The position numbers and the translations under genes are program-made. A stretch of 55,058 bases of DNA from NCBI GenBank assembly GCA_028532915.1, contig JAQQAI010000050.1, positions 1 through 55,058 on the forward strand, read 5' to 3'. A model generated the notes under the pieces. The model saw nothing but the letters and a program-made list of their open reading frames with translations. It was not told the origin of the DNA and ran no database searches. The stretch comes from Sphaerochaetaceae bacterium. Lineage in GTDB: Bacteria; Spirochaetota; Spirochaetia; Sphaerochaetales; Sphaerochaetaceae. Positions 1 to 55,058 of the stretch are shown here, piece after piece. The stretch's first letter is position 1, and each line of letters begins with the position of its first letter.

Positions 1-26
1 ACATAAGTTATGAGTCGTAGTATCTT
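1..26 (+). promoter_or_regulatory. Truncated promoter of the first secreted paralogue gene
   Basis: The window opens with ACATAAG, which matches positions 4-10 of the TTGACATAAG element found before two paralogous genes (931 and 1738). At the matching distance there is a GTA followed by a -10-like TATCTT (21-26). The TTG of the -35 would lie just outside the window. This is inferred from alignment with the other two promoters. Confidence 0.5.
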
Positions 27-85
27 GTGGTCAGATGATACAGAAAGTTAAGTCATCTGAAGAAGAATATTAAGGAGAATTTGAT

Positions 86-706
86 ATGAAAAAAATTATT
101 GCTATCTTATTAGTTTTGGTAGTCGGGTTTGCAGCATTTGCCGCTGTTGGAGATGCAACATTGACATTGAACAGTACTGTTGCTGGTCAATTGTACCATG
201 GATTTACTAGTTCAACCTATACTACTGGTGCAGCGCTTAAAACTGCTTTTACAACAGGTGGAGAAGATGGTGATGAATCGCTCACAGTAGATTTTGCTGA
301 TGATGCTGCTCAGGATGTTGGTTATTACAACTTTTATACAACTGGGAATTTTACAGCTACTGTAGATTTGACCCTTTCACCACTTTCTTATAGTGATGGA
401 ACTTCAACGTACTATGTTCCTTACACCTTGGGATATACTGCAGCTAATGATGGGGCTTCTGGGGCTGGTTCAATAGCTTTTGCTGCTGGTACTAAGAGTT
501 TTGCAAGCGCTGCGGTTTCAACAACAGCTATTGCTGATGTCACTGTCGATGATATTTTCACTGCAAATGGTGCTGGTCTCAGATGGAGATCTATTGGTCT
601 CACAGTTGACTTTGATGCAACAGATATTGATGAATTCGGGCTTCCTGAAACAGCATCTGGACAATCTTTTACGGGTACAATTATCGCAGCAGTAACTGCT
701 GAGTAA
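86..706 (+). CDS. Small secreted beta-rich protein, paralogue 1
   Basis: The 206-aa product starts with a clear Sec signal peptide (MKK, hydrophobic core, AFA-AVG cleavage region near residue 20). The mature part is rich in Thr, Ser, Ala and Gly with alternating hydrophobic residues, as in a beta-sandwich or fibre subunit, and has no cysteine. It ends in a terminal strand, GTIIAAVTAE, like the ends of the three genes that follow. AAGGAG at 72-77 supports the start. It is the most diverged and longest of the four paralogues. I do not recognise a named family. A secreted surface, periplasmic or fimbria-like structural protein is an inference from composition and from the tandem arrangement. Confidence 0.7.
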   Translation: MKKIIAILLVLVVGFAAFAAVGDATLTLNSTVAGQLYHGFTSSTYTTGAALKTAFTTGGEDGDESLTVDFADDAAQDVGYYNFYTTGNFTATVDLTLSPLSYSDGTSTYYVPYTLGYTAANDGASGAGSIAFAAGTKSFASAAVSTTAIADVTVDDIFTANGAGLRWRSIGLTVDFDATDIDEFGLPETASGQSFTGTIIAAVTAE

Positions 707-737
707 ATCAAAGACTTCCAAAAAATATACGTTATAC

Positions 738-768
738 ACACACCTGAGAAATCGGGTGTGTTTCTTTA
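738..768 (+). terminator. Terminator after paralogue 1
   Basis: A 7-bp hairpin (ACACACC 738-744, GGTGTGT 755-761) is followed by a T-rich tail, so paralogue 1 is probably a monocistronic unit. Confidence 0.75.
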
Positions 769-930
769 TATCCGCTGATGTTGCAGCTGCAGGATTTATA
801 GGCTATTAAATGTTAACTTATGTTATAACTTATACATTGCTAAAAATTGTATAATTGCATATAAAACAATAAAATAAAAAAAATTTATTGGAAAATTATA
901 GAATTAAGATGATTTGAAAGAGCCAATCTG

Positions 931-959
931 TTGACATAAGAAATATTGGTTAGTACACT
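931..959 (+). promoter_or_regulatory. Promoter of paralogue 2, predicted leaderless
   Basis: TTGACA (931-936), a 17-bp spacer and TACACT (954-959) form a good sigma-70-type promoter. Six bases after the -10 comes the ATG at 966, so the message should start on or next to the start codon. TTGACATAAG and the GTAC before the -10 recur before paralogue 3. Confidence 0.7.
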
Positions 960-965
960 AGTAGT

Positions 966-1487
966 ATGAATAAGATTAAAAAGATATTTACAATCATATA
1001 TATATCAATTTTTGCAGGGGCGGCACTGTTTTCGACGGGTGTCGGGACCTCTTCTCTGGAGCTGACCGGAAGCGTTGGTCCCAGGTTGCTTCTGGATGTG
1101 ACGCAGACTCTCGGAGCTACTCCCGGTGTGTATACATCGATTCCCTTGGATGATGGTGATATTCTCATGGACGAGTCGGGTATCGGGGTGAATGTGGGAG
1201 ACTGGAGTGTGAGCAGCAATACAGATGTGGATCTTCTCCTTCGGGTCTCTTATGATACGTTCCAGACGACTGTGGAAGGTGATCTTTATTCGATTCCGTA
1301 TATTATCAATAATGGTACAAGCTGGGTCGATTCCGGAGATGAATTTGTTGATCTTGTGAGAGTGAACGGTTCGTACCGGGAAAGCGAGAACTCCGGTTCA
1401 ATCTATTTGAAGAGGGTTGATAACGATACCTATCCGCCAAGTGTTGATTATGTCACCTCTATTACCTTTTCTCTAGAAAGCGAGTAG
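966..1487 (+). CDS. Small secreted beta-rich protein, paralogue 2
   Basis: The 173-aa product has an N-terminal signal peptide (residues 1 to about 25). The mature part begins GVGTSSLELTGSVGPRLLLD, which aligns with the GTGSLNVFGLIGEGDLEFSV start of paralogue 3. A central GIGVNVGDWSV matches GVEVGNWVF of paralogue 3 and GVDIGTWTL of paralogue 4. It ends SITFSLESE, the family's terminal-strand pattern. No Shine-Dalgarno precedes the ATG, and the promoter places the transcript start at the ATG. The function is unknown. A secreted structural or adhesive beta-sandwich protein is an inference. Confidence 0.7.
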   Translation: MNKIKKIFTIIYISIFAGAALFSTGVGTSSLELTGSVGPRLLLDVTQTLGATPGVYTSIPLDDGDILMDESGIGVNVGDWSVSSNTDVDLLLRVSYDTFQTTVEGDLYSIPYIINNGTSWVDSGDEFVDLVRVNGSYRESENSGSIYLKRVDNDTYPPSVDYVTSITFSLESE

Positions 1488-1800
1488 CACCTGTCCTCTG
1501 TTGTCGGAAGTTTTTCGGTAAAATTTCTTGCCTGGTGTATTTTTGACATCATATATGACACAATCGGGTTGAACTATCAAATACTAGATGAATACATCAA
1601 CACTTGTTTATATGAATAAGATCATGTGATGTCATATGAGGTAAAAATAATAAGGAAATATAACTGTTTGACTGTAAATAAGTTATTATTTAAATTGATA
1701 ATACTTTTAAAAAAGTTGGTAATATTGAACTTTGCTATTGACATAAGTAACAAGTGGGTGTACTTTTTATCTATAAAGTTTTTTATAAAGGAGATCATAT
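1488..1800 (+). other. 313-base AT-rich intergenic region before paralogue 3
   Basis: I see no gene here. A TTGACA at 1543-1548 has no -10 at a usable distance. A TGACATCATATATGACA-like stretch (about 1544-1561) and a related TGTGATGTCATATGA (about 1625-1640) could be binding sites, but nothing proves it. The last 63 bases hold the promoter and ribosome binding site of paralogue 3. Confidence 0.5.
1738..1766 (+). promoter_or_regulatory. Promoter of paralogue 3
   Basis: TTGACATAAG (1738-1747) repeats the ten bases seen at 931-940. After a 17-bp spacer the -10 is TACTTT (1761-1766), again preceded by G in a GTAC context. The poor -10 suggests that the shared bases matter for an activator or a particular sigma factor. 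AAGGAG at 1788-1793 serves the ATG at 1801. Confidence 0.6.
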
Positions 1801-2322
1801 ATGAAAAAGATATTAGTTTTGAGCGTACTGCTTGTCCTGGTTGTTTTCGGAGTGAGCGCAGCTACTGTAGGAACAGGATCACTGAACGTGTTCGGTCTTA
1901 TCGGTGAAGGAGATCTTGAGTTCTCAGTAAACCAGACACTTCTCGTAGCTGACAGAATAGACTTGATCAATGACGCCGATGTACAGTCCACCGGTTCCGG
2001 TGTGGAAGTAGGTAACTGGGTATTCGATGCTGAGAATCAGGCAGCTGCTGTTGATTACACTGTAACATACACCTATGATGCATTGACTCAGGGCGGAGCT
2101 TCTCCTGATACAATCGCATACGAACTTTTGATCGATGATGGTACATCAGCCGCCACCAAGGTCAGCGGTGAAACGACGACTTTCACAGCTACTTCAGGTA
2201 ACTACAATACATCCAGAGATGTTCTTGTAAGACTGACTGCTGCCGGTGAAACTGCTGCTGCTAGCGCTGCTGCAAGTTCAAACTACAATTCAACTGTAAC
2301 TGTAGAACTGAGCACTCTCTAA
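1801..2322 (+). CDS. Small secreted beta-rich protein, paralogue 3
   Basis: The 173-aa product has a textbook signal peptide (MKK, hydrophobic core, VSA-ATVG near residue 21). The mature part holds the family blocks GTGSLNVFGLIGEG, GVEVGNWVFD, VDYTVTYTYDAL and a C-terminal strand NSTVTVELSTL. Paralogue 4 repeats the same blocks, so the two come from a duplication. It is acidic, has no cysteine and is strongly Ala/Thr/Ser-biased. AAGGAG lies 7 bases before the ATG. A hairpin follows the stop. The function is unknown; the general type is extracytoplasmic beta-structure. Confidence 0.72.
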   Translation: MKKILVLSVLLVLVVFGVSAATVGTGSLNVFGLIGEGDLEFSVNQTLLVADRIDLINDADVQSTGSGVEVGNWVFDAENQAAAVDYTVTYTYDALTQGGASPDTIAYELLIDDGTSAATKVSGETTTFTATSGNYNTSRDVLVRLTAAGETAAASAAASSNYNSTVTVELSTL

Positions 2323-2343
2323 GTTTTAGTTGGAATGATAAAC

Positions 2344-2370
2344 AAGGCACCAGTTCTGGTGCCTTGATTT
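2344..2370 (+). terminator. Hairpin between paralogues 3 and 4
   Basis: AAGGCACC (2344-2351) pairs perfectly with GGTGCCTT (2358-2365) over a 6-base loop, followed only by GATTT. The weak T tail and the absence of a clear promoter before paralogue 4 suggest a leaky terminator that lowers expression of the downstream gene. Confidence 0.6.
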
Positions 2371-2389
2371 GCATATGGGGATACCTGCC

Positions 2390-2923
2390 ATGAAAAAGTC
2401 ATTAATAATAGTTATCACGATGGTATTCATCGGTATGGGCCTATCTGCCGCCGACCCTATCGGTAGCGGATCTATCAGCTTCAACGGGCTGATCGAGGCC
2501 GGGCTTTACTTCACCGTGTCCGAGGTTGATCCTCAAGTATATAACCTGATAGAGAATGAGGACCTTCAACCGGATGGAGATGGTGTTGATATAGGAACAT
2601 GGACGCTGCGTGTCGACAACCCTCCCGTGGAGGAGACTGATTATACTGTCACCTATTCTTACGATTCACTCAGTTCGGAAGAGACTTCCGATACGATAGA
2701 ATTCATCATCCTTGAGAGAAAAGATGATGAAACGTTGGATGTTGCTGTCGAGAAAGAACATCTCAGTTCTTCTTCTATCACGATCTCAAGCGGATCGGGT
2801 TTGAATGTTGATACCCGCATATTATCGGCAAGATTGACGGTAGACGGGGCTGCAGATGCTCTCTTAGCCGCAGCTTCCGAGTTTTATCAGGCAGAAATAA
2901 CAATTGCATTAGCAGCTGAATAA
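2390..2923 (+). CDS. Small secreted beta-rich protein, paralogue 4
   Basis: The 177-aa product starts at MKKSLIIVITMVF, which gives a proper signal peptide ending LSA-ADP; upstream TTG or ATG codons (2369, 2375) would only add a polar stub. The mature part carries GSGSISFNGLIEAGLYFTV, GVDIGTWTL, TDYTVTYSYDSL and a terminal EITIALAAE, matching paralogue 3 block for block at clearly lower identity. No promoter of its own is obvious, so it is probably read through the hairpin at 2344-2365. The function is unknown. Confidence 0.68.
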   Translation: MKKSLIIVITMVFIGMGLSAADPIGSGSISFNGLIEAGLYFTVSEVDPQVYNLIENEDLQPDGDGVDIGTWTLRVDNPPVEETDYTVTYSYDSLSSEETSDTIEFIILERKDDETLDVAVEKEHLSSSSITISSGSGLNVDTRILSARLTVDGAADALLAAASEFYQAEITIALAAE

Positions 2924-2950
2924 ATAATTCTTTTCAATTGGCGAAATCCG

Positions 2951-2959
2951 TGCCATAAT
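2951..2959 (+). promoter_or_regulatory. Extended -10 promoter for a putative small RNA
   Basis: TGCCATAAT is an extended -10 (TG, one base, CATAAT at 2954-2959). The transcript would begin near 2966. No good -35 is present at 17 bp, as is common for extended -10 promoters. Confidence 0.45.
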
Positions 2960-2965
2960 TTAAAA

Positions 2966-3078
2966 GCTAGATGCTCTTGGTGTAATGCGGAAGTTATATC
3001 AGGACGCATGGACATAAGGTCGCTCCTTATGCTCTTGAGGAGGTGCCGCCCATCCCCTGTCGGGGAGGCGGTTTTTTT
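2966..3078 (+). ncRNA. Candidate structured small RNA, family not recognised
   Basis: About 113 bases between a predicted start near 2966 and a strong terminator. Local helices are visible: ATGCG 2985-2989 with CGCAT 3005-3009; CATAAGG 3013-3019 with CCTTATG 3025-3031 over a 5-base loop; and the terminator stem. ATGCTCTTG occurs twice (2971-2979 and 3029-3037). No open reading frame with a ribosome site is present. I could not match it to SRP RNA, 6S, tmRNA, RNase P or a riboswitch I know. It could instead be a structured 3' end of the paralogue 4 message. Confidence 0.45.
3046..3078 (+). terminator. Strong rho-independent terminator
   Basis: CCGCC and TCCCC pair with GGGGA and GGCGG around a short loop, followed by seven T. 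The T run is on the + strand, so it ends + strand transcription and faces the convergent ROK gene. Confidence 0.85.
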
Positions 3079-3083
3079 ATGTC

Positions 3084-4235
3084 CTACTGATGGTTCAGCT
3101 GCTGCAGAAATGAACGATGGAACACAAGTTCGTCGAGTGCTGCAACGGCAGTTCCGATGATTCCTCCCCGGTCTTTCAAAAGAGACCTTTCAATAGATAT
3201 GTTGTTATTGACGATAGGAGGACATTTTCCATTGAAGGTGTCTACCAGATGATCGAAGTAGATGTCATCAAGAAGAGAGATCCCTCCGCCGATGATGATC
3301 GTATCGGGCCTTACTATCGCACAGGTCGATATCAGAGCATCGGCAATGTAGGTGACGCTGTCCATAAGGATTCTTCTTTTGTTTTTATCGCTCTGAGCTT
3401 CTTCACACAGTTTCTTCACCGAATTTCCCTGAGATGAGAATGAGGAAAGATACTCTCCCGAGGCGACAGTTTCAAGACATCCCGTTCCCCCGCATCTGCA
3501 TCTGTGAGAATCGCAGACGACGATGTGACCGAACAGGGCTTCACGAAAGATCTTTCTGCCGGGAGCGAGGAAGGCACCGCTTATATGCTGTCCCCAGTTC
3601 ACGTAGAAAAGACGTTTGTCGGCTACGGTCGGAGAGAACCACTGCTCTCCGCGGATCATTGCAACGACATTGTTCTCCACTATAACCGGCAGACCGCTGT
3701 ATTTTTCCAGTGCATAGGCGAATGGAACATCGTTCCACTGCCAGCTCTGATGGGACAGTATCGTTCCTGTCGAGCTTTCAACCTCGGCTCCGATAGAGAC
3801 TGAAAGACCCAGGATCTCCTGTGGTTCGGAGATTCTTTTCTGGTATGATCTGGTCGTTTTTATGATGAGAGCGAGGATTTCCTCCACTGTCGGGTTCGAA
3901 GGTGTCGAAAAACGCTCGAATCGCAGAAGTTCTCCGGCAAGATTTACCAGTGCGAGCCGTATATTGCGCAATCCGATATCTATTGCTATCACAAAATAGC
4001 GGTCCTTTTTGAGTCTTAGCGGAATCGATGGTCTTCCCGCTTTCTTCTGCAGGGGATCGAGTTCTTCGATGATTCCTTCCAGAAGAAGTGATTCGACGAT
4101 CTCGCCGGTGCTCACTTTATTGAATCCCAGCTCTTTTGCGATCTGAGTCCGGGATATTTTTCCCTTTGTCGCTATAGTGTTCAATATTCTGAGGCGGTTA
4201 AGCTGTCGTACGTCGTTGATCCGGGTAAATTTCAC
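3084..4235 (-). CDS. ROK-family transcriptional repressor (NagC/XylR type)
   Basis: The 383-aa product has an N-terminal winged helix-turn-helix (residues about 8-65, LRILNTIATKGKISRTQIAKELG) followed by a ROK sugar-kinase-like domain. The ROK zinc signature CRCGGTGCLE lies around residues 246-255, and an ATP/sugar-fold start VIAIDIGLRNIRLALV near residue 83. Proteins of this type sense a sugar or sugar phosphate and repress sugar-use genes. No sugar gene is adjacent, so the target is unknown. The start is a GTG without a Shine-Dalgarno; TTAACA (4265-4270) and TATGAT (4242-4247) with a 17-bp spacer put the transcript start at the GTG. It is divergent from htpG. Confidence 0.9.
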   Translation of the reverse strand: MKFTRINDVRQLNRLRILNTIATKGKISRTQIAKELGFNKVSTGEIVESLLLEGIIEELDPLQKKAGRPSIPLRLKKDRYFVIAIDIGLRNIRLALVNLAGELLRFERFSTPSNPTVEEILALIIKTTRSYQKRISEPQEILGLSVSIGAEVESSTGTILSHQSWQWNDVPFAYALEKYSGLPVIVENNVVAMIRGEQWFSPTVADKRLFYVNWGQHISGAFLAPGRKIFREALFGHIVVCDSHRCRCGGTGCLETVASGEYLSSFSSQGNSVKKLCEEAQSDKNKRRILMDSVTYIADALISTCAIVRPDTIIIGGGISLLDDIYFDHLVDTFNGKCPPIVNNNISIERSLLKDRGGIIGTAVAALDELVFHRSFLQQLNHQ

Positions 4236-4241
4236 CTGATA

Positions 4242-4270
4242 ATCATATACGAGTTAGGAAAGATTGTTAA
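4242..4270 (-). promoter_or_regulatory. Promoter of the ROK repressor, predicted leaderless
   Basis: On the minus strand TTAACA, 17 bp, TATGAT, then six bases to the GTG at 4235. Both hexamers match consensus at five of six positions. Confidence 0.65.
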
Positions 4271-4278
4271 GAAAAACG

Positions 4279-4307
4279 TTGTCGATACACGAATTTTTCA
4301 CTATGTT
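4279..4307 (+). promoter_or_regulatory. Promoter of htpG
   Basis: TTGTCG (4279-4284), 17-bp spacer, TATGTT (4302-4307). Here a short leader with GGAGG (4336-4340) follows, unlike the leaderless divergent gene. No CIRCE-type inverted repeat is visible. Confidence 0.55.
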
Positions 4308-4345
4308 ATTACCGTACAATCAAGAACATGCTTTTGGAGGAACTC

Positions 4346-6208
4346 ATGGAGCAAAAGAAATTCAAAACCGAAGTGTCTGAACTGCTGCACTTAATCATCC
4401 ACTCTCTTTATTCACACAAAGAGATATTTTTAAGAGAACTGATAAGTAATGCCTCAGATGCCCTTGATAAACTCAAATATCAGACCCTTACAAACCCTGA
4501 ATTCAAAGATCTCTCTTTCGATCCCCACATCGATATCTCCTTTGATGGTGAAGGTAAGAAGAAGACCCTCACAATCAAAGATAACGGTATCGGAATGAGC
4601 CACGATGATCTGGCAAATGATCTGGGAACGATCGCACGGTCGGGAACCAAAAACTTCCTCAAGAACCTCTCAGATGAGCAGAAGAAGGATTCGAACCTCA
4701 TCGGTCAATTCGGTGTGGGATTCTACAGTACCTTCATGGTCGCTTCGAAAGTCGAGGTCATAAGTAAGAAAGCCGGTTCTGACGAGGCCTGGAAATGGTC
4801 TTCTACCGGAAAAGGTGTTTTCAATCTTGAAAAAGTGGAGGCCGAGGAGCAGGGGACAACGATCATCGCCCATCTGAATGAAGAGGGTGATGAGTATGCG
4901 AACAGATGGACACTCGACAGACTGATCAAGCGTTATTCGGACCATATCGCATACCCGATTTATCTTTCCTATGATCAGGATACCTATGACGATAAAGGGA
5001 AGAAGACCGGTTCCGAGCATAAGCGTGAGCAGGTGAACAGTGCCGCTGCACTGTGGAGAAGAAACAAGAGCGAACTTACCGCAGAGGATTACAATGAGTT
5101 CTACAAGAATACATCGTATGACAGTGAGGATCCTCTCTTCTATATCCATACACAGGCTGAAGGAGTCAACAACTATACCACTTTGTTCTATATTCCTTCG
5201 AAAGCTCCGTTCGATCTCTATAATGCCGATTACAAAAGCGGTGTCAAATTGTATGTGAAGAGAGTGTATATCACAGACGATGAAAAGGAACTTCTGCCGA
5301 CCTATCTCCGGTTCGTCCGCGGGGTCATCGACAGCGAAGACCTTCCTCTCAATGTCAGCAGAGAAATCCTGCAGCAGAACAGAGTCATGAGCAACATCAG
5401 AAACGCTTCTGTGAAAAAGATTCTCAGTGAACTGAAGAAACTCTCCGAACAGAATCCCGAACTCTATGCAAAATTTGCCGAGCAGTTCAACAGACCTCTG
5501 AAAGAAGGGTTGTACAGTGACTTTGCAAACAAAGACACCCTTCTGTCTCTGGTAAGGTTCAAAAGCTCCGAGGTCGAAGGGCTGACCAGTCTGGCAGCAT
5601 ATAAGGAGAGAATGAAAGAAGATCAGAAGAACATCTACTATCTTGCCGGAGGAAACGAGGCAACGATCAGAAGATCTCCTTTACTTGAAGGATATAAGAA
5701 GAAGGGGATCGAAGTCCTTCTCATGGTCGATGATATCGACGATATCGTAGTTCCTTCGATCGGAACATACGAAGAACTTCCTCTGAAGGCTATCAACAAG
5801 TCCGGAGCTGTCGAAGATCTCGATGAGAAGGATGAGAAAGAAAATAATGAAGATGGCGAAAGTGTCGTGAAGAAGATGAAAGACGCTCTGAAAGACAGAG
5901 TCAAGGACGTTGTGATCTCCTCGAGACTTGTCGATGCTCCCGCTGTTGTCGTCGTCGATGACAATGATATGTCCGTTCAGATGCAGCAGATTCTCAAACA
6001 GATGGGACAAAACGATCTTCCTGAAAGCACTCCGATTCTCGAGATCAACCTTACACACCCTATGGTTAAGAAGATAAAAGATTCCGAAGATGCCTCCTAT
6101 ATCGAGAATATGAGTCAGATCCTGCTGGACAGTGCTCTTATTAACGAAGGTGTCAATCTGAAAGATCCGGCAGATTTCGTATCACGACTGCAGAATCTGT
6201 TATCATAG
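4346..6208 (+). CDS. htpG: Molecular chaperone HtpG (Hsp90)
   Basis: The 620-aa product shows the GHKL ATPase motifs of Hsp90 in order: ELISNASDALDK near residue 35, DNGIGM, the lid segment LGTIARSGT, and GQFGVGFYSTFMVA. The middle domain (YIPSKAPFDLY, RGVIDSEDLPLNVSRE) and the C-terminal dimerisation domain follow. Length is normal for bacterial HtpG. The start at 4346 is preferred over 4328 because the Shine-Dalgarno GGAGG lies between them. It is a cytosolic ATP-dependent folding helper in stress. An acidic, Glu/Asp/Lys-rich stretch around residues 490-520 looks like a flexible linker. It is a single-gene unit ending in a terminator. Confidence 0.97.
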   Translation: MEQKKFKTEVSELLHLIIHSLYSHKEIFLRELISNASDALDKLKYQTLTNPEFKDLSFDPHIDISFDGEGKKKTLTIKDNGIGMSHDDLANDLGTIARSGTKNFLKNLSDEQKKDSNLIGQFGVGFYSTFMVASKVEVISKKAGSDEAWKWSSTGKGVFNLEKVEAEEQGTTIIAHLNEEGDEYANRWTLDRLIKRYSDHIAYPIYLSYDQDTYDDKGKKTGSEHKREQVNSAAALWRRNKSELTAEDYNEFYKNTSYDSEDPLFYIHTQAEGVNNYTTLFYIPSKAPFDLYNADYKSGVKLYVKRVYITDDEKELLPTYLRFVRGVIDSEDLPLNVSREILQQNRVMSNIRNASVKKILSELKKLSEQNPELYAKFAEQFNRPLKEGLYSDFANKDTLLSLVRFKSSEVEGLTSLAAYKERMKEDQKNIYYLAGGNEATIRRSPLLEGYKKKGIEVLLMVDDIDDIVVPSIGTYEELPLKAINKSGAVEDLDEKDEKENNEDGESVVKKMKDALKDRVKDVVISSRLVDAPAVVVVDDNDMSVQMQQILKQMGQNDLPESTPILEINLTHPMVKKIKDSEDASYIENMSQILLDSALINEGVNLKDPADFVSRLQNLLS

Positions 6209-6232
6209 CAGATCATGTAACGAATAAATTAA

Positions 6233-6264
6233 TAGAGATGGGTCTGACGGCTCATCTCTTTTTC
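6233..6264 (+). terminator. Terminator of htpG
   Basis: AGAGATG pairs with CATCTCT over a roughly 12-base loop, followed by TTTTCTTTTC. Confidence 0.8.
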
Positions 6265-6338
6265 TTTTCCTTGCCTGTGCCTGTTAAAACCGGTATGATT
6301 TACATAATTGAAATGATATAAAATTCAGGGGGTGTCAG

Positions 6339-7172
6339 GTGGAAAATCAGGTTCAGCTTCGTTCGATATGGGATTCTGTCGTTCTGTGGTTCAATGAACA
6401 GGCGGTCGATGTCGCATGGAATATTATCGGTATCATTCTGATCTTCATCATAGGGCAGATTCTGATATCGTGGTTCAAGCGGGTTCTCAAAAGACTGTTT
6501 GCGAGGACAAAGAAGATCAATGATCTGATGGAGAGACTTCTCAGCAGAACCCTTGTCGGTTTTGCCCAGCTGATTCTCATCATGATCATCTTAGGCCGGC
6601 TGAATGTCGATCTTGCTCCTGTGATCGCGGGATTGGGAGTGACCGGGTTCATTCTAGGATTCGCCTTCCAGGAGACGATAGGGAATCTTCTCGCCGGTGT
6701 GATGATCGCGATCAACTCCCCGTTCCGGGTCGGTGATTATGTCGAGATAGGATCGATCAGCGGCAGCGTGAAGGATATGGATATGATGAGTGTGACTCTG
6801 GCGACTCCCGATAATAAAAGAGTCGTGATGGCTAATAAACTTATCTGGGGTCATGCCATAGTCAATTACACATACACAGACAACCGTCGTGTGGAGATGG
6901 GCGTGTCGATAGCGTATGACAGTGATGTCGATAAGGCCAAGGAGCTGATCGCTTCGATTCTCGCCGGTTATCCCGAGATACTTGCAGACCCGAAACCTGT
7001 TATCGAGGTAGGCAAGCTTGGAGACTCTTCTGTCGATATCGTAGTAAGACCATGGTCGAAGCCTGCCGACTACTGGACTATCTTCTTCAGGTTCCAGCAG
7101 GATGTTCTGGAAAAATTCAGAGAAGCGAAGATCGAGATTCCTTTCCCTCAGCTGGATGTTCATTCCTCCTGA
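6339..7172 (+). CDS. Small-conductance mechanosensitive channel, MscS family
   Basis: The 277-aa inner-membrane protein has a first hydrophobic segment around residues 22-42, a second around 70-90, and the pore-lining TM3 with its hinge, AGLGVTGFILGFAFQETIGN, around residues 95-115. The beta domain (NSPFRVGDYVEIGSISGSV) and the cytosolic alpha/beta vestibule follow. Such channels open on hypo-osmotic shock and release solutes. Length and order match the standard three-TM MscS. It starts at GTG, with AGGGGGT just upstream. It lies between htpG and convergent rlmE, probably monocistronic. Confidence 0.93.
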   Translation: MENQVQLRSIWDSVVLWFNEQAVDVAWNIIGIILIFIIGQILISWFKRVLKRLFARTKKINDLMERLLSRTLVGFAQLILIMIILGRLNVDLAPVIAGLGVTGFILGFAFQETIGNLLAGVMIAINSPFRVGDYVEIGSISGSVKDMDMMSVTLATPDNKRVVMANKLIWGHAIVNYTYTDNRRVEMGVSIAYDSDVDKAKELIASILAGYPEILADPKPVIEVGKLGDSSVDIVVRPWSKPADYWTIFFRFQQDVLEKFREAKIEIPFPQLDVHSS

Positions 7173-7183
7173 CGGGGTGGTAT

Positions 7184-7801
7184 CTAGTCTATTTCCCTGT
7201 TCTCTTTAAGATCCAGACCGATGAGGAAGAGTTCGAAGGAGTCTGAACGGCTTGCTTTCGGTTTGAACCCCTTAGCTTTGGTGAAGACCTTTCTCATCTG
7301 CTGGAGCAGACGGGCCTCTCCGCCCCCCTGAAAGATCTTGATGACAAGATTGCCGTGAACTTTCAGCTGTTCGAGAGCAAGATAGAAAACACTTTCACTC
7401 AGGTATTCGCTGCGTGATGTGTCTACAGAGCGGTTTCCCGTAGTCATGGGAGCCGCATCACTTATGATCACATCATAAGGACCCTCTTCGGTGAGCTGAC
7501 TGCGGATTTCGGGACTGAAGGCATCGCCGGTGATGCTTTTCACATTGAACGGGACAGGGTTGAGATTGAGCGGGTTAAGGTCGACTGCGATGATACTTCC
7601 GCTATCTTTGAGGATCTTCTTCTGAACGTATAAAGTCCACGAGCCCGGTGCTGCACCGACATCGAGAACCTTGTCCCCTTTTCTGATGAGCTTATGCTGC
7701 ATCTGCATCTCTTCCAGTTTATAGACGCTGCGGGCCGGATATCCTTCTTTGCGTGCTTTCAACGTATAGAAATCTGCCTTATCTCTTCTGCTCTTTGCCA
7801 T
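7184..7801 (-). CDS. rlmE: 23S rRNA (uridine-2'-O-)methyltransferase RlmE (FtsJ/RrmJ)
   Basis: The 205-aa product has the FtsJ fold: SARSVYKLEEM region with the catalytic Lys near residue 28, the SAM-binding motif VLDVGAAPGSWT (about residues 47-58), DVIISDAAP with the catalytic Asp, KIF with the second Lys, and a final SRSDSFELFLI Glu. That completes the K-D-K-E tetrad of the family, which methylates the A-loop uridine of 23S rRNA. Length is normal. There is no Shine-Dalgarno; TTATCA, 18 bp, TAGAAT, six bases and then the ATG suggest a leaderless message. Confidence 0.94.
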   Translation of the reverse strand: MAKSRRDKADFYTLKARKEGYPARSVYKLEEMQMQHKLIRKGDKVLDVGAAPGSWTLYVQKKILKDSGSIIAVDLNPLNLNPVPFNVKSITGDAFSPEIRSQLTEEGPYDVIISDAAPMTTGNRSVDTSRSEYLSESVFYLALEQLKVHGNLVIKIFQGGGEARLLQQMRKVFTKAKGFKPKASRSDSFELFLIGLDLKENREID

Positions 7802-7807
7802 ACAGCG

Positions 7808-7837
7808 ATTCTACCATGAATCGAGTTCAGGTGATAA
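7808..7837 (-). promoter_or_regulatory. Promoter of rlmE, predicted leaderless
   Basis: Minus-strand TTATCA (7832-7837), 18-bp spacer, TAGAAT (7808-7813), six bases to the ATG at 7801. Confidence 0.5.
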
Positions 7838-7861
7838 GGGGCGTATGCTGTTACTTTCGGG

Positions 7862-7965
7862 TAAAAAAAGGGGAGGCCAGCAGGTTTGTTTGGGTGGGGA
7901 GAGAATCTCTGCTGGCCCCCTGGAAATCACACTAAAGGAGGTATGAAAAAAACTGTTGCTCTGTA
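7862..7965 (-). ncRNA. Candidate sigma-54-dependent small RNA with anti-Shine-Dalgarno motif
   Basis: A minus-strand transcript of about 104 bases is predicted. It would start about 12 bases beyond the sigma-54 element at 7976-7991. It would end at a terminator: the minus-strand stem formed by 7909-7920 and 7870-7883, followed by seven U (7863-7869). No ORF with a ribosome site lies in this strand. It contains ACCUCCUUU (complement of 7934-7942), the same nine bases as the mRNA-binding end of 16S rRNA. Its promoter is nearly identical to those of the two pspA genes. Function is unknown; a stress-induced regulator acting on Shine-Dalgarno sequences is an inference. Confidence 0.6.
7863..7920 (-). 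terminator. Terminator of the sigma-54 small RNA
   Basis: GGGGAGGCCAGCAG (7870-7883) pairs with CTGCTGGCCCCC (7909-7920) with one bulged base. On the minus strand it is followed by seven U. The strand polarity of the T run is the main reason to read this region on the minus strand. Confidence 0.8.
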
Positions 7966-7975
7966 CATATCTATA

Positions 7976-7992
7976 TGCAATGAGTGTGCCAA
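7976..7992 (-). promoter_or_regulatory. Sigma-54 promoter of the small RNA
   Basis: On the minus strand TTGGCACACTCATTGCA: the GG of -24 and GC of -12 are spaced exactly as required. The first ten bases and the TTGC are identical to the promoters at 27901 and 29770. Confidence 0.75.
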
Positions 7993-8147
7993 CTTCTAAC
8001 ATTTTTATGAAAAGGTGGGGAAAAGTTCTTATTATCAGCAAATACAAGGAGATAAACAAACAGTCCGATCATGAGATGTCATTTGACTTGTCGGAAATAC
8101 GTGTGAAAAATCTGCACAGCAGCCGATATTGTGCAAGGTTTGCACAA

Positions 8148-8176
8148 TTGACGAACAGATGGGCAATTGCTATGTT
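8148..8176 (+). promoter_or_regulatory. Promoter of the rhomboid gene, predicted leaderless
   Basis: TTGACG (8148-8153), 17-bp spacer, TATGTT (8171-8176), seven bases to the ATG at 8184. This decides the start, since no ribosome site precedes any candidate ATG. Confidence 0.6.
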
Positions 8177-8183
8177 TTCTTTT

Positions 8184-8813
8184 ATGAACAACTCATTTCT
8201 GAATAAAAAATTTCCATATTCATATACAAATGTCACCGTCAAACTCATCATAGCCAATGTTGCAGTCTTTATTCTTACCATGGTCTCACGACAGCTTTAT
8301 GTGGCTCTTGCCATGGTTCCCGGTTATATCGTCTACAATCACTGGTACTGGCAGTTTATGACCTATATGTTTGTCCATGGAGGGATCTCCCACCTGTTCT
8401 TCAATATGTTCGGTCTCTATATTTTCGGAACTCCTGTCGAACGGCAGCTGGGAAGCAGAGAGTTTCTGCTCTACTACCTTCTCACAGGGACTCTTTCAGG
8501 AATCTTTTCCTTTTTTGCCTATCTGATAGGAGGGGTGAATGTCGTACTGGTAGGGGCAAGTGGAGCAATCTTCTCTGTGATGTTTGCTTTTGCCGTATTC
8601 TACCCTAATGCGCGGATCTTTATCTTCGGAATTCTTCCGGTCAGAGCTCCCGTTCTGGTGATCCTCTATGCCGCGATAGAACTGTTCAACCAGGTTTTTA
8701 ATGTTGCCGGCGGGGTGGCTCATCTGACTCACCTTGCAGGATTCCTTTTTGCCTATCTGTATATGCTCATCAGGTTGAAGATCAATGCCTTCGATCATTT
8801 CAGAAGACTTTAA
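8184..8813 (+). CDS. Rhomboid-family intramembrane serine protease
   Basis: The 209-aa membrane protein has about six transmembrane helices. It carries the rhomboid signatures: W-x-F-T-like WYWQFMTYMFVHGGISHLFFNMFGLYIFG in loop 1/TM2, the catalytic serine in GASGAIFSV, and a His in HLTHLAGFLFAYLY as the dyad partner. Rhomboids cut membrane proteins within the bilayer; the substrate is unknown. An upstream in-frame extension to 7956 is not typical of the family, and the promoter supports 8184. The stop overlaps the stop of the convergent add gene by 4 bases. Confidence 0.88.
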   Translation: MNNSFLNKKFPYSYTNVTVKLIIANVAVFILTMVSRQLYVALAMVPGYIVYNHWYWQFMTYMFVHGGISHLFFNMFGLYIFGTPVERQLGSREFLLYYLLTGTLSGIFSFFAYLIGGVNVVLVGASGAIFSVMFAFAVFYPNARIFIFGILPVRAPVLVILYAAIELFNQVFNVAGGVAHLTHLAGFLFAYLYMLIRLKINAFDHFRRL

Positions 8814-9895
8814 ACGTACTGGGGATATTCTGTCCGCAGTTGAGCATACTTCTTTTTGATGATGCTATAGATGATTTTGATTCTCTCATCATGGTGGATG
8901 AAGGCAGATTTCATCGCATTGACGGTGATCTTCTCAAGATCTTTCAGATCGAGTGAGTAGGTAAGCGATGCGATGCTCATCTCTTTGGTCAGTGTCGTGT
9001 TGCTCATGAGTCTGTTGTCGGTCGATAAGAATACCCGGTAGTTGTTCTTGAAGAAGATATTAAAAGGGTGTGATTCGAAATCAGATGCGGCCCCTGTCCC
9101 TACATTCGAAGAAAGACACATTTCAATCGGAATGCGCTTATCCTGAATGAAATGAGCAAGAGATCCCATTTTCTCGATATGAGTCCCGTCGAGATCCATA
9201 TCGTCAATAAGCCGGGTCCCGTGACCGATTCTGTGAGCTCCGCATACCTGTATCGCCTGCCATATCGATTCCAGACCGAATCCTTCCCCTGCATGAATCG
9301 TGATGTTTCCGTTCTGGTTACGGATATACTGGAACGCCTCCAGGTGGATCTTCGGAGGATTACCCATCTCATCACCTGCAAGATCGAGTGCCACCACACC
9401 TCTCGATCGGTAGGCTATTGCAAGTTTTGCCACTGAAAGAGAGATGGACGGGTCCTGATTGCGCAGTGCGCAGAGGATGAGGCCGTAGTGTATCCCGGTC
9501 TTTCTTTTTCCTTCATCCATCCCCTCCAGAACTGCTTCGACGACCTGCTGCATGGACATCCCTTTTTCAGTGTGTAGGATCGGAGCGAAACGGATCTCGG
9601 CATACACCACATTGTCCTTTGCGAGATCTTCAAGAGTCTCGAATGCGGCCCTTCGGAGAGCTTCGGGTGTCTGAAGAACCGAGACGGTCACCCCGAATGT
9701 CTCAAGGTAGAGAGGGAGACTTTTTCTCTCACATCCGCGCTGGAACCACATCTGAAGTTCTTCGGGATCTTGAGACGGCAGTTGTATATCATGCTGCTGA
9801 GCTAACTCGATTATGGTGGAAGGTCTCATCGAACCGTCCAGATGATCGTGCAATTCAACTTTAGGAACCTGTTTAATTATTTCTATCGGTATCAT
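8810..9895 (-). CDS. add: Adenosine deaminase
   Basis: The 361-aa product carries all zinc-ligand and catalytic motifs of the family: HDHLDGS near residue 16, the HAGEG motif with the catalytic Glu pair, HRIGHG, and STDNRLMSNTTLTKE with the zinc-binding Asp. It converts adenosine or deoxyadenosine to inosine in purine salvage. Length is typical. No Shine-Dalgarno precedes the ATG; TTGCCC, 18 bp, TACTAT, six bases and then ATG indicate a leaderless transcript. It is convergent with the rhomboid gene and shares 4 bases with it. Confidence 0.94.
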   Translation of the reverse strand: MIPIEIIKQVPKVELHDHLDGSMRPSTIIELAQQHDIQLPSQDPEELQMWFQRGCERKSLPLYLETFGVTVSVLQTPEALRRAAFETLEDLAKDNVVYAEIRFAPILHTEKGMSMQQVVEAVLEGMDEGKRKTGIHYGLILCALRNQDPSISLSVAKLAIAYRSRGVVALDLAGDEMGNPPKIHLEAFQYIRNQNGNITIHAGEGFGLESIWQAIQVCGAHRIGHGTRLIDDMDLDGTHIEKMGSLAHFIQDKRIPIEMCLSSNVGTGAASDFESHPFNIFFKNNYRVFLSTDNRLMSNTTLTKEMSIASLTYSLDLKDLEKITVNAMKSAFIHHDERIKIIYSIIKKKYAQLRTEYPQYV

Positions 9896-9901
9896 GGTAA
9901 T

Positions 9902-9931
9902 ATAGTACTATGATATGAACGCCCGGGGCAA
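9902..9931 (-). promoter_or_regulatory. Promoter of add, predicted leaderless
   Basis: Minus-strand TTGCCC, 18-bp spacer, TACTAT (9902-9907), six bases to the ATG at 9895. Confidence 0.5.
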
Positions 9932-10023
9932 CTAATTTGCAGAAGGCTGGATTCAAGGTCTTTACTGATTATCTGTTTTTGTGCTCTTATTATTCATAGA
10001 ACTATTATTTGAGGAGGAATCGG

Positions 10024-10533
10024 ATGGAAAAGAAAGCTCTACAGGAAAAGCTGTTCACAGCATGCGATAGTGCCAAAGAGGGAAAAACTATCATTTCTTT
10101 GGTTGAGCAGGGTGCTGATGTACACGAAGTTGACTCTTTCGGACTGACTCCGCTGATGAGAGCAGCTCTGTTTAACTCGAGTGCTCAGGTGATCAAGGCG
10201 TTGATCGAGTGCGGCTCGGATGTCGGACGCAGAGAACCTCAGTATAAATCGACAGCTTTACAGCTGGCATCCAACCATAACCCTCATCCCCAGATAATCG
10301 AGGCTCTTGTCGAGGCCGGTTCTGATATCTACGATGTCAATTATCTTGGAGAGACCGCATTGATCATGGCGGTGAACAGCCAGAACGCAACAAAGGTGAT
10401 CTCGGCTCTCATCAGAAGCGGCAGCGATGTCAACGCAAAAGATTATCAGGACAGAACCGCCCTGTATTATGCGAAAAGTGCAAAAAGAAATTATGTAGTG
10501 AAGATTCTCAAGGCGGCAGGAGCTGTCGAGTGA
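10024..10533 (+). CDS. Ankyrin-repeat protein
   Basis: The 169-aa product consists of about four ankyrin repeats, recognisable by GADVHEVDSFGLTPLMRAALFN, GSDVGRREPQYKSTALQLASN, GSDIYDVNYLGETALIMAVNS and GSDVNAKDYQDRTALYYAKSA. There is no signal peptide, so it is probably a cytosolic protein-binding scaffold. GAGGAGG just upstream fixes the ATG at 10024; a TTG at 10009 would overlap that site. It stands alone and is convergent with proS. The partner is unknown. Confidence 0.9.
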   Translation: MEKKALQEKLFTACDSAKEGKTIISLVEQGADVHEVDSFGLTPLMRAALFNSSAQVIKALIECGSDVGRREPQYKSTALQLASNHNPHPQIIEALVEAGSDIYDVNYLGETALIMAVNSQNATKVISALIRSGSDVNAKDYQDRTALYYAKSAKRNYVVKILKAAGAVE

Positions 10534-10557
10534 CCGTAAAAGATTAAAAGATAGTGC

Positions 10558-10594
10558 GGCCTCACGACAGAGCGATCTGGTGTGAGGCCCGTTT
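10558..10594 (+). terminator. Hairpin between the ankyrin gene and proS
   Basis: GGCCTCAC (10558-10565) pairs with GTGAGGCC (10582-10589). T tails are weak on both strands, so it may serve both convergent genes. Confidence 0.6.
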
Positions 10595-10599
10595 CATAT

Positions 10600-12336
10600 T
10601 CAGGCTGTGAATCCTTTTTTCATTTCAGTGACAATATCTCTGATATGTTCAACGATCCCTTCCAGAGGAAGTGAATGGGTCGTTTCAAGGTCGTTGCGGT
10701 ACTTGAGTTCGACCTTTCCTTCCTTGAGCCCTCTGTTGCCCAGTGTCAGTCTGAGGGGAATCCCGATCAGATCCGCATCGGCGAACTTGACTCCGGCACT
10801 CTCTTTTCTGTCATCGTAGAGGACTTCTATTTTCGCATCTGTGAACTGCCTGTACAGGCTGTCCGCCATCTCTTTGTCTTTGATCAGCGATACGAGGTGA
10901 AGGTCGAACGGACTTGTAGTGATAGGGAGCTTCAAACCCTTATCGTCATGATGTTCCTCCGCAAGACATGCCAGCAGCCGTCCTACTCCGATACCGTACG
11001 ATCCCATCACAACAGGTCTTCTCACTCCCATTTCATCCTGGTAGGTGCAGCCCATCGCCTCGGAATAGCGGATACCGAGCTGGAAGATATTTCCGACCTC
11101 TACCCCTTTGCTCACCTTCAGCGGGCTGGAGCAGACAGGACAGGCATACCCTTCGGCAGCGGATGCGATATCGGCAACGATCCCGTCGTAATCGCGGGAA
11201 AAGTTCGTATTCAGGTAGTGGTATCCTTCTATGTTCGCCCCCGCTACCAGATTTCCGCTTTTCGCGACCGAATCGTCGACGACAACGATGACCGAAGGAT
11301 CTGCCCCGATGGGAGAACCGAATCCCGGTTCCATCTTCATCTCTCTGATCTCATCTACGTGGGCGACTCTCAAAGCATTCGCCTTCGCTGCATGCTGCAG
11401 CTTGTTCTCTTCAATATCCATATCACCGCGTACGACACCGATGATCATCTGCTGCTTCTCTTCTCCGGTTGATTCATCAACAAAAGTTCCCATCATGAAC
11501 AGAGCCTTCGCGGTTTTGCGGTTGGGGATGTTCAAAAATTCGGCCAGATCTTCAATTGTCTTGCAATCGGGTGTATAGACCTTTTCCATCTCCAGCGGCT
11601 GTTCTTCGAAATACTCTTTTTTGAAGGACGCTATCTGGCGGTTCGCAGTATAATCGCAGGATGAGCAGGTGATGATGGTATCCTCTCCTACAGGAGAGAG
11701 GTACATATACTCATGGGCAACCTTTCCTCCCATCATTCCCGAATCGCTTCCGACGGCAATTGTGGGCAGTCCGCAGCGGTTGAAGATGTTGAAATACGCA
11801 TGGTAATGATTATTGTACTGTTTCTCCAATCCCTCCTGGTCCTTATCGAAGCTGTAGGAGTCTTTCATTGTGAATTCTCTGACCCTGATCAGTCCGGCAC
11901 GCGGTCTGGGATCATCTCTCCACTTCGTCTGTATCTGATAAACAAGCTGAGGAAGCTGTTTGTATGAATCGATCTCTCCTCTGGCAACGTCGGTGACACA
12001 CTCTTCATGAGTCATCGCAAGGACCATATCCCGTCCGCCGCGGTCTTTGAACCGGCTCATCTCCTTGTCGATCGAATAGAACCGACCCGTCTCCTTCCAG
12101 ATATCGGCAGGGTTCACCACAGGCATCAGCAGTTCCTGTCCTCCGATTTCATTTATTTCCGAACGGATGATGTTCTCTATCTTGCGGACAGACCGCAGAC
12201 CTAACGGCAGCAGAGTAAATACTCCGGCTCCGAGTTGCTGAATGAACCCGCAGCGAAGAAGATAGGCATAACCGTTGCTGTCGGCCGATGCTGGTGCTTC
12301 ACGTAGCGTGCGGGAAAATAGCTGGGACATTCTCAT
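10600..12336 (-). CDS. proS: Prolyl-tRNA synthetase, bacterial type
   Basis: The 578-aa class II synthetase has motif 1 around residues 50-75, motif 2 in DPRPRAGLIRVREFTMKDSY, and motif 3 in GSYGIGVGRLLACLAEEHH, followed by the anticodon-binding domain (PFDLHLVSL, DDRKESAGVKFADADLIGIP). The long insertion between motifs 2 and 3 is the editing domain of bacterial ProRS. Length matches that type rather than the shorter archaeal-like one. GAGGAG precedes the ATG. It charges tRNA-Pro in the cytosol. Confidence 0.97.
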   Translation of the reverse strand: MRMSQLFSRTLREAPASADSNGYAYLLRCGFIQQLGAGVFTLLPLGLRSVRKIENIIRSEINEIGGQELLMPVVNPADIWKETGRFYSIDKEMSRFKDRGGRDMVLAMTHEECVTDVARGEIDSYKQLPQLVYQIQTKWRDDPRPRAGLIRVREFTMKDSYSFDKDQEGLEKQYNNHYHAYFNIFNRCGLPTIAVGSDSGMMGGKVAHEYMYLSPVGEDTIITCSSCDYTANRQIASFKKEYFEEQPLEMEKVYTPDCKTIEDLAEFLNIPNRKTAKALFMMGTFVDESTGEEKQQMIIGVVRGDMDIEENKLQHAAKANALRVAHVDEIREMKMEPGFGSPIGADPSVIVVVDDSVAKSGNLVAGANIEGYHYLNTNFSRDYDGIVADIASAAEGYACPVCSSPLKVSKGVEVGNIFQLGIRYSEAMGCTYQDEMGVRRPVVMGSYGIGVGRLLACLAEEHHDDKGLKLPITTSPFDLHLVSLIKDKEMADSLYRQFTDAKIEVLYDDRKESAGVKFADADLIGIPLRLTLGNRGLKEGKVELKYRNDLETTHSLPLEGIVEHIRDIVTEMKKGFTA

Positions 12337-12462
12337 GAGATACTCCTCTTTATGTGTATCAATATCTTACGCATTGTAGCAAAAGTATATCTTTCACTCA
12401 ACGGTATCTACTTCTCTTTATCGGTGAAAACCGGTAGAGTATGAAGAGAAAACGGAGGAAAC

Positions 12463-13104
12463 ATGATGGATATTTCACCCTATAGAGAGATCAGAGAAGA
12501 GATCGCCCGGATAATGAAAAGACTCTATGATTGCAGGTTGACGACAACCAGCGGAGGCAATATCTCATACAGACTCAACGACGAGCTGTTCGCAATCACA
12601 CCGAGTCAGCTCGATAAAGCGAATCTCACAGGCGATCTGATCGCGATAGTCGGCTTCGACAAGACTAACCATACTCCATCTCTTCCGCTGAGCATCGAGA
12701 GCGAGATGCACAGAAAGATCCTTCTGTCCCGCCCTGATATCAGTGCGGTGGTTCATGCCCATCCGGTCTATGCCTCGTCCTTCACCGCGATGAGAAAGCA
12801 GATAAACACGAAACTTCTCGCCGAAAGCTGGTTCCTTCTGGAAGAACCTGCATTCGCTCCCTACAGCAGAATGGGAAGCGAAGGTCTTGCCGATGTCGTC
12901 GCTTCTTCAGTGAAGTCTTCTGACGTGGTCCTCATGGAGAATCATGGAGTGCTCACTGTGGGCAAAAGTCTTCTTGCCGCCTTCGATCTCATAGAAGTTC
13001 TCGAAAATAGCGCGAAGATGACTTTCATCACCGAGCTGATGGGTTCAGCTGCTCCCCTTGATAAAAGGCGGTGCGACGAACTGATGGAAATGAAAAAAGG
13101 ATGA
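12463..13104 (+). CDS. Class II aldolase/adducin-family protein (fuculose-phosphate aldolase-like)
   Basis: The 213-aa product has the family pattern: LTTTSGGNIS phosphate-binding loop near residue 26, SLPLSIESEMHRKILLSRPD, zinc ligands in VVHAHPVYAS, and a later MENHGVLTVG His. Members include L-fuculose-1-phosphate, L-rhamnulose-1-phosphate and 5-methylthioribulose-1-phosphate enzymes; the substrate cannot be assigned. GGAGG precedes two adjacent ATG codons (12463 and 12466); either may be used. Its stop overlaps the next start (ATGA), so the two are co-translated. Confidence 0.85.
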   Translation: MMDISPYREIREEIARIMKRLYDCRLTTTSGGNISYRLNDELFAITPSQLDKANLTGDLIAIVGFDKTNHTPSLPLSIESEMHRKILLSRPDISAVVHAHPVYASSFTAMRKQINTKLLAESWFLLEEPAFAPYSRMGSEGLADVVASSVKSSDVVLMENHGVLTVGKSLLAAFDLIEVLENSAKMTFITELMGSAAPLDKRRCDELMEMKKG

Positions 13105-13823
13105 AATATCAGCTGGAGACAATCCCTGTATGGGATGCCCTCGAAAAAGAGAGTGAATGTCCTCTCTGCCTTCTCATGAAGGATTCTCTTGAGGATGCTC
13201 TCGATTATTACCTCGGCTCTTCGGTCATGAACAGTGAAACCCGGGTGATGGTGAACGGGACCGGGTTCTGTCCCGAGCACTGGGAAGACCTGATAGAAAA
13301 GCGAAGCGCCCAGAGTCTTGCCCTCCTTTCCCATACCTTTCTCCAGACGACGATGAAGGAATTCGAAATAAGGCGAAAGAGACTCAAAACGGGAAGAAGA
13401 TTTGAAAAAGAGCTGGATTCTCTTCTCTCCTTCTTTCGAAAAAGGGAGAAAGGATGCCTTATCTGTGACAGGATGAAAAGCCGGCTGGACCGTTATACCT
13501 TCACTGTCGTGAAACTCTATCAGGAAGATGATGATTTCAAAGAAGCTTTTCTAAAGAGCAAAGGGTTGTGCCTTCATCACTATCAGCATCTGCTGATGAT
13601 GGCGAAGAAGGTGCTCAGGCCTTCTGCCTTCAAAGCTTTTACAACAGATATGCTCGATCTTGGAAAAACCAATCTTGTCAGACTTGAGAAGGAAGTGTGG
13701 TGGATGACCCAGAAATATAAAAGCGAAAATGGTGATAAACCCTGGAACGGATGCGAGGATGCACAGAAACGGGTCGTCAGAAAGCTTCTCGGGGAGGGGC
13801 GGATCTTCTCTTCTTCCCGATAG
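13101..13823 (+). CDS. Cysteine-rich protein of the DUF6062 type
   Basis: The 240-aa soluble product opens with MKYQLETIPVWDALEKESECPLCLL, then GFCPEHW, CLICDRM, and GLCLHHYQHLL. The repeated C-P-L-C / C-x-x-H pairs look like metal-binding sites in a duplicated domain. I associate this layout with DUF6062; the function is unknown. The ATG at 13101 overlaps the aldolase stop, so the two form an operon. Its end overlaps the convergent gene at 13777 by 47 bases. Confidence 0.7.
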   Translation: MKYQLETIPVWDALEKESECPLCLLMKDSLEDALDYYLGSSVMNSETRVMVNGTGFCPEHWEDLIEKRSAQSLALLSHTFLQTTMKEFEIRRKRLKTGRRFEKELDSLLSFFRKREKGCLICDRMKSRLDRYTFTVVKLYQEDDDFKEAFLKSKGLCLHHYQHLLMMAKKVLRPSAFKAFTTDMLDLGKTNLVRLEKEVWWMTQKYKSENGDKPWNGCEDAQKRVVRKLLGEGRIFSSSR

Positions 13824-14358
13824 AGAGTTTGAGCTGTTTGCCCCCTGAATCGAGATCACCGATCTCCCGCTTTTTCAGAAATGAACAATGTTTATCCTGC
13901 AGATGAAAATGGAAATAATCGACGAAGTGATCATCGATGCGATAGATCAGCAGGTAATCCTGCTGGGGCAGTATGGCGACAGCAAGTGAAAGATCTGTCT
14001 GCATCGAGGATCTTGCCGTATGAAGGGCTACGATCTCTTGCTCGCTCAGATATCCGTTTCTGATTACCACCGACAGGAGAACCTCATTCTCCTTCTCATC
14101 TCTGTTGTGTATGATGATCTCGGGGATGATCTTCTTCGGCCCTTTGGAAGGGAGGATTCCCATATCGATAAAGTAACCCTCATCGAGCAGCTGCTCAAGT
14201 TCTTCTCCCAGATAGCTAGCGAGTTTGAAAGAGTAGGCACTCGTGGAAGACGACTGGTCGAACAGATAGCGGTCATTGGATACGAGTAATCCCAGCGAGT
14301 GAATAAAATTCTCAAAGAGATGTATCATTGAATATCGTTCGCTGTTCTTGTCCGCCAT
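13777..14358 (-). CDS. Unknown protein, possible degenerate PD-(D/E)XK-fold protein
   Basis: The 193-aa product has no signal peptide or membrane helix. Its centre reads IIPEIIIHNR, a short acidic turn, then NEVLLSVVIRNGYLSEQEI. This resembles the PDIIIH...(V/L)xExK core of PD-(D/E)XK nuclease-like proteins, with the catalytic Glu and Lys replaced. If so it is an inactive fold relative. The resemblance is by eye only. The 3' end overlaps the convergent gene by 47 bases. Upstream, TACACT sits 9 bases before the gap to the ATG, and no ribosome site is clear. Confidence 0.6.
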   Translation of the reverse strand: MADKNSERYSMIHLFENFIHSLGLLVSNDRYLFDQSSSTSAYSFKLASYLGEELEQLLDEGYFIDMGILPSKGPKKIIPEIIIHNRDEKENEVLLSVVIRNGYLSEQEIVALHTARSSMQTDLSLAVAILPQQDYLLIYRIDDHFVDYFHFHLQDKHCSFLKKREIGDLDSGGKQLKLSIGKKRRSAPPREAF

Positions 14359-14386
14359 CTTCTATGAGTGTACCATATTGTTGACC

Positions 14387-14782
14387 CTATTGGAAATCAA
14401 TGTCCCATTTCATCTCGGCAATTTTCGATAGTGTGTTGAATACGGAACAGTATCTGGTGGCAATTTCGAAGGCCTTGGTGAACTTTGCCTTCTCCTCGAC
14501 ACCTTTTGCGACGACATCGATTCTGACTGTCTTCAACAGTGCTACTTTCTCGTCGCTCTTGATCCCCGTGATATCCATCGAAACGCCGTCATAGGTGAAT
14601 TTCATCTTCTGGGCAATCGATTCATAGGTTTTGAACAGGCAGAATGAAAGACCGCCGAGAAGGAGTTCGTAGGGGGCAAAGCCGTCCTGCGCATTACTGA
14701 GAGGAACCGTCGAGCCCCTGTCTGTCAGCAGTGTCCCGTCACTCTGATTGTAGTCTGATCTGATATGAGTTGTCTCTCCCAT
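14387..14782 (-). CDS. OsmC/Ohr-family protein
   Basis: The 131-aa product has the OsmC layout: GFAPYELLLGGLSFCLFKT with the first cysteine around residue 48, and TRYCSVFNTLSK with the second near residue 112. The family reduces organic hydroperoxides with these two cysteines. This subgroup is the YhfA/OsmC-like one, where activity is less well proven. GGGGAGG lies just before the ATG. It is a single-gene unit. Confidence 0.88.
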   Translation of the reverse strand: MGETTHIRSDYNQSDGTLLTDRGSTVPLSNAQDGFAPYELLLGGLSFCLFKTYESIAQKMKFTYDGVSMDITGIKSDEKVALLKTVRIDVVAKGVEEKAKFTKAFEIATRYCSVFNTLSKIAEMKWDIDFQ

Positions 14783-14856
14783 ATATACCTCCCCGATTTT
14801 CTGATATATTAGCTATAAAATAGCTGAAATATCGTCAATCGTAAAGAAGCTGAAAG

Positions 14857-16077
14857 TTATCTGATACAGCTTTTTCCGGCTATGGCTCCGCTTGAGAATG
14901 CGAACTGGAGGTTGTAGCCTCCGGTCTCCCCGTCGATATCGATGACCTCTCCGCAAAAATAGAGCGAAGGTACAATTGCCGATTCCATCGTATCAAGAGA
15001 GATCTCTTTGGTAGGTATTCCTCCCCGGCTGATCATCCCGGTGTTCTCCAATCCTTCGGTGGTATAGCGATAGGTATCACTTGTGAGTGCGGCGGCGGCT
15101 TTCATCATCACCTTTTTCCCGACTTCGGCAGCTTTTCTTCTCCCGTCGATCTCATGTTTTAAGCAGAGATACTCCAATAAAGAGGAGCTGAGGCCGAAAG
15201 AATGGAGGACCGAAGAGAACTGCTTCGAGCCGAATCGGCTGCAGAGGCCTGAAATCTCTGCGGCCGTCTCCTTGAGAGTCTTTCTGATATAGTTGACTCT
15301 GATAGTGCCGTTTTTCGGGAAATTTCGTGAATTATTGATGATCACGGGTCCGGACAAGCCTGTATGTGTGATCAGAAGGGCTCCTTCGACCTCCTTCTGT
15401 GTATCGCACTGTACAATGACATCCTCGACGGTCAGACCACTGAGTGCGTGAAGAGCTTTATCTTCAACTTTGATCTTCGTAAGACCCGGTCTGAGCTCTT
15501 CGATGCTATGCCCCAATGACCGGGCGAGATTGTAACCATCCCCTCTCGATCCGGTTTGAGGGTACGTGAAGCCCCCTGTTGCTATAATGACGGCATCAAA
15601 CGGAGAGTACTCCTCGTCTTTGCAATGAAGAACGAACGTGGAGCCGATTCTGCGTACCTCGCTGATTCGTCTGTTTCTCTCAATGATCACCTCCATCGAG
15701 AGACAGGAAGATGTCAGTTCGTCGATGACCTGATGAGCACTGAATGAGGAGGGGAAGACCTTTTTGTCTTCTCTGGTAGTCAGCGGGATATTGATCGATT
15801 CGAGAAAACGACGAGTATCCTCAACAGTGTATGAAGACAGTATGTCTCTGATCTCTTTCTCTTTATCATGGTAACGGGTGATAAATGTTTCAAAGGGCTC
15901 GCTGTTTGTGATGTTGCACATTGACGAGCCGGTGATGGAGAGTTTTTTTCCTACCCGGTCTTCGCCTTCGAAGAGTACTATCCGGGCTTCGATCTTTTTC
16001 TTTTTCGCTTCTTTTGAAGCATGGAGGGCTGCGAAGAGGCCGCCGGCCCCTCCGCCTATGACCGCTATCTTTCTCAC
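14857..16077 (-). CDS. HI0933/YhiN-family flavoprotein
   Basis: The 406-aa product begins with an FAD-binding Rossmann motif, VIGGGAGGLFAALHAS, followed by GEDRVGKKLSITGSSMCNITN. A central IIATGGFTYPQTGSRGDGYNLA and a C-terminal YFCGEVIDIDGETGGYNLQFAFSSG complete the family signature. It is a predicted NAD(P)/FAD oxidoreductase; the reaction is unknown, although relatives have been linked to tRNA or small-molecule reduction. It starts at GTG overlapping the aspS stop (GTGA), so it is the second gene of the aspS operon. Confidence 0.9.
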   Translation of the reverse strand: MRKIAVIGGGAGGLFAALHASKEAKKKKIEARIVLFEGEDRVGKKLSITGSSMCNITNSEPFETFITRYHDKEKEIRDILSSYTVEDTRRFLESINIPLTTREDKKVFPSSFSAHQVIDELTSSCLSMEVIIERNRRISEVRRIGSTFVLHCKDEEYSPFDAVIIATGGFTYPQTGSRGDGYNLARSLGHSIEELRPGLTKIKVEDKALHALSGLTVEDVIVQCDTQKEVEGALLITHTGLSGPVIINNSRNFPKNGTIRVNYIRKTLKETAAEISGLCSRFGSKQFSSVLHSFGLSSSLLEYLCLKHEIDGRRKAAEVGKKVMMKAAAALTSDTYRYTTEGLENTGMISRGGIPTKEISLDTMESAIVPSLYFCGEVIDIDGETGGYNLQFAFSSGAIAGKSCIR

Positions 16078-17864
16078 TTATCTTTCTTGGGCTCTTCTTT
16101 GATGATCAGATGGAGTTCATCGAGCTGTTCTTTGTCGACATAGCTCGGAGAATCGTCCATCGGAGAGACCGCAGCGGTATTCTTCGGGAAGGCTATGACT
16201 TCCTTGATGGAGGTCTCGCCTGCCATTATCATCACCATCCTGTCGATTCCCGGTGCGATGCCGCCGTGCGGAGGCGGTCCGTACTTGAACGCATTGAGCA
16301 GAAAGCCGAAACGCTGCTGGGAAACTTCGTCGGGAATATTGCAGATTCTGAAAATTCTTTTCTGCAGTTCTATGTCGTGGATTCTTATAGAGCCGGATGC
16401 AACCTCGTATCCGTTGAGAACAAGATCATAGAGGTCACCCTTCACCGAGCCGGGATCCGATTCCAGAGTATCCAGATATTGCGATTGAGGCATGCTGAAC
16501 ATATGGTGGGCAGCTTCCCAGTGACCCCGTTCCTCGTTGAACTCGAACAGGGGGAAGTCGATGATCCAGCAGAATGCGAACTTGTCAGGGTCGATGAGCT
16601 GCAGATCTTTTGCAAGCTTGATCCTTACTGCACCCAACGATGCACATACCGTCTTCCATTCATCTGCAACGAGCAGAAGCATCTCGCCGGGCTGGGCATC
16701 GGTGTACTGCAGAACCTTGTCTTCGACGTCTTTGAAAAATTTGCTGACTCCGCCGTCCAGATGTCCTTCATCATTTACCTTCATCCATGCGAGGCCTTTG
16801 GCTTTGTACACCTTGGCGGCCTCTTCCAGGGAGGTGATATATTTTCTCGAATAAGCGACCAGATCGGTCTTCGGAGCTTTGATCACCTTGACGCACCCGC
16901 CGTTCGAGATGACATCCTTGAACGTTGAGAAAGTGCTCAAAAGAGCGAGTTCGTTGAAGTCTCTGAGAGGGAGGTCGTAGCGGAGGTCGGGTTTGTCTAC
17001 TCCGTAGGTGTTCACGGCATCATACCAGCTTAAACGGGTGAAGTGTTCTTCTGTTTCATAGTTCATCACTTTCTTGAACACATAATGGAACAGCTGTTCG
17101 ATGATGAGAAGGACATCGTCGCGGGAGACGAAACTCATCTCCATATCGAGCTGGGTGAACTCGAGCTGTCTGTCGCCTCTGGCATCCTCATCCCGGTAAC
17201 ATCGGGCAATCTGAAAATATTTGTCGAACCCGCTGACCATGAGAATCTGTTTAAGCAGCTGGGGACTCTGCGGCAGGGCATAGAATTTTCCGGGATAGAG
17301 ACGGGAAGGTACGAGGAAGTCTCTCGCTCCCTCGGGAGTCGATTTAAGAAGTGTCGGGGTCTCTATCTCATAGAAATCTCTTTGAGAAAGAAACTCTCTT
17401 ATTGCACGGACGAAATCATGGCGCAGCTTGATCCTTTTCTGCATTCCGAACGAACGCAGGTCCAGAAAGCGGTAACGCAATCGCGTATCCTCTTTGGCGT
17501 CGGATTCTTCATCCACCATGAAGGGCACAGGCTCACAGGTGCTGAGAATCTGAAGTGAAGATGCTTCAACTTCGATCTCGCCGGTTGCCATTTCCTGGTT
17601 TACCATTGAATCGGGGCGGGCCTGTACGATTCCTTCGACAGCTATGCAGTATTCAGCGTGCAGGGAGGCTGCAGTATTCTGAACCTCTTCGGATGCTGTA
17701 TCAGAGATTACGATCTGAGTAATTCCGTAGCGGTCACGAAGGTTGATGAAATGGATCCCTCCATGATTCCGGTTCCTATGTACCCATCCATTGAGTACGA
17801 CTTTCCTGCCTACATCACTTATTTGTAACTCACCACAGGTTACTGTTCTTTGCTTGTATTCCAT
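16074..17864 (-). CDS. aspS: Aspartyl-tRNA synthetase, bacterial type
   Basis: The 596-aa product has the N-terminal OB anticodon domain (VVLNGWVHRNRNHGGIHFINLRDRYG), class II motif 1 around RKRIKLRHDFVRAIREFL, motif 2 in YFQIARCYRDEDARGDRQLEFTQLD, the inserted GAD domain typical of bacterial AspRS, and motif 3 in PPHGGIAPGIDRMVMIMAG. Length is standard. It is not known from sequence alone whether it is discriminating; no gatCAB is in the window. No Shine-Dalgarno is present: TTGAAA, 18 bp, TATATT, six bases, ATG. Confidence 0.97.
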   Translation of the reverse strand: MEYKQRTVTCGELQISDVGRKVVLNGWVHRNRNHGGIHFINLRDRYGITQIVISDTASEEVQNTAASLHAEYCIAVEGIVQARPDSMVNQEMATGEIEVEASSLQILSTCEPVPFMVDEESDAKEDTRLRYRFLDLRSFGMQKRIKLRHDFVRAIREFLSQRDFYEIETPTLLKSTPEGARDFLVPSRLYPGKFYALPQSPQLLKQILMVSGFDKYFQIARCYRDEDARGDRQLEFTQLDMEMSFVSRDDVLLIIEQLFHYVFKKVMNYETEEHFTRLSWYDAVNTYGVDKPDLRYDLPLRDFNELALLSTFSTFKDVISNGGCVKVIKAPKTDLVAYSRKYITSLEEAAKVYKAKGLAWMKVNDEGHLDGGVSKFFKDVEDKVLQYTDAQPGEMLLLVADEWKTVCASLGAVRIKLAKDLQLIDPDKFAFCWIIDFPLFEFNEERGHWEAAHHMFSMPQSQYLDTLESDPGSVKGDLYDLVLNGYEVASGSIRIHDIELQKRIFRICNIPDEVSQQRFGFLLNAFKYGPPPHGGIAPGIDRMVMIMAGETSIKEVIAFPKNTAAVSPMDDSPSYVDKEQLDELHLIIKEEPKKDK

Positions 17865-17870
17865 GTTCGC

Positions 17871-17900
17871 AATATATCATTATATGAGCAGAGATTTCAA
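17871..17900 (-). promoter_or_regulatory. Promoter of aspS, predicted leaderless
   Basis: Minus-strand TTGAAA (17895-17900), 18-bp spacer, TATATT (17871-17876), then six bases to the ATG at 17864. A second -10-like TATAAT (about 17879-17884) lies inside the spacer and might give a short-leader start instead. Confidence 0.5.
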
Positions 17901-17919
17901 TGTGAACTATACACCCTCA

Positions 17920-19182
17920 TCACTGTTTTTCTTCCAATCTTCTCTCATTAGCCACAGCAAGCATCAATTTTATCCGGTTTTCCTGATTCACTTTAGTCGC
18001 TCCGGGATCATAGTCGATCGGGACGATGTTTATCGACTCGTCGAGTTCCTTGAGTTTTTTTATCATCCCCTTGCCGACGATATGGTTGGGCAGGCAGCCG
18101 AACGGCTGCACGCAGATGATATTGGTGTACCCGAGTGCATACAGGTCCCTCATCTCTCCGGTGAGAAGCCAGCCTTCGCCCATCTTGCAGCTGATGGAGA
18201 CCGCTTCTTTTGCGGTGGAGACACTTTCATGGAAGAATCTCGGAGGGGTGAAATCGGAATTATTCCCGATTTCTTCTATGATCATCTTCTCCAGCCTCGA
18301 AAGGTAGCGCAATAGTGCCTTCATCACAGCCTTTCGTAAGAGAGATCCTCCGTAGAGGCGTACATCTTCGATCTGGTTCTGTATAGCATAAAGCATGAAT
18401 CCGAGAATTCCCGGGATCATCACTTCGCATGATTGGGAGAACAGGAAGTCTTCAAGATGATTGTTTCCCAGCGCGGCATATTTCATGTAGATCTCACCGA
18501 CGATACCCACTTTGACCACCGGTCTGCTCCTGTCTTTTTCTATGGCGGCAAAATCCTTTACGATCTGTCTGGTATTCTTTCTGATCTCCCTGAAGGACGA
18601 TCCCTTATTTGCACTGAACTGCTCATTGAGTTTTCTCACCCAGGAATCGACCAGATCATCACTGGATGACGGGGTCACCTCATACACCTTACTCTGATTT
18701 TTCAGCAGCATCAGTGTATCTCCGTACAGAAGGGCTGCAAGTCCTTTTTTCAGCATCGGATAGGTTATCGAAAAACCGCTGTTCTTGTTGAGGCCTTTGA
18801 AGTTCAGAGAGAGGACAGGGATATTCTCATAGCCGGCTCTGATGAGAGCCTTTTTGAGCAGATGAATATAATTGCTGGCCCTGCAGCCGCCCCCTGTCTG
18901 CGTGATGGCCAAAGCGACTTTAGAGTTGTCGTACATGCCGCTGTCGAGTGCATCTATCATCTGGCCGATGACCAGCAGCGCCGGATAGCAGGTATCGTTG
19001 TGAACATACTTGAGTCCCTTCTGTACCACCTGAGGGCCTTCGTTGGTAAGTAGTTTCACCCGGTAGCCTTCCTGGGCGAGGACCTGGACCAGAAGAGAGA
19101 ACTGTATCGGGGCCATCGACGGGGCGAGGATCGTGTGAGTCTTTCTCATCTCTTTGGTGAACTGCACATTCGATATTTCCAT
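17920..19182 (-). CDS. 2-hydroxyacyl-CoA dehydratase-like protein, partner of the large activase
   Basis: The 420-aa product begins ILAPSMAPIQFSLLVQVLAQEGYRVKLL and contains NDTCYPALLVIGQMIDAL, ITQTGGGCRASNYIHLLKKAL and IICVQPFGCLPNHIVGKGM. These are the cysteine-bearing segments of the dehydratase-like C-terminal part of very large acyl-CoA dehydratase activases (COG3580/3581 region). Here that part is a separate gene whose ATG shares one base with the previous stop (TAATG). No HgdA/HgdB subunits lie nearby, so the final acceptor is unknown. It presumably carries an iron-sulphur cluster. Confidence 0.82.
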   Translation of the reverse strand: MEISNVQFTKEMRKTHTILAPSMAPIQFSLLVQVLAQEGYRVKLLTNEGPQVVQKGLKYVHNDTCYPALLVIGQMIDALDSGMYDNSKVALAITQTGGGCRASNYIHLLKKALIRAGYENIPVLSLNFKGLNKNSGFSITYPMLKKGLAALLYGDTLMLLKNQSKVYEVTPSSSDDLVDSWVRKLNEQFSANKGSSFREIRKNTRQIVKDFAAIEKDRSRPVVKVGIVGEIYMKYAALGNNHLEDFLFSQSCEVMIPGILGFMLYAIQNQIEDVRLYGGSLLRKAVMKALLRYLSRLEKMIIEEIGNNSDFTPPRFFHESVSTAKEAVSISCKMGEGWLLTGEMRDLYALGYTNIICVQPFGCLPNHIVGKGMIKKLKELDESINIVPIDYDPGATKVNQENRIKLMLAVANERRLEEKQ

Positions 19183-22103
19183 TATCTCATCCTCTTCTGA
19201 TTCGAGTTCACTGTGGAGAGAAGAGACCTCAGACGGATCTTCACGGCTCCCAGGTTCGTGATCTCGTCGATCTTTATCTGGGTATACATCTTACCTTCCG
19301 ATTCGAGGATCTCTCTCACCTCATCGGTGGTGATGGCGTCAACTCCGCATCCGAACGATACGAGCTGAACGAGATTCATGTCATCTTCGTGAGTGACATA
19401 GTGGGCCACCTGATAGAGGCGGGCATGGTAGGTCCACTGGTTCAGGACATTCGCCGGGTATTTTTTCTCATCCAGAATGAGCGAATCTTCACTGACTACG
19501 GCACAATCGAGAGAAGTGAGCAGCTTATCGATTCCGTGATGGACTTCGGGGTCTCCATGATAAGGTCTTCCCGCAAGAACTATGATATTCTTTTTCTGCT
19601 TTCTTGCGAGGCTGACGATTCTCATTCCTTCTTCCTGAAGTTCCTTCTTGTAGGCGCGGTATCCTTCAAACCCTGAGTCCACCGCATGCCTTACCATGGA
19701 AACTGTCAGTTCGGGAAAATACTGTTTGAGCTGTCTGTGCAGTTTTTTCGGATATTGCTTTACCCGTTCGAGATCGAGAGGAAAGTGGATGAAATCGATC
19801 GTCTGCAGCTGATCGATACTAGATTGGAGAACTTCGGGATAATAGGCCACTACCGGACAGTTGAATCTGTTGTCGCCGCGGTTCTCTTCAAGGTTGTAGG
19901 TCATCACCGGATAGAATATCTTCTTTACTCCGTAATCGAGAAGAGTCTGGATATGACCGTGCATCAGTTTGGCGGGGAAACAGAGGGTGTCACTGGTGAT
20001 TGTTGCCTGACCTTTGATGTAAAGCTGTCTGGTCGACGGGGGAGACAGGACGACCTTTTTTCCCAGCGATGAGAAGAAAGGCTGCCAGAAATAGATCAGC
20101 TCGTACATGTTGAGCCCGAGCGGAATCCCTATTGTATTTTCATCGATTCTGTCGTGATCGAAAATGTCGAGCTGATTGAGCCGGTCGATCTTCCACTGAT
20201 AGATATTGATTTCATCGTGACTTGCCCCCTTTGCCAGAGGTCGTTCACATCTGTTGCCGCTGATGTACTTCCCCTGAGGGAAGAATGTGTTGATCGTAAG
20301 CTGGCAGTGATTCGTGCAGAGTTTACAGTTTACGTTCTTTACAGTATGGGTAAATCTTTTAAGACCCTCTTTAGATATTATCGTACTTTTTTCAACCGGA
20401 AGTGTCATGCTGTGAAGAGCCGCTCCGAAAGCCCCCATAAGGCCGCTTATAGAGGGGCGGATCACCTCCCGTCCGAGTTCCTGCTCGAACGACCTCAGAA
20501 CAGCATCATTATGGAAGGTTCCTCCCTGAGCCACCACATGTGCTCCGAGCTGATCGCTGCTGCTTACTCTGATAACCTTGTACAGAGCATTCTTGACCAC
20601 GCTGATACTCAACCCTGCACTGATATCCTCAACACTGACGCCCTCTTTCTGAGCCTGTTTCACACTCGAGTTCATAAAGACCGTGCAGCGGGAACCGAGA
20701 TCGACGGGGCGGGGTGCGAACAGTCCTTTTCGGCTGAAATCTTTGATATCGTAACCCAGAGACTGCGCGAAGGTCTGAAGAAACGATCCGCACCCTGAAG
20801 AACACGCTTCGTTGAGATAGATGCTGTCGACGGTCTTGTTATGGATTTTGAAGCATTTGATGTCCTGACCGCCTATATCTATGACGAATTCAACATCGGG
20901 ACAGACGAATTGGGCCGCTTTCAGATGGGCTACTGTCTCTACTATCCCCGTATCGACTCCGAACGCATTCTCGATCAGATGCTCACCGTAGCCGGTGACT
21001 GCACTTCCTTTGATCTCGATGTTCGGAAACTTCTCATAGATCTCAGTGAGAATGTTTTTGACCGAATCGACCGGAGAGCCGCTGTTGGACCGGTAATAGC
21101 TGTAAAAGAGCTCTTTCTTCTCATTGAGGGCAACCACCTTGATGGTTGTCGAACCCGCATCGATTCCGATATAGGAGCGGGGATGATCTTTATCGTAGGA
21201 GGTTTGGACGATGCTTTCTTTATTATGCCGTTCGCTAAACTGCTGATACTCTTTCTCGTCTGCGAACAGCGGGGGAAGAAAGACGATATTCTCGCTGTGT
21301 TCCTGTTTGGAGAACTGTGAGATCGTCTTTTCCAGATCGATTTCTCCTGTCGCACAGTATGCTGCTCCTAGAGCTACGAAAAGAAGAGAATTCTGCGGAC
21401 ATATTCCTTTGGTCTTCAGTGTGTTGTCGAAGTGGGTACGGAGGTTTTCCATGAAGGTGAGGGGACCTCCGAGATAGACGACTGTTCCTTTGATCGGACG
21501 GCCCTGAGCGAGCCCGGCGATCGTCTGATTGACGACTGCCTGAAAGATCGAGGTCGCCAGGTCGGTTTTCTTTGCTCCCTGGTTCAACAGAGGCTGTATA
21601 TCACTTTTGGCGAACACCCCGCATCTCGAAGCTATCGTATAGGTCTTTTCCCCTTTCGAGGCATATGAATCGAACTGGTCAAGAGGAATATCGAGAAGAG
21701 ACGCCATCTGGTCGATGAAAGCTCCGGTGCCTCCTGCACACGATCCGTTCATCCTCACCTCCATTCCCTGGTTGAAAAAGAGGATCTTCGCATCTTCACC
21801 GCCGAGTTCTATCACCACATCACAATCCGGAACGATCTTCTTCGTGGCAACTCTCGTCGCATATACCTCCTGAACGAACGGTATATTGCACCGGTCGGCG
21901 ATTCCCATCCCGGCAGAACCGCTGATCATCATTTTCGCCTTCTTCGTTTTTATGACATTCTTATATATGTGTGTCAGCAGCTTTGTTCCGATCTTCGCGA
22001 TCTGCGAGTAATGTCGTTCATAATGGGAGAAGACAATTTGGTTATATTCATCAACAACAACGCACTTGATCGTAGTTGAACCGATATCCAGACCGATAGT
22101 CAA
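19182..22103 (-). CDS. Large BcrA/BadF/HgdC-type ATP-dependent activase with two ASKHA domains
   Basis: The 973-aa product holds two ASKHA ATPase domains, starting IGLDIGSTTIK (residue 3) and YIGIDAGSTTIK (residue 311). Each has the cysteine pair that in HgdC bridges a [4Fe-4S] cluster: Cys122/Cys161 and Cys434/Cys473, both exactly 39 residues apart. A segment with CKLCTNHC near residue 597 and a DUF2229-like region follow. Such proteins use ATP to push electrons to low-potential iron-sulphur enzymes. In many anaerobes this and the next protein are one chain of about 1400 aa; here they are split. It starts at TTG with GGAGG eight bases upstream. Confidence 0.88.
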   Translation of the reverse strand: MTIGLDIGSTTIKCVVVDEYNQIVFSHYERHYSQIAKIGTKLLTHIYKNVIKTKKAKMMISGSAGMGIADRCNIPFVQEVYATRVATKKIVPDCDVVIELGGEDAKILFFNQGMEVRMNGSCAGGTGAFIDQMASLLDIPLDQFDSYASKGEKTYTIASRCGVFAKSDIQPLLNQGAKKTDLATSIFQAVVNQTIAGLAQGRPIKGTVVYLGGPLTFMENLRTHFDNTLKTKGICPQNSLLFVALGAAYCATGEIDLEKTISQFSKQEHSENIVFLPPLFADEKEYQQFSERHNKESIVQTSYDKDHPRSYIGIDAGSTTIKVVALNEKKELFYSYYRSNSGSPVDSVKNILTEIYEKFPNIEIKGSAVTGYGEHLIENAFGVDTGIVETVAHLKAAQFVCPDVEFVIDIGGQDIKCFKIHNKTVDSIYLNEACSSGCGSFLQTFAQSLGYDIKDFSRKGLFAPRPVDLGSRCTVFMNSSVKQAQKEGVSVEDISAGLSISVVKNALYKVIRVSSSDQLGAHVVAQGGTFHNDAVLRSFEQELGREVIRPSISGLMGAFGAALHSMTLPVEKSTIISKEGLKRFTHTVKNVNCKLCTNHCQLTINTFFPQGKYISGNRCERPLAKGASHDEINIYQWKIDRLNQLDIFDHDRIDENTIGIPLGLNMYELIYFWQPFFSSLGKKVVLSPPSTRQLYIKGQATITSDTLCFPAKLMHGHIQTLLDYGVKKIFYPVMTYNLEENRGDNRFNCPVVAYYPEVLQSSIDQLQTIDFIHFPLDLERVKQYPKKLHRQLKQYFPELTVSMVRHAVDSGFEGYRAYKKELQEEGMRIVSLARKQKKNIIVLAGRPYHGDPEVHHGIDKLLTSLDCAVVSEDSLILDEKKYPANVLNQWTYHARLYQVAHYVTHEDDMNLVQLVSFGCGVDAITTDEVREILESEGKMYTQIKIDEITNLGAVKIRLRSLLSTVNSNQKRMR

Positions 22104-22168
22104 TTTGAAAGCCTCCGTTAGTAGATTCGATAGTATCGATTAATCCATTTTATGCCAATAGGAGATCC

Positions 22169-24019
22169 TCATGCTCCTGTCCGTTCGAACTGCGCCTGAT
22201 ACAGCTGATGATACATCCCCTTTTGCTTCAGTAATGATTGATGATCTCCCATCTCGACGATATCACCATCTTTCATGACCAGAATTATATCGGCATTCTG
22301 AATGGTTGAAAGGCGGTGGGCGATGATGAAACTCGTTCTGCCCTTCATGACCGTATCCATAGCTCTTTGAATGAGTTCTTCTGTGCGGGTGTCGACCGAA
22401 CTGGTCGCTTCATCGAGGATCAGGATCTCCGGGTCGCTGATCATCGCTCTGGCGATCGTTATCAGCTGCCGCTGTCCCTGACTGATGTTTGAAGAATCTT
22501 CGTTGATCTCCATATCATATCCTCCCGGCAGGGTATGGATGAAATGATCGATATGAGCATTTTCTGCGGCCCTTTCCACCATTTCATCGCTCGCCTGAAG
22601 ATTTCCGTACCGGATATTCTCTCTGATCGACCCTGCGAACAGCCATGCGTCCTGCAGGACCATTCCGAAGTGGGACCGCAGGTCATTGCGGCCAAGTTCG
22701 GCTATATTATGAGAATCTATTCTGATCTCTCCCGAGTCCACATCATAAAACCGCATCAGAAGTTTCACCATCGTAGTCTTTCCCGATCCGGTGGGACCGA
22801 CGATTGCAACCTTCTGCCCCGGTCTGATATGTGCTGTGAAATCGTGAATGACCTGATTTTTCTTGTCATAACCGAACGATACATGAGAAAAATCGACACT
22901 ACCTTCGAGACGGTTGATCGTACACACGCTGGAGATATCTTCTTCCTGCTGTTCATCGAGAAATTCAAAGATTCTCTCTGCGGCTGCTATCGTCGACTGG
23001 AACAGGTTGGAGATCTGAGCAATCTGACTGATCGGCTGGGTGAAGCTTTTCATATACTGGATGAATGCCTGGATATCTCCGACAGTGATCGTCTGTCTGA
23101 TTGCCAGCATTCCTCCGATAAGTGCGATCGCGACATATGCGATATCCCCTATCGCATGCATGATCGGCATCATCAATCCGCTGAGGAACTGACTCTTCCA
23201 GGCACTGTCATACAGCTGTTCGTTCGTCTTTATAAAAGATTCCAGCTGTTCTTCTTCGCCGTTGAAGGCCTTCACCGTCAGCTGCCCGCTGTAGACTTCT
23301 TCGATCTGGCCGTTAAGGGCTCCCAGCGATTTCTGCTGTGCAGCGAAATATGTCTGCGATTTCTTCACGATCCTTGAGATGATGATCATGGAGAGCGGAA
23401 GTACGACCAGAGTTATGAGAGTCATCACAACGGATATACTGAGCATCATAACGAGAACTCCCGCCATCGTCGTCACTGAAGTGAGAATCTGGATACTGCT
23501 CTGATTCAGGCTCTGGCTGAGAAGATCGACATCGTTGGTGACCCTAGAGAGAATATCTCCGTGAGTAGTGGCGTCGAAACGGCTGAAAGGCATCCCGTGA
23601 ATCACATCGAGAAGATCTTTTCTCATTTTTCTGGAGATCTTCTGAGTGATCGTACTCATGACGAATCCGCTGATGAAAGTGAATGCCGAACTTATGAAGT
23701 AAAGTACTACGAGTATGAGGAGTATCGATTTGATTGAACCAAAATCTATTCCGTCTCCACCTTTCAGAGAGGATGTGATTCCCTCGAAGATCTCTGTGGT
23801 TGCCCTGCCGAGAATTTTCGGACCTATGATCGTGAATACTGCTGCCGAGAGAGAGCAGAGGATGACCAGCATAATAAGGCCTTTGTACGGAGAAAACCAT
23901 GTAAGGAGCCTTTTGGTACTCTTTTTGATATTTTTCGGTTTTTGGACCGTTTTTCCTATATTTCCGTGACCGCCGCGTCCGATGAACTTCGGGTCTCTCT
24001 GTTCTTCTTTATTATTCAT
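22169..24019 (-). CDS. ABC exporter, fused membrane-ATPase subunit B
   Basis: The 616-aa half-transporter has a six-helix exporter domain (residues about 40-340) and an ABC ATPase domain with Walker A GPTGSGKTTMVKLL, signature ISQGQRQLITIARA, Walker B ILILDEATSSVDTRTE and an H-loop AHRLSTI. The signature starts IS rather than LSG. Together with the overlapping upstream gene it forms a heterodimeric multidrug-type exporter of the BmrCD/YheIH class. The start overlaps the previous stop by 8 bases. Substrate unknown; control by the MarR gene points to drugs or toxic compounds. Confidence 0.92.
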   Translation of the reverse strand: MNNKEEQRDPKFIGRGGHGNIGKTVQKPKNIKKSTKRLLTWFSPYKGLIMLVILCSLSAAVFTIIGPKILGRATTEIFEGITSSLKGGDGIDFGSIKSILLILVVLYFISSAFTFISGFVMSTITQKISRKMRKDLLDVIHGMPFSRFDATTHGDILSRVTNDVDLLSQSLNQSSIQILTSVTTMAGVLVMMLSISVVMTLITLVVLPLSMIIISRIVKKSQTYFAAQQKSLGALNGQIEEVYSGQLTVKAFNGEEEQLESFIKTNEQLYDSAWKSQFLSGLMMPIMHAIGDIAYVAIALIGGMLAIRQTITVGDIQAFIQYMKSFTQPISQIAQISNLFQSTIAAAERIFEFLDEQQEEDISSVCTINRLEGSVDFSHVSFGYDKKNQVIHDFTAHIRPGQKVAIVGPTGSGKTTMVKLLMRFYDVDSGEIRIDSHNIAELGRNDLRSHFGMVLQDAWLFAGSIRENIRYGNLQASDEMVERAAENAHIDHFIHTLPGGYDMEINEDSSNISQGQRQLITIARAMISDPEILILDEATSSVDTRTEELIQRAMDTVMKGRTSFIIAHRLSTIQNADIILVMKDGDIVEMGDHQSLLKQKGMYHQLYQAQFERTGA

Positions 24020-26027
24020 ACGCCTTCAGCTCCTGTGGTGACAACTGACTCTTAGCGATCTGTTGATATACCCCGCATGATTTCATCAGTTCTTTATGGG
24101 TTCCCTGACCTACCATCTTTCCTTCATCGAGGACGATGATGTTATCACTGTGCATGATCGATGATATTCTCTGTCCGACTATGATGATCGTCGAATCAGC
24201 GAACTTTTTCTTCAATTCGCTTCTCACTGTGCTTTCGGTCTTGAAATCGAGGGCCGAAAAGCTGTCGTCGAACAGGAGTATAGGACGCCGGTCGGCGATC
24301 GCCCGTGCGATCGAAAGCCGTTGCCGCTGGCCGCCTGAGACATTGACTCCGCCTTGAGCGACCTGGGACTGATACCCTCCATCCTTTTCTTCTATGAACT
24401 GTTCGGCCTGGGCGGTCTGTGCAGCCTCTCTGGCCATCTCAGCTGTTATATTCCGTTCACCGAAGGTGATATTGCTTTCGATCGTTCCTTTGAACAGATT
24501 GCCGTTCTGGGAGACATATCCGATGTTCGAACGCAGATCATGAAGTGTGAGTGACCGGATATCGACACCATCTATCTCTATGGAACCTTCCGATGCATCT
24601 ATGAAACGGGGAATCATCTGAAGGATCGTTGATTTGCCCGATCCGGTGGATCCGATGATAGCCGTCGTAGTTCCCCCTTTCGATTCGAAACTTATATCGC
24701 TTATCGCCGGAGCATCGGCTTTCGGGTAGGTGAAGGACACATGATTGAATCTCACCGTCCTGCTGTTTGACGGCGGCAATGTTTTTTTCATTCTTCCGTC
24801 GACGATGCCGGCATCGGTTCTGAGGACCTCATCGATCCGTCTTGCCGAGACTGCGGACCGGGGAATGACGATAGAGAGCATCGTTATCATCAGAAAGGAC
24901 ATGATGATGATCATCGAATACTGGATGAAAGCCATCATGTCACCGACCTGCATCTCTCCGTTGGAGATGTGAATCCCTCCCTGCCAGACGATCAGGATAC
25001 TGGTAAGATTCATGATCAGCATCATGATAGGCATCATCGCCGACATCGAACGATTGACGAACAGCGAGGTTCTCGTAAGTTCGTCATTCGCTTTTTTGAA
25101 GCGCTGTTTCTCGAATGACTGATTTCCGAAGGAGCGGATGACAGACAGACCTTTCAATGTTTCACGTACGATGTTGTTTACTTTGTCGACAAGTTTCTGC
25201 AGCAGAGTGAATTTCGGCATGACCAGACGGAACATCGTGATGACCACCGCAAGTATGGTGGCGGAGGCAAGTGCTATGATCCATGCCATCGAATTGTTCG
25301 TGGTCACCACCCTGATCACTCCTCCGATTGCCATCAGCGGAGCAAAGAACAGTATTCTGAGGATCATGACAAGAGACTGCTGTATCTGCTGGACATCATT
25401 GGTGCTTCTGGTTATCAACGAGGCCGTGCTGAAATGATCGAGTTCATTCTGATGAAATGTCAGGACCTTTGAAAAGACCCTGTTGCGAAGATCTTTTCCT
25501 GTGGAGGCGGCGACTCTAGCTGCGAAAAACGCAACCAGTATCGAAGAGAGGGCACTCAGCAATGATATTCCCACCATCTGTATTCCCTGATTCAGAATAT
25601 ACTGCTGCTGGAACGCAACAAGGTCGACGCCCGTTTCGGTGTATTCTTCCTTGATCCCTTCGATCGCGGACTGAGATTTCAGGTTATCATCCGGCAGATC
25701 CGGGACTGAAAAGTAGGAGAGAAACAGCGGTTCAAGTTCGTTCAGGTTCTCCTCGGTTGTATAATATTTCTCACCGTCGAAGGAATAGGAACCGCTGAAG
25801 ATGGTCTGCTGTTCTTCTGTTGCCAGAGAGTACAGATCATCGTATCCCGAAGCGGTAATATAAAGAGGTGTTACATTGTTTATTCCTCCCTGCTGTATGC
25901 CGATATTCACGATTGTCGAGGTATAGTAGGGAAGGGAAAGATCGCATACCACCTTGATTGCAAGCAGGAGGATGATAAGAAGGACATTGCTCCATGATTT
26001 TCTTATATATGAGAGAATCAGTGACAT
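24012..26027 (-). CDS. ABC exporter, fused membrane-ATPase subunit A
   Basis: The 671-aa half-transporter carries the six-helix domain with a roughly 100-residue extracytoplasmic insertion after TM1 (about residues 45-150), then an ATPase domain with Walker A GSTGSGKSTILQMI, signature VSGGQRQRLSIARA, and ILLFDDSFSALD, where the Walker B is followed by Asp instead of the catalytic Glu. That is the usual degenerate site of heterodimeric exporters. The ATG at 26027 fits AAGGAG better than the GTG at 26036. It overlaps the marR stop by 10 bases. Confidence 0.9.
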   Translation of the reverse strand: MSLILSYIRKSWSNVLLIILLLAIKVVCDLSLPYYTSTIVNIGIQQGGINNVTPLYITASGYDDLYSLATEEQQTIFSGSYSFDGEKYYTTEENLNELEPLFLSYFSVPDLPDDNLKSQSAIEGIKEEYTETGVDLVAFQQQYILNQGIQMVGISLLSALSSILVAFFAARVAASTGKDLRNRVFSKVLTFHQNELDHFSTASLITRSTNDVQQIQQSLVMILRILFFAPLMAIGGVIRVVTTNNSMAWIIALASATILAVVITMFRLVMPKFTLLQKLVDKVNNIVRETLKGLSVIRSFGNQSFEKQRFKKANDELTRTSLFVNRSMSAMMPIMMLIMNLTSILIVWQGGIHISNGEMQVGDMMAFIQYSMIIIMSFLMITMLSIVIPRSAVSARRIDEVLRTDAGIVDGRMKKTLPPSNSRTVRFNHVSFTYPKADAPAISDISFESKGGTTTAIIGSTGSGKSTILQMIPRFIDASEGSIEIDGVDIRSLTLHDLRSNIGYVSQNGNLFKGTIESNITFGERNITAEMAREAAQTAQAEQFIEEKDGGYQSQVAQGGVNVSGGQRQRLSIARAIADRRPILLFDDSFSALDFKTESTVRSELKKKFADSTIIIVGQRISSIMHSDNIIVLDEGKMVGQGTHKELMKSCGVYQQIAKSQLSPQELKAYE

Positions 26028-26476
26028 CTTGGACACTCTCCTTTTCTTTCTTCGAGCAGATTCTGTTTCATTTTCTCTGCAATATTCTCGAATGTCCGAA
26101 GCTCCTGTTCGCTGATATTCTTCTCCATTATCTTCTGGATCTGTTTGAATTTCATCTCTGCTGTCTGAAGGATCTTCTTTCCTTCCCCGGTAAGCTGAAC
26201 ATTTATCTTTCTTTTGTCCTGTTCATCCGTAACACGGGTGATGTAGGAGGATTCTTCCAGTTTCACCAGAATCTGGTTCACGGATGATGGTTTGATGAAC
26301 AGGTGCTGTGATATCTGTTTCTGGCTGGTTTTGCCCCGGTGATGCGAGAGAAACTGAAGAACATGAAACTGCCCGGGGTAGAGATTTATGGCGTGCAGAA
26401 ACTGATGCATGAGCTGAAACTGCAGCCGGCTCAACTGAACGATCGTCGGCAGGTCGACCTCATTATGATGATCCAT
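26018..26476 (-). CDS. MarR-family transcriptional regulator of the exporter operon
   Basis: The 152-aa product has the MarR winged helix: LNLYPGQFHVLQFLSHHRGKTSQKQISQHLFIKPSSVNQILVKLEESSYITRVTDEQDKRKINVQLTGEGKKIL, including the DxRxxxVxLT-type wing. An acidic end GECPRCH with two cysteines is unusual. AAGGAG nine bases upstream supports the ATG at 26476 rather than an upstream TTG. It is the first gene of a marR-ABC-ABC operon with overlapping ends, and a perfect palindrome covers its promoter, so autoregulation with release by a ligand is likely. Confidence 0.93.
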   Translation of the reverse strand: MDHHNEVDLPTIVQLSRLQFQLMHQFLHAINLYPGQFHVLQFLSHHRGKTSQKQISQHLFIKPSSVNQILVKLEESSYITRVTDEQDKRKINVQLTGEGKKILQTAEMKFKQIQKIMEKNISEQELRTFENIAEKMKQNLLEERKGECPRCH

Positions 26477-26494
26477 GGAATACAACTCCTTATA

Positions 26495-26512
26495 TAGTTA
26501 GGTACCTAACTA
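26495..26512 (-). promoter_or_regulatory. MarR operator, perfect 18-bp palindrome
   Basis: TAGTTAGGTACCTAACTA is a perfect inverted repeat. It directly abuts the -10-like TATATA and the Shine-Dalgarno of marR, where a bound dimer would block transcription. Confidence 0.8.
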
Positions 26513-26585
26513 AAAAGAAACTATATCACTACTTCGACCGAGTATCAATAGGAGGACCCTGCAGAATGTTCTTTGAGCTCTTTCA

Positions 26586-26620
26586 AAAAGAAAAGGTGCT
26601 CAGATATTCTTGAGCACCCT
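26586..26620 (-). terminator. Terminator of the psp operon
   Basis: On the minus strand GGTGCTCA and TGAGCACC form a stem (26595-26602 with 26611-26618), followed by TTTTCTTTTT. Confidence 0.85.
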
Positions 26621-26639
26621 TTCCATTTTCTTGTCTTCA

Positions 26640-27011
26640 CTATTTGTCATCGTCTTCTCTGAATCGTTCATCCCAGTCCCTCTCTTTGTCGAATACGGTT
26701 TCCTCCATATCCTCGACTTTTCGTTTGAGGCGTTCGAACGTCTCGCGAAGATTCTCTTTCGCAGTGTACCGGGTATTCTCTCCGGTAGATTCTCTGTAGG
26801 TATAAGAGGATCTGCTTCTGACCGGTTCGAGCGGCAGAAGCAGCCCGATGACGGCGTAGATCAGAATTCCGGGGAAGACTCCCGTGACCAGAATGGAGAT
26901 TCCGACGATCACCCGGAGGGTATCGGCAGGGAGATCTTTCCAGTCGGCAAGTCCCTGACAAACTCCGAAAATCTTACCATGTCTAGAACGATATAATCTG
27001 TTTGTAGCCAT
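26640..27011 (-). CDS. pspC: PspC-domain envelope-stress protein
   Basis: The 123-aa product has the PspC core: RLYRSRHGKIFGVCQGLADW, then a hydrophobic helix VIVGISILVTGVFPGILIYAVIGLLLPLEP. The charged C-terminal half (residues about 75-123) predicts a coiled coil. PspC is an inner-membrane protein that senses envelope damage with PspB and recruits PspA. It follows the pspB-like gene by 3 bases in the same operon. Confidence 0.92.
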   Translation of the reverse strand: MATNRLYRSRHGKIFGVCQGLADWKDLPADTLRVIVGISILVTGVFPGILIYAVIGLLLPLEPVRSRSSYTYRESTGENTRYTAKENLRETFERLKRKVEDMEETVFDKERDWDERFREDDDK

Positions 27012-27014
27012 AAT

Positions 27015-27212
27015 TTACCTTTCCTTATCCTGTTTGTTTCGAAAAATAATTTCCAAATTTTCGATTCTTTCAGCTAATTCTCTCATATCCTTTTCAAGCT
27101 CTTCGTCGCGGTTATCTTTTCTGACAGTCCGGCTGCGTTTCGTGTTGATCACCCATGCGGCGAAGATAAAAGGTGTTACAATAGCAATGATACTGATTAA
27201 CGTGTCTCCCAT
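27015..27212 (-). CDS. Small PspB-like membrane protein
   Basis: The 65-aa product is one N-terminal transmembrane helix (MGDTLISIIAIVTPFIFAAWVI) followed by a charged heptad region ending MRELAERIENLEIIFR. This is the exact layout of PspB, and it sits between pspA and pspC, where PspB belongs. Sequence identity to PspB cannot be judged by eye, so the call rests on layout and position. The ATG lies one base after the pspA stop (TGACATG); a longer in-frame version starting at 27284 would run through pspA. Confidence 0.72.
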   Translation of the reverse strand: MGDTLISIIAIVTPFIFAAWVINTKRSRTVRKDNRDEELEKDMRELAERIENLEIIFRNKQDKER

Positions 27213-27213
27213 G

Positions 27214-27849
27214 TCAGCTCTTTCCTTTCCCTTTCTTTGATCTGAGGGCTTCGAGTTCGGCATCGATTTCGTCCATCTGTTCAAGGTCGGCGAACTCTTT
27301 GTCCAGACTACTATTGTGCGCGTTCGGGCTCATTTTATCAAGATGTTCTTCCATCTGGGAGAAACGGAAATCGTAATCGTCTTCTTTGAACTTGCTGTTT
27401 TTCGATGGTCCGGCACTTCCTGCCTTCGCTCCGTATTGCTGAAATTTCGCTCTGACTGAAGAGAGTTTCTCTTCAACCTTGCTGATGTTATCCTTGCAGG
27501 CGTCGATCATCTCCTGCTTTTCAGCATGTTCTGCCTTCAGCTGTTCGAGCTGAGCCATAGTCTGTTTCTTCATCAGCAGAGCTTCTCTGGCGAGATCCTC
27601 TCTGTTTTTATCCAGCGCGAGACGTGCTCTGTCTTCCCATCTGGTGACCGCCGGTTCGACTTCACCGATATTCCGTTCGATTCTTTTTTGAGCAGCGATG
27701 GTCACGGCACAGGAACTTTTCAGTTCGATCAGCGTATCCTCCATCTCCTGCATCATAAGTTTTATCATTTTTTCAGGGTCTTCAGCTTTATCAAGCAGTG
27801 AATTGATGTTGGCATTCACAATGTCCAGAAATCTTGAAAATACTCCCAT
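27214..27849 (-). CDS. pspA: Phage-shock protein A (PspA/IM30 family)
   Basis: The 211-aa product begins MGVFSRFLDIVNANINSLLDKAEDPEKMIKLMMQEME, the membrane-binding amphipathic helix and first helix of PspA, and continues as a long coiled coil. A Gly/Ser/Lys-rich break occurs near residue 140, and the C-terminus is basic. It coats and stabilises a damaged inner membrane and, in proteobacteria, inhibits PspF. AAGGAG precedes the ATG at 27849. A sigma-54 promoter drives it, and the activator gene is divergent. Confidence 0.94.
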   Translation of the reverse strand: MGVFSRFLDIVNANINSLLDKAEDPEKMIKLMMQEMEDTLIELKSSCAVTIAAQKRIERNIGEVEPAVTRWEDRARLALDKNREDLAREALLMKKQTMAQLEQLKAEHAEKQEMIDACKDNISKVEEKLSSVRAKFQQYGAKAGSAGPSKNSKFKEDDYDFRFSQMEEHLDKMSPNAHNSSLDKEFADLEQMDEIDAELEALRSKKGKGKS

Positions 27850-27900
27850 ATCATTCTCCTTTGCCTTTGGCACTATGTTTCTATTTTGTATTAGTTATAT

Positions 27901-27917
27901 TGCAAGAAGTGTGCCAA
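27901..27917 (-). promoter_or_regulatory. Sigma-54 promoter of the pspA operon
   Basis: Minus-strand TTGGCACACTTCTTGCA matches the -24/-12 consensus with correct spacing. The predicted start is near 27890, giving a leader of about 40 bases. An AGTTGGCACACT core is shared with the promoters at 7976 and 29770. Confidence 0.88.
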
Positions 27918-28034
27918 CTTTCATTTCTTGAAAAAACACCAAAAAAAGGGAAATTCGGCCCTGAATGTATGTGCATTGTGTTAAACGGAAAATAATTTAT
28001 GGTGAAAATTACCGTCAGGTGGTAGTATACACCT

Positions 28035-29012
28035 ATGAGTGATAGAGCCCATCAAGTAAATCAGGCTCCTTTGGGAGAATCGGAATCCTTTCTTGCCTTC
28101 CAGGAACGCCTGAGCGAAGTAGCCAAGGTGAACCGGAGTGTTCTCATTGTGGGAGAACGGGGTAGCGGCAAAGAGATCGCAGCGACCCGGCTGCACTATC
28201 TGAGCCAGAGGTGGCAGTCTTCCCTTGTGACTGTCAATTGTGCGGCGCTTCCCCCTTCTCTGATAGAAACCGAACTGTTCGGACATGAGCCGGGGGCCTT
28301 TACGGGTGCCTCAAAAGGGAGAAAGGGTCGGTTCGAAGAAGCCGACAAGGGGACACTCTTTCTTGATGAAATAGGACTGATACCGATTGAGGTTCAGGAG
28401 AAGATCCTCAGGGTTGTGGAATACGGTACTTTCGAACGGGTCGGCTCATCAGTCTCCCATGAGGTCGATGTCAGGATAGTTGGAGCCACGAACGCGGATC
28501 TTCCAGCATTGTGCGCCGAAGGGAAGTTCAAGGAGGATCTTCTCGACAGACTCTCTTTCGAAGTTCTGTTTCTGCCCCCTTTGAGGGAACGTGAAGACGA
28601 TATACTCCTTCTTGCTGCCTACTTCGCCTCCAAGATGGCTCTGGAATGTTCCTACGAAGAACTTCCCTCTTTCAGCGAGAAAGTTGAAAGAGAGCTTCTT
28701 TCATACCATTGGCCCGGAAACGTACGGGAATTGAAAAACGTGGTGGAAAGGGCCGTCTACAGAGCCGGAACGTCTGTGATCGATGAGATTGTGATCAACC
28801 CTTTTATCAATCCTTATGCAAAACCTGATGCAAAAAGGACCGAAGAGGTAGAGCTCTCAAATTATGAGAATGCGAAGAAGGAACTCGATATCCTTTATAT
28901 CAGTCAGGCTCTGAAGAGTGCAAAAGGAAACCAGAAGGGGGCAGCAGAGCTCCTCTCTCTTACCTATGATCAGTTCAGAGGTCTCTACAGAAAGTATAAG
29001 GACGAGCTTTAA
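28035..29012 (+). CDS. pspF: PspF-type sigma-54 activator
   Basis: The 325-aa product is an AAA+ enhancer-binding protein without a receiver domain, as in PspF. It shows Walker A GERGSGKE near residue 40, the sigma-54 contact loop GAFTGA near residue 86, Walker [10 protein letters not shown], the arginine-finger region and sensor [14 protein letters not shown]-terminal Fis-type helix-turn-helix ends at [23 protein letters not shown]. The three sigma-54 promoters in the window are its likely targets. TAGTAT lies six bases before the ATG, so the message may be leaderless, though the -35 is weak. Confidence 0.92.
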
Positions 29013-29018
29013 AAGGAG

Positions 29019-29042
29019 AGGGCCCCGAAATATCGGGGCCCT
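29019..29042. terminator. Perfect 10-bp hairpin between pspF and the second pspA
   Basis: AGGGCCCCGA and TCGGGGCCCT pair perfectly around a 4-base loop. No T run follows; position suggests a shared barrier between convergent genes. Confidence 0.6.
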
Positions 29043-29061
29043 GCAAACGTATAACTGAATA

Positions 29062-29727
29062 TTACTTGGAGGTTTTCTCTTTTTTCAGAAGTGAAAGCTC
29101 TTTTTCGATGCTCTCTTCCTTTTCCATTTTGGCGAACGCAGCTTCCTTTTCCTCTTCCTTCGTTCTGTATCCCGCCATCTGGGCATCTGCTTCCATCCGT
29201 TCGATCTTCTGTTCGAATTCTGTGAATCTTCTGCATGTCGAGACGGTATCGAGTCCCTTGAGAGTCTCCAGGACCTTCTTTTTCTCTTTGGCATGGTAAG
29301 CGCGCTGGATCAGGATCCTCTGCTTTTCGACTACTTCATCCCTTTTCTCTTCCAGTGTGGTCACATGGGACTGCATTGAAGCAATGATCTGTTCCATCTG
29401 CTTCGTCTCTTCATCAAGATGTGCAAGTTTTCTCTCGACCCGCTGTTTTTCTCCGATTGCCTGTCTGGCCAGATCGTCTTTTCCCTTCTCGACTGCCAGT
29501 TGAGCCCGTGTCTGCCATCTTTCAAGCTCTTTTTCGACTTCTTTTCGCTCGGAGTCGATTGTCGTCAACAAGGCCATCTTCGCGGTAGTGGCACTCTTTG
29601 CTTCGACGATGGTATCATCCATTTCTCTGAGCATGTATTTTACCATCTTCTCCGGATCTTCGATCTTGTCGAGCCTGTCATTGATTTGTGATCCCATGAT
29701 TTTCTTGAAACGTTTTATCATCTTCAT
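29062..29727 (-). CDS. Second PspA/IM30-family protein
   Basis: The 221-aa product begins MKMIKRFKKIMGSQINDRLDKIEDPEKMVKYMLREMDDTIVEAKSATT, clearly homologous to the PspA at 27214-27849 (shared DPEKM-K-M--EM-DT). It is more basic at the N-terminus and longer in the coiled coil, with an acidic/basic Glu-Lys-rich C-terminus. It has its own sigma-54 promoter 43 bases upstream, so it is induced together with pspA. Two PspA paralogues may form mixed membrane scaffolds; that is an inference. AGGAG precedes the ATG. Confidence 0.9.
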   Translation of the reverse strand: MKMIKRFKKIMGSQINDRLDKIEDPEKMVKYMLREMDDTIVEAKSATTAKMALLTTIDSERKEVEKELERWQTRAQLAVEKGKDDLARQAIGEKQRVERKLAHLDEETKQMEQIIASMQSHVTTLEEKRDEVVEKQRILIQRAYHAKEKKKVLETLKGLDTVSTCRRFTEFEQKIERMEADAQMAGYRTKEEEKEAAFAKMEKEESIEKELSLLKKEKTSK

Positions 29728-29769
29728 AAATAACTCCTGTTCTTGTTCAGATATTTCGTCTACCTACAT

Positions 29770-29786
29770 AGCAAAGAGTGTGCCAA
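29770..29786 (-). promoter_or_regulatory. Sigma-54 promoter of the second pspA
   Basis: Minus-strand TTGGCACACTCTTTGCT, correct -24/-12 spacing, predicted start near 29759. Confidence 0.87.
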
Positions 29787-29911
29787 CTTTAAAAAATAAA
29801 TTATAACTCAATATATGTAAATAAGATACGAATCTTTTAATTAATTTCAAGCTGAATCTTTTCCCTACTCATACCAATAAAATGGCGAAAAATACCATAA
29901 AGATCGAGTGA

Positions 29912-29940
29912 TTGCCCAATTCGGGTACGTCAAGTACAAT
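29912..29940 (+). promoter_or_regulatory. Promoter of rsmI, predicted leaderless
   Basis: TTGCCC (29912-29917), 17-bp spacer, TACAAT (29935-29940), six bases to the ATG at 29947. There is no Shine-Dalgarno. Confidence 0.65.
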
Positions 29941-29946
29941 GAAGCA

Positions 29947-30651
29947 ATGGGAACCTTATATATAGTAGCTACTCCGATCGGTAATCTGGAAGATATCACT
30001 CAGCGGGCTGTCAGAATCCTCAACGAGGCGGACATCATCGCATGCGAAGATACCCGCGTCACGATGCGGTTGCTGCAGCATTACGGTATTCACAAGAGGA
30101 CGATCGCGACTCATGCCCACAACGAGATCCAATCGGCCAGAGGAATCGTGAAACTGCTCGATGAAGGAAATGATATCGCTTTTGTCTCGGATGCCGGGAC
30201 TCCCGCATTGAGTGACCCGGGAGCACATCTTGTCGAGCTTGTCCGCAAAGAGGGACACGATGTTATTCCTGTACCCGGAGTGAGTGCTGCGGTGACGGCC
30301 GTGTCGGTGGCCGGCCTGATGGGAAAAAGCTTCACATTCGAGGGTTTTTTGAGTGTGAAAGGGGGCAAAAGGAAAAAGCGGCTGCAGATTCTGCTTGACC
30401 GTGATGAGGCTTTTGTTCTCTACGAATCTCCCTACAGACTGATCAAGCTCCTCGAGGCGATATGTGAACTGGCCGAAGACAGGGTGGTGATGGTCGCAAG
30501 AGAGATGACCAAAAGCTATGAGGAGTATGTGAAAGGAACAGCAGCTGAAGTTCTCGAAACCTACAAAGAACGACCCTCGGTAAAAGGGGAGTGTGTCGTG
30601 TGTGTCTATCCCAGAAAAAGCAGCCGGGAACAGATCGATGATAACCATTAG
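29947..30651 (+). CDS. rsmI: 16S rRNA (cytidine1402-2'-O)-methyltransferase RsmI
   Basis: The 234-aa product starts MGTLYIVATPIGNLEDIT, the family's N-terminal hallmark, followed by EDTRVTMRLL, VSDAGTPALSDPG and VPGVSAAVTAVSVAGL with the SAM-binding loops of the tetrapyrrole-methylase-like fold, then YESPYRLIKLLE. It methylates C1402 in the ribosomal decoding centre. The ATG at 29947 matches the conserved start; an upstream in-frame ATG at 29908 lies in front of the promoter. The next gene overlaps by 14 bases. Confidence 0.95.
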   Translation: MGTLYIVATPIGNLEDITQRAVRILNEADIIACEDTRVTMRLLQHYGIHKRTIATHAHNEIQSARGIVKLLDEGNDIAFVSDAGTPALSDPGAHLVELVRKEGHDVIPVPGVSAAVTAVSVAGLMGKSFTFEGFLSVKGGKRKKRLQILLDRDEAFVLYESPYRLIKLLEAICELAEDRVVMVAREMTKSYEEYVKGTAAEVLETYKERPSVKGECVVCVYPRKSSREQIDDNH

Positions 30652-31435
30652 AAAACTCAGGTCACTGCCTGAAGATACCAGAATGAGAAAGGTGATCCGG
30701 CTTCTGGAGAGCAACCGGCAGCAGACTCCTCTCGAGCGCTCCTATCTTATTGAACTGTGTCTGCTAGTCACAGAAAGTAATGAGAAAAGAGTGGGTGATT
30801 TCACCCGCAGATGCAGCGAAAATCTGATCAGCTGTCTGAAAGAGGACAGAGAGTATGAATTCGCTCTGGACGATCTCAGATACTCTCTGGCATCGGATTT
30901 CAATATGACAAGCGGAGATTGGGATTTTGTTGATGATACGGCGAAACTTGACCCTTCCGGCCGGGCCATCCGTCCGTTTTCGGTACTTCTGGACAGAATC
31001 CGTTCTCCTTTCAATGTCGGATCAATATTCAGAACAAGCGACAGTTTCGGTGTGAAAGAGATCCTGCTCACTCCTCTGTGCGCAGATGTGAATCATTCGA
31101 GAACGAAACGAAGCGCCGCCGGATGTCTGGACAGTGTTCCCTACCGGATTCTTGAAGAGACCTCTATCCTGTCAAAACTCGAAGGTAGAGAAGTATTCGC
31201 TCTGGAACTCGGAGGCAAAAGTGTCGATACCTTCGAGTTTCCCGAGGACGGAGTGATGATAGTGGGTTCTGAAGAACTGGGAGTCTCTCCCGCTCTTTTG
31301 GAATATGCGAAGCACTCTGCAGGTATCGTCTCGATACCGCTGTTCGGATCAAAAGGTTCTCTGAATGTATCCACCGCCTTTTCGATCGCTATGTACTGGT
31401 GGATGCACACGAAAGGAAAAGCCGGTCAGTTTTGA
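30638..31435 (+). CDS. TrmH/SpoU-family RNA 2'-O-methyltransferase
   Basis: The 265-aa product has an N-terminal helical region of about 110 residues and a C-terminal SPOUT domain with the three family motifs: RIRSPFNVGSIFRTSDSFGV, MIVGSEELGVSP, and IPLFGSKGSLNVSTAFSIAMY. It should 2'-O-methylate a tRNA or rRNA nucleoside; the target is not clear. It overlaps rsmI by 14 bases, so the two RNA methylases are co-translated. The last 10 bases overlap the convergent Lon-like gene. Confidence 0.9.
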   Translation: MITIRKLRSLPEDTRMRKVIRLLESNRQQTPLERSYLIELCLLVTESNEKRVGDFTRRCSENLISCLKEDREYEFALDDLRYSLASDFNMTSGDWDFVDDTAKLDPSGRAIRPFSVLLDRIRSPFNVGSIFRTSDSFGVKEILLTPLCADVNHSRTKRSAAGCLDSVPYRILEETSILSKLEGREVFALELGGKSVDTFEFPEDGVMIVGSEELGVSPALLEYAKHSAGIVSIPLFGSKGSLNVSTAFSIAMYWWMHTKGKAGQF

Positions 31436-33477
31436 GGCCTAGAGATATCGTAAAGGAGTTTGAGGCGGTCTTCGATGGTCCGGTTGAGCGAGTCGGGAGG
31501 GAAGTTTCCCTTCTGATTTCTCTTTCCTGCAGGTCTGTCTGTAAGGACACTCATTCCTTCATCGATAGTGTGCACCGGATAGATATGAAATCTCTTCTCC
31601 TCGATCGCTTTGATGATATGGTAGGGAAGAATGAGGTTTTTCTTGTTCTGGAACGGGATGATCACTCCGGGGTGAGAAATATTGCCCACCGCTGTGCAGA
31701 CACTGTAGAATCCCGTGATCTTCTCGTTTATTCCGCCGACGGGCTGGATCTCTCCCATCTGGTTCACCGATCCGGTCACTGCGATATTCTGTTTGATCGG
31801 TATTTCTCCGATAGCTGAAAGAAGTGCATACAGTTCGCTGCTGCTCGCGGAATCTCCGTCGATCTCACCGTAGGACTGTTCAAAACATATTCCCGAGTAG
31901 ATCGATAGAGGGAATGTTCTTGCATACCGTTTTCTCAGATATCCTTCGAGAATAAGCAGGCCTTTATCGTGAATCTCGCCGCTGAGGCCTGCTTCGTGTT
32001 CGATATTTACGATACCTTCGGAACCCGGAGCTACCGTTGCACTGATGACAGCCGGTGTCCCGAAGCTCGTCGACCCTACATCCAGAACGGCCAGACCGTT
32101 GACTACTCCGATCTTGTAACCGGAAAGACTGATGATCATCTCGCCGTTGAGGATCTCTTTCTGGATACGTCCTTCACTCACCGATCCGATATATTCTCTC
32201 TCTTCAACCGCTTTGAGGACGCTCTCTGCGCTGATGATATTTTTGTGTTCACTTGAGGCCCAGTAGTTCGCTTCTCTCAGAAGATCTCCTAAAAGTGCGA
32301 GCTGTGTCGTCAGTTCTTCTCTGTTTTCAGCGATGAGGGCACTGTATCGAAGCAGTTCCGCTACGGCCTTTTCGTCGCAGGGAAGGAGAGATTCAGCCTG
32401 CACGACCTTGAGCAGATACTCGATGGTTCCTGCAATATTTTCGCTGTTGCGCTTCATTGTGTAGTCGAACTCGCACGATATTTTGAAAAGTTTCAAAAAT
32501 TCTTCGTCATTGTCGCAGAACTTGTCGTATACTTCGGAAGATCCGACGATGATCAGTTTCAGCTGGAGTTCAATGGGGTCCGGACGGATACCTGAAAGGT
32601 GGTCCGCATTGGAGGTAGAATTCTGGATGACAAGATGGCGGGTGGTCAGAAACCGTTTAAGAGCCTCGTAGAGACCTTTGACATTGAGCATCTCGTTTGC
32701 GCTGATGACAAGATACCCCCCGTTCGCTTTCAGAAGGGATCCTGCATGGATCGAAAGAAACGGCAGGTTTTCCTGATTCCCGTCCAGGGATCCGAACAGA
32801 TTTGCGAAGGTGGGATGGTTTTCATAGATGAGAGGACGTCTTGTGGTCTTTCCGTGGTCGACCAGTACATTCACCGTATAACGGCGAAGAAACGACTGGA
32901 GGTCCTTCGAAGCGAGCATCCGGCGGGAAAGCATATAAGAATGTTCTGCAAGATCCTCTTTGATACTGTCGAAAAACGATCTGATCTTATCAGAGTCGTA
33001 TGCTTTTTCGATAGGTGAAAGAAGCGTTGAAGCCAAATCCGTAAGAGTCTGCCCGTTCAATTCTCCTTCATTCATGGCTTCCATGATCCGCGAATATGCC
33101 TCGGTTGTGAAATATTTCATCGACCTGGCGAATTCGCGCGCTTTTCCCGGAGGAAATGTTAGAGGAATGGGTGCATCCGGTGTGTGAAAATTATGGATGA
33201 ACACGACATCCTGCAGCTTTGAAAGATCTTTCTCATATTTTTTCGTGGCGATCTCTATCGCAGTCTTTTTACCGGTACCGGGTTCTCCGCTCACGAAGAT
33301 GTTGTATCCGTCGGAATCTATCGCGAAAGCGAGATTGAGTGCTCTCATCGCACGCGGCTGTCCGACGATCGTTTTCTGATTGCTGAGCGAGGAGGGAAAA
33401 CTGATCGAGGAGGACGGGATCGTGAAGCCGGCCTCACGAGAGGTAAGCTCTCTGATTTCAAATGGTAAAGTTGCCAT
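31426..33477 (-). CDS. Lon-like ATP-dependent protease (LonB/COG1067 type)
   Basis: The 683-aa product has an AAA+ domain with Walker A SGEPGTGKKTAIE near residue 58, a long helical insertion, and a C-terminal Lon protease domain with the catalytic serine in GEIDGDSASSSELYALLSA and the lysine in GGINEKITGFY. It lacks the N-terminal substrate domain of classical LonA and has no clear transmembrane segment. It degrades damaged or regulatory proteins. The ATG at 33477 follows TTGACA, 17 bp, TATAGT and seven bases, which makes a leaderless start; a longer reading to 33513 would begin inside the -35. Confidence 0.92.
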   Translation of the reverse strand: MATLPFEIRELTSREAGFTIPSSSISFPSSLSNQKTIVGQPRAMRALNLAFAIDSDGYNIFVSGEPGTGKKTAIEIATKKYEKDLSKLQDVVFIHNFHTPDAPIPLTFPPGKAREFARSMKYFTTEAYSRIMEAMNEGELNGQTLTDLASTLLSPIEKAYDSDKIRSFFDSIKEDLAEHSYMLSRRMLASKDLQSFLRRYTVNVLVDHGKTTRRPLIYENHPTFANLFGSLDGNQENLPFLSIHAGSLLKANGGYLVISANEMLNVKGLYEALKRFLTTRHLVIQNSTSNADHLSGIRPDPIELQLKLIIVGSSEVYDKFCDNDEEFLKLFKISCEFDYTMKRNSENIAGTIEYLLKVVQAESLLPCDEKAVAELLRYSALIAENREELTTQLALLGDLLREANYWASSEHKNIISAESVLKAVEEREYIGSVSEGRIQKEILNGEMIISLSGYKIGVVNGLAVLDVGSTSFGTPAVISATVAPGSEGIVNIEHEAGLSGEIHDKGLLILEGYLRKRYARTFPLSIYSGICFEQSYGEIDGDSASSSELYALLSAIGEIPIKQNIAVTGSVNQMGEIQPVGGINEKITGFYSVCTAVGNISHPGVIIPFQNKKNLILPYHIIKAIEEKRFHIYPVHTIDEGMSVLTDRPAGKRNQKGNFPPDSLNRTIEDRLKLLYDISRPQN

Positions 33478-33484
33478 GTGGCTC

Positions 33485-33513
33485 ACTATAGGTGGTGGAA
33501 TAATTGATGTCAA
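33485..33513 (-). promoter_or_regulatory. Promoter of the Lon-like gene, predicted leaderless
   Basis: Minus-strand TTGACA (33508-33513, full consensus), 17-bp spacer, TATAGT (33485-33490), seven bases to the ATG. Confidence 0.75.
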
Positions 33514-33518
33514 CTCTT

Positions 33519-33524
33519 TATAAT
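33519..33524 (+). promoter_or_regulatory. -10 element of the nif3-like gene
   Basis: TATAAT ends eight bases before the ATG at 33533; no ribosome site is present. The -35 is weak, and the element lies next to the divergent Lon-like promoter, so the two promoters nearly touch. Confidence 0.5.
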
Positions 33525-33532
33525 TATCACCT

Positions 33533-34294
33533 ATGAATATTAGAGAGTTAGAGGATTATATTTCGAAACGTCTTCATCTTCCCGATTTTGCCAAAAGTGA
33601 TATTTCTTTGAATGGTCTGCAGGTAGGCCGGCGCGAAAAAGAGATCAGGAAGGTTGTCACAGCAGTCGATGCTTCTTTGGAAACTTTCCGCAAGGCGCAT
33701 GAGAAGGGGGCCGATGCTCTTTTCGTTCATCACGGTTTGTTCTGGGGGAAGCCTCTTGCCGTCCGGGATGAGCATTATGAGAGAATAGCGTTTCTTCTGA
33801 AAAATGATATTGCGCTGTTTGCCGCTCATCTTCCTCTCGATGCCCATAGTGAATTGGGCAATAATGCGACTATGGCATCGATTCTCGGTCTGACCGGTAT
33901 CGAACCGTTCGGAGAGTACCACGGAATCGACATCGGTTTCAGCGGGTCGGGTAAAAACCCTCTCTCGATAGATGAGATCGCAGGGAAACTCGGGTTCAGC
34001 GAAGAAAGAGGTCTTCATGTTCTTCCTTTCGGTCCCGAGAAGATAACCAGGGTTGCGATCGTTTCAGGAGGAGCCGCACAAGAGGTTCAGCAGGCCATTG
34101 AGATCGGCGCCGATGCTTATATCACAGGAGAAGCCTCCCACACGATGTATTCGTTTTGCAAGGAGAGGAAAATAACCATGATCTGCGGAGGTCATTATCA
34201 GAGTGAAGTCTTCGGTGTACAATCTTTCGCTGAAGCCTTACAATCGGAATGTGCTGTGAAAACCGAGTTCATCGATATCCCTACTTCACTATAG
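33533..34294 (+). CDS. Nif3-like dinuclear metal centre protein
   Basis: The 253-aa product has the Nif3/YbgI pattern: NGLQVGRREKEIRKVVTAVDAS, DALFVHHGLFWGKPLA with the metal-binding His pair, AAHLPLDAHSELGNNATMA, GADAYITGEASHTMYSFC and CGGHYQSEVFGVQSFAEAL with late His and Glu ligands. Length matches the short form. Members are hexameric rings with two metals per subunit; the function remains unclear, with GTP cyclohydrolase-like or metal-chaperone roles suggested. It heads a row of genes with lspA. Confidence 0.92.
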   Translation: MNIRELEDYISKRLHLPDFAKSDISLNGLQVGRREKEIRKVVTAVDASLETFRKAHEKGADALFVHHGLFWGKPLAVRDEHYERIAFLLKNDIALFAAHLPLDAHSELGNNATMASILGLTGIEPFGEYHGIDIGFSGSGKNPLSIDEIAGKLGFSEERGLHVLPFGPEKITRVAIVSGGAAQEVQQAIEIGADAYITGEASHTMYSFCKERKITMICGGHYQSEVFGVQSFAEALQSECAVKTEFIDIPTSL

Positions 34295-34306
34295 GAGCCT
34301 ATGCAC

Positions 34307-34834
34307 ATGGAAACCGAGCGTACAACGAGGTACCGGCCTTTTATTCTCACTTTGATCATCGTAGCTCTCGACCAGTGGAGCAAGTACTGGGTCGTTGCCA
34401 ATATCGAGATAGGAACGGTGTTTCGCTCCTATCTGTCCGATTTTCTCTGGATCGTACATGTAAGAAACTCCGCCATAGGATTTTCCATAGGTGCGGGACT
34501 TCCGCTGGCCGTGAAGAAGGTCCTGTTCGTTGCTTTGCCGCTCATACTTCTGATAATTCTGACCTTATTCGTTCTCAAAAGCAGAGAAATTTCTCCTCTG
34601 CAGAGGTGGATAGTATGTGGTATTCTGGGAGGTGGGCTCGGAAACATCATCGACCGGGCATTCAGAGAGGAATGGGTGGTCGATTTCATCAGTGTGAAGG
34701 TCTGGGGGCTATTCGGTTTCGAACGGTGGCCGACCTTCAATATCGCCGATGCCTCTATAGTGGTGTGTGCGATACTGCTGCTGATCACCATGCTGTTCAT
34801 GAGCAATAAAAACCGGGAGGTGAAAGATGAATAA
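34307..34834 (+). CDS. lspA: Lipoprotein signal peptidase (signal peptidase II)
   Basis: The 175-aa inner-membrane protein has four hydrophobic helices and the family motifs DQWSKYWV, VRNSAIGFSI, GGGLGNIIDR and VVDFISV...FNIADASIV with the two catalytic aspartates. It removes signal peptides from diacylglyceryl-modified prolipoproteins. AGGAG is nine bases before the ATG at 34307 and only three before 34301, so 34307 is preferred. The stop overlaps the next start by 8 bases. Confidence 0.95.
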   Translation: METERTTRYRPFILTLIIVALDQWSKYWVVANIEIGTVFRSYLSDFLWIVHVRNSAIGFSIGAGLPLAVKKVLFVALPLILLIILTLFVLKSREISPLQRWIVCGILGGGLGNIIDRAFREEWVVDFISVKVWGLFGFERWPTFNIADASIVVCAILLLITMLFMSNKNREVKDE

Positions 34835-35117
34835 GAAAATGAATACGGTATTGTTCATATTCGGCGCGACCGTGATGAACCTGATCATAATGATCGCACT
34901 GTTTCTCATCTGCATCGCGATCATGGTCAATCTCACCGATCCTGAAAGCGCTATGTTCCCGCTGTATATCGGACTCACGTTCATCATAAGCATAGGGGGA
35001 TCCTTCTTTCTCTATACGGTGATCATGAAGAAAATCGTGTCAAAGTACGATCTGGAGAAATATCTTTCTCCGATCTTCGCAAAACGCTTTTCAAAAGGTA
35101 GACCCAAAAAGGATTGA
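34827..35117 (+). CDS. Small two-helix membrane protein linked to lspA
   Basis: The 96-aa product has two transmembrane helices (about residues 7-33 and 45-68) and a basic tail ending KRFSKGRPKKD, which should lie in the cytosol. I recognise no family. Translational overlap with lspA (8 bases) suggests a joint role in the membrane, possibly in lipoprotein processing, but nothing in the sequence proves it. Confidence 0.75.
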   Translation: MNKKMNTVLFIFGATVMNLIIMIALFLICIAIMVNLTDPESAMFPLYIGLTFIISIGGSFFLYTVIMKKIVSKYDLEKYLSPIFAKRFSKGRPKKD

Positions 35118-35119
35118 TC

Positions 35120-36160
35120 ATGACACCCCATACATCGCCGATGCTTCCAGAGTTAGAATATCTTTACTGGTTTCCTTTTTCAGATGAACCGCTGCTTCAG
35201 GGCAGATGGTTTCAGCCGCGTCTGTCGCATCCGTTCGTTCTGTTCCCCGAAGATTCGGTCGATGAAAAATGGCATATGTTCTGCCACTCCTGGATCGGAC
35301 TTCATCACTACGTCTCTTCGAGCGGCTTGAAATGGGATCATAGGGCCCTCATCGAATACAACGGAAGATATCCGTATCTCTATATTGAGGACGGAGTGTA
35401 CTACCTTCTCTATGAGAAGAGCGGGATGCGCATTCCCTTTCTGGACAAACGGGGACGTGAGGAATCGAAGGAATACCGCAGAGAATCCCACATCGAGATG
35501 AGAAGTTCCACCGATTTACAGATATGGAGCAATCCCCGGCACCTCATAAGTGCGAAAGATATATCAACATCGAGCGCATTTCTTCAGAAAGGACAGCTGT
35601 CCCATCCCCAGATCGTGAAATATGACCAGGGATACCGCCTGTACGTAGGATCCTCATCCGTCGACAGGAAACTGGACGTTGCCCGTTATACGATGAGTAC
35701 GATTTCTCCCGAGATCATCGGACCATACCGGCAGGAGGGAGAGCATATAGTCATCGAGGCGGATGGAAACGACTACTACAGATCGTTGGGGTCCGGACAG
35801 CTTCAGGTCTTCTGCGAAAAATCGGGATGCTATGCGATTCAGAACTCATACTACTATGATGAAAAGAGAAACAAGAATTCTTCGGCTATAACCATCCTGA
35901 AGAGTAACGATGGACTGCATTTCACCTCATTGGATATAAAGCCGATTCTCGTTCCTTCCGAGAAAGGATGGGCAAGCGATCATATTCTTACGAGTTCACT
36001 TCGCTACAAAGAGGATGAGAGCTGCTGGTATTGTTATTTCTCGGCAACCCATACGAACGAGTATCGTATGACAAGCGAATCTATAGGTCTGCTGATCGGA
36101 AAGGATTCAAGACCGAGGAAGATAGGGGATGTGAACGATCTGTTATACAGAGATGCCTAG
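35120..36160 (+). CDS. Beta-propeller glycoside-hydrolase-like protein (GH43/GH32 type)
   Basis: The 346-aa product has no signal peptide. Repeated blade-like stretches are visible (WHMFCHSWIGLHHYVSSSGLKWDHR, YLYIEDGVYYLLYEK, SHIEMRSSTDLQIWSNP, LSHPQIVKYDQGYRLYVGSS, CYAIQNSYYYDEKRN..AITILKSNDGLHF, DESCWYCYFSATH). This resembles five-bladed propellers of GH43, GH32 or GH130 relatives. Candidate acidic residues exist, but I cannot name the catalytic set. The start at 35120 suits AAGGA upstream; a TTG at 35114 overlaps the previous stop. It ends overlapping the convergent esterase gene by 4 bases. An intracellular glycan-processing role is an inference. Confidence 0.68.
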   Translation: MTPHTSPMLPELEYLYWFPFSDEPLLQGRWFQPRLSHPFVLFPEDSVDEKWHMFCHSWIGLHHYVSSSGLKWDHRALIEYNGRYPYLYIEDGVYYLLYEKSGMRIPFLDKRGREESKEYRRESHIEMRSSTDLQIWSNPRHLISAKDISTSSAFLQKGQLSHPQIVKYDQGYRLYVGSSSVDRKLDVARYTMSTISPEIIGPYRQEGEHIVIEADGNDYYRSLGSGQLQVFCEKSGCYAIQNSYYYDEKRNKNSSAITILKSNDGLHFTSLDIKPILVPSEKGWASDHILTSSLRYKEDESCWYCYFSATHTNEYRMTSESIGLLIGKDSRPRKIGDVNDLLYRDA

Positions 36161-37257
36161 GTTCCCTCTACGCTGACATAGTTCTTGTTCACCTTTCTCA
36201 GTTTTCGTCTCTCATCTCTGATATGCCGTTCCATTTCTTTTTTAGTGATCAGCGCGACCGAATCAAGCGATCTTCCGGAAATGAACTGCATGATGGCCGA
36301 TTCGCTCTCATCGCATCCGGGAGCCTCGGGATAGAGGAAATAGCCGTGCAGGGCCTGTTCACATTCAAGATATTTAACAGGAGTATCGGCTGACCGAAGG
36401 GCTTCACCGTATAACCGGGCATCATCTTTCAGCGGGTCCCATCCGGCTGCGATTATGAGAGCCGGAGGAAGCCTTGAATGATCTTTCGAGAGCAGCGGTG
36501 AGAACTGCGGATTGAGAATATCCTTCGGTTCTCTCTGGTAGCTTTTTATATAGAACTGCATTTCCTTCTGTGTGAGAGTCGGACTGTCTCTGTATTCATC
36601 ATAGCTGGAGGTCTTCATTCTTCCGTCTGTAACCGGATAGACAAGGATCTGCCCGGCGATAGGAGGCCCTTTTCTGTCTCTTGCGAGCCGGGTTACCACT
36701 GCAGCAAGATTTCCTCCTGCACTGTCTCCCATCACGTAGATTCTTTCAGGGTCGATCTTCCAGTACCTCACTCCGTGAGAAGCCCAGAGGAATGCTTCAT
36801 AGCAGTCTTCGACAGCAGTAGGGAATTTATGCCCCGGAGCGAGCCGGTAATCGACTGCCAGAACTGCCGCATTGGTCAGTGAAGCCAGACGTGAACAAAC
36901 GAGACGGTAGATGTTCATGTTGCCGAAAACCCATCCTCCTCCATGATAGAAGATGATGAGAGGTTTGAGAGATGAGATCTGAGAACGGGAAGTCTTCCTC
37001 GGTTTGAAGAAATAGCCGGTCAAGGCTCCGTTTTCCACCGGGATGATGAACGTATCGTGTTCAACCGTTTTATCAGTCCTTTTGAACAGCCGAGATCTCA
37101 GCGAGTGTCCTGTGATAGGTTTCTTGTTGATCTGAGAGATCTGTTCTTCACTGAGAGTCGTTACGTCTTCTGCAGGGAACAGCTTCTGTGAAAGTTTCAA
37201 TACAGCTTTATGTCTGCGCGACAATGATATCTGTGAAATATGCTCCTGTGTCTCCAT
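36157..37257 (-). CDS. Alpha/beta-hydrolase of the hormone-sensitive-lipase family
   Basis: The 366-aa product has the HSL/GDXG signature: oxyanion motif IIFYHGGGWVFGN, nucleophile elbow GDSAGGNLAAVV, acid in WDPLKDDARLY and His in HGYFLYPEAPG. It should hydrolyse small carboxyl esters. No signal peptide is apparent. AAGGA lies nine bases before the ATG at 37257; the gene follows aroE by 12 bases and is probably co-transcribed with it. Confidence 0.9.
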   Translation of the reverse strand: METQEHISQISLSRRHKAVLKLSQKLFPAEDVTTLSEEQISQINKKPITGHSLRSRLFKRTDKTVEHDTFIIPVENGALTGYFFKPRKTSRSQISSLKPLIIFYHGGGWVFGNMNIYRLVCSRLASLTNAAVLAVDYRLAPGHKFPTAVEDCYEAFLWASHGVRYWKIDPERIYVMGDSAGGNLAAVVTRLARDRKGPPIAGQILVYPVTDGRMKTSSYDEYRDSPTLTQKEMQFYIKSYQREPKDILNPQFSPLLSKDHSRLPPALIIAAGWDPLKDDARLYGEALRSADTPVKYLECEQALHGYFLYPEAPGCDESESAIMQFISGRSLDSVALITKKEMERHIRDERRKLRKVNKNYVSVEGT

Positions 37258-37269
37258 TATGTTCAATCC

Positions 37270-38151
37270 TTAATAGGTGAATGCCTGTACAAGAGCATCC
37301 TTCATCACGCTCAGAGGGGCTTTTCTTCCTGTCCACTCGGTGAACGCGATGGCCCCCTGATACACGAGCATACCAAGTCCGTCGACGGCAGTGCATCCTT
37401 TCTCTTCAGCTTCCTGCAAGAAGCGGGTGTCTGTCGGGTTGAACACTACATCGGATGCGATACAGGAACTGTAGTCTCCGTCCTCCCAGGTCAGAGGAAG
37501 CCTCGACTGTGCATCAAACAGTCCGACACTTGTTGCCTGAACGATCAGATCGTAATCGGGAGTGACTGTAAATGACTGCGTCAAAGGAACACAGGTGATA
37601 TCTGTCTGAACTTTATTTTTGACCGAGTCTGCGATGGCTTTTCCTTTTTCGACACTCCTGTTCACTATCGTGATACTGTCTGCACCGGCAAGGGCAAGTT
37701 CGCAGATGATCGCACGGGCGGCTCCGCCGGCTCCGAACACCAGAGCCTTCATGCCGCTCACATCTCTGACTTCACTGACGGAGGTGAGAAACCCTTTTCC
37801 GTCGGTATTGTCACCGGTGAATCTGCCTTCTTTATTGTATACACAGTTGACAGCTCCGATGAGAGATGCACTCTCTGTCAGAGCATCGAGAGACTCGATC
37901 GAGGCTACTTTGAAAGGACTTGTTATATTGAACCCGCTGAAATTGAGAGCTCTCAGTCCCGAGACGGCTTCTTTCAGATTATTCTGGTCTACATTCATAG
38001 TGAGATAGCGGTACGGTAACTGCAGGGCCTTGAATGCTTCCTCCATCATGTACTGTGTCGGGTTTCCGACCACGGGATTTCCGATGCAGCAGTACAATCG
38101 GGCAAGAGGACCGGTCATCAGAGCTTGCACATCATAATCCTGATAGATCAT
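37270..38151 (-). CDS. aroE: Shikimate 5-dehydrogenase
   Basis: The 293-aa product shows the substrate-binding start (CCIGNPVVGNPTQYMMEEAF; the usual PVxHSxSP is altered to PVVGNPTQY), the catalytic Lys in NITSPFKV, NTDGKG, and the NADP Rossmann loop VFGAGGAARAIICELALAG followed by NRS. It ends with a Gln-less YQGAIAFTEWTG segment (MLVYQGAIAF). It reduces 3-dehydroshikimate for aromatic amino acids. The altered substrate loop could mean a quinate/shikimate-type or aminoshikimate specificity. AAGGAGGG precedes the ATG; an extended -10 TGGTATAAT lies upstream. Confidence 0.88.
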   Translation of the reverse strand: MIYQDYDVQALMTGPLARLYCCIGNPVVGNPTQYMMEEAFKALQLPYRYLTMNVDQNNLKEAVSGLRALNFSGFNITSPFKVASIESLDALTESASLIGAVNCVYNKEGRFTGDNTDGKGFLTSVSEVRDVSGMKALVFGAGGAARAIICELALAGADSITIVNRSVEKGKAIADSVKNKVQTDITCVPLTQSFTVTPDYDLIVQATSVGLFDAQSRLPLTWEDGDYSSCIASDVVFNPTDTRFLQEAEEKGCTAVDGLGMLVYQGAIAFTEWTGRKAPLSVMKDALVQAFTY

Positions 38152-38231
38152 ACAGGTCCCTCCTTAATATTTACAGTATTAATCGATTATACCATATTTT
38201 AACCAATAAATATCCACCTGTCACCGTATTT

Positions 38232-38855
38232 TTATGCATCTCCGTTAATACAGAGAAATACCGGATCTCCCGTTACGTGCAGTTTTGCCCGGTCTGCCGA
38301 AGTGCGGTTGGAAAGACTCATGTGGGACCCGTCGATCAGATAGTCGACAAGCGGCCATCTCATCTGCTGACAGCTTATGTATGATATCCCTGTCGGGAAA
38401 GCGGGGATGACACTGACTGTCGTATTCTTCGGTAAAGAAAGAACTGTAACATCATCGATGCGCAGCATCCTTTCTTTCGCTGTGATCCATTCAAGCGGCG
38501 GGCCGAATGTCTGAAAGAGTGTGTAAAGATGGAGAAGGTGGTCGAACCGTCCCTCACCCCCGCCTATGAGGATATATCTGTCGAAACCGTTCCTTATGAG
38601 GTGAGAAAGGAGGGCTTCGGTGTCACTGTCATCCTTATCGACAGAAAGAGTCTTGTGATCCACATCATCGAGTAGATGGAGATCTTTGACAGAATCGAAG
38701 TCTCCTATCGCAAAATCGACAGAAAGGCCCAATCGGTACGCGGTATCGAGTCCGCTGTCTGCGGCACATACATACGAGTAGGGTGGAAGCGATGATATCA
38801 TAGAGATATCTGACGGAGCATTCCCGCCGGTGATGACCAATGCGCATCTGTTCAT
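38232..38855 (-). CDS. Thiamine pyrophosphokinase
   Basis: The 207-aa product has the family motifs AADSGLDTAYRLGLSVDFAIGDFDSV near residue 32, DKDDSDTEALLSHLI near residue 72, and GGGEGRFDHLLHLYTL near residue 98, followed by the small C-terminal beta domain. It makes thiamine diphosphate from thiamine and ATP, which suggests thiamine uptake rather than full synthesis. TTGTCC, 18 bp, TACGAT and seven bases place the transcript start at the ATG. Confidence 0.9.
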   Translation of the reverse strand: MNRCALVITGGNAPSDISMISSLPPYSYVCAADSGLDTAYRLGLSVDFAIGDFDSVKDLHLLDDVDHKTLSVDKDDSDTEALLSHLIRNGFDRYILIGGGEGRFDHLLHLYTLFQTFGPPLEWITAKERMLRIDDVTVLSLPKNTTVSVIPAFPTGISYISCQQMRWPLVDYLIDGSHMSLSNRTSADRAKLHVTGDPVFLCINGDA

Positions 38856-38862
38856 GGTCTCT

Positions 38863-38892
38863 ATCGTATCATCAACAGACAGAAAAGGACAA
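38863..38892 (-). promoter_or_regulatory. Promoter of the thiamine pyrophosphokinase gene, predicted leaderless
   Basis: Minus-strand TTGTCC (38887-38892), 18-bp spacer, TACGAT (38863-38868), seven bases to the ATG at 38855. Confidence 0.5.
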
Positions 38893-38898
38893 TCACAT

Positions 38899-38934
38899 AA
38901 AAAAAAGGAGAGTTTTTGAGACTCTCCTTTTTGA
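38899..38934. terminator. Bidirectional terminator after the barrel-protein gene
   Basis: AAAAGGAGAGT and ACTCTCCTTTT flank a short loop with A/T runs on both sides. On the minus strand it ends the gene at 38947-39507. Confidence 0.8.
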
Positions 38935-38946
38935 GCACGACAGATG

Positions 38947-39507
38947 CTAGAATTTTACTTTTGCCGTGATGCCTATAAGGCTGTAGTTCTTTATCGCATT
39001 GGCAATCTCTTCCGATGTGGAATCGGCCATTGCCTCGAAGAATTCGGCTACGTCGTCGACAAGGAAGTTCGTCTCGATTCCCAGTGAGAGCCAGTCGATG
39101 ATATTTAAATCGAGGCCGGCACGTACATTGTAGGCGAACGCTTCTTCTTCGGGACTCGAATAGTCTCCGGCAATGACGCCGCGGTAGGCAGGTCCGGTTG
39201 CGATGTAGGGCTCGAGAAGTCCCAGAGGGGCTCTCAGAACGACATCGATCATATAGACCATCTCATAATACTCGTATTCAGGAATTGAGTAGGTCACGAT
39301 CGCATCTGCCGACACGCCGAGAAAGTCGCTGATGAAGAATTCTCCTCTCAGACCGGGAGTGAAATTCTCGTAGTTTCCGGCTTCCAGATCATAATAGCTG
39401 TAATAGTTCACGCTTCCGATTCCGAAGGTGCTCGGGACGGCATAGAGTGCGAATGATGCGCTGAGTGCCAACAGAAGAACCAGTACCAACATAATTTTTC
39501 TTTTCAT
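38947..39507 (-). CDS. Outer-membrane beta-barrel-like protein
   Basis: The 186-aa product has a signal peptide (MKRKIMLVLVLLLALSASFALYA-VPS) and alternating strands such as FGIGSVNYYSYYDLEAG, FTPGLRGEFFISDFLGVSADAIVTYSI, APLGLLEPYIATGPAYRG, FAYNVRAGLDLNIIDWLSLGIETNFL and a final YSLIGITAKVKF. The terminal aromatic residue is the barrel-assembly signal. An eight-stranded small barrel fits the length. Function unknown. AGGGGAT lies before the ATG; it is a single-gene unit. Confidence 0.82.
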   Translation of the reverse strand: MKRKIMLVLVLLLALSASFALYAVPSTFGIGSVNYYSYYDLEAGNYENFTPGLRGEFFISDFLGVSADAIVTYSIPEYEYYEMVYMIDVVLRAPLGLLEPYIATGPAYRGVIAGDYSSPEEEAFAYNVRAGLDLNIIDWLSLGIETNFLVDDVAEFFEAMADSTSEEIANAIKNYSLIGITAKVKF

Positions 39508-39910
39508 AGATTATCCCCTTTTTGTGTTTTATTTGATGAATACAACGAAGCACTTATTTCAATGATATAAACATAATACATGACAAAAGGTTATAATAAA
39601 ATGAAAAAAACACATATTTTTTTTATATGTACTTTTTATAGTCAAATTTGCACACCTGAAAAAACAAAAAAAATATTGAAAAATTTTTATGTGTAAAGTG
39701 GGTACTCACATCTTCTTCTTAATGTGAAATATAACATATAAATATCAAATATTAGTTTTTAATGTGTTAATAATTTACTATAAAGTGAAAATAGTACTGT
39801 TTATTGCACAAAAATCTTCATATTCACGAATTTTCAAAGCATTGACTTTGGAAATAAGGGGTCGTAGCATGTACATATCAAAGATGAGCTCTTATGAGGA
39901 GGAATGAAAT
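39508..39910. other. 403-base AT-rich intergenic region
   Basis: No gene is visible. The right end holds a promoter for the CBS gene: TTGACT (39842-39847), 17 bp, TAGCAT (39865-39870), with AGGAGG at 39897-39902. The left end must hold the promoter of the barrel gene; several weak hexamers exist and I cannot choose between them. Long A and T runs (39580-39690) may bend the DNA. Confidence 0.5.
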
Positions 39911-40351
39911 ATGAGCAATACAGTCAGATCTATTTTAGACCAGAAAGGAAGTACAGTCGTTACCGTCGCTCCTGAAGATACCCTCGCACAGGCTATCTTG
40001 AAACTTACTCAGCATCGCATCGGAGCCGTCCTCGTAGTCGATGAGAACGAGGAGATCAAAGGTATTCTGAGTGAACGTGATATCGTCAAATCCTTTGCGG
40101 GCAAGATCGATATCTCGGCTGCCGTTCCCGTCTCATCTGTGATGACAAAAAGTGTCACCTATGTTAAAATGCATCAGAATCTGGATGAATGTCTCCATCT
40201 GATGACCACCGGGCGATTCCGTCACCTTCCGGTCGTCGAAGAAGGCAAACTCAGAGGAGTGGTCTCGATAGGGGATGTCGTGAAAGCTGTATTGGCCGAC
40301 AGAGAATTCCAGATCGGACAGCTCGAATACTATATTACTAATACATTCTAA
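39911..40351 (+). CDS. Tandem CBS-domain protein
   Basis: The 146-aa product is two CBS domains (residues about 8-60 and 74-132): TVAPEDTLAQAILKLTQHRIGAVLVVDENEEIKGILSERDIVK and YVKMHQNLDECLHLMTTGRFRHLPVVEEGKLRGVVSIGDVVKAVL. It is a stand-alone pair that binds an adenine nucleotide and probably reports energy state to a partner, which is unknown. AGGAGG precedes the ATG. The transporter gene follows after 16 bases. Confidence 0.92.
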   Translation: MSNTVRSILDQKGSTVVTVAPEDTLAQAILKLTQHRIGAVLVVDENEEIKGILSERDIVKSFAGKIDISAAVPVSSVMTKSVTYVKMHQNLDECLHLMTTGRFRHLPVVEEGKLRGVVSIGDVVKAVLADREFQIGQLEYYITNTF

Positions 40352-40367
40352 CCAAGAAGGTTTTTAC

Positions 40368-41297
40368 ATGATTGATACTCTGCTGCCGGTTCTGCCGGTG
40401 GTGCTTTTGTTTGTTGCAGGTTTCGCATTACAGAAGATCAACTTTTTCTCATCGGAGGCGATCGTCGGAATCAAAAGGATCGTCTCCGACATAGCGTTGC
40501 CTGCGCTCATGTTCAAGGCCTTTTTGTCCATTGAAGCGAGTTCCAGTTCGATCATCCTTGTTGCTGCGATTTTTCTTACCTGTCTGGTGATGGTTGCTCT
40601 GGGAAGATTCATCGCTCCGCTGGTAAAAATCTCATCTCCCTATTTTTCCATAATGATGGGTGGTTTCGAGATGGGCATGCTCGGGTATGCGCTCTTTCTT
40701 GCCCTGTACGGATCCGAGAATCTCGGAAAGATCGCACTTGTAGATCTCGGTCAGGTCCTGTTCGTGTTCTTCGTGCTGATGGCCCTGCTTATCAAAGAGA
40801 GAGACGGTGTGCAGAATCCGAAAGTGCTCGTGAAGCAGTTCGTCTCTTCTCCGGTGATCATCGCCATTCTCAGCGGTCTGATCCTCTCTTTTTTTGCAGA
40901 CCGGGTTGAAGTAACTCCGCTTCTGCAGTCTCTCTCATCGTTTATCGATATGGTCGGATCTCTGACGGTGCCGCTGATCGCGATCAGTATCGGCTATACG
41001 ATCCATATCGATACGGGCAATCTCGCCCTTTCTGTCAAGACGATAGTTGTGCGTAAGATCCTCGCGCTGATCTTCGTCCTGATTCTCAACTCGCTGATCG
41101 TAGAATCGCTGCTGGGTCTCGACAGGATGTACTCCTATGCTATGATGGTGATGTTTTTGACACCTCCGCCGTTTGTAATCTCTATTTTCATGAAGCAGTC
41201 AGATAAGAAGAATATGGATTATGTGGCGAACACACTCTCTCTTGAGACTGTGATCTCGATAATCATGATCATCGCCGCTGCGGCTTTATACGTTTAG
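40368..41297 (+). CDS. AEC-family permease (auxin efflux carrier type)
   Basis: The 309-aa membrane protein has about ten hydrophobic helices in two inverted halves, with the AEC starts LPVLPVVLLFVAGFALQKINFFSSEA and YAMMVMFLTPPPFVISIFMKQS. The family moves organic acids such as malate or malonate in bacteria. Its place between a CBS protein and fermentation genes suggests carboxylate export, an inference. The 3' end overlaps the convergent fnr-like gene by 12 bases. Confidence 0.85.
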   Translation: MIDTLLPVLPVVLLFVAGFALQKINFFSSEAIVGIKRIVSDIALPALMFKAFLSIEASSSSIILVAAIFLTCLVMVALGRFIAPLVKISSPYFSIMMGGFEMGMLGYALFLALYGSENLGKIALVDLGQVLFVFFVLMALLIKERDGVQNPKVLVKQFVSSPVIIAILSGLILSFFADRVEVTPLLQSLSSFIDMVGSLTVPLIAISIGYTIHIDTGNLALSVKTIVVRKILALIFVLILNSLIVESLLGLDRMYSYAMMVMFLTPPPFVISIFMKQSDKKNMDYVANTLSLETVISIIMIIAAAALYV

Positions 41298-42017
41298 TTC
41301 GTACTCTCCGCTGCTCAGCGCTATGAGCTTTTCAGTATCGAGAACTACCATTTGAAGGCGTTCGGTGAATTCAACGATCTTCTCCTCTTCCAGCTGAGAA
41401 AGCTTTCTTGAGAGTGTCTCTCTTGCGACTCCCACATAGTTGGCTATTCCTTCCTGCGAAAGGGGAAGATTGACGACGGTCCTGCCGTTCTCCTGTGTCC
41501 CGTAGGTCTCTGCGAATTCGAGCAGGATTGCGGCGATTCTGATTTCCGCCTTCTTCTTTCCCGACTGCTGCATCAGCAGTTCGAGACGTTTCATCCTCTT
41601 TGCCATTGCTTCGATCAGCTCGAGAGCGACTTTCGGATGTTCTATCAGGATATCTTTGAGCTGCTGTTTGCTCAGGATGCATACGTGGGTTTCTTCCAGT
41701 GCTTCCACGCAGTAGGGCACTTCATCCTCGGTAAAAAGGAATCTGGCTCCGAAATAGTCATGGGCAGGGAAGATATAGAGGATCTGCTCCTTACCGTCGC
41801 TTGTGGTCCTGTAAGCTTTTGCAGATCCTGAATGAATGACAGTGAATCCGAGCGGCTGCTGACCTTCCATGACAAGGATCTCCCCCTTCTGATACACTCT
41901 GTGACTCATCTTGTCCGTGAGAGATTCGAGCGAGGCATCGTTGAGAGAGGCGAAAAGAGGTACTTTATGTAAACACCGTTCAGTTGAACAATGGCATGTG
42001 AATTGACGTTCTTCCAT
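41286..42017 (-). CDS. FNR-type Crp/Fnr regulator with cluster cysteines
   Basis: The 243-aa product has Cys8, Cys10 and Cys15 in TCHCSTERC at the N-terminus and Cys113 in HVCIL, at the places of the cysteines holding the oxygen-sensitive [4Fe-4S] cluster of FNR. A cNMP-type beta roll (residues about 22-125), a dimer helix and a helix-turn-helix follow. The recognition helix reads ARETLSRKL with Glu200, Ser203 and Arg204, the E-xx-S-R set of FNR. It is divergent from pflBA. The ATG at 42017 is chosen because the extension to 42197 runs through the control region. TATTGT seven bases upstream suggests a leaderless start. Confidence 0.87.
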
Positions 42018-42064
42018 GTAGAGAACAATACAACACCTTCTTTGATTATTCCATATCGCAAAAG

Positions 42065-42080
42065 TGTGATTTGAATCACA
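42065..42080 (+). promoter_or_regulatory. FNR/CRP-type box upstream of pflB
   Basis: TGTGATTTGAATCACA is a TGTGA-N6-TCACA dyad with GTGAT-N4-ATCAC at its core. Its centre (42072.5) is 41.5 bases before the start predicted from TAGAAC at 42102-42107. Confidence 0.75.
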
Positions 42081-42101
42081 ACATCTTTTTTTCCTTTGTG
42101 G

Positions 42102-42107
42102 TAGAAC
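42102..42107 (+). promoter_or_regulatory. -10 element of the pflBA promoter
   Basis: TAGAAC, predicted start about 42114. No independent -35 exists because the box covers that place, as in class II activator-dependent promoters. Confidence 0.6.
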
Positions 42108-42130
42108 GTGGCCATGAGGAGAAACAACAG

Positions 42131-44311
42131 ATGGAAGTAAGAGATTATATCCAGCGAAACTATACACCCTATGACGGGGACGAATCATTTTTGGCACCCC
42201 CTACAGAGCGTACAGCTGCTCTCTGGGAGAAGGTGAAGGCTCTTTTGAAGACGGAGCAAAAGAGAGGTGGAATGTATGCGATAGACAATGAGACGATCGC
42301 CTCCATCACTTCGCACGATCCGGGATATATTGACCGGGACCTGGAGACCATCGTGGGGCTTCAGACCGATGAGGCCCTTAAAAGAGCTATCATGCCGTTC
42401 GGCGGGATCAGGCTCGTGAAAACTTCATTGAAGGCGTACGGAAAGGAGCTTCCTTCCAGAGTCGATGATATTTTCACCTACCGCAAGACTCACAATGACG
42501 GAGTATTCGATGTTTATACCGATGAGATGAAGAAAGTCAGACACAGCGGGATCGTTACCGGACTGCCCGATTCGTACGGCAGGGGGCGGATCATCGGTGA
42601 TTACAGGAAGATCGCTCTTTTCGGTACGGCTTACCTGATCGAAGAGAGAGAACAGATCAAGCGTGAAGCTGTCGGCGATGTGATGGATGAAACTCTTATC
42701 AGACACAGGGAGGAACTCAGTGAACAGATCCGTGCTCTGAAGGAGCTGACCGGGATGGCCCGTTCCTATTCGTTCGACATCTCCAAGCCCGCAAAAGATA
42801 CCAGGGAGGCTCTTCAGTGGATCTATTTCGCCTACCTGGCATCCACGAAAGAACAGAATGGTGCGGCAATGTCTCTGGGAAGAGTATCAACTTTCCTCGA
42901 TATCTACAGTGAAAAAGACCTGAGGGAAAACATCTATACCGAAAGTGAGATTCAGGAGATGGTCGATCATTTCGTCATGAAGCTGCGGCTCATACGATTT
43001 TTGAGGACTCCCGCCTATGATGAACTGTTCAGCGGTGATCCGACCTGGGTTACAGAGAGTATCGGCGGAATCTCAATTGACGGTCGACATCTGGTTACGA
43101 AGATGAGCTACCGATTCCTTCATACTCTCACGAATCTCGGTCCGGCTCCCGAGCCCAATCTTACCGTTCTCTACAGCGATAAACTGCCCGGGTCCTTCAG
43201 ACGCTACTGTGCCGCCATGTCGATCAGAACGAGTTCCATCCAGTATGAGAATGATGATATCATGAAGGTTCATCACGGTGATGATTACGGTATCGCCTGC
43301 TGTGTCTCGGCTATGAGAATCGGAAAGCAGATGCAGTTCTTCGGTGCACGCGTCAATCTGGCAAAGGCTCTGCTGTATGCGGTCAACGGAGGCAAGGATG
43401 AGATAAGCGGAGAGCAGATCGCACCCGAATTCGCCCCTGTCACCTCCCGGTTCCTTGATTATGATGAAGTGATACGCAAGTTCGAGACGATGTGCGACTG
43501 GCTGGCGAAACTCTATGTCGACACTCTCAACGTCATCCACTACATGCACGACAAATACAGCTACGAGAGAATTCAGATGGCATTGCATGATGAACATGTG
43601 GTAAGAACACTGGCAGGAGGGATAGCAGGCCTTTCGGTCGTCGCAGACAGTCTCTCTGCGATTAAGTATGCGAAGGTGAAGACTATCAGGGATGAGAACA
43701 ATCTCGTGTACGATTATGAGATCGAAGGTGATTATCCGGCATACGGGAACAATGATGACCGGGTCGATTCTATTGCCGCATGGATAGTCGAGATGTTCCA
43801 GAGCAAACTGACCAGGCATCATACCTACCGCAACAGCATCCCGACACTTTCAGTTCTCACGATTACCAGTAATGTGGTCTACGGGAAGAAGACGGGGAAT
43901 ACTCCTGATGGAAGGAAGAAGGGGGAACCCTTCGCTCCGGGAGCAAATCCGATGCACAAAAGAGATCACAGCGGTTCTGTCGCATCGATGAAAAGTGTTG
44001 CCAAACTTCCCTACGAGAAAGCAGAAGACGGAATCTCTTATACTTTCAGTATTGTTCCTTCTGCTCTGGGTAAGACTCAGGATGATCAGGTGACGAACCT
44101 TGTCACGCTTCTTGACGGCTATGTCATGGAAAAGGGACATCATATCAATGTGAATGTTGTCGAAAAGGAACTGTTGCTGGATGCGATGGATCATCCGGAA
44201 AAATATCCGCAGCTGACCATCCGTGTGAGCGGTTATGCCGTGAATTTTGTAAAACTCACCAGAGAGCAGCAGCTTGATGTGATCAACAGAACGTTTCACA
44301 GCGTATTATAA
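42131..44311 (+). CDS. pflB: Pyruvate formate-lyase
   Basis: The 726-aa glycyl-radical enzyme has the adjacent catalytic cysteines Cys390-Cys391 in [12 protein letters not shown] and the radical glycine Gly701 in [12 protein letters not shown]. The substrate-loop region [19 protein letters not shown] is also typical of true PFL. It turns pyruvate and CoA into formate and acetyl-CoA. AGGAG precedes the ATG at 42131; the longer reading to 42071 crosses the promoter. It is followed after 14 bases by its activase. Confidence 0.96.
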
Positions 44312-44325
44312 GGCAGGAAAAGTAG

Positions 44326-45069
44326 ATGAAAACGGAAGGAAGAATACACTCTCTAGAGACTCTTGCGACGCTCGACGGTCCGGGACTCAGATATGCTCTG
44401 TTCATGCAGGGCTGCAAAATGAGATGCAGATATTGTCATAACCCCGATTCGTGGTCTGTGAACTCGGGGACGGTGAAGACTGTAGATGAAGTGATCGGCG
44501 ATGTGCTTTCCTATTCTTCCTTCCTGAGAAACGGGGGGCTCACCATCAGCGGCGGAGAGCCTCTGCTGCAATCCGATTTTGTTTATGAATTGATAAGGGA
44601 AGCTAAACACCATCGTATCCACACTGCAGTCGATACTGCCGGATCTGTTCCCCTTGAGATCTCGAAGAAGGTGTTGGATGAAGTCGATATGGTTCTTCTG
44701 GATATCAAGAGCGTAGATAGAGAGGAACATCTCAGACTGACCTGTCACAGCAGTGATAATACCCTCGATACGCTCAACTATCTCGAATCGATCGGGAAGC
44801 GTGTGTGGATACGACATGTTCTCGTTCCCGGCTATACTCTCGATGAGAAGAAGATTCATGCTCTTGGGCGCTTTCTCGAACAGTACAGCTGTATCGAAAC
44901 TGTGGATCTTCTTCCGTTCCATCAGCTCGGAGCGTTCAAATGGAAGGAGCTGGGGATCAGATATGAACTCAAAGATACGAAAGAGGTGAGTATGAGCGAG
45001 CTCAACAGTGCACTCGAGATCCTCGGACAGTATAATGTGAATGTGACGAGGGCTAAATCTGCCGGCTGA
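44326..45069 (+). CDS. pflA: Pyruvate formate-lyase-activating enzyme
   Basis: The 247-aa radical-SAM protein has the cluster motif GCKMRCRYCHNPDSW (C-x3-C-x2-C) near residue 30, GGLTISGGEPLLQ and a TIM-barrel rest with VWIRHVLVPGYTLDE. It makes the glycyl radical on PflB. Length matches the short single-cluster form. It lies 14 bases after pflB and shares its promoter. Confidence 0.95.
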   Translation: MKTEGRIHSLETLATLDGPGLRYALFMQGCKMRCRYCHNPDSWSVNSGTVKTVDEVIGDVLSYSSFLRNGGLTISGGEPLLQSDFVYELIREAKHHRIHTAVDTAGSVPLEISKKVLDEVDMVLLDIKSVDREEHLRLTCHSSDNTLDTLNYLESIGKRVWIRHVLVPGYTLDEKKIHALGRFLEQYSCIETVDLLPFHQLGAFKWKELGIRYELKDTKEVSMSELNSALEILGQYNVNVTRAKSAG

Positions 45070-45086
45070 AAACGAAGAGAACAGTA

Positions 45087-45114
45087 TTGTTCCTGTCAGT
45101 TCCTGTGGTATAAT
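45087..45114 (+). promoter_or_regulatory. Promoter of the guanine deaminase gene
   Basis: TTGTTC (45087-45092), 16-bp spacer and an extended -10 TGGTATAAT (TATAAT at 45109-45114). Confidence 0.65.
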
Positions 45115-45148
45115 CTCGTCTGGACTTTTTAGATTGAGAGAGGACCTG

Positions 45149-45619
45149 ATGGATAAAAACGAGATTATGAGACTTGCGGCTGCAGAAGCCGAAAAGACGA
45201 TGAGAGAGAATATCGGAGGACCGTTCGGAGCGGCCATCGTGAAAGACGGAAAGCTGATTGCTGTCGCGAGCAACACCGTTTTACGTGACAGTGACCCTTC
45301 CGCACATGCTGAAGTGAATGCGATCAGAAAAGCCGGCAGGATCCTTCAGACCCATGATCTTTCAGGATGTGAGATCTATGCGACAGGATATCCCTGTCCT
45401 ATGTGTCTTTCGGCGATCATCTGGGCGAACATCAAGAAAGTCTACTACGGATGTGAGGCCTGGGAAGCGGAAAAAGCCGGCTTCAGAGATGATATGATCT
45501 ATGATTATCTTGAGAAAAACAGAAAGGACGAGAATCTTCTGAAACTCGATCAGGTAGGCCACGACGATTGTGAACGTCTGTATGAGGAATATACGAAAGA
45601 AAAGAAGACTGTGTATTGA
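45149..45619 (+). CDS. guaD: Guanine deaminase (cytidine-deaminase fold)
   Basis: The 156-aa product has the zinc motifs AHAEVNAIRKA with the catalytic Glu and YPCPMCLSAIIWANI, and then YYGCEAWEAEKAGFRDDMIYDYL, which matches the B. subtilis-type guanine deaminase C-terminal region more closely than tRNA-adenosine deaminase. It would convert guanine to xanthine. Its own promoter and a GAGAGGA site support the ATG at 45149. It ends two bases from the convergent regulator. Confidence 0.82.
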   Translation: MDKNEIMRLAAAEAEKTMRENIGGPFGAAIVKDGKLIAVASNTVLRDSDPSAHAEVNAIRKAGRILQTHDLSGCEIYATGYPCPMCLSAIIWANIKKVYYGCEAWEAEKAGFRDDMIYDYLEKNRKDENLLKLDQVGHDDCERLYEEYTKEKKTVY

Positions 45620-45621
45620 AT

Positions 45622-46764
45622 CTATAGAGATATCGGAGAATCGGGATTACTCGATACTCCTTCTTTTAATTCTCCGCTGTATGTGACTGTTCTGCTTGAA
45701 AGTGAAAGATCTTTCTCTCTCTCTATCATCATCTTTACTGCCGCCTTGCCGATCTGTTCCAGCGGTTGCCTTATTGTAGAGATCGACATATCAAACAAAT
45801 ACCCCAAATCATCAAAACTTCCGATCAGAATATCATGTGGAACTGATATCCCCAGTTTCCGGAGAGTGGTTATCAGAGAGACTGCCGCACGGTCAATAAG
45901 TGTGATGATTCCGTCAGGTTTGTATTTTTTAAGTACCTCTGCGACTTCTTCGGTATGTTCCGGTTTGCAGGTTACCATGTAAGCCTCAGTCGGAGGAATC
46001 CCGTGATCGAACAGGGCCTCATGGAAGCCCATAAGTCGGAGCTTATATGAGTTTTTGGAATACGGCAGAGTAAGAAATAAAATCTTCTTTGCTCCTTTTT
46101 CGATCATATGAGAAGTTATGGTATACCCGGCGTGAACATGGTCCAGACTTACCAGATCATATGAGCTTCTTTGCGGGTATTGAGTGATATCCGCATCTAC
46201 AAGTACGATTGGGATATTAGCATTGGTAAAGGAGTTTACAATGAATGTATTGGCTTCATCTGAGTATTCATTATATTCGAACGGAGCGAAAAATACGCCT
46301 TTGATACCGAGTTCTATATAACTGTCGCATATATCCTTTATCTGCTGCTGCAGATTCGACGCAGAGGGTGAGATATATCCTCCCCAGATAAGAGATGCAT
46401 TAAGATGTGAAATGCTCTCTGCTATAGAATCAGTGATCGTTTTGAAGATGAATCCCGGCCCCAAATTGGGGAATATCAGTCCGTATAATGATTGACCGTT
46501 GGTCTTTGTGGAGAACTCTCTGGTTGTTTCAATCTCTGCAGGTTGAGGATTTATAAAAGTTCCCGATCCCTGAATCGTGGAAACGATCTTTTCATTGATG
46601 AGCATCCTCAGAGCCTTCTGCAGTGTAGGGCGTGAGCATTTGTATGTTTCGGTCAAGATGTATTCCGGAGGAAGCTTTCCTGCCTCCTTGAATTCATCCA
46701 TAAGGATTCTTTCTTTTAGATCCTCATAGATGAATTCGAATTTTAATGGTTTTTTCAATGTCAT
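45622..46764 (-). CDS. GntR/LacI-hybrid regulator (AraR type)
   Basis: The 380-aa product combines an N-terminal GntR winged helix (residues about 8-75, FIYEDLKERILMDEFKEAGKLPPEYILTETYKCSRPTLQKALRML) with a C-terminal periplasmic-binding-protein-like sugar sensor (residues about 90-370). This is the architecture of AraR. It is divergent from the sugar operon at 47015-54604, and ATTTGTAAAT-like palindromes occupy the region between, so it is the likely repressor. TTTACA, 16 bp, TAGAAT form its own promoter, overlapping one TTTACA half-site. Confidence 0.9.
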   Translation of the reverse strand: MTLKKPLKFEFIYEDLKERILMDEFKEAGKLPPEYILTETYKCSRPTLQKALRMLINEKIVSTIQGSGTFINPQPAEIETTREFSTKTNGQSLYGLIFPNLGPGFIFKTITDSIAESISHLNASLIWGGYISPSASNLQQQIKDICDSYIELGIKGVFFAPFEYNEYSDEANTFIVNSFTNANIPIVLVDADITQYPQRSSYDLVSLDHVHAGYTITSHMIEKGAKKILFLTLPYSKNSYKLRLMGFHEALFDHGIPPTEAYMVTCKPEHTEEVAEVLKKYKPDGIITLIDRAAVSLITTLRKLGISVPHDILIGSFDDLGYLFDMSISTIRQPLEQIGKAAVKMMIEREKDLSLSSRTVTYSGELKEGVSSNPDSPISL

Positions 46765-46859
46765 ATATAATCCTGAACTAAATTTATTCTATGCTTGTAA
46801 AAAAGAGTGTAAACCTTGTTTTATAATTTTACAACAGTTTGACAACTTACACTACTTAA

Positions 46860-46981
46860 TTTTACAAATTTATCGATATTTTTATATCTACACAAATTTT
46901 GTAAAAAATATTTTGACAAATACGAAAAAGCGTTCTACAGTAAATAAAGTAATTTGCAAATAATCTTTTAAATTTGTAAAT
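46860..46981 (+). promoter_or_regulatory. Operator cluster and promoter of the sugar operon
   Basis: The promoter is TTGACA (46913-46918), 17 bp, TACAGT (46936-46941). Dyads lie at 46860-46869 (TTTTACAAAT), 46897-46906 (TTTTGTAAAA), 46952-46961 (ATTTGCAAAT) and 46972-46981 (ATTTGTAAAT). The last two are centred 20 bp apart, on the same DNA face, just downstream of the start. They resemble the AraR half-site ATTTGT. Confidence 0.65.
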
Positions 46982-47014
46982 AAGTAAACATTGAAAACAT
47001 ATAGGGGATCAGCT

Positions 47015-48544
47015 ATGTCTCAGGAAATTCCGATTATTGAATTACACAATATCTCAAAGAAATTCCCCGGAGTGAAGGCTCTCGATAATATGACCTTATC
47101 TGCCCGTGAAGGAGAGGTTCATTCCATCTGTGGTGAGAACGGAGCCGGAAAGTCAACACTCATGAAAATTATCAATGGCATTTACAAGCCCGACAGCGGG
47201 GAGATCAAAATCGGGGGGGAAGTAGCAAAAATCAATTCCCCTCTTGATGCGAAATCCTACGGAATTGCGATGGTCTATCAGGAGTGCGCATATGTTCCTG
47301 AAATGACCGTAGCTGAGAGTATGTTCGTAGGAAGTCTGCCTCTGAACAGGATCGGAACTGTTGACTGGAAGTATGTCTATGAGCATGCCCAGTATCTTCT
47401 AGATAAAGAACAGATGATAAAACCTTCTCAGCTTCCTCATGGGATAAAAACTAAATTGAAAGATGTCAGTCTTGCCACTGTTCAGCTGCTCGAGATTACA
47501 AAGGCAATCAGTAAAGATGCCAAGATAATCATCATGGATGAGCCCACATCATCTTTACCCAATGTAGAGACTGAACTGTTGTTGGAGAAAATCATCGAAC
47601 TCAAAAAAAGAGGTAAATGTATCCTGTATATCTCTCATAAGATGGATGAAATTTTCAAGATTTCCGATACCATTACAATCTTCCGTGATGGTCAGCATAT
47701 CACAACGAAACCGGCTTCAGATCTGAATATCGATTCAGTTGTTTCTCTCATGGTAGGCAGAGAACTGGTGAATGATTATCCGAAAGAGAAAATTCAAATC
47801 GGTGATATAAAGCTGAATGTAAGGGATCTTCACAAAAAGGGTGTCTTCAAGAACATCAATTTCAATGTTAAAGCTGGAGAGATTGTCGGGTTCGCGGGAC
47901 TTGTCGGAGCCGGAAGAACAGAGGTCGCCCTGGCTTTAAGCGGTGTCGATCCCTACGATGATGGTGTCGTTGAAGTTGACGGTCATCAGGTTACTATCAA
48001 AAACGTTCCCGACAGCATCAGAAATAATATCGCAATGGTGTCTGAAGACAGAAGGAAATACGGGTTGGTTACAGTCAGGAATGTCAGAGAGAATATGGCT
48101 CTTCCCAATCTGGATAAATTCATAAGAAATGGCCACCTTCATAGAAAAGAGGAAATAGATGCAGTCAACGAGAAATGCGATTCGATGAGAATTAAAACTC
48201 CGACGATCGAGACTGTGACAAAGAATCTCAGCGGAGGTAATCAGCAAAAGGTCGTTCTCGCAAAATGGCTCATACGGGCTGGATCGATCATGATACTTGA
48301 TGAGCCGACCAGAGGAATCGATGTCGGAGCAAAATTCGAGATCTATAAGCTGATGGTGTCGATGGCAAAAGAAGGGAAAGCGATCGTGATGATCTCTTCA
48401 GAAATGCCGGAACTTCTCGGAATGTGTGACCGGTTGTATGTCATGCACGAAGGAGAGATAGTGAAAGAGTTTGACCGATCTGAATTCTCTCAGGAGAAGA
48501 TCATGCATTATGCGGCGGGAGCTCATAATTTTACCAGAAAATAA
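47015..48544 (+). CDS. Sugar ABC transporter ATPase, CUT2 family (RbsA/MglA/XylG type)
   Basis: The 509-aa product has two ABC domains. The first has Walker A GENGAGKSTLMKI and a signature reduced to KLKDVSLATVQLLEI in place of LSGGQQ; the second has the degenerate nucleotide site usual in the family and the signature LSGGNQQKVVLAKW. It powers pentose, polyol or hexose uptake with the next two genes. AGGGGA six bases upstream supports ATG 47015. First gene of the operon. Confidence 0.93.
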   Translation: MSQEIPIIELHNISKKFPGVKALDNMTLSAREGEVHSICGENGAGKSTLMKIINGIYKPDSGEIKIGGEVAKINSPLDAKSYGIAMVYQECAYVPEMTVAESMFVGSLPLNRIGTVDWKYVYEHAQYLLDKEQMIKPSQLPHGIKTKLKDVSLATVQLLEITKAISKDAKIIIMDEPTSSLPNVETELLLEKIIELKKRGKCILYISHKMDEIFKISDTITIFRDGQHITTKPASDLNIDSVVSLMVGRELVNDYPKEKIQIGDIKLNVRDLHKKGVFKNINFNVKAGEIVGFAGLVGAGRTEVALALSGVDPYDDGVVEVDGHQVTIKNVPDSIRNNIAMVSEDRRKYGLVTVRNVRENMALPNLDKFIRNGHLHRKEEIDAVNEKCDSMRIKTPTIETVTKNLSGGNQQKVVLAKWLIRAGSIMILDEPTRGIDVGAKFEIYKLMVSMAKEGKAIVMISSEMPELLGMCDRLYVMHEGEIVKEFDRSEFSQEKIMHYAAGAHNFTRK

Positions 48545-48566
48545 AAAGGGTGAGGATATAGAGGTT

Positions 48567-49535
48567 ATGAAAACATTGACTAACAGATTTGAACGAGTGA
48601 AGTATATTGCTGTAAAGAATAGCATCTATTTGATTTTAGGGGTGATTTTCATCATCAGTTCATTATTGAACGAGAACTTTCTGACAGTATTGAATCTGAG
48701 AAATGTGTTGAGGCAGATTTCGGTTATAACAATTCTGGCATTTGGAGAGACTCTACTCATCATAGCAGGGATGATAGACTTGTCGGTTGGTGCTGTGTTC
48801 GCAGTAGCCGGGATATTATCTATTACTGTGTTTAAAATCACAGGATCCTTATTGTTGGCTTTGATCGTCGGAATATTATCAGGTGTTGTCCTGAATATTA
48901 TCAGCGGGATGCTTGTCAGTTATTTCAAGACGCCTCCTTTCATAGCGACACTGGCGTTGATGACAATCGCCAGAGGTTTCGTGCTCTTGATAACCAAAGG
49001 GCAGAATATTTATCAGATAGGAAGATTTGTGGAATTCGGGCAGGGTTCTATCGGTTTTATTCCGACGCCTGTAGTGTTCATGTTTCTGATGCTGATAGTC
49101 ACCTGGTATATTCTCAATCATACCCGACTTGGTCGTGCCATCTACGCCATCGGCGGTAACGAGGAAGCTGCAATGGCTTCTGGTATTCAGGTAGCAAAGA
49201 CGAAATTTATTGTCTATGTAATCAACGGAGCGTTCGTTGGACTTGCCGGTGTTCTATTCATGTCCCGCGTGAATGCAGGTCTTCCGAATGCTGGAATAGG
49301 GTTCGAGCTGGAAGCACTTACAGTTGCCATTATCGGAGGAACGAGCTTCTCAGGAGGTATCGGAACTGCAGCCGGGACTCTTGCCGGTGGATTCATCGTC
49401 GGGCTGCTCAATAACATCATGAATCTTGTCGGAGTCAATTCTTACGTGCAGCAGATCATCAAAGGTGTGATTATCGCTCTTGCAGTTATTTTCGATATGG
49501 CGGCTAAAAATAGAAGGGCTAGACCGGAAGAATAA
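48567..49535 (+). CDS. Sugar ABC transporter permease, CUT2 family (RbsC type)
   Basis: The 322-aa membrane protein has eight to ten helices and the RbsC motifs FGETLLIIAGMIDLSVGAVFAV, AIYAIGGNEEAAMASGIQV and TVAIIGGTSFSGGIGTAAGTLAG. It forms the channel with the ATPase upstream, 22 bases away. The ATG at 48567 gives the usual short cytosolic start; the longer reading from 48471 overlaps the ATPase gene. Confidence 0.93.
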   Translation: MKTLTNRFERVKYIAVKNSIYLILGVIFIISSLLNENFLTVLNLRNVLRQISVITILAFGETLLIIAGMIDLSVGAVFAVAGILSITVFKITGSLLLALIVGILSGVVLNIISGMLVSYFKTPPFIATLALMTIARGFVLLITKGQNIYQIGRFVEFGQGSIGFIPTPVVFMFLMLIVTWYILNHTRLGRAIYAIGGNEEAAMASGIQVAKTKFIVYVINGAFVGLAGVLFMSRVNAGLPNAGIGFELEALTVAIIGGTSFSGGIGTAAGTLAGGFIVGLLNNIMNLVGVNSYVQQIIKGVIIALAVIFDMAAKNRRARPEE

Positions 49536-49602
49536 TATTGATTGTTTTTTAAATCAGATTGTAAATCTGAAAAAAAATAGTTTTTCAAAAAGGAGAAAAG
49601 GT

Positions 49603-50574
49603 ATGAAAAAAGTATTGATTTTAATGCTCGCAGTATTATTGATCAGTTCTAGTGTTGTGTTTGCAGCAGGAAGCAGTGAACAAGAGGATGATGTGTTCAA
49701 GGTAGCATATATTGCCCGTGCACAGGGTGATTCATTCGCTTCTTGGCTTGCGAATTCGATTCAGCAGGAGATGGATAAATATCCTGACATGGAAGTAGAT
49801 ATCATGGACGGTCAGGCAAGTGATGAAAAAGTGAACTCATTCATCGAAAACAGTATCACAAACCAGTATGATCTTATCATTCTACAGCCGAATAACGGTG
49901 AAGCCCAGACACCTTATGTACTTCAGGTTGTTGCGGCCGGTATCCCAATTATTCTTACCAATCCTAGAATTCCAGATCTGATGGGGACGACATATAGTGT
50001 TGATGCCGACCCGTACGAACAAGGTGCTGTCAACGCCCGTTATGCTGTTGATCTTGTTCCTCAGAACGCAAAGGTTGTTGTTCTTAATGGTCCTGCAGGA
50101 AACATGCACTCGACTGCAAGAGAATTGGCCTGGGATAAGGAATTCTTCGCAAAAAGACCTGACGTGACTATCGTCGGTGAACAGATTGCTCACTGGAATA
50201 AAGATGAGGCTATGAGCTTCATGGAAGACTGGGTACAGGCAAATGACAAAATCGATGCAGTAATTTCAATGAACGACAATATGGCAGCAGGTGCCCTTGA
50301 AGTAGTGAAAGACAATCCTAAGTACGATGATCTTCTGGTCTTCGGTGTTGATGGAACCGCGGAAGCAGCTCTGCTGATCGAAGAAGGAAGATTAACTTCA
50401 ACTTCTTTCCAGAATGCTTATGAACTTGCAATTAAAAATGCAAAACTCGCACATGATATTCTTACAGGTGAAGTAACAGATCTTGTCGATACAGATATCG
50501 ATTGTCCTTTGATTACGAAAGAAAACGTGGAACTTCTTATGGATGCTCATAGAGCAACCGGAGCAATCCAATAA
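49603..50574 (+). CDS. Periplasmic sugar-binding protein (RbsB type)
   Basis: The 323-aa product has a signal peptide ending VVFA-AGSS, without a lipobox cysteine, and a type I periplasmic binding fold (VAYIARAQGDSFASWLANSIQQEM, PNNGEAQTPYVLQVVAAGIPIILTN, INDNMAAGALE-like MNDNMAAGALEVV). It would deliver a sugar or sugar alcohol to the permease. AGGAG precedes the ATG. It is placed third rather than first in the operon, and a perfect hairpin follows. Confidence 0.92.
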   Translation: MKKVLILMLAVLLISSSVVFAAGSSEQEDDVFKVAYIARAQGDSFASWLANSIQQEMDKYPDMEVDIMDGQASDEKVNSFIENSITNQYDLIILQPNNGEAQTPYVLQVVAAGIPIILTNPRIPDLMGTTYSVDADPYEQGAVNARYAVDLVPQNAKVVVLNGPAGNMHSTARELAWDKEFFAKRPDVTIVGEQIAHWNKDEAMSFMEDWVQANDKIDAVISMNDNMAAGALEVVKDNPKYDDLLVFGVDGTAEAALLIEEGRLTSTSFQNAYELAIKNAKLAHDILTGEVTDLVDTDIDCPLITKENVELLMDAHRATGAIQ

Positions 50575-50588
50575 GTTGGATGATTATA

Positions 50589-50618
50589 TTCAGGTGCAGG
50601 TTTTTTCCTGCACCTGAA
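50589..50618 (+). repeat. Perfect 12-bp inverted repeat after the binding-protein gene
   Basis: TTCAGGTGCAGG (50589-50600) and CCTGCACCTGAA (50607-50618) flank six T. Such hairpins after binding-protein genes protect the upstream mRNA end or cause partial termination, raising the binding protein over the enzymes downstream. Confidence 0.8.
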
Positions 50619-50639
50619 ATAATGAATGGAGAAAAGAAA

Positions 50640-51671
50640 ATGAAAGCTTTAGTACTGGAATCAGTGAATACTTTAAATCTGAGAGATTTTCCGATCGAAG
50701 AATCTGTCGGCGCTTACGATGTGAAAATTGAGATAAAGGCTTGTGGCATCTGCGGAAGCGATGTTCACTACTATAAAGAGGGAGCGATTGGCGATTTTGT
50801 CGTGAATGAACCTATGATTCTTGGACACGAAGCGGCTGGAAAGGTGATAGAAATTGGCAAGAAGGTTACAGATCTTAAAGTCGGAGATTACGTCTGTATG
50901 GAACCCGGGGTTCCGAATATGCAATCTCATGAAGTTCTCGAAGGGAACTACCATCTTGATAAAGATATCAGCTTTTGGGCCACTCCACCTGTTCATGGCG
51001 TGATGAGAGAGACTGTTGTGCATCCTGCAAGATTCTGTTTCAAGCTTCCTGAAGGAATGACCTTTGCGGAAGGTGCGATGATGGAACCACTCGCCACCGG
51101 TATTGAAGCTGCAAAAAAAGCCCGCATTGCTCCCGGAGATGTTGCTTTGGTCACTGGATCAGGAACAATCGGAAGTGTGATTGCTCTTTCAGCTCTGGCC
51201 GGGGGATGTAGCAAGGTCTATGTAAGTGATGTCAAACAGGAAAAGCTGGACATTATTGGATCATACGACAATATCATCGCCGTGAATTCCAGTAAAGTTG
51301 ATCTGGTCGATTTTATCATGAAAGAGACTGAAGGTCGTGGAGCTGATGTTTCCTTTGAAGCTTCAGGAAGCACAAAAGTCTTTCCGGATATTCTCTCCTG
51401 TACACGTAGAGGAGGAACAATCGTGCTGGTCGGAATGTCAAATGATCCTGTTCCTCTGAATGTTCCGCTTCTTCAGGTTCGCGGTCTTAGTATTGAAACC
51501 TTATTCAGGTATACGAATACATTCGATCGTGCTGTCAGATATATCGAGTCTGGGGCCATTAATATCAAACCGCTTATTTCAAAAACCTTCTCATTTGAAG
51601 ATTCTATCAAAGCATATGAATATGCCGCAGCCGGTCATCCTGATGTAATCAAAGTGATGATCGAGATGTAG
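50640..51671 (+). CDS. Zinc-dependent polyol dehydrogenase (sorbitol/xylitol dehydrogenase-like)
   Basis: The 343-aa medium-chain dehydrogenase has catalytic zinc ligands in [12 protein letters not shown] and GHEAAGKV, and an NAD(H) Rossmann loop [17 protein letters not shown]. The structural-zinc lobe lacks its four cysteines ([30 protein letters not shown]), like animal sorbitol dehydrogenase. It probably oxidises a pentitol or hexitol to a ketose. GGAG is eight bases before the ATG. Confidence 0.87.
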
Positions 51672-51687
51672 GGAAAGGAGTAACTAT

Positions 51688-52488
51688 ATGGATTTGCAAT
51701 TGAAAAATCGTATTGTTCTGATTACCGGTGGAAGTCTTGGAATCGGTCTGGCTGTTGCGAAGGAGTTCGTAGCGAACGGGGCCCGGGTAATTATCTGCGG
51801 AAGGGATGAACAGAAGCTCTCAGAAGCTAAAGAATCGATTCTGAAAACTGATAAAAACGCCGAAATCGACACTGTAGCGTGTGATGTCTCAAAATATGAC
51901 GATCTGGAAAGGATGACCAAATACATTGATGAAACCTACCATGGTCTTGATATCCTGATAAATAATGCCGGGACCGGTTCCGAAGAGAAATCGATGACGG
52001 CACCAGACGATAAATGGTATTATTATTGGGATCTGCATGTAATGGCTGCGATACGGCTTACCAGGCTGTGTGTTCCTCTCATGAGAAAACGTGAAGGGGA
52101 AGGGGTCATCCTTCAAACATCTTCGATCTGTGCTACCCAGCCTCTTGGGTATGAACCGATTTATAATGTAACTAAGGCGGCATTGACAATGTATTCGAAA
52201 TGTCTTGCTGAGGAATTGATCGGTGAAAATATCAGGGTGAATTCTATTGCTCCAGGTCTTGTTCTTACACCCGATTGGCATAAGACAGCCGGAATCCTCA
52301 GCAAAGAGAAAGGAATAACACCTGATGAATTCTTTGCAGGAATAGCTGAAGATATGGCTCCGATCAACAGATTCGCACAGCCTGAAGAGATAGCGAAAAC
52401 GTTCGTCTTCCTTTGTTCACCTGTTTCTTCCTATATCGTAGGGTCGAATGTGCATATAGACGGCGGTGCGCTGAAAACAATCAATTAG
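51688..52488 (+). CDS. Short-chain dehydrogenase/reductase
   Basis: The 266-aa SDR has the cofactor motif TGGSLGIGLAVAKEF near residue 13, NNAG, the catalytic Ser in TSSIC and Tyr-x3-Lys in YNVTKAAL. The C-terminus VGSNVHIDGG is typical of classical SDRs. It is the second oxidoreductase of the operon and may act on the same polyol or on a sugar. It starts 16 bases after the previous stop with GGAG upstream. Confidence 0.9.
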   Translation: MDLQLKNRIVLITGGSLGIGLAVAKEFVANGARVIICGRDEQKLSEAKESILKTDKNAEIDTVACDVSKYDDLERMTKYIDETYHGLDILINNAGTGSEEKSMTAPDDKWYYYWDLHVMAAIRLTRLCVPLMRKREGEGVILQTSSICATQPLGYEPIYNVTKAALTMYSKCLAEELIGENIRVNSIAPGLVLTPDWHKTAGILSKEKGITPDEFFAGIAEDMAPINRFAQPEEIAKTFVFLCSPVSSYIVGSNVHIDGGALKTIN

Positions 52489-52502
52489 AGGAGTAACTGT
52501 TA

Positions 52503-53114
52503 ATGAGTATTCCTCGTAAAGAGATAATTTCTACATCTTTATCGGTCGCATCAAACGAAATACAGAACCTGATCTCCAAATTGGATGCTGCTGAGGTTTC
52601 AGTATTGATTGATGCGATTCTGCAACGTGAACAAAGCGGAAATGTTTTGCTCACCGGTATAGGGACAAGCGGCGTGGCAGCTCAGAAGATAGTGCATTCT
52701 TTGCGTTGTCAGCAGCTGCCCGCTCATTATCTTTCTCCCGGAGATGCCCTGCATGGTGCCTCGGGAGTGATACAGAAGGAAGACCTTCTTATCGCGATCT
52801 CAAACGGTGGAGATAGTGAGACCGTCAATGAGACCTGCCGGATTGCATCAGCCAGAGGGGCTCAGACGGCCGCAGTCACTGCAGACAGGAAAAATAATCT
52901 TGCTTCAATTGCAGACATTATTGTACAAGTGCAGGTGGAACGGGAAAGCGATTATATCGGGCTGCTCGCCACTTCAAGTATTCTATGTGTCATTGCGCTG
53001 TTTGATGCTATTGCCAGTGTAATTATGGCTGAACGCAATTTTAAACCAGAAGAATTTGCCAAAATACACCCTAAGGGGGGTGTCGGGCATAAACTGACTG
53101 AGCAGAAAAAATAG
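52503..53114 (+). CDS. SIS-domain sugar-phosphate isomerase
   Basis: The 203-aa product is a single SIS domain with GNVLLTGIGTSGVAAQKIVHSL, SPGDALHGASGVIQKEDLLIAISNGGDSETV and the end IHPKGGVGHKL, resembling KpsF/GutQ arabinose-5-phosphate isomerases without their CBS domains, or hexulose-phosphate isomerase. A step between a ketose and aldose phosphate is likely. GAGG lies nine bases upstream; 14 bases separate it from the SDR gene. Confidence 0.85.
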   Translation: MSIPRKEIISTSLSVASNEIQNLISKLDAAEVSVLIDAILQREQSGNVLLTGIGTSGVAAQKIVHSLRCQQLPAHYLSPGDALHGASGVIQKEDLLIAISNGGDSETVNETCRIASARGAQTAAVTADRKNNLASIADIIVQVQVERESDYIGLLATSSILCVIALFDAIASVIMAERNFKPEEFAKIHPKGGVGHKLTEQKK

Positions 53115-53125
53115 GAGATTTGCCT

Positions 53126-54604
53126 GTGTATATTGGAGTAGACTGCGGGACGCAAGGGACAAAAGTTATCGTCTATGATCATAAAAACAAAGAGATAATC
53201 GGAGAAGGGTATACCAAACATGATCTGATTGCTCTTGAAAATGGAAGGAGAGAACAGGACCCTCAATGGTGGATCGATGCTTTCGAAAAGGCCATGGATG
53301 AAGCCCTCTCTTCTGTCGGAAAGCACCGCAGAGAGATACGTGGTATCGGAGTGTCCGGTCAACAGCATGGATTAGTAATTCTTGATAATGATCGAAATGT
53401 ACTGAGAGATTCGAAACTGTGGAATGATACTGAGACCGCTGCAGAGAATCAAAAATTGATTGATCTGTGCGGTGGAGAATCCGGCGTGATCGGAAAGATT
53501 GGAACAGGATTACCAGTAGGGTATACAGCCAGCAAGGTCCTATGGGTTAAAGAAAATGAACCTGAGATCTATAGCAGGATCGCAACAGTCTGCAATCCAA
53601 AAGATTATCTGAACTATTACCTTACCGGGAGAATCTGTACCGATATAGGAAGTGCCTCAGGAACAGGATATTTCAACGTGAATTCACTGAAATGGAGTGA
53701 TGAGGTAATTTCTTTGATGGATGATAGCGGGATTCTCAGAAAGGCTCTTCCTGAAGTCGTTCCGGAAGGAAAGCCTATCGGCACCATATCATCAGAGATT
53801 GCCCGGCGTTTTTCTCTTTCTGATACTGTCATCGTATCTCCCGGAAGCGGTGATAATATGATGGCGGCGTTAGGAACCGGGAACGTTGAGGATGGAAACG
53901 CTACTCTATCTTTAGGGACCTCAGGTGTTCTGAGTATCTATTCCAGCAAAAATGAGGCCGGCTATTTTGATCCGATCACTCAGATTCAATGTGCCGGGAA
54001 CGGAGGCTGGATTCCTACTGTCATGACAATGAATGCTACCAGTACCAGCACTGCATTTCAGCAGCTTTTTGATCTGACAATCAAGGAGTTCGATCAGAAG
54101 TTAACCGATTCGGAACCCGGAGCTGAAGGTGTGATTCTCATACCCTTCCTCAATGGTGAAAGAATGCCACCGCTGCCGGATGGTAAAGGTCTTCTCTATG
54201 GTCTTACATTAAAGAATCTCCAGAAGAAAAATCTGATACGGGCTTCCGCCGAATCGGTGTTATACGGTTTAAGATGGGGAAGAGACCTGCTTACTAAAAA
54301 TACCGGAAAGATTAAACAATTGAGAATAACCGGCGGAGGAAGTAACAGCGCTCCCTGGAGACAGATGGCGGCTGATATCATGAACACTGAGGTTGTTGGA
54401 GTCAACTCCCGTGAGAGCGGTTCATTAGGAGCCGCATTGCAGGCAATGTGGGCTGATGGAGTTGGTGATATTACCCGATTATGTGCTGAACATGTTTCTC
54501 TCGATTATTCAAAGCATGCTGTTCCGGACCCTGGCAAGGTGAAAATCTATGATGAAGCCTATTCAACGTACATCAAAACCAGAAAACAGATGTTCGGAAT
54601 CTAA
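53126..54604 (+). CDS. xylB: FGGY carbohydrate kinase, xylulokinase-like
   Basis: The 492-aa product starts YIGVDCGTQGTKVIVYD and has the FGGY features: GVSGQQHGLVILD, TASKVLWVKENEPE, SPGSGDNMMAALGTG, and ITGGGSNSAPWRQMAADI. Closest in layout to xylulokinase, which makes D-xylulose 5-phosphate. AGGAG is eight bases before the GTG at 53126 and only two before a TTG at 53120. It ends the operon. Confidence 0.9.
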   Translation: MYIGVDCGTQGTKVIVYDHKNKEIIGEGYTKHDLIALENGRREQDPQWWIDAFEKAMDEALSSVGKHRREIRGIGVSGQQHGLVILDNDRNVLRDSKLWNDTETAAENQKLIDLCGGESGVIGKIGTGLPVGYTASKVLWVKENEPEIYSRIATVCNPKDYLNYYLTGRICTDIGSASGTGYFNVNSLKWSDEVISLMDDSGILRKALPEVVPEGKPIGTISSEIARRFSLSDTVIVSPGSGDNMMAALGTGNVEDGNATLSLGTSGVLSIYSSKNEAGYFDPITQIQCAGNGGWIPTVMTMNATSTSTAFQQLFDLTIKEFDQKLTDSEPGAEGVILIPFLNGERMPPLPDGKGLLYGLTLKNLQKKNLIRASAESVLYGLRWGRDLLTKNTGKIKQLRITGGGSNSAPWRQMAADIMNTEVVGVNSRESGSLGAALQAMWADGVGDITRLCAEHVSLDYSKHAVPDPGKVKIYDEAYSTYIKTRKQMFGI

Positions 54605-54634
54605 TAGTAAAATAATGTTAGTTGCGCCTCATAA

Positions 54635-54664
54635 GAACTGTCGCCTGAAAAGCGGCAGTTCCTT
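54635..54664. terminator. Terminator between xylB and sbcC
   Basis: GAACTGTCGC (54635-54644) and GCGGCAGTTC (54652-54661) form a 10-bp stem with one G-U pair. It lies between convergent genes; T tails are short. Confidence 0.6.
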
Positions 54665-54688
54665 ATAACCGTATTGTAGTCTTTTCTT

Positions 54689-55058
54689 CTACCCGGAAGT
54701 TATTCCCGAACCTTCGAGCACACTCTTTCCTCCGGTCGTCGGTTTGACAACGATCTTCGTTCCGATGCGCTCTTTAAGAAGCGATACATGGGAGATTATT
54801 CCAATGATCTTCCCTTTCTGCTGAAGGGTGGAGAGTGTTTCCAGAGCACTGTCGAGTGCTTCATCATCGAGTGTGCCGAATCCTTCATCAAGAAAAAGAG
54901 AGTCGACCCTCACTTTTCTGCTTGCCATCTGGGAAAGTCCGAGAGCTAACGATAGCGATATGATGAAGCTTTCACCTCCTGAAAGGTTTTTCGTAGATCG
55001 TATTTCCCCCGCCTGATAATTATCTATGACATTCAGTTCGAGTGGTTGTTCGGTATCG
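54689..55058 (-). CDS. sbcC: C-terminal end of nuclease subunit SbcC (partial)
   Basis: The reading frame stays open to the window edge, so the gene continues beyond it and only the last 122 codons are seen. They contain the ABC signature LSGGESFIISLSLALGLSQM, Walker B SLFLDEGFGTLDDEAL and an H-loop IISHVSLLKE, the C-terminal ATPase half of SbcC/Rad50. With SbcD it opens and trims DNA hairpins and ends. Confidence 0.9.
   Translation of the reverse strand, partial: DTEQPLELNVIDNYQAGEIRSTKNLSGGESFIISLSLALGLSQMASRKVRVDSLFLDEGFGTLDDEALDSALETLSTLQQKGKIIGIISHVSLLKERIGTKIVVKPTTGGKSVLEGSGITSG

Follow-up and report, generated by a model that had tools for sequence, protein, structure and literature searches.

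Regulatory RNA in spirochaetes is poorly known. Elsewhere, two kinds of small RNA (sRNA) bear on the locus described here. The Qrr RNAs of Vibrio (LuxO/sigma-54) are siblings under an NtrC-family regulator, with a separate sigma-54 promoter and terminator for each, and GlmY acts on the processing of GlmZ via RapZ. The gene of GlmY, from enterobacteria, is sigma-54-dependent (PMC3162934). The second kind carries an anti-Shine-Dalgarno (anti-SD) stretch, as in NfeR1, which reportedly pairs with mRNAs at translation initiation regions and silences them by covering the ribosome binding site, and in NfeR1 and the alphaproteobacterial alpha-r14 'cuckoo' RNAs an ultraconserved, unpaired anti-SD is accompanied by differing stems (PMC10746234).

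The locus analysed here lies in a 55,058-nt stretch of DNA from a Sphaerochaetaceae bacterium (the window) and resembles both kinds. With GlmY it shares the layout of a sigma-54-dependent sRNA gene, with Qrr the siblings that each have a sigma-54 promoter and a terminator and are apparently NtrC-family-driven, and with NfeR1 and cuckoo the conserved anti-SD amid differing stems. There are differences, too. Qrr RNAs are Hfq-dependent and of another sequence, whereas no Hfq was found in the spirochaete genomes; GlmY shows no sequence relation and has no anti-SD. NfeR1 has three hairpins, each with CCUCCUCCC, in contrast to one ACCUCCUUU beside a U-tract in the spirochaete RNA, which also has a sigma-54 promoter with paired enhancers and belongs to another phylum. 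The repeated CCUCCUCCC hairpins of the alpha-r14/cuckoo type were not found either (one CCUCCUUU per copy), and the missing Rfam match sets the RNA apart from Qrr and NfeR1 alike. Its closest kinds are sigma-54-dependent siblings (Qrr, GlmY) and anti-SD sRNAs (NfeR1/cuckoo); judged by sequence it is a member of neither and is best called a new family.

A putative small RNA gene on the minus strand

The best explanation of the locus is a minus-strand gene for a small regulatory RNA that acts in trans and belongs to a new family specific to spirochaetes. Its features are as follows (positions in the window):

8130 to 8146, no strand: enhancer palindrome 1, TGTGCAAACCTTGCACA, the genome's best site, ~155 bp before the promoter
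8102 to 8118, no strand: enhancer palindrome 2, TGTGCAGATTTTTCACA, one consensus mismatch, the genome's second-best site, 28 bp from palindrome 1
7976 to 7992, minus strand: sigma-54 promoter TTGGCACACTCATTGCA (-24/-12), exact match
7863 to 7965, minus strand: predicted small RNA of ~103 nt, its start placed 12 nt past the promoter GC
7953 to 7962, minus strand: 5' conserved stretch AGAGCAACAG, near-invariant columns in alignments A1 and A2
7934 to 7952, minus strand: proposed composite seed of U-tract (7946-7952), CAU and anti-SD ACCUCCUUU (7934-7942), conserved family-wide
7863 to 7920, minus strand: intrinsic terminator found by folding, with a 12-bp stem, a 25-nt loop and U7
7892 to 7904, minus strand: C-rich motif TCTCTCCCCACCC inside the terminator loop, of the CTCTCC/CTCCC type

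In a pattern search of the window, TTGGCACACTCATTGCA was one of three exact sigma-54 matches, the other two being the pspA promoters at 27901 and 29770. The predicted RNA folds with -29.6 kcal/mol (z = -3.3), a value that none of 200 shuffles equalled. The arms of the terminator stem occupy 7870-7883 and 7909-7920, followed by the 7-T run at 7863-7869; a simple terminator scan gave no match at this hairpin because its loop of 25 nt exceeds the permitted 8 nt. The stretch ACCTCCTTT was found at 7942-7934 (minus strand), where ACCUCCUUU stands immediately 3' of the U7 tract and CAU. ACCUCCUUU equals the 16S rRNA tail as generally known from bacteria.

The initial annotation had proposed just such a sigma-54-driven, terminated small RNA, with a minus-strand promoter laid out like those of the two pspA genes, a hairpin followed by seven U, and a nine-base anti-SD stretch. 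All three elements were recovered at their places, and the reading as a whole has strong backing in that promoter, enhancers, core, terminator and synteny are all conserved, as reported below.

The sense strand of the predicted RNA contains no ATG ORF, and a comparison of the family copies showed no conserved reading frame in either direction. One candidate, a short opposite-strand frame reading ATG AAA AAA ACT... (MKK...), was rejected because the T run has 5 to 9 residues and many copies lack the ATG, so that the frame is not conserved among copies.

Distribution and synteny in spirochaetes

BLAST with 201 nt detected the element in 26 of 61 relatives, all from the same bacterial family. A profile of promoter plus core was positive in 79 of the 91 sampled genomes of the own family and clearly so in five genomes from two other families of the class; reading the DNA of these five out-of-family copies confirmed promoter, UUUUUCAUACCUCC-type core and terminator. 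The full element was not seen in three further genomes with weaker profile matches, and the profile returned no copy from several MAGs of the family. Most genomes compared are metagenome assemblies; among the carriers is a cultured species, Sphaerochaeta halotolerans (L112).

A pattern for the RNA core, free of any promoter requirement, was scanned over one genome per species (~85,000 species) and hit 72 stretches with 74 copies. Their record titles name spirochaetes (Sphaerochaeta halotolerans, Bullifex porci, Pleomorphochaeta, Candidatus Ornithospirochaeta, and other Sphaerochaetaceae or Spirochaetales) with one exception, Candidatus Aphodenecus, the title of which gives no phylum, yet the same tandem element is present. 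Of these 74 promoter-blind copies, 70 retain the promoter, TTGGCA-N7-(T)GC, at a distance of 27-38 nt before the core. A plasmid search with the element gave no match. Rfam 15 yielded no covariance-model match above the gathering cut-off in six sources and, for the window region, only chance-level matches far below it; searches of the open-access literature on Sphaerochaeta and spirochaete small RNAs found no description of this RNA. It looks like a core riboregulator, without an Rfam entry, that serves a whole family (Sphaerochaetaceae and relatives).

Genomes carry one to four copies, with two in many loci, three in some and four in G072, and tandem copies have their own promoter and their own terminator each. 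These copies split into the subtypes CAUACUCCUCC, CAAACCUCC and CAACCUCC, elsewhere CAACAAACCUCC (L011, L012, L121, L245, L246), a sequence divergence that suggests siblings with partly different targets.

If the element were real, it was expected to recur beside rlmE and the rhomboid gene in relatives, and it does: among 52 loci, 45 have a rhomboid gene at no more than 2.5 kb from the element, and 40 have rlmE within that distance. Since rlmE is also directly downstream on the same strand in the window (7801-7184), the RNA might be a 5' leader or attenuator of rlmE instead of an independent sRNA. This is highly improbable, as 12 of the 52 loci have no rlmE nearby, every tandem copy has its own promoter and terminator, some copies reside on other contigs, and rlmE itself is preceded by a weak sigma-70-like site.

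Conserved anatomy and predicted folds

In the family alignments, the near-invariant parts of this presumably independent sRNA and its promoter are TTGGCA...TGC, AGAGCAACAG, a run of 5-9 U, CA and CCUCC. The terminator stem pairs in 122 of 124 copies (17 of 124 in a tail-shuffled control) despite 90 distinct arm sequences; thus, pairing is retained while the sequence drifts.

The folds around the anti-SD vary. In part of the family, the U-tract and CAUAC are predicted to pair with GUGUGAAAA, leaving CCUCC in a hairpin loop (e.g., CAUGCCUCCUUUGUAUG); other lineages have a CCUCC region predicted to be open; and for the copy in the window and some others, a short predicted fold pairs CCUCC with the terminator's 5' arm. 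The idea of one hairpin that displays the anti-SD throughout the family was rejected, as it occurs in some lineages only, with the anti-SD looped in 39 of 124 folds. RNAalifold on a MAFFT alignment likewise found no common structure. Because the hairpin exists in part of the family and the region is open elsewhere, the conserved entity is the anti-SD with its U-tract and not one hairpin. As in anti-SD sRNAs, CCUCC is conserved and accessible in many predicted folds: it is predicted to be unpaired or hairpin-looped in much of the family, not in all folds.

At least 63 of the 124 copies have a second C-rich motif in the terminator loop, which is kept while the stem sequence varies freely. This would fit an RNA that serves mainly as a decoy, binding some protein or other RNA by means of this loop, for instance, and not for pairing with SD sequences. 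We consider such a role very unlikely, given that the loop is missing in several short copies but CCUCC is nearly always retained, and that no partner was identified.

Enhancer palindromes and the candidate activator

The promoter at a fixed distance and the enhancer sites upstream are what characterizes a sigma-54-dependent sRNA gene. For the enhancers, the consensus TGTGMAA-N3-TTKCACA was built from the first copies of relatives; when tested on different copies, some of them closely related, paired palindromes appeared in 72 of 89 further copies vs 10 of 89 control windows, with 0.2 expected after shuffling. Across the family they lie ~55-200 bp upstream, with preferred start-to-start spacings of 18, 20 and 28-29 bp. 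A search of the source genome for TGTGMAA-N3-TTKCACA revealed no standout site beyond the two at this locus.

The source genome encodes seven sigma-54 activators, and two NtrC-family response regulators (C89 type and C20 type, named by contig) are the core activators of the family. Orthologs of the C89-type regulator are present in all RNA-bearing genomes examined; one RNA-bearing, incomplete genome (G036) yielded no C20 type. Two RNA-lacking genomes (G015 and G031) have the C20 type and, of the C89 type, only a receiver-less relative. A different palindrome, GKGTCA-N3-TGACMC, occurs in 11 of 12 loci of an RpoS-like sigma gene located near the C89 regulator and is absent upstream of all 32 sRNA copies checked. 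If the C89 regulator binds this palindrome, the C20 regulator would be the sRNA activator. In either case, the activator of the sRNA is likely an NtrC-family two-component regulator.

The initial annotation had instead regarded the RNA as induced by PspF, i.e., as a member of the phage-shock (envelope-stress) regulon. The source genome does have a genuine pspF (TIGR02974 above cut-off) with two pspA genes ~20 kb away, and the -24/-12 sites of the RNA and pspA are nearly identical. However, sigma-54 cores are alike across all regulons, and the likeness to the pspA promoters only says 'sigma-54'. Allowing up to 4 mismatches, TGTGMAA-N3-TTKCACA is missing from the 220 bp upstream of either pspA promoter, and the genomes G008 and G018 (97% and 99% complete) retain the RNA and its enhancers but have no PspF-type activator. 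PspF induction was thus not borne out, and we judge it improbable. In the window, pspF sits between the two pspA genes (27214-29727), and stretches of the GGT-N7-CC type upstream of the pspA promoters (GGTGTATACTACC, GGTAATTTTCACC, GGTATTTTTCGCC) may be PspF sites.

For the sRNA, we propose that an NtrC-family response regulator, probably other than PspF, would bind the paired palindromes ~110-155 bp upstream and open the -24/-12 promoter, where sigma-54 polymerase would be waiting, and that the transcript would end at the intrinsic terminator.

Predicted mode of action

The RNA had been suggested to mask ribosome sites or to act as a sponge for 30S subunits. A sponge that relies on base-pairing is excluded: the motif reads in the same sense as the 16S tail, and because it is identical and not complementary to it, the anti-SD can pair with the SD of mRNAs and not with 16S. 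Masking of ribosome sites is still the best reading.

Hfq (PF17209) was detected in 0 of 11 genomes with positive controls in E. coli and B. subtilis, a search that a very divergent Hfq could escape. Without Hfq, an exposed U-tract/anti-SD UUUUUUUCAUACCUCCUUU would pair with target mRNAs at their SD and start region, and this pairing would block 30S binding and lower translation. We consider it reasonably probable that the whole locus works as a sigma-54/NtrC-activated, Hfq-independent sRNA that blocks translation starts through an anti-SD plus U-tract seed. The locus would then link sigma-54 regulation with control by RNA in bacteria without detectable Hfq.

Target statistics were obtained for 396 translation starts in ~455 kb of the genome (400 kb of stretches plus the window), with start codons and signal peptides assigned by simple ad hoc rules. 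Starts with exported or membrane-type N-termini were predicted to form more stable duplexes with the RNA core than other starts (-17.8 vs -15.8 kcal/mol, p = 0.007). This export bias was gone after replacement of the U-tract, and none of 100 flank shuffles reached the same bias. In the loci of relatives, each with its own core, it recurred weakly (p = 0.036) and again required the U-tract. It arises because such genes start with AUG-AAA-AAA, where the U-tract pairs while CCUCC pairs with the SD; accordingly, the bias is modest and expected from A-rich MKK starts. It supports, but does not prove, selective repression of mRNAs for exported proteins. Since the predicted targets lean to exported proteins, less envelope and secreted protein would be synthesized under the inducing condition.

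Selectivity is not obvious, given that 84% of the sampled starts pair below -12 kcal/mol, and with such heavy generic SD pairing a general damper of translation is still conceivable, that is, an anti-SD mimic acting on SDs at large and lowering bulk translation under stress. The nine-base anti-SD match is generic as well, and several copies per genome could mean high dosage. For a generic SD mask, however, the conserved flanks (AGAGCAACAG, U-tract, CAUA) and the tandem subtypes would be superfluous, and the predicted bias to exported-protein starts depends on the U-tract; we therefore regard general damping as unlikely. The probable role of the RNA is to silence selected mRNAs at translation, perhaps mRNAs for exported proteins. 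This raises the question whether simultaneous pairing with the SD and the first codons can make an anti-SD RNA selective for one gene class.

A search for exact complements gave no strong single target, and no single conserved target was found. Within the window, four neighbouring genes (86-2923) encode small exported proteins of similar make-up, several of which start with MKK after AAGGAG-type SDs; by duplex energy, the gene for one small exported protein (86-706) is among the better predicted partners of the sRNA. A broader and more tentative possibility is that the spirochaete-specific, Hfq-independent siblings use the anti-SD plus U-tract seed to read SD-AUG-AAA-AAA, so that one two-component/sigma-54 system would lower secretory and envelope synthesis as a class.

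Sigma-54-driven genes with other enhancers

Rrp2, the regulator in the Borrelia Hk2-Rrp2-RpoN-RpoS cascade, is not known to have an sRNA output. In the source genome, a kinase and an NtrC-type regulator are adjacent, and a sigma-54-driven RpoS-like sigma gene follows ~3 kb further. The gene order at G000:C89:35987-41350 is murG-like, CvpA-like, DNA polymerase III delta'-like, soluble PAS histidine kinase and NtrC-type response regulator, an order similar to that of the Borrelia rrp2 locus. The sigma gene (L183, G000:C89:44655-45521; orthologs L184-L192, L204 and L205) encodes an RpoS/RpoD-like sigma factor of 289 aa; it has its own sigma-54 promoter, and its GKGTCA-N3-TGACMC palindromes often come in pairs with a spacing of 40 bp. 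The hk2 gene of Borrelia directly precedes rrp2, the product of which activates rpoS (PMC1976401). Likened by gene arrangement, the sigma gene and the NtrC-type regulator look like a free-living counterpart of this cascade, with the difference that the sigma gene of the source genome has its own enhancer palindromes, unlike those of the sRNA.

Membership of the RpoS-like sigma and Hsp20 genes in the enhancer regulon of the sRNA was ruled out by their GKGTCA-N3-TGACMC and TGTGT-type palindromes. The Hsp20 gene (L058, G000:C52:70905) has an exact sigma-54 promoter with TGTGTAAAAATGACACA ~158 bp upstream, which resembles the enhancer type of the sigma factor gene.
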